The notes below the pieces were generated by a model. It was not told where the DNA came from. It saw nothing but the letters and a program-made list of their open reading frames with translations, and searched no databases. The translations under genes were made by a program, and so were the position numbers. This document shows positions 1 through 32,812 of a stretch of 32,812 bases of DNA, piece after piece. The stretch is from the NCBI GenBank assembly GCA_028698175.1, contig JAQVDU010000008.1, positions 1 through 32,812 of the forward strand, written 5' to 3'. Position 1 is the stretch's first letter, and every line of letters begins with the position of its first letter. This DNA comes from a bacterium (GTDB lineage: Bacteria; Hydrothermota; 32-111).

Positions 1-302
1 AACAACATTGCGAACGGTCTTTAAGACCCATGACACGAATGTTCTGTTCCACTTCCCTCCGCCGCTTATTACTCTAAGCCTTCTCTTTTTACTTTGCAAT
101 ACCATGAAATCTACTATACGATGACAGGCGATTGGTACGCTGGTGACTGGTACGAACAGGAAGGTACTAGGTATCAAGTACTAGATGCGAGGTACTAGGC
201 ACGAGGTACTGGGTATGAGTTAAAATACAAAAACAAAGACCGAAGAGAGGTAAAGAGATTGCAGAATATTGTTCAATAGAAATAAATATAAAGTTACAGG
301 GG
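1..302. other. gene-free left edge
   Basis: I see no credible gene here. The stretch contains a 13-bp palindrome (GGTCTTTAAGACC at 16-28), a T-rich patch near 81-98 and the degenerate GGTACTAGG tandem repeat at 163-218. The 100-aa minus-strand ORF over this region runs into the next gene and its promoter, and shows no recognisable features. This looks like a repeat-bearing spacer flanking the toxin-antitoxin pair. Confidence 0.6.
163..218. repeat. degenerate GGTACTAGG tandem repeat, four units
   Basis: Four adjacent units of 13-15 bp can be read: GGTACTAGGTATCAA, GTACTAGATGCGA, GGTACTAGGCACGA and GGTACTGGGTATGA. The last unit runs into GTTAAAATACAAA. A single related copy, GGTACTAGGTTAAATACAAA, sits at 5891-5910 just after the kor terminator, so the element is dispersed. 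Function is unknown. Confidence 0.75.
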
Positions 303-331
303 TTGACAAATCTCTTTAGACGGTGTATCAT
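303..331 (+). promoter_or_regulatory. sigma-70-type promoter of the abiE pair
   Basis: TTGACA (303-308) is followed by a 17-bp spacer and TATCAT (326-331). A transcript would start near 338, ahead of the AGGA ribosome-binding site at 353-356. The TTG that the ORF track uses as a start at 303 is part of this -35 box. Confidence 0.75.
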
Positions 332-365
332 TTCAGTTAATAGAAATAATATAGGATTAAATGAA

Positions 366-956
366 ATGAAGTACGATGAGCTTTTAAAATTTGCAGTTGA
401 CAGCAAAGTGCAGATCTTCTCCATAGAAGACCTGATGAAGATCTTTCCCGACGAAAAGGAAGAGAGCATGGCGAGGTCGGTTTACAACTGGATAGTGACC
501 AAGAAAATCATCAGACTGAAGCGGGGAATTTATCAAATCTCATATCCTGAAAAAAAAATCATACCGGATATGTATGTTGCCAACAGGCTTTACTCTCCAT
601 CATACGTTTCAATGGAGACAATTCTGTCAATGCACGGCATAATTCCTGAAATAGCAATGTCTGTCACTTCAGTAACGACAAAGGCAACGCGGCGTTTCAA
701 AAACATTTACGGCTCCTTCTCCTACAGAACAGTTAAAAAGGAGTATTTTACCGGATATTATCTTTTAAAGGAGAGAGGATTTGAAATCCTTGCGGCTGAA
801 CCGGAAAAGGCGGTTATTGACTTTCTCTATCTGAACAATCTTTCCAGGATTGACAGGGCAGATAAAGGCAGTATGAGAAGACTCTCGAAGAGATCACTCA
901 GAAAGTACGCCGATTTGATGGAAGTGAATATAGGAGGGCTCTATGCTGACTTATGA
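366..956 (+). CDS. abiEi: AbiEi-type antitoxin / transcriptional regulator
   Basis: A 196-residue protein resembling the AbiEi family (type IV toxin-antitoxin antitoxins, which in characterised systems also repress their own operon). The N-terminal 65 residues look like a winged helix ending in a basic beta-wing (IIRLKRGIYQI). Then come the family-typical stretches SPSYVSMETIL, a TSVTTKATRRF segment and AEPEKAVIDFLYL. I start it at the ATG at 366, with AGGA 9 bp upstream; the ORF-track TTG start at 303 is the -35 box. It overlaps the toxin gene by 14 nt, as expected for a coupled antitoxin-toxin pair. Autorepression through sites near the 303-331 promoter is inferred from the family; I did not find clear operators. 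Confidence 0.85.
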   Translation: MKYDELLKFAVDSKVQIFSIEDLMKIFPDEKEESMARSVYNWIVTKKIIRLKRGIYQISYPEKKIIPDMYVANRLYSPSYVSMETILSMHGIIPEIAMSVTSVTTKATRRFKNIYGSFSYRTVKKEYFTGYYLLKERGFEILAAEPEKAVIDFLYLNNLSRIDRADKGSMRRLSKRSLRKYADLMEVNIGGLYADL

Positions 957-1737
957 GAATCTTATCCTCTATGCAAAAGAGAGGGGTATGCCTCCCGAAA
1001 AGACAAGAGGCATCATTAGAGAGTATCTGCAGGTTTTGATTCTCAAACTTCTCTATTCTGAAAAAAAGAGCGGAATATTCAGCTTTACCGGAGGCACTTA
1101 TCTGCGCCTTGCCAATTTGACGAAGAGGTTTTCCGAAGACCTTGATTTCTATTCCAAAAGAATGAATTCGGATGTTTTTCAAGAGTCAGTCAGTCAAATT
1201 GCAGACAAACTCGGAAAATACAATATTAAAACAAAACTGAGCTTTGAGAAGAGAGAAAATCTGTTTACTGCCGGGATTCATTTTATAGATATTGAAGGAG
1301 AATACAGCATATCGGGAAACAGAAGAGGCGCTATAGTGATAAAATTTGAAACTGCAGTCCCTGAATGGCAGATAAAGAACTCTCAGAGGGCGATAAACGG
1401 ATATGGAGAGACATTTATTGCAAATTGCCTTGACGAAAGCATTTTAATGGCGGATAAAATCGACGCAATTCATAAGAAGCCGAGGGGAAGGCATATTTAT
1501 GACGTTATTTATCTGCTCTCAAAGAAGATTGAACCGGATAAGAAAGTGCTCAGGGGATACGGATATGCGGATTCATGGAATGAGGTGCTCAACAAGAGAT
1601 TCAAAGAGTTTTCAGATTCCGAACTAAAAAAATTTGCAGAACAACTGGGGCCGTTTCTATTTGACGAAGATGAAAAGAGGAAAATTGCAGATGCGAAAAA
1701 AATCATCAATGAGCTGGTGAGAGTTTTTCCCTCTTGA
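943..1737 (+). CDS. abiEii: AbiEii-type nucleotidyltransferase toxin
   Basis: A 264-residue protein of the AbiEii/AbiGii nucleotidyltransferase family. FTGGTYLRL (about residues 48-56) followed by RFSEDLDF (62-69) is the GG...SxDLDF catalytic signature of minimal nucleotidyltransferases. KIDAIHKKPRGRHIYDVIYLL (172-192) is the downstream conserved block, where the usual RD is RH but the later Asp is kept. Related toxins transfer nucleotides (GTP-binding in AbiEii, tRNA 3' ends in MenT). Which substrate applies here cannot be told from sequence. A strong TAGGAGGG site lies 5 nt before the ATG. The pair is small and self-contained and sits beside dispersed repeats, consistent with a mobile defence or addiction module. 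The catalytic residues look intact. Confidence 0.88.
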   Translation: MLTYENLILYAKERGMPPEKTRGIIREYLQVLILKLLYSEKKSGIFSFTGGTYLRLANLTKRFSEDLDFYSKRMNSDVFQESVSQIADKLGKYNIKTKLSFEKRENLFTAGIHFIDIEGEYSISGNRRGAIVIKFETAVPEWQIKNSQRAINGYGETFIANCLDESILMADKIDAIHKKPRGRHIYDVIYLLSKKIEPDKKVLRGYGYADSWNEVLNKRFKEFSDSELKKFAEQLGPFLFDEDEKRKIADAKKIINELVRVFPS

Positions 1738-1761
1738 CATTAAAGTTATATATATTATGAT
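1734..1761 (+). promoter_or_regulatory. sigma-70-type promoter of the kor-fum operon
   Basis: TTGACA (1734-1739), 16-bp AT-rich spacer, TATGAT (1756-1761). The -35 box overlaps the stop codon of the toxin gene. The predicted start near 1768 lies upstream of GGAG at 1781-1784 and the ATG at 1790. The ORF-track start at 1757 lies inside the -10 box. Confidence 0.75.
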
Positions 1762-1789
1762 TCTTGAACAGTTAAAAAATGGAGTTTTG

Positions 1790-2014
1790 ATGAAAAAGAG
1801 CTATACTCATAAGATTTTTAAGAACCTTTGCAAGAGCTGTTCTTTGTGCGTCCACTACTGCCCGAAGAAAGTTCTCGAAATAGGAGAGGACAGAAAGGTG
1901 GTAGCCGCAAGGCCTCAGGACTGCATCGGCTGTCACATGTGCGAATTAAGGTGCCCCGACTTTGCCATTCAGGTCTTTGAATGCAAAGGTGAAGAGGCAA
2001 AAACCGAAAAATAG
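1790..2014 (+). CDS. korD: 2-oxoacid:ferredoxin oxidoreductase, ferredoxin-type delta subunit
   Basis: A 74-residue two-cluster ferredoxin. The first motif is CKSCSLCVHYCP (Cys 14, 17, 20, 24) and the second is CIGCHMCELRCP, each able to hold a [4Fe-4S] cluster. KorD/OorD subunits pass electrons from the catalytic beta subunit to free ferredoxin. It is separated from korABC by two fumarase genes but shares their promoter and direction. The start is the ATG at 1790 with GGAG 5 nt upstream; the longer version starting at 1757 would begin inside the -10 box. Subunit identity rests on the company it keeps; in isolation it could be any 2[4Fe-4S] ferredoxin. Confidence 0.85.
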   Translation: MKKSYTHKIFKNLCKSCSLCVHYCPKKVLEIGEDRKVVAARPQDCIGCHMCELRCPDFAIQVFECKGEEAKTEK

Positions 2015-2017
2015 CAA

Positions 2018-2833
2018 TTGGCATCACTAAAAGCAGCCTTTCTCGCCAAACTCATCTCTGATGAGTATTTCAGGATGAATCTGCTTACAAGCAGAACAAT
2101 TCTTGATTCGATTTACTCCTCAAAACCCAAGACCCCCCTTCAAAGAGAAGTTAAAAAACTTATAGAAGAGAATCAGCTTCTCGCATTAAAGAACTCTACT
2201 CCGGTCTGTCAGGATACAGGGGTTCTAACCCTGTTTGTTGAATTCGGAAAATCGTTTTCAATTGAGGGAGACCTTAGAAGCGAACTTCACAGGGAGCTTG
2301 TAAAGACAACGAAAAAGAGGGGGCTTAGGTTTTCAACAGTAGATTGCATGGGCAGATATTCGAATGAGCCATCCATCCATTTTATTCAGTCCTCCGTAAA
2401 AAAACCGAGAATTGTAATGATGGCAAAGGGCGGAGGAAGCGAGAATCTGACAAAGATGAAGATGTTCCCACCCTCATCATCAGCAGGCGAGATAATCGAT
2501 TTTGCAGTCAAGTCAGTTGATGAGGCGCAGGAGAGAGGGTGCCCGCCCTACATAATCTCAGTTGCCAGCGGTCTTTGTTCAGACGAATCCGCAGTCAATG
2601 CAAAGATGGCTCTTACTGGCCTCTTCTCCCACAACAAAAGCGAAGAAGAGAAAAGCATTGCGAATAAAGTTAAATCACTTTCCAATAAACTCGGCATAGG
2701 AATACAGGGGCTCTCATTCGGAGAGACAGTGGCTGACTGCAGGGTGATGCTTAGGTCAAGGCACATAGCCTGTCTCCCCATAACTGTAATGTTCAACTGC
2801 TTTCAGGAGCGGGTGAGGGAGATTCTGCTGTGA
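2018..2833 (+). CDS. class I fumarate hydratase, alpha subunit
   Basis: A 271-residue protein homologous to the N-terminal half of class I fumarases and to L-tartrate dehydratase alpha subunits (TtdA). These enzymes hydrate fumarate to malate using an oxygen-sensitive [4Fe-4S] cluster. The motif CQDTG (Cys64), KGGGSEN (137-143), CPP (Cys175) and a C-terminal FNC (Cys261) supply the three expected cluster cysteines. The block after CPP reads YIISVASGLCSDES rather than the usual glycine-rich GVGIGG sequence, so the active-site edge is divergent. The start is a TTG three bases after korD with no clear ribosome-binding site, so it may be translated by coupling. The 62 residues ahead of CQDTG fit family length. 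Fumarase is favoured over tartrate dehydratase because of the kor context. Confidence 0.85.
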   Translation: MASLKAAFLAKLISDEYFRMNLLTSRTILDSIYSSKPKTPLQREVKKLIEENQLLALKNSTPVCQDTGVLTLFVEFGKSFSIEGDLRSELHRELVKTTKKRGLRFSTVDCMGRYSNEPSIHFIQSSVKKPRIVMMAKGGGSENLTKMKMFPPSSSAGEIIDFAVKSVDEAQERGCPPYIISVASGLCSDESAVNAKMALTGLFSHNKSEEEKSIANKVKSLSNKLGIGIQGLSFGETVADCRVMLRSRHIACLPITVMFNCFQERVREILL

Positions 2834-3339
2834 AGAGAATTGACGCGAACTGCCCAAAAGAGATGAAAAAACTCAGAGCGGGAGATATCGCCCTTCTTTG
2901 CGGAACAATATTTACAGCTAGGGACTCTGCCCTGAAAAAAATATCCGAAGAGAAAAATTTTCCTAAGATTCTTGAAAATTCGATAATATTTCACGCAGGA
3001 CCCACCGAGAAGAATAAAAAGAAGATGTTCTCCTGCGGTCCGACAACGTCAAAGAGGATGGATTCCTTCCTTCCGATGCTCTTCAGACACAATCTCTTTG
3101 CAACTATAGGAAAGGGCGAGAGGGATATTGCCATACATAAAAAATCTGGTAAGATGTATTTTACGGCTCTCGGAGGATTGGGCTCACTCTACGGAAGCAG
3201 GATAATTTCAATGGAGCCGGTTCTCTTCAAAGAGCTGAAATCCGAGGCAGTTTACAGGCTGGAGGTCAGAGACTTTCCGGTCATTGTCGCGATAGACGGT
3301 AAAGGCAAATCAATATTTAACAGGAGCTATAATGGCTAA
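2830..3339 (+). CDS. class I fumarate hydratase, beta subunit
   Basis: A 169-residue homologue of the C-terminal half of class I fumarases (TtdB/FumB-beta). Recognisable blocks are LRAGDIALLCG followed by ARDSA, IIFHAGP, GPTTSKRMD (about 70-78), IGKG and LEVRDFPVIVAIDGKG. The usual ARDxAH has Leu instead of His (ARDSAL), a departure in a normally conserved spot. The GTG start overlaps the alpha-subunit stop as GTGA, so translation is coupled one to one. The two subunits should assemble into the complete enzyme. The product, malate or fumarate, connects to the 2-oxoglutarate step encoded by the neighbouring kor genes. Confidence 0.85.
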   Translation: MKRIDANCPKEMKKLRAGDIALLCGTIFTARDSALKKISEEKNFPKILENSIIFHAGPTEKNKKKMFSCGPTTSKRMDSFLPMLFRHNLFATIGKGERDIAIHKKSGKMYFTALGGLGSLYGSRIISMEPVLFKELKSEAVYRLEVRDFPVIVAIDGKGKSIFNRSYNG

Positions 3340-4471
3340 GATAGAATTGATGTCAGGAAATGACGTGGCCGTAAAGGCGGCTATCATTGCCGGTTGCACT
3401 TTCTACGGCGGGTATCCGATTACTCCGTCGTCTGAAATAGCAGAGGGAATGGCAAAAGCACTTCCGCCGGTGAAGGGAAAATTCATTCAGATGGAAGACG
3501 AAATAGCCGGAATAGGAGCGGCTATAGGAGCATCTCTCACAGGAGCAAAATCAATGACTGCGACAAGCGGTCCAGGATTCTCCCTGAAGCAGGAGCATAT
3601 CGGATACGCAGTTATGGGCGAGATTCCCATAGTCATAGTCAATGTGATGCGCGGAGGACCTTCGACCGGAATGCCCACGTATCCGGCACAGGCAGACGTT
3701 ATGCAGGCAAGGTGGGGCACCCATGGAGACCATGAGATTATAGCTCTGATGCCATGCTCGGTGCAGGAGACCTTCAAGCTGACGATTGAGGCATTCAACC
3801 TTGCAGAGCAGTACAGGGTGCCTGTGATTCTTCTGACTGACGAAATAATTGCCCACATGAGGGAGAAGGTTGAGATAAAGGAGAAGAACGAGTATAAGAT
3901 TATCAACAGGTTGAAACCGACCGTTGACCCTGAAAATTACAATCCCTTCGACACAAAGCACGGAATGGTGCCGCCTCTCGCTCCATACGGAGAGGGATAC
4001 AGGTTCCACATAACCGGCCTCACGCATGACCACACCGGCTTTCCCACTTCAAAACCCGATCTTGTTGAGAAGCTTCAGGAGCGTCTGCGCGACAAGATAC
4101 TCAAAAACAGAAAGGAATTTGACTGGTACGAGGAGAGGATGGTTGAAGATGCTGACATAGTTGTCTTCGCATACGGAGCAACAGCGAGGAGTGCTATGAG
4201 GGCTATAAAGGACGCAAGAAGGGAGAACATAAAGGCGGGTCTTTACAGGCCTATAACAATGTGGCCTTTCGCGTATGATAATATCAGGAAAATCGCAAAG
4301 ACGGCAAAACAGATTCTTGTGGTTGAGATGAACCTAGGACAAGGACTTGGAGAGGTTGAAAGGGGCGTCGCAGGCACAAAGTGCAAGGTGAAGTTTTTGG
4401 GGAAGGCAAACGGAGAGCTTATCACGCCCACTGAAATCCTCAGCAAGATACGGGAGGTCTCCAATGTATAA
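3332..4471 (+). CDS. korA: 2-oxoacid:ferredoxin oxidoreductase, alpha subunit
   Basis: A 379-residue alpha subunit, the size of KorA-type proteins. The N-terminal pyrimidine-binding domain carries YPITPSSEIAE and MEDEIAGIGAAIGAS. TSGPGFSL and RGGPSTGMPT...QAD follow, all typical of 2-oxoglutarate/2-oxoacid:acceptor oxidoreductase alpha chains. The C-terminal third resembles the transketolase C-like domain. AGGAG lies 5 nt before the ATG, which overlaps the fumarase beta stop by 8 nt. With KorB, KorC and KorD it would interconvert 2-oxoglutarate and succinyl-CoA with ferredoxin. 2-oxoglutarate is preferred over pyruvate or branched-chain acids because of the four-subunit layout and the linked fumarase, but substrate cannot be proved from sequence. 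Confidence 0.9.
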   Translation: MAKIELMSGNDVAVKAAIIAGCTFYGGYPITPSSEIAEGMAKALPPVKGKFIQMEDEIAGIGAAIGASLTGAKSMTATSGPGFSLKQEHIGYAVMGEIPIVIVNVMRGGPSTGMPTYPAQADVMQARWGTHGDHEIIALMPCSVQETFKLTIEAFNLAEQYRVPVILLTDEIIAHMREKVEIKEKNEYKIINRLKPTVDPENYNPFDTKHGMVPPLAPYGEGYRFHITGLTHDHTGFPTSKPDLVEKLQERLRDKILKNRKEFDWYEERMVEDADIVVFAYGATARSAMRAIKDARRENIKAGLYRPITMWPFAYDNIRKIAKTAKQILVVEMNLGQGLGEVERGVAGTKCKVKFLGKANGELITPTEILSKIREVSNV

Positions 4472-5291
4472 CGAAAATGTATTCAATTATCTCAGGACAA
4501 ACAAACTGCCTCACATCTGGTGTCCCGGATGCGCCCATGGAATAATTACAGCCGCACTTCTTCGAGGGATTGACAAGCTGAAACTCGATAAAAATAAAAT
4601 AAGCGTCATTTCCGGTATAGGATGCTCAGGCAGAACTCCCGGATACCTTGACATGAACACTTTACACACGACGCACGGCCGCTCTCTGACCTTTGCCACA
4701 GGGATAAAGTTCGCAAATCCCTCTCTTACAGTGATTGACATCATGGGTGACGGAGACGCTCTGGCAATAGGAGGCAACCACTTTATCCACGCGTGCAGAA
4801 GAAACATTGACATTACAGCAATTATTTTCAACAACAACATATACGGAATGACAGGCGGACAGTATTCGCCGACAACCCCTGTGAATGCATACGCTTCAAC
4901 AGCACCCTACGGAAACGTTGAGCCGCCCTTTGATATCGTAAAGCTGGCAATGGGCGCCGGCGCCACTTTCGTGGCGAGGGGAGACGCATTCCACATAGCA
5001 TTGATGGATAAGATAATTGAGCAGGCGATAAGCCACAAGGGATTCTCCGTAGTTGAAATCATGGCAACATGCCCGACCCAGTTCGGTCGTCGCAACAAAA
5101 TGAAGGAGCCGCATCAGATGCTTGACTATGTGGCTGAGAAGGCGGTTTCAATAAAGAAATGGAATGAAATGTCTGAAGAGGAGAGAGCGGGAAAGTTCCC
5201 GGTCGGAATCTTCATCGACGAATCGAGACGCGAATACTGCGAAGCTTATGAAGATAATGTCATAAAGAAAAGCGAAAGGGGTGAAAAATGA
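4464..5291 (+). CDS. korB: 2-oxoacid:ferredoxin oxidoreductase, beta subunit (thiamine diphosphate-binding)
   Basis: A 275-residue catalytic subunit. WCPGC (Cys20, Cys23), GIGC (Cys54) and ATCPTQFGRRN (Cys203) provide the four cysteines expected for the proximal [4Fe-4S] cluster. GDGDAL at 95-100 with NNNIYGMTGGQ at 123-133 is the thiamine diphosphate/Mg binding signature. It overlaps korA by 8 nt. The enzyme would decarboxylate the 2-oxoacid on thiamine diphosphate and pass electrons to ferredoxin, or run in reverse in a reductive TCA branch. Confidence 0.92.
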   Translation: MYNENVFNYLRTNKLPHIWCPGCAHGIITAALLRGIDKLKLDKNKISVISGIGCSGRTPGYLDMNTLHTTHGRSLTFATGIKFANPSLTVIDIMGDGDALAIGGNHFIHACRRNIDITAIIFNNNIYGMTGGQYSPTTPVNAYASTAPYGNVEPPFDIVKLAMGAGATFVARGDAFHIALMDKIIEQAISHKGFSVVEIMATCPTQFGRRNKMKEPHQMLDYVAEKAVSIKKWNEMSEEERAGKFPVGIFIDESRREYCEAYEDNVIKKSERGEK

Positions 5292-5842
5292 TGAGAGCTG
5301 AAATTCGTCTTGGAGGAAACGGCGGACAGGGAATAATTCTTGCCGCAAAGGTTTTGGCGGAGGCGGCCGGAATTTACGCCGGTTTAAACGTAGTTCAGTC
5401 GCAGATATACGGAGCGGCGGCAAGGGGCGAGCTGTCAAAGGCGGACGTTATAATCGATGACGGTGACATTTACACTCTTGAAATTTCGTCTGCGGATTTG
5501 CTGCTCTGTCTCTCTCAGGAGGCATACGACCATTTTAAAAACGAGCTTAAACCGGAAGGAAAGCTTGTTCTTGATGAATTTTACGTTAAGGACTATGACC
5601 AGCTTGACAAGAGGTTCCTCGCATTCCCGATATCGCAGATGTCAAAGGACCTTGCGGGAAGCGAAATGTTCTCAAACATGATATCTGTGGGCATCCTGAC
5701 GGTCGTGGGCGGTTACTTCTCTGAGGAGCATGCTCTCAAAGCGGTTGAAAAGAATGTTCCGAAGAACTTTTTAGATATGAATTTAAAAGCAGTTCAGATG
5801 GGATTTGAAGAGGCAAAGAAAAAACTGAAAAAGAACTGCTGA
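5288..5842 (+). CDS. korC: 2-oxoacid:ferredoxin oxidoreductase, gamma subunit
   Basis: A 184-residue gamma subunit. The N-terminus IRLGGNGGQGIILAAKVLAEA and the following SQIYGAAARGELSKADVII are the standard signature of this subunit, which contributes to CoA binding. The ATG overlaps the korB stop as ATGA and an AAGGGG site precedes it. It is the last gene of the operon and is followed 16 bp later by a hairpin terminator. Confidence 0.92.
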   Translation: MMRAEIRLGGNGGQGIILAAKVLAEAAGIYAGLNVVQSQIYGAAARGELSKADVIIDDGDIYTLEISSADLLLCLSQEAYDHFKNELKPEGKLVLDEFYVKDYDQLDKRFLAFPISQMSKDLAGSEMFSNMISVGILTVVGGYFSEEHALKAVEKNVPKNFLDMNLKAVQMGFEEAKKKLKKNC

Positions 5843-5857
5843 AAATAAGGCATGAAT

Positions 5858-5888
5858 AAAAAAGGGAGGGTTTAGCCCTCTCTTTTTA
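5858..5888 (+). terminator. Rho-independent terminator of the kor-fum operon
   Basis: AAAAAGGGAGGG and CCCTCTCTTTTT form a 12-bp stem with one G-U type mismatch around a TTTAG loop, and the descending arm ends in five T. The flanking A and T tracts could make it work on both strands. Confidence 0.85.
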
Positions 5889-5920
5889 TAGGTACTAGGT
5901 TAAATACAAATGAAGACTAT

Positions 5921-5944
5921 GGGGACAGCACTTGTACTGTTCCC
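5921..5944. repeat. REP-like palindrome, copy 1
   Basis: GGGGACAGCAC-TT-GTACTGTTCCC is an imperfect palindrome matching four copies near 27928-28350. Such GGGGACAG...CTGTCCCC palindromes resemble REP elements mobilised by Y1 (RAYT) transposases. No such transposase lies in this window. Confidence 0.7.
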
Positions 5945-5953
5945 AATCCCCCC

Positions 5954-5993
5954 GGGTTGCACCAGAAGTTTTAGAAGATTATTGTAAAGACAA
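5954..5993. repeat. 40-bp dispersed element, copy 1
   Basis: GGGTTGCACC then AGAAGTTTTAGAAG then ATTATTGTAAAGACAA matches 28108-28146 with one gap and two substitutions. Just beyond it CTTACTC (5997-6003) pairs with GAGTAAG (6012-6018), so the element is followed by a small stem-loop in both copies. It could be the end of a lost mobile element. Confidence 0.7.
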
Positions 5994-6024
5994 AATCTTA
6001 CTCAGATCATAGAGTAAGAAAGGT

Positions 6025-6063
6025 GTAAAAGGAAAAAAGCATTATGCTTTTTAACTCTTTTAC
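6025..6063. terminator. AT-rich hairpin, possible terminator
   Basis: AAAAAGCA and TGCTTTTT pair around TTA, and an outer GTAAAAG/CTTTTAC extends the arm. It lies about 70 bp downstream of the minus-strand lipoprotein gene and could end that transcript. The flanking repeats make this uncertain. Confidence 0.4.
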
Positions 6064-6133
6064 TTTATAACTATTTAACTATTTTACTTTTGTACTTTTG
6101 TACTTTTTTACTTTTTTACTTTTTTACTTTTAA
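6054..6133. repeat. 8-bp tandem repeat, ten units
   Basis: Ten head-to-tail octamers with no indels: ACTCTTTT, ACTTTATA, ACTATTTA, ACTATTTT, two ACTTTTGT, three ACTTTTTT and ACTTTTAA. The three identical central copies show recent expansion. The stop codon of the minus-strand lipoprotein gene lies inside the last unit. Confidence 0.85.
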
Positions 6134-6591
6134 AACACAGAATCGTCTGTAAATTCGTAAATAATGGAAATTTCTTTTTTGTAAAGCGTGGGACCTGTTA
6201 TGGACAAGACCCTGAATTTTGCGAATCCGTCCCTGCACTTCATAACGTAAAGGTGGCCTGCGATTATTGGGTTTGAGATTGAATCGAACTGCAGGTCAGG
6301 CTCTATTCTGTCTATGTAATTGAATGATTCCTCATTGTAATCCTTGATGTTCTGCCTGAGAGAGAGCGTGTCGAGAAGAAGGTATATGTTCGGCTCCCTC
6401 AGGGGATTTTCTACTGACGGGTTATAGTCGACAATAGCGATTATGTCATTTTTGCTGAAATTGGAATTGAGGTTTCCGATAGAAAAATCAAAGCCATAGT
6501 AGTAAATCACTCCCTCATTTGAACTTCCCATGAAATAGCATGATGAAAAGGCGAGAACCAACATTATCATTGAAATAAATATTTTATTCAT
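6130..6591 (-). CDS. hypothetical small lipoprotein
   Basis: A 153-residue protein with a signal peptide (hydrophobic IFISMIMLVLAF) and a lipobox-like AFSSC with Cys18, so probably a membrane-anchored lipoprotein of about 135 mature residues. The rest is a mixed alpha/beta sequence with no family I recognise. It runs divergently from mfd with 28 bp between start codons. There is no visible ribosome-binding site, and a TTGACA box begins 35 nt before the ATG, so translation may be leaderless. Its stop codon falls in the octamer tandem repeat, so the C-terminus could change if that array shifts. Confidence 0.7.
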   Translation of the reverse strand: MNKIFISMIMLVLAFSSCYFMGSSNEGVIYYYGFDFSIGNLNSNFSKNDIIAIVDYNPSVENPLREPNIYLLLDTLSLRQNIKDYNEESFNYIDRIEPDLQFDSISNPIIAGHLYVMKCRDGFAKFRVLSITGPTLYKKEISIIYEFTDDSVF

Positions 6592-6597
6592 TATAAT
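6570..6597 (+). promoter_or_regulatory. sigma-70-type promoter of mfd
   Basis: TTGAAA (6570-6575), 16-bp spacer, perfect TATAAT (6592-6597). It lies inside and just before the first codons of the divergent lipoprotein gene, so the two transcription units compete for the same DNA. Confidence 0.65.
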
Positions 6598-6626
6598 ACT
6601 TTAACTTAAAGCAGAATGTATGTCAA
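6598..6626 (-). promoter_or_regulatory. weak promoter of the divergent lipoprotein gene
   Basis: On the minus strand TTGACA (6626-6621) is followed 17 bp later by TAAAGT (6603-6598), six bases before the ATG at 6591. The -35 box lies within the first codons of mfd. The -10 match is poor. Confidence 0.4.
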
Positions 6627-9589
6627 GATTTAATGAACTTCTCAAAATAATTCCAGAGACACCCCCCGAAAAATCCGCATGGGGCATGATTCCATTTATA
6701 CTTAAAAAGAGATCTTTGAAAGGAGAGAGGCAGATTATCATTGAGTCCGATTTTGACAAGGCATCTCTTTTAACAGAAAATCTTGAACTCTTCGGCGGCG
6801 ATTCATACCTTTTGGTGGACTCTTCGAATGAGAATTCCGTTTATCAGGCGCTCTGGGGAATTAAGAATAAAATGTCCATTGTTTCTGACTGTGACTTTCT
6901 CAAGCTTAAATTTCCCCATCCGGATATTTTCAAAGAGAGGGGAATTCTCATAAAACGAGGAATGAAGCTTGATATGCCAAGAATGGAGAGCATATTCGAA
7001 TCCTTCTCTGTTGAAAAACAAGACAATGTGTATGAGAGGGGTGAATACGCAGTTAGAGGATTCATACTCGACGTGTACGGAATAGCCGGTCCGCCGGTGA
7101 GAATTGAGCTGTATGATGATACTGTGGAAGATATAAGAGAGATTTCAACGCAGACGCAGGAATCCGTAAATAAGCTTGAAGAATTTTTCATTCCGGAAAA
7201 GTTTTCATCGGATGAGGCGGTGGTTCCGGCATCCGAATTCTTTGAGTCATACAAAACGTACGATATGGAGACTCTCTCTATTGAAAACAATCCCGATTAC
7301 TCAAAGAGCGGGGAACTGAAGCCCCTCTCCCTCGTCTCCGGATCGCTGAGCTCATATTTGGAGGAGAACTACAAAGGCTACAAAGTCTTCATATTCTGCG
7401 CCAATGACTATGAGGAAGAGAGAATAAAAAAGATAACGTCGGTTAATGCTGAGTATTTCAGAGGCAACATTGTATCCGGATTTTCTCTCAATGAAGAAGA
7501 GTGCCTCTTCATAAATGATTTTGAAATATTCTCCAGAAAAAGGTTTTCAAGGTTTTACGAAGTTCCCCTCTCCCCTATAGCTCTTGAGGAGCTTGATTCC
7601 CTTGAAACCGGCGACTTGATAGTCCATCAGACATACGGAGTGGGCAGGTACGCAGGGATAGAGAGGGTCGCCTACGGAGAGAGGTATACGGACTGCATCA
7701 GGATCTTCTATGAGAACAATGACAAGCTCTACGTGCCCATAGACCAGATACGGCTGATAGACAAATACATCGGAGGAAAGGAGAGGGAGCCGAAACTCTC
7801 ATCTCTCTCGAAAAACTCATTTGAAAGACAGAAAGAAAAAGTAAAAGAGTCAGTGAAAAAAATCGCGGGAGAGCTCCTTCGGCTCTATGCGGAAAGGGAG
7901 GTGGTGAAGGGCTTTTCATTTCCCGCAGATGACGAGAAGCAGATAGAGATGGAGGAGATGTTCGAGCATGAAGAGACAAATGACCAGCTGAAGGCCATTG
8001 AAGAGGTCAAGAGAGACATGATGAAGGAAAAGCCGATGGACAGGCTTATATCCGGAGAGGTGGGGTACGGAAAGACCGAGGTGGCGGCGAGAGCCGCTTT
8101 CAAGGCCTATCTCAGCGGCAAACAGACGGCATTCTTAGTGCCCACGACAATTCTCGCCCAGCAGCACTATGAGACCCTTAGGGACCGTCTCCAGAATTTT
8201 CCCGTAAAAATACAAACCCTCTCGCGCTTTCGAAGCGAGAAGGAGAAGAAAGAGATAAAGAAACAGATAAAGGAGGGTGACGTTGACATTGTTATAGGCA
8301 CGCACGCCCTTCTTTCTAGCGACATAGAGTTCTTCGATCTCGGGCTTTACATTGTGGATGAAGAGCACAGGTTCGGAGTCAAGCAGAAAGAAAAGATTAA
8401 AGAGATAAAAAAGAACATTGACGTCCTCGCAATGTCTGCAACACCGATTCCGAGAACTCTTGAGATGGCTCTGACCGGAATAAAGGATATTTCAAACATA
8501 ATGACCCCGCCGGCCGGAAGAAAGGCGATAAAGACATACGTGGTGAAATGGTCTGAAGACACGGTCAAGAGCGCGATTCTCAAAGAGCTCTCGCGGCAGG
8601 GACAGGTTTATTTTCTGCACAACAGGATAGAGACACTTAAAAGCGTAGAAGAGAAGCTTAAAGAACTGCTTTCGGAAGTGAGCATTGTCTCTGTCCATGC
8701 GCAGATGCACTCCTCCGAGATTGAAAAGAAGATGCGCTCCTTCAGGGAGAGAGAGTTCGACCTTCTCCTTTCCACGGCGATAATAGAATCCGGAATAGAC
8801 AATCCCAATGTCAATACGATGGTTATAAACAGGGCTGACATGTTCGGTCTGGCGGAATTGCACCAGCTGAGGGGAAGAATAGGACGGTCCCACAGGGAGG
8901 CATACTGCTATCTTATAGTGCCGGAGAAGGAGAGGATAACGGAAAATGCCAAAAAGCGCCTCTCCGCCTTCAAGTCATACTCCTCTTTGGGGGCAGGAAT
9001 AAACCTCGCCATAAAGGACGTGGAAATGAGGGGCGCCGGAAAGATACTCGGAACAGAGCAGCACGGATTCATAGGAAGCGTGGGATACTCTCTCTATTTT
9101 AAAATCCTGAATGAAGCGATTGACGAGGTTAAGGGAATTAAAAAAGCATCACTTATTGAACCGACGATAAACATCCCGGGGCGCACGTTTGTTCCGGATG
9201 CGTTTAATCTCACCAAGAGCGGCAAGATGAAGCTGTACAGAGATATCTCCATGATAGCAAAGCTTGAAAACGTCGAAAAGGAGAGAGCAAGATTCATTGA
9301 CAGATACGGAAAGATGGTTGAGGAGATAAAAAACATCTTTCTTATGCAGGAGATGAAGATTATCTGCAAGGAGAAGCTTATAGGCAAAGTAGAGATGCTT
9401 GGTCATAACCTTTACATAGAGTTCATGGTCGGATACGAACCCGACTTAAATCTTCTAAGGCCGCTTCTCTCTAAGATTGAAAATCCCATAGAACTCCGCC
9501 ATCAGCCGTCCTTTACGATTGTCGTCAAAGAGGTTGATGCCACTGGGATTTTCGAGTTTTCCAATAAGCTCTTGAAAAGTTTGTTATAA
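6620..9589 (+). CDS. mfd: transcription-repair coupling factor Mfd
   Basis: A 989-residue Mfd, which removes stalled RNA polymerase at DNA lesions and recruits UvrA. Domains in order: a UvrB-like N-terminus (EYAVRGFILDVYG and RIELYDD near 140-180), a CarD-like RNA polymerase-interacting domain from about 330 (GDLIVHQTYGVGRYAGIE, then LYVPIDQIRLIDKYIG), and the translocase core. The core has Walker A GEVGYGKT (about 479-486), DEEH (579-582), SATPIPRTL (about 606) and QLRGRIGRS (about 748). A TRCF C-terminal domain follows. It is some 150 residues shorter than E. coli Mfd, mostly before the CarD-like domain. The ATG at 6620 has no good ribosome-binding site. The parvulin genes follow after 32 bp. 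Confidence 0.96.
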   Translation: MSRFNELLKIIPETPPEKSAWGMIPFILKKRSLKGERQIIIESDFDKASLLTENLELFGGDSYLLVDSSNENSVYQALWGIKNKMSIVSDCDFLKLKFPHPDIFKERGILIKRGMKLDMPRMESIFESFSVEKQDNVYERGEYAVRGFILDVYGIAGPPVRIELYDDTVEDIREISTQTQESVNKLEEFFIPEKFSSDEAVVPASEFFESYKTYDMETLSIENNPDYSKSGELKPLSLVSGSLSSYLEENYKGYKVFIFCANDYEEERIKKITSVNAEYFRGNIVSGFSLNEEECLFINDFEIFSRKRFSRFYEVPLSPIALEELDSLETGDLIVHQTYGVGRYAGIERVAYGERYTDCIRIFYENNDKLYVPIDQIRLIDKYIGGKEREPKLSSLSKNSFERQKEKVKESVKKIAGELLRLYAEREVVKGFSFPADDEKQIEMEEMFEHEETNDQLKAIEEVKRDMMKEKPMDRLISGEVGYGKTEVAARAAFKAYLSGKQTAFLVPTTILAQQHYETLRDRLQNFPVKIQTLSRFRSEKEKKEIKKQIKEGDVDIVIGTHALLSSDIEFFDLGLYIVDEEHRFGVKQKEKIKEIKKNIDVLAMSATPIPRTLEMALTGIKDISNIMTPPAGRKAIKTYVVKWSEDTVKSAILKELSRQGQVYFLHNRIETLKSVEEKLKELLSEVSIVSVHAQMHSSEIEKKMRSFREREFDLLLSTAIIESGIDNPNVNTMVINRADMFGLAELHQLRGRIGRSHREAYCYLIVPEKERITENAKKRLSAFKSYSSLGAGINLAIKDVEMRGAGKILGTEQHGFIGSVGYSLYFKILNEAIDEVKGIKKASLIEPTINIPGRTFVPDAFNLTKSGKMKLYRDISMIAKLENVEKERARFIDRYGKMVEEIKNIFLMQEMKIICKEKLIGKVEMLGHNLYIEFMVGYEPDLNLLRPLLSKIENPIELRHQPSFTIVVKEVDATGIFEFSNKLLKSLL

Positions 9590-9590
9590 T
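9582..9590 (+). promoter_or_regulatory. possible extended -10 promoter for the parvulin operon
   Basis: TGTTATAAT fits the TGnTATAAT extended -10 form and overlaps the mfd stop codon. No matching -35 box is present. It would place a start near 9597, ahead of AAGGAGG before the gene at 9622. Confidence 0.4.
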
Positions 9591-9621
9591 CTGATAAAAT
9601 AAAAGATTAAAAGGAGGTTCA

Positions 9622-11295
9622 ATGGTCAGACGCTATATAGTAGCAGCAATGCTTCTAACGGTGATTCTTTCATTCGCAGGATGCGCGCAGAAGGATTATC
9701 CACTTGCCGAAGCAGGGGGAAAGGTCTTTTATGCCAGCTATTTCAAAAAATTATTTGTGCCGATGCCTAATGCAACGTTTGAAGAGAACAAGGCAAAGGC
9801 TGACCAGGTATTTGAAAACACGCTGAAACAGATAACAGCATACGCATACCTTGAAAAGAACAATATGGTGCCGGAAAACGTTCTTCAGATGAAGGTGCAG
9901 CAGGAGAACAACAAGCTTATAGAGTACGTCTACAAGCAGGAGGTTCTTGACAGGGTTAAAGTGAGTGAAAAAGAGATATTTGAAACATACAAGCGCCAGA
10001 AGACAACAATATGGTCGCAGCACATCCTTACAAAGGAAAAAGAGCTTGCCGACAGCATTTACGGCATCCTGAAAAGGTCCCCGGAAAGGTTCGGCGAGAT
10101 GGCCGCCCTCTTCTCTGAGGATACAAACAACAAAAACAATGAAGGCAATCTCAGGGAGTTTTCAGGCGGCACGTTTGTCAAAGAGTTTGAGGATGCATGC
10201 ATGAAGATGCCTGTCGGAGTGATTTCCAAGCCGGTCAAGACGCCCTTCGGATATCACATTATCAGGGTGAACAAGCGCGAACTCAAGGACATGTCTAATT
10301 ATGCCAATGAGAAAAAGGCGATAGAGGGAAGTTTGAAAAAGAAGCTGACCAATGATGAGGTTGTGAAGAGCGAAAAGAGGCTGCGCGACCTTGCGAAGAT
10401 GAACATAAGCGTTGAGAACATAGGAAAAGTTTTAAGCGCTCTAAAGAGGGACTCTCTTGGAAACGTGGTGCTTGATTCAATGGGTACAGAGAAGGATTTG
10501 GTAGTCGTGAGCTCAGCTCTCGGCAAATGGAACATAAAGACGGTAGACAGCATAACTGCCGCTGAGGGTTTCGGAAAGGTTCCCTACAACAGCCCTGACG
10601 CGCTCAAGAACCACATTGACAGGCTCGTCTTCTTCAAAACAATATACGAGAAGGGCCGCAGGATGGGAGCAAACATGACCGGAGATTTCAAAAAGGACAT
10701 TGAGCTCAAGATGGCAATAGTGACAGAGCAGCAGATAGTAAAAGACATCCGCTCGAGCATTGAAACAAACAATGATATTCTCACCGAATATTACAAAGCA
10801 AACCTTGCAAAATTCACTGAAAAGGGAAGGGTGGGAATCTATATAATGGTCAATGACGACTCCATGAAAGTGCAGATGGTCAAGGATTCTCTGCAGAGAA
10901 AGAATGATTTCAGACACTTCTCAAAACTTTATTCCAAGGTGAAGCCGAAGGAATTTTCAAAACCGGATTATTATATCTATACGGAAGATGACACAACCGG
11001 ATATTATAAGGCGGCTGTCGCGCTCGGAAAAACAAACAAAGTGTCAGGAATATTCAAGAATGAAAGCGGCTACAACATGATAAAAGTCATGGATTTAACC
11101 CCGCCAAAACCGGCAGAGCTCACAGAAACATTCATAAACGGCACTCTTAAAAATGAATATCTGAAGACAGTCACAGATTCAATAACAAACGCAGAATATG
11201 AAAAAGCCAAAACAGAGATGAAATTCGTCGTATATAAAGAAAAATACGAAAAATTGCTTGAAGAAATATTATCAAATACCAAGGAGACAAAATGA
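9622..11295 (+). CDS. parvulin-type peptidyl-prolyl isomerase lipoprotein (PpiC/SurA-like)
   Basis: A 557-residue lipoprotein: signal peptide with lipobox SFAGC (Cys21), a SurA-like helical region, then a parvulin domain at about 131-218. That domain has SQHIL at its start, a FGEMAALFSED helix and FGYHIIRV at its end, so both characteristic histidines are present and isomerase activity is plausible. Residues 380-530 look like a second, degenerate parvulin-like region without these histidines. It probably assists folding of exported outer-membrane proteins from the periplasmic face of a membrane. A strong AAGGAGG precedes the ATG. It is the first of three related genes joined by overlaps. Confidence 0.88.
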   Translation: MVRRYIVAAMLLTVILSFAGCAQKDYPLAEAGGKVFYASYFKKLFVPMPNATFEENKAKADQVFENTLKQITAYAYLEKNNMVPENVLQMKVQQENNKLIEYVYKQEVLDRVKVSEKEIFETYKRQKTTIWSQHILTKEKELADSIYGILKRSPERFGEMAALFSEDTNNKNNEGNLREFSGGTFVKEFEDACMKMPVGVISKPVKTPFGYHIIRVNKRELKDMSNYANEKKAIEGSLKKKLTNDEVVKSEKRLRDLAKMNISVENIGKVLSALKRDSLGNVVLDSMGTEKDLVVVSSALGKWNIKTVDSITAAEGFGKVPYNSPDALKNHIDRLVFFKTIYEKGRRMGANMTGDFKKDIELKMAIVTEQQIVKDIRSSIETNNDILTEYYKANLAKFTEKGRVGIYIMVNDDSMKVQMVKDSLQRKNDFRHFSKLYSKVKPKEFSKPDYYIYTEDDTTGYYKAAVALGKTNKVSGIFKNESGYNMIKVMDLTPPKPAELTETFINGTLKNEYLKTVTDSITNAEYEKAKTEMKFVVYKEKYEKLLEEILSNTKETK

Positions 11296-12161
11296 AGAAG
11301 AACAACACGGTCGTAATTTTACTGGCGGTTGCAATAATTCTTGTTCTTGCAATAGCATATCTTGTCACAAACAGCAATGCCAAGTCCTCATTTGTGGCAA
11401 CCGGCAAACAGCTCGCCAAGGTAAACGGAGAGCCGATAACAGAGGAGCTGGTAAACCTTGTCATGCAGGGCGGCCAGCTGACCGAGGAAAACAAGAAAGT
11501 TGTGATAGACGAACTTGTGGACAATTTCATAGTTTATAACGAAGCGGTGAAGGCTGGAATGGACAAGGACCCTGCAATCGTGAATCAGCTTGAAATGCAG
11601 AAGCGCCTTCTGATTGCGAACAAATTCATGGAAAAAAAGATAACTGAGCTTGAACCCATTAAGGAAGAGGACATAACCGCATACTATGAGAACAACAAAG
11701 AGAAGTTGTCAAAAAAACTGAAGCTCGGCATCATAGTCCTTGCCCCGAATCCGTCCTATGCGGATTCAATATACAAATTGATCAAATCAGGCAAGAAATC
11801 CTTTGAAACCGTCGCGAAAGAGGTCTCTCTTGACCAGGCAACTGCCAAAAACGGAGGCATTCTGCCTGATTACGTGGTTTACAAACAGTGGGCTTCAAAC
11901 GGATTTGCAATTCTCGATTCAATGGCATTTTCTCTTCAGAAGAAGGGCGACGTCTCAGCGCCTTTCATGGAGCTCAACGGAGCCATGATGCTGGTTAAAC
12001 TTGTTGACTATCTCCCCTCAAACATTGACGCAGCTTCAGGCAAGGGATATCTTCTCAATCTTCTCTATGCAGAGAGAAACAGAACATATATAGCATCATT
12101 TGTCAGCACCTTGAAGGACAAATCAAAGGTGGAATACATTGAGTCCCAGCCGCAGCAGTAA
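11292..12161 (+). CDS. membrane-anchored SurA/PpiC-like protein with degenerate parvulin domain
   Basis: A 289-residue protein with one N-terminal hydrophobic segment (about residues 6-25) that is either an anchor or an uncleaved signal. A SurA N-terminal-like helical region (VNGEPITEELVNLVM onward) follows, then a parvulin fold at about 145-240. The two active-site histidine positions are missing: the first strand reads KLGIIVL and the last NGAMMLVKL. It is therefore more likely a chaperone than an active isomerase. It overlaps the preceding gene as ATGA with GGAGA upstream, and the next gene overlaps its end by 23 nt. Confidence 0.8.
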   Translation: MKKNNTVVILLAVAIILVLAIAYLVTNSNAKSSFVATGKQLAKVNGEPITEELVNLVMQGGQLTEENKKVVIDELVDNFIVYNEAVKAGMDKDPAIVNQLEMQKRLLIANKFMEKKITELEPIKEEDITAYYENNKEKLSKKLKLGIIVLAPNPSYADSIYKLIKSGKKSFETVAKEVSLDQATAKNGGILPDYVVYKQWASNGFAILDSMAFSLQKKGDVSAPFMELNGAMMLVKLVDYLPSNIDAASGKGYLLNLLYAERNRTYIASFVSTLKDKSKVEYIESQPQQ

Positions 12162-13422
12162 GATTTTACTGATTCTTTCGCTTATTTCGTCATTCATGAT
12201 TTTGTCCGCATCCGAAAACGGTGCGGACAAAATCTTTGCATTTGTGAATGACTCGATAATTCTGAAATCAGAGTATGACCAGAGGATGGCGATACTTGAA
12301 AATACCACTCTCTTTTCGAAAGAGGATGCGGATTCCCTCAAAAGAGAGATGCTTGACATCATGGTAAATGACAAAATACTCCAGATTATAGCTGACAAGG
12401 ACTCAATATCGATAGACACAAACCTCCTCACTGAGGACGTCGAAAGAAGAATCTTTGAGGCGAAAAAGAACTTTAAAAGCGACGAAGAGTTTTTATCTTA
12501 TCTTAAACAGAACAATCTGACAGAGGAAGCTCTTAAGAAAAACTATCTTGACCAGGCGATGAAGATGGCTTTAAAACAGCAGATAATAGTGAAAAATCAG
12601 CTGAGCATCACAGTCAATGAAAATGAGATGAAGAGTTTCTATGAAGAGAACAAAGATTCCTTCTTCACTCCGCTCTCCGCAGACCTTTACCACATAACGG
12701 TTGTAGTGCAGCCGGATTCTGCGGCGATGTTCGCGGCTCTTCAGAAAATTGAATCTGTTTTCATGTACGTAAAATCGGGGAATGACCTCGGTGAAGCGGC
12801 AAAAGATTACTCTGAAGACAAATCCGCCAAGAACCGCGGAATAATCGGCTACGTAAAATATACGGACCTTCCGTCAGAACTGGCCGCCTTTCTTTACATG
12901 AACATGAATGAGGATACTCTTCTCGTAACACAGTCGCGAGAGGGCTTCCATTTGATAAAGATTCTCGGAGCCAAGGCCGATTCAGTGAAATTTCAGCAGG
13001 TGCTTGTAAGAATGCCTGCAACAAAGAGCGACTCTCTTGATGCCAAAAAGAGAGCCGAGTATGTGGTGAATGAGATAAAATCAAACAAGCTTTCATTTGA
13101 AGATGCGGCAAAAAAGTACTCTGACGACCCTTCAACGAAGAGCGCCGGCGGATTTCTCGGAAGAGTCGCCATTGAAATGCTGTCAGATGATATAAAGGAA
13201 TCCCTAAAGAATCTTGAACCCGATTCCGTCTCAAACGTCATACTCGGAGATTTCGGTTATGAAATATTCATGATGAGAAACAAAGAGGGCGGGTACGTAA
13301 GCGAATACAAGGATATAAAGAACATGATTGCCTCTATTATTGAAAACACAAAGGTTGAGAAGGAGATAAACAGGCTTATCGATAAGGAGAGGAAGAGAGT
13401 CTTGGTGAAAGTCCTTGAATGA
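12139..13422 (+). CDS. surA: SurA-type periplasmic chaperone / peptidyl-prolyl isomerase
   Basis: A 427-residue protein, the same size as E. coli SurA, with the same architecture: signal peptide (cleavage probably after ILSA, residue 24), SurA N-terminal domain (about 30-165), and two parvulin domains (about 182-276 and 284-381). The C-terminal helix returns to the N-terminal domain. The first parvulin domain keeps LYHITV and GFHLIKI histidines (185 and 271). The second has lost them (FQQVLV, GYEIFMM). The start is a TTG at 12139 with AGGTGGA 5 nt upstream, overlapping the previous gene by 23 nt. Immediate coupling to pdxA mirrors the surA-pdxA order of enterobacteria. Confidence 0.87.
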   Translation: MSPSRSSKILLILSLISSFMILSASENGADKIFAFVNDSIILKSEYDQRMAILENTTLFSKEDADSLKREMLDIMVNDKILQIIADKDSISIDTNLLTEDVERRIFEAKKNFKSDEEFLSYLKQNNLTEEALKKNYLDQAMKMALKQQIIVKNQLSITVNENEMKSFYEENKDSFFTPLSADLYHITVVVQPDSAAMFAALQKIESVFMYVKSGNDLGEAAKDYSEDKSAKNRGIIGYVKYTDLPSELAAFLYMNMNEDTLLVTQSREGFHLIKILGAKADSVKFQQVLVRMPATKSDSLDAKKRAEYVVNEIKSNKLSFEDAAKKYSDDPSTKSAGGFLGRVAIEMLSDDIKESLKNLEPDSVSNVILGDFGYEIFMMRNKEGGYVSEYKDIKNMIASIIENTKVEKEINRLIDKERKRVLVKVLE

Positions 13423-14345
13423 AGAAGATTCTCGTTTCAATGGGAGAGGGCGGAGGAGCCGGGATAATTCTTCTCTGCGATGCGGCAAGAAAAAACAAAG
13501 ATATACTCTTTGAACTTGTCTCAGATGAAAAAGCGCTTAAGGATTATTGCCGAAAGACGAAGATATCTCTTCCTGAAAACATCTCTCTGATACAGACAAA
13601 AGCAAAAAATTTCCGATTGATTCCGGGAAAGCCGACAGGAGAGAGCGGCAGACTTGCCTTTGAATCATTGAAAGAATCCGTTGACATAATTTCAGCGACT
13701 GAAAATGAATATCTCGGACTTTTGACGCTTCCAGTCATAAAGAGCAGCATGAATGTTTTTTGCAGGGGGTTTTCCGGACACACCGAGTATCTCGCAAAAA
13801 GAGAGAAAAGAAGAGCGGCGATGCTCCTTTATTCAAAAAAAATTTCAGTTGTTCCCCTGACTACCCATGTGAATCTTTCAAGGGTTTCAAAGCTTATAAA
13901 TTTTGAAACAGTGAATGCGCAGATGAAGGCGGTAAAGGACTTCTACTCGGAGAGACTGAAAAAAGAAGGAAAGTTCGCGATCCTGTGCGTGAACCCTCAC
14001 TGCTCTGACAATAATCTTCTAGGTTATGAGGATGAGAATCTGAGAAAGATTGTTTGTCGTTTAAAGAAACATTTCAATCTTGACGGACCTCTTTGCGCGG
14101 ATTCGGCATTCACTTCTGAGAATTTGAAAAGATACGACGTCTTCTTCGGTATGTACCATGACCAGGTTCTGATTCCCTTTAAAATGGTTTCATTCAACAG
14201 CGGAGTGAATGTGACCTGCGGACTGACTTACCTGAGAGTCTCTCCCGACCATGGGCCTGCATGCGACAGGGTCTTTTCGAATGAACTTGATTCAGGCTCT
14301 ATTCTGGAATCCGTCAAACTGCTTTTAAAAGTCAAGAAGAGTTGA
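13419..14345 (+). CDS. pdxA: 4-hydroxythreonine-4-phosphate dehydrogenase family protein
   Basis: A 308-residue PdxA homologue, an NAD-dependent enzyme of pyridoxal phosphate synthesis in its characterised form. Conserved blocks include GKPTGESG (70-77), FSGHTEYLA (H121), TTHVNLS (H150), VNPHCSDNNLLGYEDE, GMYHDQVLIPFK (H247) and RVSPDHGPACD (H278), so the metal-binding histidines appear kept. The N-terminal loop, normally GDPAGIGPE, reads GEGGGAGII, and the protein is about 20 residues short. It is therefore either a divergent PdxA or a related dehydrogenase with altered substrate. The ATG overlaps the surA stop as ATGA. It converges with the minus-strand gene next door, 3 bp away. Confidence 0.8.
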   Translation: MKKILVSMGEGGGAGIILLCDAARKNKDILFELVSDEKALKDYCRKTKISLPENISLIQTKAKNFRLIPGKPTGESGRLAFESLKESVDIISATENEYLGLLTLPVIKSSMNVFCRGFSGHTEYLAKREKRRAAMLLYSKKISVVPLTTHVNLSRVSKLINFETVNAQMKAVKDFYSERLKKEGKFAILCVNPHCSDNNLLGYEDENLRKIVCRLKKHFNLDGPLCADSAFTSENLKRYDVFFGMYHDQVLIPFKMVSFNSGVNVTCGLTYLRVSPDHGPACDRVFSNELDSGSILESVKLLLKVKKS

Positions 14346-14348
14346 TAA

Positions 14349-15587
14349 TCACCTTTCAAGAAAAACGACAGTCTCAAAATGCATCGTGTTGGGAAACATG
14401 TCGAATAAGGCTATTTCTTTGATTTGAAATCCGCTCCCTGACGCCAAAGTTATGTCCCTTGACATTGTCGCGGCATCGCAGGAGATGTATATTATCTGTT
14501 TGGCTGTGGAGTCAAAGATTCTTTTCATTGCAATCGGGTGCACTCCCTCTCTTGGCGGGTCTATTATGCAGACGTCAAAATAATTATCTTCAATCTCAAG
14601 CTTGTCGTCAATGAATTTGCGCACGGAGTTTACGTTTTTTATTTTGTTTTCGGAAATGTTCTTTCTCATGTGGTAAACTGATGCTTTGTTGGATTCTACG
14701 GCAACAATCTCTTTAAAAAAATCGGAAAAGAGTATTGAATATATCCCCACTCCCGAGTAGAGGTCGAGCAGTCTATTCTCTTTTTTTATGCGGGAGCGGA
14801 GAAAGTCGCATATTTTTGCCCCTATATTTGGGTTGACCTGCATGAATGTCGAATACGAGTAGGAAAAAACTCTTCCGTCAATCGTGTCTGTGAGGGATGC
14901 CTTGGACTTGAGATAGAGAGGGGTCTTGTTTTTAAGAACGGCAACTATATTATCGGCGCAGACTGTTCTCATGAACGGCGGCAGCTGGTCTTCTCTGTCG
15001 CAGTCAGTATAGAATGCCACGAGCGTTCTGTTGAAGTTAGACGACTTTATGACTATCCTGTCTGTGCGCGAATCAAAAACAATCTTCTCTCTGATATCCT
15101 TTAAAACGTCATTTATGCTCTGTGAGCATAGCAGACACTCTTCAATACCAATCAGAGAGTCGGACTTTTCCCTCAGAAGTCCCACCAGCCCATCCCTTAC
15201 GGAGAGGGTTACCTTGTTTCTGTAACTGAAAGGGGAGAGAGCTTCGCACAATATTTCATCTTTATAATCTATCTTTGCGTTTTTATAGAGAAGCTCTCTT
15301 AAAACAATCCGCTTTATCTCCTTATGGTGTTTGAAGTCAATATGCTGGAGAGAGCATCCTCCGCATTCTCCATAGTACCTGCATTTGGGCTCTGCGCGCA
15401 TCGGCGACGAAGTCAAAACGGATACAATCTCAGCTTCCGCATGATTCTTCTTTCTCTTTGTCTCCAAAACCTTCAGAACGTCAAGCGGTACGCCGCCCTT
15501 GACAAAGTATGCCATTGTACCGGCTCTTCCGATCCCTCTTCCGTCAGAGAGAAGCTTCTCGATTGTGATTATTAATTCCTGAGTCAT
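14349..15587 (-). CDS. rlmD: 23S rRNA (uracil-5-)-methyltransferase, RlmD/RumA type
   Basis: A 412-residue member of the TrmA/RlmCD family. An N-terminal TRAM domain (1-60) is followed by CRYYGECGGC (Cys69, 75, 78), with Cys151 the likely fourth ligand of the [4Fe-4S] cluster seen in RumA. MQVNPNIG (249-256), the SAM site LDLYSGVGIYS (274-284), IIDPPREGVHP, the nucleophile in YISCD (Cys370) and HFETV (Glu405) complete the catalytic set. It should methylate a uridine of 23S rRNA at C5. The exact position (1939 or 747) cannot be assigned. It overlaps the upstream ChaN-type gene by 4 nt, so the two are cotranscribed. Confidence 0.92.
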   Translation of the reverse strand: MTQELIITIEKLLSDGRGIGRAGTMAYFVKGGVPLDVLKVLETKRKKNHAEAEIVSVLTSSPMRAEPKCRYYGECGGCSLQHIDFKHHKEIKRIVLRELLYKNAKIDYKDEILCEALSPFSYRNKVTLSVRDGLVGLLREKSDSLIGIEECLLCSQSINDVLKDIREKIVFDSRTDRIVIKSSNFNRTLVAFYTDCDREDQLPPFMRTVCADNIVAVLKNKTPLYLKSKASLTDTIDGRVFSYSYSTFMQVNPNIGAKICDFLRSRIKKENRLLDLYSGVGIYSILFSDFFKEIVAVESNKASVYHMRKNISENKIKNVNSVRKFIDDKLEIEDNYFDVCIIDPPREGVHPIAMKRIFDSTAKQIIYISCDAATMSRDITLASGSGFQIKEIALFDMFPNTMHFETVVFLER

Positions 15588-16429
15588 TTTAAAATAAGAT
15601 AATCCGCCCTCGATGGGTCAAAATCCGACGAATCGAATGGAACGGATATGCTTGCTATTTTAAGATTCGGATTTATCGCAGAAAGCTGTTGGTATACACC
15701 CTGATAATAATCTGAATGGAACTCTCCGCATACCATAAATACAAGAGAACCGAGATTGTCTGAGAGCGCCTTGTTTATGGAAAAAGCCATGGTGGCGTCC
15801 TTGAAGAGCTGGGAAGAGAAAAGATTATCCTTTGCCATGCCTGCCATCTCCATTCCCGGCATAAGAGAGGAAAAAAAGTCGAAGAACCTCTCTTTGTAAT
15901 CATCCGGGGTCATAAACGGCCTGACGAAAAAATCCTTCACATCCGATATGGAATTCAGGGAATCACCTCCGTGTTTTGAAACAATTGAAGCGAGGCTGCG
16001 CGGCATGTTTGATGCCACAACCGGCATTTTGTTTTCCTTTGCGAACTCCAAAAGATTTCTGTAATCAGAGGCATAGTTGTTCCACGGCCTTGCCGCCGCC
16101 AGAAAACTATCCTCAGTTATCTCTCCCGCAAGGTATGAATCAAGGATATTCTGCACGTCGCGCTCAAACATTTCAAGTGAGAGAACAATGCTCCTCTTCT
16201 TTGAAATTCTTTTTAGCAGGTCATACTCAAGGTAATGGTCAAAGGGTGAATCGTGTTTCTCTCCGAGAAGTATGACGTCGCATGAGGAGAGCTCGTCGAC
16301 CAGTAGGGTCAGCGGAATCTCTCTGTACTCTTTTGAACTGAAGACCTTATACTCTGCAAGATCAGGCAAACTCTTCGCGCATGAAGAGAGGAGAAAAATA
16401 AAGACCGCCAAAACAAAAATTTTTTTCAT
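15584..16429 (-). CDS. ChaN-type (haem-binding uptake, Tiki superfamily) lipoprotein
   Basis: A 281-residue lipoprotein: signal peptide with lipobox LLSSC (Cys17), then the ChaN/DUF399 pattern ILLGEKHDSPFDHYLEYDLL, LSLEMFERDVQ, a segment ending in MPVVASNMPR and a C-terminal VCGEFHSDYYQGV. The GE.H and H pairs resemble the metal/haem-binding or metalloprotease-like centre of the EreA/ChaN/Tiki fold. ChaN proteins are linked to haem or iron handling, but the reaction is not established. I start it at the ATG at 16429, with AGAGGTG just upstream. The ORF-track start at 16474 is the TTG of the -35 box. Confidence 0.85.
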   Translation of the reverse strand: MKKIFVLAVFIFLLSSCAKSLPDLAEYKVFSSKEYREIPLTLLVDELSSCDVILLGEKHDSPFDHYLEYDLLKRISKKRSIVLSLEMFERDVQNILDSYLAGEITEDSFLAAARPWNNYASDYRNLLEFAKENKMPVVASNMPRSLASIVSKHGGDSLNSISDVKDFFVRPFMTPDDYKERFFDFFSSLMPGMEMAGMAKDNLFSSQLFKDATMAFSINKALSDNLGSLVFMVCGEFHSDYYQGVYQQLSAINPNLKIASISVPFDSSDFDPSRADYLILK

Positions 16430-16446
16430 TTGCACCTCTTGAATAG

Positions 16447-16474
16447 ATATTACATTGATACGTCTTTGAGTCAA
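16447..16474 (-). promoter_or_regulatory. promoter of the chaN-rlmD unit
   Basis: On the minus strand TTGACT (16474-16469), 16-bp spacer, TAATAT (16452-16447). The predicted start near 16440 lies just ahead of AGAGGTG. It diverges from the prmA promoter 24 bp away. Confidence 0.55.
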
Positions 16475-16498
16475 TAGCCTGATTAGCCATCTTTTTCC

Positions 16499-16526
16499 TT
16501 GACTTAAAACTCATTTGATATAAAAT
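16499..16526 (+). promoter_or_regulatory. promoter of prmA, leaderless geometry
   Basis: TTGACT (16499-16504), 16-bp spacer, TAAAAT (16521-16526), overlapping a TATAAA. Seven bases then separate it from the ATG at 16534, so transcription should begin at or beside the start codon. No ribosome-binding site is present. Confidence 0.6.
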
Positions 16527-16533
16527 AATCCGC

Positions 16534-17379
16534 ATGAATAAAGAATACATCCAGGCAGAGTTTGACATAACAGGCATAAAGATAGACGAAGAGAAGCTTG
16601 AGATACTTTCATACAGAAACAAAATCTATTTTTCAATGCTTGAAAACAGGGAGACAGGGAAGAGCACCCTGTATGTTTACGGAAGAACTGTTGACGAGAT
16701 TTTCTCTGCGGCAAAAATCATGCGCGAAAACTTCTTTCTCGACAAATACAGGAAGAAGAAGATCTTCGAGAACAAATACCTTCTGAAATACCTTAAAACC
16801 TACAAGCCGTTCAATGTCGGCAGATACAGAATCATTCCTTACTTTCACAAAGACGAAACAATGACCAAAAAAACCGAAATAATACTCAATCCGGGTTTTT
16901 CTTTCGGCACAGGGGAGCATCCCACAACAAAGCTTGTTCTTTTGTTTATGTCTGACACAGACCTGACAGGACTTGATGTTTTGGACTGCGGAGTCGGGTC
17001 GGGAATACTCTCAATAGCCGCATCAAAGAGCGGCGCAAAAAGAATTGTCGGCTTCGACACTGACGATTCCACGGTTGTCTCTACGGCTGATAATTCCAAG
17101 CTCAACAAAACAAAGAATGCAGAATTTCTGCTGGGAACTCTCGATAAAATAAAGGAGAGAGAAAAATTCGACATATTTCTCGTGAATATGCTTTCGCGCG
17201 AATTTAAAACTTTCTTACCTGATTTGAGGCGGCATTCAAAAGAGAATAGCTTATGCTTTGTCTCAGGCATACTCCTCTCTGAGGAGAAAGAGATAGAGAG
17301 GTACTTCAGATCGATTCAAATGAAAATATCAAAAAAAAAGGTTCTTAGAGAATGGTTAGGATACTCCTTGTTATTCTGA
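16534..17379 (+). CDS. prmA: ribosomal protein L11 methyltransferase PrmA
   Basis: A 281-residue PrmA, a SAM-dependent enzyme that trimethylates ribosomal protein L11. An N-terminal substrate-recognition domain (1-90) precedes NPGFSFGTGEHPTT (119-132), the hallmark of the family, and the SAM motif VLDCGVGSGILSIAA (149-163). FDTDD and the VNML loop follow. The ATG has no ribosome-binding site and follows a -10 box by seven bases, suggesting a leaderless message. The peptidase gene downstream overlaps its end by 28 nt. Confidence 0.92.
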   Translation: MNKEYIQAEFDITGIKIDEEKLEILSYRNKIYFSMLENRETGKSTLYVYGRTVDEIFSAAKIMRENFFLDKYRKKKIFENKYLLKYLKTYKPFNVGRYRIIPYFHKDETMTKKTEIILNPGFSFGTGEHPTTKLVLLFMSDTDLTGLDVLDCGVGSGILSIAASKSGAKRIVGFDTDDSTVVSTADNSKLNKTKNAEFLLGTLDKIKEREKFDIFLVNMLSREFKTFLPDLRRHSKENSLCFVSGILLSEEKEIERYFRSIQMKISKKKVLREWLGYSLLF

Positions 17380-19106
17380 TAACAGCATCCGTGACTTTGC
17401 ATTCTGAAGAAGCAAAATTTCCCCTTGACGAATCCATAGTTACAGGTTCGTTCGGAGAATTCAGGTGGAACCATCTTCACGCAGGGATTGACCTGTCAAC
17501 CGGCGGTGTTGAAGGAAAGCCGGTCTATGCTCCGATTGACGGCTGGGTTTCATATATAAAGAGGGATTTCACAGGCTATGGAAATACTCTGTTTCTTGAG
17601 AATGAAAATAATATCTATGTATTTGCCCACCTTCAGAAGTTTTCCGAAAAATCAAGCATCCTGCTCTCGGAAAATAAATTCAGACAAACAATTTATCCTT
17701 CCTCCGGAAAGGTGAAGTTCAAAAAAGGCGAGCTTATTGCATACTCCGGTTCTTCAGGGACATCAAATCCTCATCTTCACTTTGAAGTGCGCTCTAAAAT
17801 CAACAATCCCATAAATCCCCTGACTCTCTTCAAAATAGAGGACAAGGAACACCCGTTTATCTACGGGGTCTTGTTTGAATGCGCTTCCGATACCACGCTT
17901 ATAAACGGCAAACATGATAATGTATACATTCAGGCGACAAAAGTAAATGATTCGATATTCAAGATAAAGCCGGTAAATGTCTCCGGTCCTTTCTATGTCT
18001 CAGTGAAGGTTATAGACAAAGCCAATTCCCTTACGGCAAAGCTCTTTGTCTATGAGGCATCGCTACAGTCAAACGAAAAGACTCTTCTGACCTTCACCCT
18101 TGATTCAATAAGCTTTGAACTGAGCAGGAAGTCGCCTCTCTTCTTCAGGGGGGACGTGGCAGTGAAGAATGCCAATTACCTCTTTGCATTCAAAAAACCA
18201 TTTGAAAACTTTCTTTACCACTCCGCATCAGGATTATTGTCGCCTGATACTGATACATTGATAACAACCTTTTTTAAAGATTTCAATGGAAACAGTTCCC
18301 GGTGCGATATACCCATAGTGATGTCAAAAGAGAATAAAAAGAATTATGATTCTTTTGTAAAAATGAAAAAGGCAAACAATAAAATTGTTCTGCTTATGTC
18401 CGGTTCATACGCGAAATACTCTGTATCGGATAAGGTGAAAAAATATTTCACAGAGTATAATGTCGCAGAGAGGTATAAATATTTTGTTTACGAAAGATGG
18501 GGGGTCACTGACAACGGATTCTCTGTGGACGGATTGACAGTGGAAGACAATATTGCACACATAGACAATACAATACCAATAAAACTGTCAGATTCCATCA
18601 CAATCATATCCGGAAATGAATTATCATTTCTTTTCAACAGGGAGAAGAAGACAAAGAACGGAATGGACTACTCAACAGACTTGTTCAGGTTCAAGCTGTG
18701 CGACCAATACCTTGTGAGTCCTGTCAAATTGATTCTTACAGGATATAAAGGATTATCCCTCTATACGTATGCCAATGGTGTACAAACATTCCATAAAAGC
18801 TTGGATGACATAGATACTGTCAGAATGGATTATCTGAAATCGTTTATAATAGGCAAGGATATAAAGAAGCCCAAGCATTCAAGGATCAGAAAAAAAACCT
18901 TTAACGGATATACATTCGTCACATACTCTCTTTACGACGCAGAGTCGGGAATCGACTGGAATTTTGTCGCAGACTCAAATGAATTGTATAATGAACCCAA
19001 CATATCCACAGGAAAGGTCAAAATAAGAATAGAAAAGAATAAGAGCGCCTGTTTCGTCATTAAAGACAAAGAGGGAAACAGGGATACGCTTTTCTTGAAT
19101 CAATAA
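17352..19106 (+). CDS. exported M23 (LytM-type) metallopeptidase
   Basis: A 584-residue protein with a signal peptide (about 1-19) and an M23 domain directly after it. HAGIDLS (His43, Asp47) and PHLHFEVR (His141, His143) are the zinc-binding and catalytic residues of LytM-type peptidoglycan endopeptidases, and FAHL (His93) also fits the family. Residues after about 160 form a 420-residue region rich in beta strands, with no family I recognise, probably Ig-like or other sandwich domains. All zinc ligands are present, so it may be active rather than an EnvC-like regulator. It overlaps prmA by 28 nt. The next gene has its own promoter. Confidence 0.87.
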   Translation: MVRILLVILITASVTLHSEEAKFPLDESIVTGSFGEFRWNHLHAGIDLSTGGVEGKPVYAPIDGWVSYIKRDFTGYGNTLFLENENNIYVFAHLQKFSEKSSILLSENKFRQTIYPSSGKVKFKKGELIAYSGSSGTSNPHLHFEVRSKINNPINPLTLFKIEDKEHPFIYGVLFECASDTTLINGKHDNVYIQATKVNDSIFKIKPVNVSGPFYVSVKVIDKANSLTAKLFVYEASLQSNEKTLLTFTLDSISFELSRKSPLFFRGDVAVKNANYLFAFKKPFENFLYHSASGLLSPDTDTLITTFFKDFNGNSSRCDIPIVMSKENKKNYDSFVKMKKANNKIVLLMSGSYAKYSVSDKVKKYFTEYNVAERYKYFVYERWGVTDNGFSVDGLTVEDNIAHIDNTIPIKLSDSITIISGNELSFLFNREKKTKNGMDYSTDLFRFKLCDQYLVSPVKLILTGYKGLSLYTYANGVQTFHKSLDDIDTVRMDYLKSFIIGKDIKKPKHSRIRKKTFNGYTFVTYSLYDAESGIDWNFVADSNELYNEPNISTGKVKIRIEKNKSACFVIKDKEGNRDTLFLNQ

Positions 19107-19239
19107 GATATTTCACACCAGCCCCCATAAGCATAATGTTTCAGTTTACACAGATTTATATTTTTTGACTCATTTCTCAGGTATTCTTATATGGAAATAA
19201 ATATATTAAATAAAAATATGAGATATATTAAAATACCTA

Positions 19240-19267
19240 TTGATAAAATTGATTTTTTGGTTATAAT
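19240..19267 (+). promoter_or_regulatory. sigma-70-type promoter of the DUF2089 module
   Basis: TTGATA (19240-19245), 16-bp spacer, perfect TATAAT (19262-19267), directly ahead of AAGGAG at 19275-19280. The surrounding 19107-19286 intergenic stretch is very AT-rich and holds no gene. A weaker TTGACT/TATATG pair lies at 19165-19193. Confidence 0.65.
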
Positions 19268-19286
19268 GTTTAAAAAGGAGATAAAA

Positions 19287-19658
19287 ATGGCTGAAAACAA
19301 AATTGTAAAAAACTGTCCTGTCTGCGGAGGAGAGATGGTTGTAAAACAACTCCATTGTCCTTCGTGCAAGACTGACATCACTGGAACTTTTTCGACAACC
19401 CTCTCAAACCCTTTTGATGAGGATGAGTGGAAGTTCGTAACAGAGTTCTTGGTGTGTGAAGGAAATCTTAAGTGTCTGTCGGAGAGAATCAATCTTTCCT
19501 ACCCCACCCTTAAAAACAAGCTTCTTAAAATAAAGCAGAAGCTTCCCGGAGGAGACCTTATAATCCGCGAGGAGGTTGATGAGGTTCTTGAACTCATTGA
19601 CAAGGGCGACCCGGAGGCAAAGGAGATGCTTGAAAAACTAAAAAGGAGGATAAAATGA
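19287..19658 (+). CDS. DUF2089-type zinc-ribbon/HTH regulator
   Basis: A 123-residue protein. CPVCGG and CPSCK (Cys10, 13, 24, 27) form a zinc ribbon. WKFVTEFLVCEGNLKCLSERINLSYPTLKNKL is a helix-turn-helix of the DUF2089 kind, where GN...LGxSYPT is typical. The tail has a short helical pair (EVLELIDKGDPEAKEMLEKL) like the SHOCT-like C-terminus of that family. DUF2089 proteins are presumed DNA-binding, with no proven target. I start it at the ATG at 19287 with AAGGAG 6 nt upstream rather than at 19191, which lies before the promoter. It overlaps the next gene as ATGA. Autoregulation of the 19240 promoter is a reasonable guess. Confidence 0.8.
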   Translation: MAENKIVKNCPVCGGEMVVKQLHCPSCKTDITGTFSTTLSNPFDEDEWKFVTEFLVCEGNLKCLSERINLSYPTLKNKLLKIKQKLPGGDLIIREEVDEVLELIDKGDPEAKEMLEKLKRRIK

Positions 19659-19960
19659 GAATTTCAAAGTTCGGTCTTCTGCTTGTGATTATAGGAGTCT
19701 TTCTGCTCCTATCAACCTACAACATATCAGTATTCGAGTTCTCAAGGGATTGGCCCTGGATACTCGTCATCATTGGACTCTTTGTGCTTTTAAAGAGAGA
19801 AAACAGGTGCCACAATCCATTTATAAGCATAAATACGGAAAAGAAAGACAAAGAGAAGGAGAAGAGAGAATCGGAAGAGAGAAAGAATATACTCGAGAAA
19901 CTTCAAAAAAATGAGATAACTCTTGAAGAGGCTATGAAAAGAATGAACGGGGAGGAATAA
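19655..19960 (+). CDS. two-helix membrane protein (LiaF/LiaI-like) with SHOCT-like tail
   Basis: A 101-residue protein with two membrane helices (about 6-22 and 33-47) separated by a short loop. The WPWILVIIGLFVLL pattern matches the LiaI-LiaF-like transmembrane region (DUF5668-like). A strongly charged KDKEKEKRESEERK linker leads to a C-terminal helical hairpin ILEKLQKNEITLEEAMKRMN. That hairpin resembles those in the proteins on either side, suggesting they bind each other. AGGAGG precedes the ATG, and the stop overlaps the next start by one base. Confidence 0.75.
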   Translation: MRISKFGLLLVIIGVFLLLSTYNISVFEFSRDWPWILVIIGLFVLLKRENRCHNPFISINTEKKDKEKEKRESEERKNILEKLQKNEITLEEAMKRMNGEE

Positions 19961-20394
19961 TGGACACAAAAATAGAGAAAATCCTCCGCTTGGTGCAGGA
20001 GGGTAAGATGTCGGCAGAAGAGGCAGATTCTCTCCTCGGCCTGCTTAAAATGAAGGACAAAAACTCTAGGCAGGGATGCAACCTCAGAGTGAGGATAATT
20101 AAGGATGACGGAGACGGCGAAAAGAACGTCAATCTTAACCTTCCCATGAGCTTTGTCAAAATGATGGTAAAGGCAACCGGAAAGTTCTCCATCGATTCCA
20201 TGGGAAAGAATAACAGCGTCAAGGAGTCCCTTTCAAACGTCGGACTTAAGTTTGACGAAAACGGAAAGATAGAGGACGTGGAGTCATTTTTAAAGGGTCT
20301 TGACGCCCTGTGCGAGCATTCTCCGATAGACATTGCAAACGTGCAGGTGAGCGACGGAGACGGGGATGTTGACATTAGAATATCAATTGATTGA
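19960..20394 (+). CDS. SHOCT-like domain protein (YvlB/LiaX-like N-terminus)
   Basis: A 144-residue soluble protein. The N-terminal IEKILRLVQEGKMSAEEADSLLGLL is a SHOCT-like helical hairpin of the sort found at the start of YvlB/LiaX-type proteins, which associate with phage-shock or cell-envelope stress modules. The remainder has amphipathic strands, a hydrophobic LNLPMSFVKMMVKATG segment and ends in an acidic VSDGDGDVDIRI. No DUF4097 beta-helix follows, so it is a short version. It is the last gene of the three-gene unit and is followed by a strong hairpin. Function in envelope sensing is inferred from neighbours only. Confidence 0.7.
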   Translation: MDTKIEKILRLVQEGKMSAEEADSLLGLLKMKDKNSRQGCNLRVRIIKDDGDGEKNVNLNLPMSFVKMMVKATGKFSIDSMGKNNSVKESLSNVGLKFDENGKIEDVESFLKGLDALCEHSPIDIANVQVSDGDGDVDIRISID

Positions 20395-20414
20395 AGAAGA
20401 GATTGAAGATTCAG

Positions 20415-20442
20415 GCGGAGAGAAGGAAAGACCTCTCTCCGC
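20415..20442 (+). terminator. hairpin after the DUF2089 module
   Basis: GCGGAGAG (20415-20422) and CTCTCCGC (20435-20442) pair perfectly, and AGG/CCT extends the stem with a bulge. The T-run that follows is weak (TCTTTC), so it may be a poor terminator or a transcript-stabilising stem. Confidence 0.5.
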
Positions 20443-20460
20443 TCTTTCAAAAGATAAATA

Positions 20461-20488
20461 TTGATTTTTATTTTTCAAGATATATAAT
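20461..20488 (+). promoter_or_regulatory. sigma-70-type promoter of the six-repeat protein gene
   Basis: TTGATT (20461-20466), 16-bp spacer, perfect TATAAT (20483-20488). The transcript would have about 60 nt of leader before the TTG at 20557, and it probably also carries the large secreted-protein gene. Confidence 0.6.
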
Positions 20489-20556
20489 ATTTATATGAGA
20501 ATATTGAGGATTTTAAAGCAATTGATAACTCCCGAAACCTAAAAACAGAAGGCGAA

Positions 20557-20910
20557 TTGATAACAAGAATCTCTGACGCATCATACAATACTGTAGGGTA
20601 CATCCATGAAAAGGTTATAGAAGATGCTTCATCCTCACCCATCGGCTACATAGAGGGAGGGGCAATCCTCGACGAGCATAAAAATACACTGGGATACCTT
20701 GTATTCGGCAGAATAGAGGATATGCACCATGACCCTCTTGCCTATATGGAGGGAGATACTCTCTCCGATGCGACGCGCACCCCGATAGCATACATTTACA
20801 GCGAGAGGATTGAAGATTCGCTTCACAATACCGTGGGTTACATACACAACAGATGCGATAAGTCATTCATTGCCGTTTTGATTGTCTTCGGCTTTATTTC
20901 ACTTATATAA
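20557..20910 (+). CDS. six-fold 16-residue repeat protein with hydrophobic tail
   Basis: A 117-residue protein. Residues 4-99 are six head-to-tail repeats of exactly 16 residues with no insertions: RISDASYNTVGYIHEK, VIEDASSSPIGYIEGG, AILDEHKNTLGYLVFG, RIEDMHHDPLAYMEGD, TLSDATRTPIAYIYSE, RIEDSLHNTVGYIHNR. The consensus is (x)IxD.....IGYI, reminiscent of beta-flower or MORN-like small beta-hairpin repeats. The first and last repeats are the most alike, which would suit a closed ring. The last 14 residues (FIAVLIVFGFISLI) are hydrophobic and could be a short tail anchor. The start is a TTG with AGAAGG four bases upstream. No signal peptide is seen. Function unknown; the next gene begins 12 bp later. 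Confidence 0.75.
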   Translation: MITRISDASYNTVGYIHEKVIEDASSSPIGYIEGGAILDEHKNTLGYLVFGRIEDMHHDPLAYMEGDTLSDATRTPIAYIYSERIEDSLHNTVGYIHNRCDKSFIAVLIVFGFISLI

Positions 20911-20922
20911 AAGGGAGATTCG

Positions 20923-22920
20923 ATGAAAAAAATCCTTTTGTCTGTTATTGTTTCTCTCGCCGCGCTTTTCCTCTTTTCCCAGAACTTTGATAATTATAAA
21001 ATCTACCTTTGGGACAATGACTACGGTGCCGTATTCGTGAATCCGGACGATGGTCAGACTAACATCGGTTATGAATACAATGTGAAAAAAGCATTGAATA
21101 AGATCGGTTTTGCAGACAATGTGAGGCTCTTTGAGGGTGATACAATGGCCCGCCAGTACACAAAACTCTCCCAGTACGGAGCTGTCTTCATAGTCACAGG
21201 CCACTATCCTGTTGACTACAGGTCTGCCATGTTCACAACTGCCGAAATAGACACTCTCGCAAAGTATCTCAACTGGGGAGGGTGCGTTTATTTTGAAGGC
21301 AACAATGTGATGGAATTTCTAAAACTTAATTTCCCGGTCTTTTATTCGAGGTATTTCAATGACTCTATTGAGGTTGTCGCGCAGAGGTATGCGATAGATT
21401 CTCTGATGACTGACCCGACGAGTTCATTCTGCAGATATTACAGGTTCAACTATCCGGAGTCATCCGTCTCCGATTCCGGAGTCGATTTTCTCGTGACAAG
21501 GGACGGAACACTGCGGGAACCCAACTATTTCAAAGTGCTTTATTTTGACAATCAGTCGAAGCTCTACAAATCAACTGCAACTGCGTACACTCCTCCGGCG
21601 ACAAAGGATGGAAAGTATTTCTATTTTCCAGGTAAGACCTTTGTTCAGTCGGTCGACGTGGGCGCATTCTCATACCAGACATACGGAAGAACCGAACGTC
21701 CACTCCCCGATTCAATAAAGAGTCAGTATATAAGAATGGCTTACCTTAAAGACGTTCTGAGATTCTTCGGAATGGCGCGCACCCTTATAGTTGTGGATGA
21801 CGGCACGACAGCCATAAATGCATCCATTGACAATGCAATGACCCGTCTTGCAAATTATGACAGCATAGTTGTCGCCACACAGGGAGCTCCAATTCACGCC
21901 AACCTTATGCCGTACACTTCTGTCTTCTGGTACACTGACACAATGAATACGACCCTGACTCTGACAGATACTTTAAATCTCGGCGTCTATCTTGATTACG
22001 GAGGAAACCTCTTCCTGGCATCTGATAATTTCGCAGAGCAGTACGGGGCAAACTTTCCATTTCTGACAAAGTATCTCGGAAGCAATTTCGTGGATGACTC
22101 CTTTCCGAATGACACAATCTATGCCTCACTGCAGTCATTCTGGTATTACAATGACGTATCGGACACCTTCAGGATTACAAAGCCGACGAGAGGGTATGAG
22201 CCTGACGTTATCAGAACAGACAATTCGGACGCTGATACTGCATTCTATGTTCTCGGCTCAAGCAGAAACAAGCTTTGCTGCGGGACAAGGTACTCTTCGA
22301 TAACGCATAATTCCATTTTTCTGTCATTTCCATTCCTTAGGGCGCCCTACCAGACAAAGGCAGGATATCCGGTTGATTCCATACTGAAAATCGCTTTAAA
22401 GGTTTACTTTGACTATGACCTTGATTTTGAGACGCATGATTATACATTCTCATCCGAGTGCGACATAGCATTCTCTGTAAGTGAAAAGAGTATTTTCTTC
22501 TATGTGACTCTGAAGAACCCTTCAAATGGAGAGATATCGGTCTTCAGGGATGGCAAGAGAATTGCATATAAACAGACCTCTTCGGATATATCATACTACA
22601 AAATAGATGCCGAAAGATTGAGCGGAGAGTATGAAGTCAAGGTGACGGATTCTTTTGGCTCTGAGATTTCGTCAATAAAAACTATCGTGCCGCCGGTTTC
22701 GTCAAACTCTTTCTCTGCAGGGATAAACAACAAAACTCTTTATTTGAAAGGAACGCCAAACAAGAATTTTTCCGTAGTCAATCTTGCCGGCAGGGAGGTT
22801 CTTAAAGTGACAACGAATGAGTTTGGAGAGTGCAGAGCAGACGTCTCAAAGCTTCCCTCTTCAATCTATTTTGTGAAAGAGGAGAATTCCATTCTGTTTG
22901 TCAAGACAGCCAAACTATGA
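20923..22920 (+). CDS. large secreted protein with duplicated flavodoxin-like segments and T9SS-like tail
   Basis: A 665-residue exported protein with a clear signal peptide (about 1-19). Two regions look like copies of a GATase1-like or gingipain-N-like alpha/beta unit. The first has YGAVFIVTG...LAKYLNWGGCVYFEGNNVMEF (about 85-130). The second has LIVVDDGTTAINASIDNAM...LGVYLDYGGNLFLASDNFAEQ (about 285-370). No catalytic Cys-His pair is evident. The last 70 residues (FSVVNLAGREVL, then VSKLPSSIYFVKEE) resemble a type A sorting domain of type IX secretion substrates in degenerate form. GGGAG precedes the ATG. The next gene overlaps it by 4 nt. It is probably a surface or secreted protein of unknown role. 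Confidence 0.75.
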   Translation: MKKILLSVIVSLAALFLFSQNFDNYKIYLWDNDYGAVFVNPDDGQTNIGYEYNVKKALNKIGFADNVRLFEGDTMARQYTKLSQYGAVFIVTGHYPVDYRSAMFTTAEIDTLAKYLNWGGCVYFEGNNVMEFLKLNFPVFYSRYFNDSIEVVAQRYAIDSLMTDPTSSFCRYYRFNYPESSVSDSGVDFLVTRDGTLREPNYFKVLYFDNQSKLYKSTATAYTPPATKDGKYFYFPGKTFVQSVDVGAFSYQTYGRTERPLPDSIKSQYIRMAYLKDVLRFFGMARTLIVVDDGTTAINASIDNAMTRLANYDSIVVATQGAPIHANLMPYTSVFWYTDTMNTTLTLTDTLNLGVYLDYGGNLFLASDNFAEQYGANFPFLTKYLGSNFVDDSFPNDTIYASLQSFWYYNDVSDTFRITKPTRGYEPDVIRTDNSDADTAFYVLGSSRNKLCCGTRYSSITHNSIFLSFPFLRAPYQTKAGYPVDSILKIALKVYFDYDLDFETHDYTFSSECDIAFSVSEKSIFFYVTLKNPSNGEISVFRDGKRIAYKQTSSDISYYKIDAERLSGEYEVKVTDSFGSEISSIKTIVPPVSSNSFSAGINNKTLYLKGTPNKNFSVVNLAGREVLKVTTNEFGECRADVSKLPSSIYFVKEENSILFVKTAKL

Positions 22921-23453
22921 TAATAGAAAAGAGAGCAGAAATAATAAAAAAAAAGGCGGAGCTTAACAAAGAAGAGAATGAACTCTTTCTTGAAATGATT
23001 GAGAAAGATTCTTTTGACCTGGCGTTTATTGACGAGAGTGTAAAAAATATATACGGGGAACTAAAGAAAATCATTAAATGCGAGGAGTGCGGAGAGTGCT
23101 GCAGGGAGATAATAGTGGTTTTCGAAGATGAGGATTTGAACAAGCTTGCCGAAGCAGTCAAAGAGGATAGAAAAACCCTCGAAAAGCGTTTGTTTCAGAA
23201 ATATGAAAAATTCAACTGCTTCGTTATGAATCAGTCCCCCTGTCCGTTTCAAAAAGAGAATCTCTGCACCGTCTATGATTACAGGGGAACGGAATGCAGG
23301 GATTTCCCATATCTTGAAAACAGACTGTTTTCAGAGATATACAGGTATGTCTTTCAGGGATACCCTATGTGCCCTTACCATTTCAGTGTGATAGAATCGC
23401 TGAAAGAGGCGCTTCAATTTGAAAACTTAAAGGAAGGAAATTTTGGATCTTAA
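22917..23453 (+). CDS. YkgJ-type CxxCxxCC metal-cluster protein
   Basis: A 178-residue protein. CEECGECC (Cys55, 58, 61, 62) followed by a NCFV...CPF...CTVYDYRGTECRDFPY array is the YkgJ (CxxCxxxxCxxxC) family pattern, predicted to bind zinc or an iron-sulphur cluster. The first 50 residues are a charged helix. I start it at the ATG at 22917, which overlaps the preceding stop as ATGA; the ORF-track start at 22830 lies deep inside the previous gene. Biochemical role is unknown for the family. It is coupled to the PAS/GAF protein by an 11-nt overlap. Confidence 0.82.
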   Translation: MIIEKRAEIIKKKAELNKEENELFLEMIEKDSFDLAFIDESVKNIYGELKKIIKCEECGECCREIIVVFEDEDLNKLAEAVKEDRKTLEKRLFQKYEKFNCFVMNQSPCPFQKENLCTVYDYRGTECRDFPYLENRLFSEIYRYVFQGYPMCPYHFSVIESLKEALQFENLKEGNFGS

Positions 23454-25428
23454 AAAAGAGAGTCTTTACGCCATACTTGACCTTATAAGCGAACCTGCAA
23501 TCCTTGTGGATGAGCTCGGAAAAATCATCTTTGAAAACAAATCAGCCAAGACCTTTTGCTCAAATAATGATGAAGGCAGAGAATCCTGTTTTGACGTGGC
23601 AGAAAAGATACTTCAGGTTGGAATGAATGAAGGGCAACTGAAAGTAAAACTGCATGACAGAGTTGTTGAAATCCACTTTAAAATAGTCAAGCTTCACGGA
23701 TTCGCCTTTCTTGTCTTCTCTGACATTGAAAAGAGAATAAAGGAACTGAGCGACAAGCTGATAAAGTCGACAAATGAACTTGAATCAATCAATGAGGAAC
23801 TGACATCCGCGGAAGAGGAGGCGAAACGCAGAGAGGATGAAATAAGAAGAAAAAACATTGATTTTGTCAGAAGCGAAGAAAAGTACAAAGCCCTAGCAGA
23901 GACATCCTCTGATATTATAGTGATAGTGGATGAAAAATACCTGGTCAAATACGTGAACTCTTCAGCATTGAGTTACTTTAAAGGTTCAAGGGAGAATGTA
24001 ATCGGAAAGAGCATAAAACAGCTCTTTCCTTATGATGACGAAAAACAGAAGACAGCTCTTATAGATATGGTATTTAAAGAGAAAAAGCAGATGAAATTCG
24101 ATTCTGTGACAGTATTTCCGGACGGAGAGGTGTGGCTGGGGACAAGGCTTGTGCCGCTTTTCGACAGCGAAAAGAAAGTCGAGTCAGTGATGATGATATC
24201 CAGGGATATAACAGAGAGAAAGAGGATAGAGCTTGACAACCTTACTGTCAATGAAAGGTTCGGAAAGGTCTTCAAACATAATCCTTTGGGCATTCTGATA
24301 AGCAGAGCAGAGGACGGACACATAATCGATGCCAATGATTCATGCGAGGCAATCTTCGGATACCCTCCTGAAGAGCTTCTCGGCAGACCTGCGGGAATTC
24401 TTTACGAGAAGCCAGAAGAGAGGGCTTTTTTCGTGGACAGACTTCTAAGAGAGGGTCCGCAGAAAAACTATGAACTGAAGATACGGCGCAAGAACAATGA
24501 GATACGTACTGTTTTTCTTTCTGCAGATTACCTTGAGATAAACGAGGAGAGGTGCATACTGTCGATAATTCAGGACGTAACGGAAGAAGTGATAGCGAAC
24601 AATACGCGGGAAGTCCTCTTTGACATAGCTGACTCGGCATTCAGAGTGAAAGACCTCAGCTCCCTCTATCCTGAGATTCACAAATCCCTGAAAAAGGTGC
24701 TCAATGCCAACAATTTCTATGTGGCTGTCTACGAAAAATCGTCAGACACGATCAATTTTCCGTACTATCATGACGAAAAGGACGATTATGCGCCTTCGAA
24801 AAAATTCGGCAACGGCCTTACGGAGTATGCGCTGAAGAATAAGAAGCCGGTTCTTCTCTCCGGCGAAGAGATAAAAAAAATGGCTGAGAATGGAATCGTG
24901 GAGATAATAGGAACCCTTCCTGTGCAGTGGCTGGGCGTGCCGCTTCTCGGCGAGTCATTCACAGGAGTCCTTGCGGTTCAGCATTATGACGTTAATTACT
25001 CGTATACGCAGAACGACAAAAATATTCTTTACTTTGTTTCCAAGCAGATATCGAGGGGGATAGAAAACAAGGTCAAGGAAGAGCTTCTCATTCAGTCGGA
25101 GCTGAAGCACAGAATGCTTCTCGATTCTATAAAATCTCCGATTCTATCTCTCAGGGAGGATATGGAGATATTCTACTGCAACCAGTCATACGCGGATTTC
25201 GTGGGAAAGAAACTGTCAGACCTTGAAGGAAAGAATCTTTTGGAGATTTTCCCTGATTTTGAAAAGACAAAATCATTTGAGGCATTCAAAAAATGCATGA
25301 AAACTGGAGAGACACAGCAGGTGGAGGGAGAGGTTAAGGGAAAAAATGTCATCATCAATGCGAGAATTTACCGCACAAAGTGGGGAATCCTCTCTGTGGC
25401 TGAATCGATGGCTAAGAAGAGCTCCTGA
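23443..25428 (+). CDS. multi-PAS/GAF sensor protein without output domain
   Basis: A 661-residue soluble protein. A first PAS-like domain (about 5-95) is followed by a coiled coil rich in Glu/Lys (98-145). Then come PAS 2 (146-265, ending in MMISRDITERKR), PAS 3 (275-385, with GHIIDANDSCEAIFGYPPEELLG) and a GAF domain (about 390-545). PAS 4 (550-655, with YCNQSYADFVGKKLSDLEGKN) ends almost at the stop codon. There is no histidine kinase, GGDEF or other effector, and no membrane helix. It must work through a partner, for example a separate kinase, or be a truncated kinase. The start is a TTG with AAGGAA upstream, overlapping the ykgJ-like gene. The stop is a clean TGA 3 bp before the transporter gene. 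Confidence 0.85.
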   Translation: MDLKKESLYAILDLISEPAILVDELGKIIFENKSAKTFCSNNDEGRESCFDVAEKILQVGMNEGQLKVKLHDRVVEIHFKIVKLHGFAFLVFSDIEKRIKELSDKLIKSTNELESINEELTSAEEEAKRREDEIRRKNIDFVRSEEKYKALAETSSDIIVIVDEKYLVKYVNSSALSYFKGSRENVIGKSIKQLFPYDDEKQKTALIDMVFKEKKQMKFDSVTVFPDGEVWLGTRLVPLFDSEKKVESVMMISRDITERKRIELDNLTVNERFGKVFKHNPLGILISRAEDGHIIDANDSCEAIFGYPPEELLGRPAGILYEKPEERAFFVDRLLREGPQKNYELKIRRKNNEIRTVFLSADYLEINEERCILSIIQDVTEEVIANNTREVLFDIADSAFRVKDLSSLYPEIHKSLKKVLNANNFYVAVYEKSSDTINFPYYHDEKDDYAPSKKFGNGLTEYALKNKKPVLLSGEEIKKMAENGIVEIIGTLPVQWLGVPLLGESFTGVLAVQHYDVNYSYTQNDKNILYFVSKQISRGIENKVKEELLIQSELKHRMLLDSIKSPILSLREDMEIFYCNQSYADFVGKKLSDLEGKNLLEIFPDFEKTKSFEAFKKCMKTGETQQVEGEVKGKNVIINARIYRTKWGILSVAESMAKKSS

Positions 25429-25431
25429 CAG

Positions 25432-26670
25432 ATGAATGTCTTTCCGCTTGTATTGGTTTTTATTGTTCTTCTGGCGACAGCGGCAAGAACGTACCTTCCC
25501 TTCAAAATTGAAATATGGGCCATAATGCTCTTTGCTGCCATCCTTGCAGTTCTTTCGCGCTCCATAGGAATCATGGATGCGGCAAAATCCATATCTTTGG
25601 ATGTGATGCTCTTTCTTTTTTTCATGTTCATTCTGGGAGAGGTTCTTGAGGAGAGCGGATTTCTTTACGTTCTTGAATACAAAATCTTCAGCGGCGCGAA
25701 GAGCAGAGAGAGGATTCTTTTATATGCCATATTCTCAATGGCTCTTCTCTCATACTTTTTTATGAATGACACAATAGCTGTCATAGGAACCCCTCTGATG
25801 CTCTTTCTTGCAAAGAGACACTCTATGAATCATAAAATGCTTCTTCTCACCCTTGCGTTTTCCATAACGATAGGGAGCGTAGCAAGTCCGATAGGCAATC
25901 CGCAAAATCTCCTCATAGCAGTCAGGTCCGGAATAAATGAACCGTTTTCGGAATTTGCAAAATACCTGCTGATACCTTCGGCAATAAACCTTTTCGCTCT
26001 CTTCATCGTCATAAAAATTTTCTACAGAGAGGAATTTGAAAAAACGGATGCGCTCAACCATGAAAAAAGAGAGGTTGGGGACTATGCTATGTACGGATAT
26101 GCAAAGGTTTCAGTGCTTATTCTTGTCATCGTTCTTATCGCATGGATTCTTTCGAGGTTTCTCTTCCGCGGAACGGATATACCCCTCTATGCTATACCAA
26201 TACTTCCTGCATTGTACGGTCTCGCGTCGTCAAAGAGAAAGAAAAAGATTATCGGGCGTATAGATTACAAAACCCTGCTCTTTTTTGCGGGTATGTTTGT
26301 TTTAATGAAGGCTCTGTACATAAACGGAGAGCCGAAGATCCTCTTTGATGCGGCGCAGAAAGCTGTGAATGTTCCGACGACTCTTGCTCTGAGCATATTT
26401 ATAAGCCAGATAATATCCAATGTTCCGTTTGTAGCGCTCTTCCTTGACGCAATAAAATCAACGGGCGGTAATGAGATTCTCATGGCTCTTGCCGCAGGGA
26501 GCACCATTGCAGGAAATCTATTCATACTCGGAGCGGCAAGCAATGTGATAATAATACAGAGAGCGGAAAGAGAGGGCAAGACCCTCTCTTTCCTTGAATT
26601 TTCAAAATGCGGAATTCTTCTTACGGTTGTTAATTTTCTGGTCTATTGGGCATATTTTTCTTTGATATGA
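25432..26670 (+). CDS. ArsB/NhaD-type ion transporter
   Basis: A 412-residue polytopic membrane protein with roughly ten to twelve helices, of the ion transporter superfamily that includes ArsB, NhaD and citrate carriers. SVASPIGNPQNLLIA (about 149-163) matches the SxxTPxGNP signature of the first repeat. ISQIISNVPFVALFL and GAASNVIIIQRAE match the second. The substrate could be arsenite, Na+/H+ or a carboxylate; nothing nearby (no arsR or arsC) supports arsenite. It begins 3 bp after the PAS/GAF gene, so the sensor may modulate it or merely be cotranscribed. It converges with the next gene with one base between stop codons. Confidence 0.82.
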   Translation: MNVFPLVLVFIVLLATAARTYLPFKIEIWAIMLFAAILAVLSRSIGIMDAAKSISLDVMLFLFFMFILGEVLEESGFLYVLEYKIFSGAKSRERILLYAIFSMALLSYFFMNDTIAVIGTPLMLFLAKRHSMNHKMLLLTLAFSITIGSVASPIGNPQNLLIAVRSGINEPFSEFAKYLLIPSAINLFALFIVIKIFYREEFEKTDALNHEKREVGDYAMYGYAKVSVLILVIVLIAWILSRFLFRGTDIPLYAIPILPALYGLASSKRKKKIIGRIDYKTLLFFAGMFVLMKALYINGEPKILFDAAQKAVNVPTTLALSIFISQIISNVPFVALFLDAIKSTGGNEILMALAAGSTIAGNLFILGAASNVIIIQRAEREGKTLSFLEFSKCGILLTVVNFLVYWAYFSLI

Positions 26671-26671
26671 C

Positions 26672-27325
26672 CTACTCTCCTGTTCCTCCGAATAAAACTC
26701 CGAGCGAACAGTTCACTCTCAAAGGTCTGTCTTCCGGCTGATTGTAAACCGTTGCTCCGTCATCCAGCTGCCACTGCCATCCGAACCCGTATACGACTCC
26801 GCCCTTCAAAGAGAGGGCGATGAAATCCTTAAGCTTGTAAAGGAGCATAAGAGATGCCCCGACCTCCATGCCTCCTCTCGTTATCGTGGAGACCCTTCCG
26901 GGATTTAAAAGAAGAGAATCAAATGATATATCCGACAGATTGGGCCTCAGCTTCATGTCCTCTCCTCCTCCTCCGAGCCCAAGTATTATTCCTAAATTCA
27001 AAACCTTCAAATCAAACATAGGGCCGAATTCAAACATTCCTGAGCCGTATGAATAATCTATCTTGAGGTCCTGCGTCGCATAAGTTCTTGAAGCTCCGAA
27101 TCCGCTGCCACCCATCGCAAAATTCTTTGTTATAAAGATTCCTCCTCCCCCGGCTCCGTAGAGAATACCGTCAAGCTCTATTCCAACCTGAGAGAGAGAT
27201 GAATTGATATTGTCATTCTTCTGATAGGTTCCTCCTATAAGCAATCCTCCGTAACCGCCTGATTCAGGGAAGGCAATGATAAAAGCAAACAAAATGAAAA
27301 CAATCGAGATGAATGATTTTTTCAT
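26672..27325 (-). CDS. exported glycine-rich protein, possible outer-membrane protein
   Basis: A 217-residue protein with a signal peptide ending near AFP (residue 20). The mature part is rich in glycine and alternating hydrophobic residues (YGAGGGGIFITKNFAMGG, GIILGLGGGGEDM) and may form a small beta structure in the outer membrane or periplasm. No family assignment. AAGGAGAG precedes the ATG, which overlaps the upstream LiaF-like gene as ATGA, so the two are a coupled pair. Confidence 0.65.
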   Translation of the reverse strand: MKKSFISIVFILFAFIIAFPESGGYGGLLIGGTYQKNDNINSSLSQVGIELDGILYGAGGGGIFITKNFAMGGSGFGASRTYATQDLKIDYSYGSGMFEFGPMFDLKVLNLGIILGLGGGGEDMKLRPNLSDISFDSLLLNPGRVSTITRGGMEVGASLMLLYKLKDFIALSLKGGVVYGFGWQWQLDDGATVYNQPEDRPLRVNCSLGVLFGGTGE

Positions 27326-27693
27326 ATTCTCTCCTTGTCGTTTGTGTTAATATTGCCACCCTTGCTGAAGCGTATCTCAAGAAGACCGCTTATGATTGTA
27401 AATGAACCTACCGCGATAAAGAATATGGGCATAAACTGAAACGGGGCGTCAACCATTTTCATTATTCCGAAGAGAGTGAATAAAGTGCCGAAAAAGTAGC
27501 CGGAGGTTGATTTTACGCCTCCGAAATTTTTTATTAAATTTGCCGCGATGAGAATCGCTCCGGTTGCAATGAGCCAAGACCCGTTAGGAACAAAACTTCC
27601 GGGAAGAAGCCAGAGCACTCCCGTCATAATGAAGAAGGCCGCCCATGCAAGCGAATCTATGAGATTTCCGAAAGATTTCTTTTGATTGTTCAT
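27322..27693 (-). CDS. four-helix membrane protein, LiaF-like transmembrane domain
   Basis: A 123-residue protein with four predicted helices. AFFIMTGVLWLLPG and SWLIATGAILIAANLI have the G-x-L-(W/L)-LL plus W-(P/L)-x-(I/L)-I-x-(I/A)-G pattern of LiaI-LiaF-like (DUF5668) domains. It resembles the membrane part of the protein at 19655-19960, so the window has two copies of this domain type. I start it at the ATG at 27693 with AAGGAG upstream rather than at 27723, which lies in the leader. It is cotranscribed with the glycine-rich protein. Confidence 0.7.
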   Translation of the reverse strand: MNNQKKSFGNLIDSLAWAAFFIMTGVLWLLPGSFVPNGSWLIATGAILIAANLIKNFGGVKSTSGYFFGTLFTLFGIMKMVDAPFQFMPIFFIAVGSFTIISGLLEIRFSKGGNINTNDKERI

Positions 27694-27711
27694 ATACGCT
27701 CCTTTTTTACG

Positions 27712-27739
27712 ATTATATTTCATAATACGTAATAATCAA
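27712..27739 (-). promoter_or_regulatory. sigma-70-type promoter of the LiaF-like/glycine-rich pair
   Basis: On the minus strand TTGATT (27739-27734), 16-bp spacer, perfect TATAAT (27717-27712), followed by AAGGAG and the ATG at 27693. Confidence 0.7.
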
Positions 27740-27813
27740 TAGAATAATTACAAAAAAACGTTTGATTGCTTACTCATCTGCAGTCCTTCATCTTTGCCCT
27801 TCAGAATAAAAAT

Positions 27814-27846
27814 AAACACAAATCAAACACAAATCAAACACAAATA
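27814..27846. repeat. 11-bp tandem repeat, three units
   Basis: AAACACAAATC, AAACACAAATC, AAACACAAATA lie head to tail with a single final mismatch. Confidence 0.85.
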
Positions 27847-27927
27847 CAACTGGCTGTTGGCGGGTTTAGCGCCGTCTCACACAGCATGCATCCGCGTCTT
27901 TGACTGCGGTGTCCTTGATTCAGCGTT

Positions 27928-27950
27928 GGGACAGTACTTCGTGCTGTCCC
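27928..27950. repeat. REP-like palindrome, copy 2
   Basis: GGGACAGTAC-TTC-GTGCTGTCCC, with one T-G mismatch in the stem. It has the same orientation as the copy at 28032. Confidence 0.8.
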
Positions 27951-28031
27951 CATACACCTCCGTCGGGACGCTTCGCCTGCCGTCCTCGCCGGCTTATAGC
28001 TTTCACTTTCAATAAGTATTGAATTCTGTTG

Positions 28032-28058
28032 TGGGGACAGTACTTCGTGCTGTCCCCA
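28032..28058. repeat. REP-like palindrome, copy 3
   Basis: TGGGGACAGTAC-TTC-GTGCTGTCCCCA, a 12-bp stem with one wobble. It matches copy 2 in orientation and is inverted relative to copies 4 and 5. Confidence 0.85.
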
Positions 28059-28107
28059 ACCTTTGGTTTATGACAAATGGAGCCGGGGACTCCATAATAG
28101 AGGGAGC

Positions 28108-28146
28108 GGGTTGACCAAAAGTTTTAGAAGATTGTTGTAAAGACAA
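28108..28146. repeat. 40-bp dispersed element, copy 2
   Basis: GGGTTGACCAAAAG then TTTTAGAAGATTGTTG then TAAAGACAA is nearly identical to 5954-5993. It is followed by TTAATCATAT/ATGTGATTAA, a 10-bp inverted repeat with one wobble, where copy 1 has CTTACTC/GAGTAAG. The conserved block plus variable stem therefore recurs. Confidence 0.7.
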
Positions 28147-28255
28147 GTCACTTAATCATATGTGATACCAGGATGTGATTAATAACTTCTCTTTACAGAT
28201 ACTCATGAGAAACCTGGCATTAGCGCTATGCAGTACCGATGTTTCATATGATTAT

Positions 28256-28282
28256 TGGGGACAGCACGAAGTACTGTCCCCA
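28256..28282. repeat. REP-like palindrome, copy 4
   Basis: TGGGGACAGCAC-GAA-GTACTGTCCCCA, the reverse-complement orientation of copies 2 and 3. Confidence 0.85.
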
Positions 28283-28323
28283 CAGAAGTATTGATGCACG
28301 TAAGCTCTAAGTGCATATAATAT

Positions 28324-28350
28324 TGGGGACAGCACAAAGTACTGTCCCCA
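28324..28350. repeat. REP-like palindrome, copy 5
   Basis: TGGGGACAGCAC-AAA-GTACTGTCCCCA, same orientation as copy 4 and 68 bp from it. Confidence 0.85.
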
Positions 28351-28358
28351 CCAAGTAC

Positions 28359-28424
28359 ATCATGTGGGCCGGCTGTAGTTGTTGGAATGCTGTTTTCAGC
28401 ACTCCAACTCTAACCCATCATGAT
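28359..28424. repeat. nested inverted repeat (cruciform or structured RNA candidate)
   Basis: An inner hairpin GTTGGAATGCTG-TTTT-CAGCACTCCAAC (28381-28408, 12 bp with one mismatch) sits inside an outer ATCATGTGGG/CCCATCATGAT pair (28359-28368 with 28414-28424, one bulge). No family is recognised. Confidence 0.6.
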
Positions 28425-28544
28425 ATGCTGCCGATGATGATGTCCGAATGAACGCTACGCTTCCTGCCGCCACATACATTTGTATTTGGTTTGATCCTGC
28501 AGGGCGGAGACAGAGGTAATCAGCACACCGTAAGACCGGGGGGG

Positions 28545-28572
28545 TTGACTATGTTTTATAAATCATTATAAA
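28545..28572 (+). promoter_or_regulatory. promoter of the EamA gene, leaderless geometry
   Basis: TTGACT (28545-28550), 16-bp spacer, TATAAA (28567-28572), then seven bases to the ATG at 28580. The -35 box begins exactly 35 nt before the ATG, as at prmA. No ribosome-binding site is present. Confidence 0.6.
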
Positions 28573-28579
28573 TGTATTC

Positions 28580-29467
28580 ATGAAAAATAAAAGGAACCTG
28601 CTCTACATATACGGCTTGATTCCGGCAGTAATATGGGGAGTTTCATTCATCGCCACAAAGCAGGCAGTCTCTGAGGTTCCACCATCCACTCTCGGCTTCA
28701 TAAGGTTCATAATCGCCTATGCTGTACTTGAAATCGTTACGCTTATTAAGAGAGAATCCTTTCAAACAAAGATTCCTTCAAGGGAGAGGTGGGTGCTCTT
28801 TCTTATGGGCTTCTTCGGAGTGACCCTCTACTTTGTGGGAGAGAATTACGGACTTCAGCACACATCCTCATCAAACGGTTCTCTTATCGTCTCTACAATA
28901 CCGATATTCACCCTTATAGCAGAGAGGATTGTCTACAGAAGAAGGCCATCCCTTATCACAACCATCGGACTTATCATGAGTTTTGTGGGGATTTATTTCT
29001 TAATCTTCGGATTCTCCTTTATCAAAGATGTAAACGTGCGAGGGGACCTTGTAATGTTTGTGCCGGTCTTTTCATGGGTTGTATTTACTTACATATCAAA
29101 AAAGAAGCAGACATCTCTTTCGACTCTGATTGTGACAAAGGAGATGACATTCTACGGCGCAGTCTCATTCTTTCCATTCATGTTCTTTGAGCTGAAGTCC
29201 GGACTATGCTTCTTCCGCCTCTCGGTTCTCACGTGGATTTCCATAATCTACCTTGCTGTGATTTGCTCATCCTTTGCATATGTGCTATGGAACAAGGGTC
29301 TTAAGGAGTATGACGAAAAGAAGGTCAACTCTTTCATATATACAATACCTGTCTTTACAATCATTGCGGAGCTGATAATATCCCGCTCCCTTCCAAAGCT
29401 TTCAATGGTTCTCTCTTCGATTCTCATAATAGCCGGCCTATTCATAACTCACAGAGAAGCCAAGTGA
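28580..29467 (+). CDS. EamA-family (DMT superfamily) transporter
   Basis: A 295-residue membrane protein with about ten helices in two EamA repeats. The first repeat starts IPAVIWGVSFIATKQAV with PPSTLGFIRF following. The second ends YTIPVFTIIAELIISR and a final hydrophobic helix before a basic tail. Such exporters move amino acids, purines or other metabolites; the substrate is not predictable. It stands alone behind its own promoter, without a ribosome-binding site, next to the palindrome-rich spacer. Confidence 0.88.
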   Translation: MKNKRNLLYIYGLIPAVIWGVSFIATKQAVSEVPPSTLGFIRFIIAYAVLEIVTLIKRESFQTKIPSRERWVLFLMGFFGVTLYFVGENYGLQHTSSSNGSLIVSTIPIFTLIAERIVYRRRPSLITTIGLIMSFVGIYFLIFGFSFIKDVNVRGDLVMFVPVFSWVVFTYISKKKQTSLSTLIVTKEMTFYGAVSFFPFMFFELKSGLCFFRLSVLTWISIIYLAVICSSFAYVLWNKGLKEYDEKKVNSFIYTIPVFTIIAELIISRSLPKLSMVLSSILIIAGLFITHREAK

Positions 29468-29468
29468 C

Positions 29469-29485
29469 AAAAACGTAGGTTTTTT
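29469..29485 (+). terminator. weak AT-rich hairpin after the EamA gene
   Basis: AAAAAC-GTAG-GTTTTTT is a small stem followed by T; a TTACA...TGTAA repeat overlaps it. It may end the EamA transcript but is thermodynamically weak. Confidence 0.3.
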
Positions 29486-29550
29486 ACATTTTTGTAATGA
29501 TTCTTGCTCTCTTTTATTTTGTAAGTTGCGCAATTAAGGGAATTTCTTGT

Positions 29551-29568
29551 TTGGCATGCGCGTTGCTT
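29551..29568 (+). promoter_or_regulatory. sigma-54-type (-24/-12) promoter
   Basis: TTGGCATGCGCGTTGCTT matches the -24/-12 consensus TTGGCACG-N4-TTGCT, with the GG and GC pairs exactly 12 bp apart. The predicted start near 29578 precedes AAGGAGG (29588-29594) and the ATG at 29599. It predicts RpoN-dependent, activator-controlled expression of the downstream exported-protein genes. No enhancer-binding activator gene is in the window. Confidence 0.65.
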
Positions 29569-29598
29569 TGGTAATGGTCAACCAAACAAGGAGGCACG

Positions 29599-29973
29599 AT
29601 GAAAAAAATATTGACGGTTCTTTTAACAGCGGCTCTTATACTTTCTAGCGTCTTTGTGCTGGCTGAAGAGAATAAAGAGCTGAACAAAGAGAATTCAGAA
29701 GAGCTCAATCAGGAAAAAGAAGAGAATAAAGGAACAACTGAAAACAAGGAACAGAACAAAAACCTTGAGCAGAACAGAATCAAAAATCAGGAGAAAAACT
29801 TTGTCGACGAAGACGGAGACGGAATATGCGACAATGCCAAGGACGGCGACGGAGAGAAGAACATGTATCAGCACAGAAACCAGAACCAGACGAGGAATCA
29901 GAATAACAATGACAACAGCACAAACGGCAAGACCCAGAGAAAGGGCGATGACAACAAGCCAGGCAAAAAATAG
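29599..29973 (+). CDS. small exported acidic protein with DxDxDG calcium-binding-like motif
   Basis: A 124-residue protein with a signal peptide (cleavage probably after VLA, residue 22). The mature chain is low complexity: first Glu/Asn/Lys/Gln repeats (ENKELNKENSEELNQEKEE), then FVDEDGDGICDNAKDGDGEK (about 68-87). That block looks like a calcium-binding EF-hand or thrombospondin type 3 loop. An Asn/Gln/Arg-rich tail follows. AAGGAGG precedes the ATG and a sigma-54-type promoter lies 31-48 bp upstream. It is the first gene of the operon, and a hairpin pair separates it from the next. Disordered and secreted; function unknown. Confidence 0.75.
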   Translation: MKKILTVLLTAALILSSVFVLAEENKELNKENSEELNQEKEENKGTTENKEQNKNLEQNRIKNQEKNFVDEDGDGICDNAKDGDGEKNMYQHRNQNQTRNQNNNDNSTNGKTQRKGDDNKPGKK

Positions 29974-30610
29974 TCCTCACACTCCCTTTTTTAATATAAC
30001 TCAAGCCTTGAGGGGACAATGGTCCCCTCTCGGTCTTTTTCTGACCATTGTTTTTTCAGTTTCGCTCTCTGCGAACTCTTCACCGTCGGACGCCACATCT
30101 TTTATCGGTTACAGGGATGAAAACAGAGACGGGGTCAATGATATTTACTGCGACAAAAACGGAGACGGAATCAATGATGTTGACGGAAAAGAGATATTTC
30201 TGAAGGTGAAATACGAAGACAATGACAATGACAACAGAAATGACCTCTTTATAGACGAGGACGGAGACGGAGTCAATGACGTTTATTTGATGTCAAACAG
30301 TATGCCTGTAATAGACAATGACAATGACAAAATTAACGATATAACCGGAATAAAATACAAGAAGGGATTCTACAGCGGGTCGCTCTTCGGTCTTGCCATT
30401 GAAGAGAAGGGGCTCTGGCTTGAAGATTTTAGGGATGATGACAGCGATTTCTGCGACGATGAAGTCAAAGCCGAAATTATTAAAGACAAAAACGACGTCT
30501 TTAAGGATGAGGACGGAGACGGAATAAGCGATGACAGGGAGAGCGTAATGAATAAGAGACGTTACCGCTCCATATTCAAAAGAGTGATCAAAAAGGGGAA
30601 GAACAAGTGA
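29948..30610 (+). CDS. exported DxDxDG-repeat (calcium-binding-like) protein
   Basis: About 220 residues if started at the ATG at 29948, which overlaps the previous gene by 26 nt; a TTG at 30008 is an alternative. The ORF-track start at 29765 reads through the previous gene in another frame and gives an Arg/Thr-rich artefact. A signal peptide (PLGLFLTIVFSVSLSA) precedes at least four acidic loops: DENRDGVND, DKNGDGINDVDG, DEDGDGVND and DEDGDGISDD, plus DNDNDNRND. These resemble thrombospondin type 3 or dockerin-like calcium sites. The C-terminus is basic. An attenuator-like hairpin pair lies in the signal-peptide region. The next gene overlaps as GTGA. Confidence 0.75.
   Translation: MTTSQAKNSPHTPFFNITQALRGQWSPLGLFLTIVFSVSLSANSSPSDATSFIGYRDENRDGVNDIYCDKNGDGINDVDGKEIFLKVKYEDNDNDNRNDLFIDEDGDGVNDVYLMSNSMPVIDNDNDKINDITGIKYKKGFYSGSLFGLAIEEKGLWLEDFRDDDSDFCDDEVKAEIIKDKNDVFKDEDGDGISDDRESVMNKRRYRSIFKRVIKKGKNK
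30010..30056 (+). promoter_or_regulatory. attenuator-like mutually exclusive hairpins
   Basis: Hairpin A is GAGGGGAC-AATG-GTCCCCTC (30010-30029), 8 perfect pairs. Hairpin B pairs ACAATGGTC (30016-30024) with GACCATTGT (30043-30051), 9 perfect pairs, followed at once by a T tract (30051-30056). They share 30016-30024 and cannot both form. B has terminator form and A could prevent it. Regulation is inferred. Confidence 0.5.
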
Positions 30611-31611
30611 GAAAAACAGAGATTGCATTTTTCATAATGGTTTTGTTTTTATGCGCGCAAAGCTCAAATCTTGACTTTTCGCTGACCGACAATATCTACA
30701 ACACTGCGACAAAGGAGTATGACATTGAGTTCAACGGAGAATACAGCGCAAAGGTTAACAGAGAAAAATTTGACGCATTCTTAAACATAGGACTTTACAC
30801 TCCGCTTATCAACAATTACATGCTCAGTCTCCCTTCGGACTTTACGCTCCAGTTTGTTCCGGCAGACAATGACAGGCGGACCATTATGACGGGCGTCTAT
30901 TCGTTTGAAAGGTTCTTTGTTTTTCAGGAATTCCGGGAAAACAATATGATAGCTCCAGGATTATTCATAGATCACAAAGAGTATGCGAATGAGTTTCTGA
31001 CAGTGAAGAATTCATTGGAAGGCAGGGGCGAGAGATTTATTATTCTCGACAGACTCTCCAGCTTTAAAACTGAGGGTTCAACAAAGTGGATGGTCGGTCT
31101 TCCGGTCGGGGTCTCTCTGCACATGTTTCTCTCCGCAGGATGCAAAATAAATCAGGATAATTCAAAAAATATCAGGTGGAGTTTTTCGCCCCTTGCTGCA
31201 GTGAATCTCTTCTCCTCAATCGGATTGTCCGCATCATACGCGTACTCGAAAACATACGGCGACACCCTTGAATACTACATTGATGATTCATTTGTCGATG
31301 AATATTATTTTTCTGAATCAAAAGTCATCTTAAAGGCGACTGTTCTTCTGGGAGAGAATGCCAGAACCGTAATTGAATCCTCCTATTCGATGCTTGATTA
31401 TCTTCCTCTCTATCACACTTCCGAAGCCGACTCTTTGCTGACCGGAACGGTGGAGACGAGAGATGACGGAATTCTTGCTATTAAAGCAGATTTGAAGCTT
31501 AAGAATGGAGATCGGAATTATTATTTCCGCTTCCAACACACAAAAAGGAATTCAACAAATGCGCTATACTCTTACAGCGGCAATTCTTTTACTTTCGGCA
31601 TTGAATTTTAA
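30607..31611 (+). CDS. putative outer-membrane beta-barrel protein
   Basis: A 334-residue protein with a signal peptide (about 1-18, ending LCAQS). The mature sequence is built of alternating amphipathic strands (YDIEFNGEYSAKV, FDAFLNIGLYTPL, AAVNLFSSIGLSASYAYSK). It ends in NSFTFGIEF, with the C-terminal Phe that marks a barrel-assembly signal. No specific family is recognised. The GTG start overlaps the previous stop by 4 nt. Its place after two DxDxDG exported proteins suggests it could anchor or export them, but this is a guess. Confidence 0.7.
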   Translation: MRKTEIAFFIMVLFLCAQSSNLDFSLTDNIYNTATKEYDIEFNGEYSAKVNREKFDAFLNIGLYTPLINNYMLSLPSDFTLQFVPADNDRRTIMTGVYSFERFFVFQEFRENNMIAPGLFIDHKEYANEFLTVKNSLEGRGERFIILDRLSSFKTEGSTKWMVGLPVGVSLHMFLSAGCKINQDNSKNIRWSFSPLAAVNLFSSIGLSASYAYSKTYGDTLEYYIDDSFVDEYYFSESKVILKATVLLGENARTVIESSYSMLDYLPLYHTSEADSLLTGTVETRDDGILAIKADLKLKNGDRNYYFRFQHTKRNSTNALYSYSGNSFTFGIEF

Positions 31612-32023
31612 CTGTTTTCTTAACGGCGGAAAATACGAGTATGTGCGTTTTACTGCGCACAATGAAGAATTTTACCTTGAAAACGAAACAAAAAACTATT
31701 CGGATGATTCTGGATATTATGTAATGCATGCTGAGGATTCTGCGGGAATGTGGAGCGCGGACATTATTCTTCCTCAGGATGATTATTTCGGAGTGATATA
31801 CATTCCCTATGACAATTTCACGGAGATAAGGATAACCGATAAGTCGTCAGAAAAGATTTTTGCGGCCGATGCGGCTAGGGGAAAGGGGGAGTTTACTGTT
31901 GAATCGCGTCCGGATTCAGCTTTTCACGAACTTTCAGGTTCGTTTTCCGGAGAACTGGTCAACATTCTTGATGATTCAGACACCCTTTACGTTTCCGGCG
32001 GATACTTCATATTTGTCTTTTGA
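31559..32023 (+). CDS. hypothetical exported protein or lipoprotein
   Basis: A 154-residue protein with an N-terminal hydrophobic segment TLTAAILLLSALNFNC that could be a signal peptide, with Cys20 as a non-standard lipobox. The rest is beta-rich (YVRFTAHNEEFYLENETK, FGVIYIPYDNFTEIRI) and matches no family I know. I start it at the ATG at 31559 with AAGGA upstream, giving a 53-nt overlap with the barrel gene; the ORF-track start at 31505 lacks a signal peptide at its N-terminus. It is the last gene of the operon and ends 2 bp from the convergent kinase gene. Confidence 0.65.
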   Translation: MRYTLTAAILLLSALNFNCFLNGGKYEYVRFTAHNEEFYLENETKNYSDDSGYYVMHAEDSAGMWSADIILPQDDYFGVIYIPYDNFTEIRITDKSSEKIFAADAARGKGEFTVESRPDSAFHELSGSFSGELVNILDDSDTLYVSGGYFIFVF

Positions 32024-32025
32024 TT

Positions 32026-32812
32026 TCACTGTACGGGAAACTTAATCGTGAAAATGCTTCCCTTGTTGAGGATGGAAGAGACCTCTATTTTTCCGTTGTA
32101 TTTCTGCACAAGCTTCAAAACAGAGAAGAGCCCTATGCCTGTACCTACAGGCCTGTCGTCCTTTGAAGTGGGCGTAGTTGTTTTTGTGGTGAAGTACATC
32201 TCGAAGAGGCGCTCTTTGACTCTCTCTGACATTCCGCAGCCAGTATCCTCTACGGACAATACGATGTTTCTGTTAAAATACTGGGTTCTGATGATGAGGC
32301 GCTTCACTGAAGAATCGATCATTGAGTCTACTGCATTGTCTATCAAATTGAGAAGCATCATTTTGAAATCATTATAATTTCCCGAAACATAAGGCAGGTT
32401 TTTTTCAAGGTCTGTCTCAAGGTCGATTTTGTTTTTTGAAATAAGCTGTCTTAAAAAATCAATTTCATTTATTACAAGAGAATTCAGACTTATCTCGGAG
32501 TTTTCAGAGTCCTCGGATGCACGGTTCTTCACAAGTATTGACTTAAGCTGCTCTATGACAAAATTGAGATTCTTCATCACTATGTCAAGCTTGAACTCGG
32601 TCATCAGTTCCGGCTTTTTCGAAAGCATAATTTGAAGATATCCTTTGACGTTTGTCAGGGGATTGTTTATGTTGTGCACTATTGATTCGCTGAGCCGCTC
32701 CATTGTGAGCATTCTGTTAAACCTTAAAAGTTCTATCTCCTTCTTCTTTCTCTCTTCAAGCATAACAAGATTCGCCACCGCGTTTATATAGAATATAAAG
32801 AATATGGCGATT
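32026..32812 (-). CDS. membrane-bound sensor histidine kinase, N-terminus beyond window
   Basis: The frame stays open to the window edge, so the gene is partial; the ORF-track GTG at 32778 is internal. The upstream codons encode a hydrophobic IAIFFIFYINAV, a membrane helix. Next come a coiled linker (EERKKKEIELL), the H box SIVHNINNPLTNVKGYLQIM with the phospho-accepting His, and the ATPase domain with N box NLIDNAVDSM, G1 DTGCGM, FEMYFTTK and G2 GTGIGLFSV. It is a complete NtrB-like catalytic core that should phosphorylate a response regulator not in the window. It could be a partner for the output-less PAS/GAF protein or for the sigma-54 promoter, but no linkage shows this. Confidence 0.9.
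   Translation of the reverse strand, partial: IAIFFIFYINAVANLVMLEERKKKEIELLRFNRMLTMERLSESIVHNINNPLTNVKGYLQIMLSKKPELMTEFKLDIVMKNLNFVIEQLKSILVKNRASEDSENSEISLNSLVINEIDFLRQLISKNKIDLETDLEKNLPYVSGNYNDFKMMLLNLIDNAVDSMIDSSVKRLIIRTQYFNRNIVLSVEDTGCGMSERVKERLFEMYFTTKTTTPTSKDDRPVGTGIGLFSVLKLVQKYNGKIEVSSILNKGSIFTIKFPVQ

Follow-up and report, generated by a model that had tools for sequence, protein, structure and literature searches.

The 32,812-nucleotide stretch analyzed here (the window) carries a four-gene operon of exported proteins with a sigma-54 promoter and, shortly after its first gene, a hairpin. Both are conserved in four genomes, and a conserved alternative to the hairpin is absent. With a probability of roughly 0.6, we read this as an RpoN-dependent envelope or secreted operon in which a single fixed hairpin after gene 1 would act as a partial terminator or as a 3'-end protector, leaving the gene 1 product in excess.

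The operon and its distribution

The window corresponds to contig C63 in a draft genome of 1.96 Mb (G000, 91% complete) from an uncultured WOR-3 bacterium. It was compared with one genome of the same genus (G001) and two of the same family (G003 and G004), making four genomes in total. GTDB-linked records name as relatives UBA2202 and UBA6260, both candidate division WOR-3 bacteria, and an "Acetofilamentum sp." MAG. The four-gene operon of exported proteins described in the original prediction is present in the window and recurs, with the same genes in the same order, in all three of these relatives. It is absent from a fourth relative, G002, and among the genomes searched the operon family is confined to one WOR-3 family. 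In all four genomes, the operon is flanked by an EamA transporter gene upstream and by a histidine kinase gene downstream on the opposite strand. Beyond the kinase, the three relatives also have two adjoining membrane proteins with PDZ-like beginnings and then an MBL-fold hydrolase (L013, 5204-7216; L014, 4724-6707; L015, 9340-11342). In the window, REP-like palindromes of the form GGGGACAGYAC..GTRCTGTCCCC were noted at 5921-5944, 27927-27951, 28033-28057, 28257-28281, and 28325-28349, with a cluster upstream of the EamA gene.

All four genes lie on the forward strand. Gene 1 (29599..29973) encodes a 124-amino-acid exported protein rich in N, E, Q, and K, with one conserved NFVDEDGDGICDN motif and 78%, 47%, and 50% identity to its counterparts in G001, G003, and G004, respectively; a single DxDxDG motif is found in this protein. 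Its Shine-Dalgarno sequence, AAGGAGG (29588..29594, forward strand), gives a duplex of -11.2 kcal/mol. Gene 2 (29948..30610) encodes an exported protein with DxDxDGxxD repeats. Its structure prediction is of low confidence (pLDDT 38), and calcium binding is plausible from the resemblance of the DxDxDG motif only. Gene 3 (30607..31611) is predicted from its structure to be an outer-membrane beta-barrel protein, consisting mostly of beta strands (pLDDT 72) and matching porin or TonB-type barrels by fold only. Gene 4 (31559..32023) encodes a small lipoprotein with the lipobox LNFNC and is found in all four genomes. None of the four proteins was named by Pfam, NCBIfam, or PDB sequence searches.

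Wider homologues of gene 2 occur in seven further genomes of the phylum (G005, G007, G008, G014, G020, G026, and G031). They have the repeats in common, but their operon is a different one, with a lipoprotein and a PEGA-type protein and with neither gene 1 nor the hairpin. In other WOR-3 families we observed a separate conserved operon (L068-L074) that encodes an Fn3-like lipoprotein, a protein of the PEGA type, and a relative of gene 2 with DxDxDGxND repeats.

A conserved sigma-54 promoter with a tandem upstream palindrome

The promoter TTGGCATGCGCGTTGCT (29551..29567, forward strand) is an exact match to the -24/-12 pattern TGGCAYN5TTGCW and is conserved in the four genomes. Across the 1.96 Mb of the genome there are seven matches to this pattern, compared to one for the reversed control pattern, and the score of this site was reached by 0 of 3,000 mononucleotide shuffles of the intergenic region. 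When TGGCATGCGCGTTGCT was compared across genomes, the scored positions matched at 11 of 11 in three genomes and at 10 of 11 in G003; the equivalent sites in the relatives are TTGGCACATGGGTTGCT, TTGGTATAGAATTTGCT, and CTGGCATAGATTTTGCT. The distance from the promoter to the gene 1 ATG is 27 to 31 nt in the four genomes, and transcription would start near 29578. Two other exact sites in G000 (loci L007 and L009, on contigs C15 and C41) are followed, at 28 and 43 bases, by pilin-like genes (GFTIIELMIVV and GFTLIEVMIAI). Pilin-like genes are familiar RpoN targets, and the pattern thus finds plausible promoters in this genome.

The genome also encodes the proteins that such a promoter calls for: RpoN, with its DNA-binding domain detected at an E value of 1.7e-52, and seven strong Sigma54_activat proteins (enhancer-binding proteins, or bEBPs). 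The original prediction had proposed sigma-54 control from a near-consensus -24/-12 element, and RpoN control of the operon is indeed supported by the conserved promoter, RpoN, the bEBPs, and a tandem site upstream.

This upstream site, a feature overlooked in the original prediction and conserved in four genomes, is the tandem palindrome TGACAAAAACGTAG..TTACATTTTTGTAA (29465..29497, forward strand). Its copies at 29465-29478 and 29484-29497 are 19 bp apart in the window, and the spacing is 20 in G001, G003, and G004. All four genomes keep the form T(N)ACA-N4-TGT(N)A and its position at the end of the upstream gene. Scans of bEBP loci and other sigma-54 sites gave no similarly strong pair besides the operon's own copies. 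From its conserved position and form, the palindrome is probably the upstream activator (bEBP) site. A candidate for the activator itself is a response regulator on contig C105 (L103, ORF 5280-6719), which is a sigma-54 activator paired with a histidine kinase; the kinase gene lies before it, and LemA-type and DUF2207-like genes lie after it. Its reciprocal best hits are clear in each of the operon-bearing genomes, and G002 has none; it is the sole one of the seven activators that clearly shares the presence and absence pattern of the operon. As this pattern comes from five genomes, the regulator is a lead only.

A hairpin after gene 1 is conserved as a structure

The 8-bp stem of the original prediction, stem 1, is present as GAGGGGAC-AATG-GTCCCCTC (30010..30029, forward strand), 36 nt past the gene 1 stop. 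Of the nine perfect 8-bp hairpins with a loop of 3 to 8 in the window, it is the only one after position 27000. All four genomes have a hairpin in nearly this position (36, 36, 35, and 31 nt past the stop), and in each of them no other 45-nt segment of the operon folds as stably, the next being weaker by at least 6 kcal/mol. Since G001 and the window have identical hairpins, the four genomes contain three distinct ones, and the hairpin sequence is largely different in the two more distant genomes.

In a MAFFT alignment that was not fitted to the structure, compensatory double changes occur at 9 of the 12 pairs. The pairing register is the one singled out by a slid-register control: 89.6% of cells are paired, compared to 68% in shuffles and 38 to 56% in slid registers. 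Since the stretch is also open in the gene 2 frame, the hairpin was tested against synonymous recodings. Of 2,000 recodings, those as stable or more stable numbered 221 for G000, 18 for G001, and 0 for both G003 and G004; codon choice does not account for the hairpin in three of the four genomes. In G000 much of the stem is already dictated by the peptide RGQWSP, which is not so in the other genomes. From the gene 1 stop to the end of the hairpin, G000 and G001 use the same codon at 16 of 16 shared residues, compared to 64% in the remainder of gene 2. Taken together, conservation of stem 1 as a structure is strongly supported. A search with Rfam covariance models returned no match at an E value of 1 or less for 29400-30200 and none at the gathering threshold in the four loci.

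A terminator scan picks the hairpin, a stable G+C-rich stem-loop, on the forward strand in all four operons. The T tract nearest to stem 1, TTTTT (30036..30040, forward strand), is separated from the perfect stem by six bases and stands in a tail with 8 T in 15 bases. The tails of the relatives have 8, 12, and 10 T in 15 bases, and the T tract of G004 is interrupted. All four genomes have at least five T in an 8-base stretch 0 to 2 bases past the stem, a count to be read with the 6-nt gap of the window and the signal-peptide coding bias in mind. Because this sequence encodes a hydrophobic signal peptide, T-richness after the hairpin is expected anyway.

Between the gene 1 stop and the hairpin lies the conserved block ACTCCCTTTTTTAAT (29981..29995, forward strand), 8 bases past the stop in the window. 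Across the four genomes ACTCCCTTTTTWAAT sits 8 to 11 nt after the stop and is nearly unique in each, with one copy in each of the three relatives and two in G000; every copy is at this operon, save one on contig C110 of G000. The block is pyrimidine-rich and can pair with Shine-Dalgarno-like sequences, including that of gene 3. When the pairing of ACTCCCTTTTT with about 2,400 ribosome sites was ranked, the gene 3 site came at 18, 0, 0, and 10 in the four genomes. Other purine-rich sites score equally well, and this pairing is therefore a weak lead only.

The second stem is probably incidental

The original prediction had placed two mutually exclusive perfect stems after gene 1 and derived from them a switch with conditional read-through. 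Both stems are present in the window: in stem 2, ACAATGGTC (30016-30024) pairs exactly with GACCATTGT (30043-30051), so that it spans 30016..30051 on the forward strand and overlaps the arms of stem 1. If the two stems competed, a signal or a ribosome would pick between termination and read-through, and several features of the window are consistent with such an attenuator. T-rich sequence follows stem 2, and giving up stem 1 costs the fold just 2.6 kcal/mol in a 90-nt frame, although 6.0 kcal/mol in a longer one. Shuffling the downstream 31 nt gives a 9-bp match of this kind in 0.06% of cases, a rarity calculated for a stem chosen after the fact. However, stem 2 has no counterpart, even of 5 bp, in G001, G003, or G004, despite the identical stem 1 region of G001. 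Folds of the relatives without stem 1 are 6.5 to 14.1 kcal/mol worse, and stem 1 is both transcribed first and more stable (-16.0 kcal/mol alone, compared to -10.2 kcal/mol for stem 2 alone). Conservation in related genomes therefore holds for stem 1 and fails for stem 2. Because the alternative structure has no counterpart in the relatives, a two-state switch is not conserved; we consider one very unlikely, and stem 2 is probably incidental.

The start of gene 2

Two codons are candidates for the start of gene 2, ATG 29948 and TTG 30008. The TTG stands at the foot of stem 1 and has no Shine-Dalgarno sequence. The ATG is within the last codons of gene 1 and has weak ribosome-site support. In all four genomes, the frame of gene 2 is the only one open between the gene 1 stop and the hairpin, both other frames containing stops. 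The start is uncertain, with ATG 29948 appearing to be the better candidate; from there, the hairpin would be about 62 nt into the coding sequence. The original suggestion that the hairpins overlap the start of gene 2 is to be corrected accordingly: the hairpin lies in the only open frame leading into the gene, and TTG 30008 is one of two candidate starts.

Proposed function of the hairpin and alternatives

In our preferred reading, a bEBP at 29465-29497 would activate the sigma-54 polymerase at 29551-29567. The hairpin at 30010-30029 would then end a fraction of transcripts or shield the 3' end of the gene 1 mRNA, and the small acidic exported protein of gene 1 would be made in excess of the repeat protein, the barrel, and the lipoprotein. 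In E. coli, a ribosome at a stop codon represses a terminator within about 27 nt, while terminators beyond this distance reach full efficiency (PMC4824070). The hairpin starts 31 to 36 nt past the stop, beyond this block, and would therefore be free to fold during translation of gene 1. Intercistronic structures that protect the 3' end of an upstream gene's mRNA are also documented (PMC5927463), which makes protection, by analogy, as well precedented as termination. The two are indistinguishable by sequence and both predict gene 1 product in excess. Expression of gene 1 alone, as first suggested, or in excess could thus be allowed by the conserved hairpin, with no conserved two-state switch, since there is no conserved second structure.

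The alternatives with the most in their favor involve translation of gene 2. If gene 2 starts at ATG 29948, its early ribosomes could run into the hairpin and prevent termination, so that the operon would continue only if gene 2 is translated. The position of the hairpin 62 nt into a putative gene 2 frame that is uniquely open in four genomes fits this idea, and ribosome effects of this kind on terminators have been measured (PMC4824070). However, in the same study terminators located no more than 100 bp into a coding region worked and were usually unrepressed in E. coli (PMC4824070). The ribosome sites of the candidate ATG codons are weak and variable, and the codons themselves could be chance, because the D and N codons of gene 1 favor ATG in the gene 2 frame. 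We regard this coupling as unlikely, and as quite unlikely its form without a leader peptide, in which translation of gene 2, possibly together with ACTCCCTTTTTWAAT, would decide on transcription of the remaining envelope operon. Decidedly unlikely, in our view, is that the stem controls translation by hiding a start at its foot, TTG 30008 in the window and CTG in G003 and G004. An NTG codon does occur at the equivalent place in all four genomes, and gene 2 is without an ordinary start or a strong ribosome site. Against this stand the lack of a Shine-Dalgarno sequence at the TTG sites, the marginal sites of the CTG codons (-2.4 and -3.5 kcal/mol, 0 to 1 nt from the codon), the rarity of CTG starts, and the frame that stays open upstream through the gap. 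Genes 1 and 3, moreover, do have good Shine-Dalgarno sites.

Two further explanations were rejected. A programmed frameshift with the hairpin as stimulator would fuse gene 1 to gene 2, whose frame is +1 to that of gene 1 and open through the 3' half of gene 1 in four genomes. Such an open frame is expected, because the codons of gene 1 mostly have A in the second position. The four stops share no slippery sequence, and known frameshift stimulators are much closer than the 31 to 36 nt seen here, which makes a frameshift highly improbable. The hairpin could also be a copy of a dispersed REP-type palindrome inserted into the operon, given that G000 has about 16 GGGGACA...TGTCCCC palindromes, several of them in the window, and G001 has 6. 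Yet the GGGGAC core is all that stem 1 shares with this repeat; on the outer side the stem continues with GA/TC, which the repeat does not. G003 and G004, with no copy of the repeat family, have unrelated hairpins of near-equal length at the same position, and a REP origin is hardly credible.

Significance and comparison with known systems

In a phylum with almost no cultured members, these results provide a well-supported case of RpoN control of an envelope operon, joined to a conserved RNA element that probably makes protein output unequal. A covarying hairpin in the stretch before a signal peptide, leading into a gene without an ordinary start, is a concrete and testable layout. They also show that, when two stems look attractive in one sequence, one of them can be incidental, as is probably the case here.

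The system belongs to known kinds. As in sigma-54 promoters with bEBP sites, the same TGGCAY-N5-TTGCW element is combined with a tandem palindrome about 55 to 70 bp upstream of it, and the exported gene set fits the general theme that sigma-54 controls exterior components (PMC3162934). It differs in that the activator is only a candidate and the operon family is restricted to one WOR-3 family among the genomes searched. The window allows two overlapping stems, as in two-state attenuators such as that of B. subtilis rplJL (PMC4538822), but here the second stem is unconserved and a leader peptide or binding site was not recognized. The hairpin resembles Rho-independent terminators beyond the ribosome shadow in its stem-loop, T-rich tail, and stop-to-stem distance (PMC4824070), while its T tract is imperfect and overlaps signal-peptide codons, so termination would presumably be partial only. 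In the malE-malF and puf operons (PMC5927463), intercistronic stem-loops raise the abundance of the first gene over the others; the strong, conserved hairpin described here likewise comes directly after the first gene of an operon of secreted proteins, but it lies within an open frame that leads into gene 2 and not in a gap between genes.
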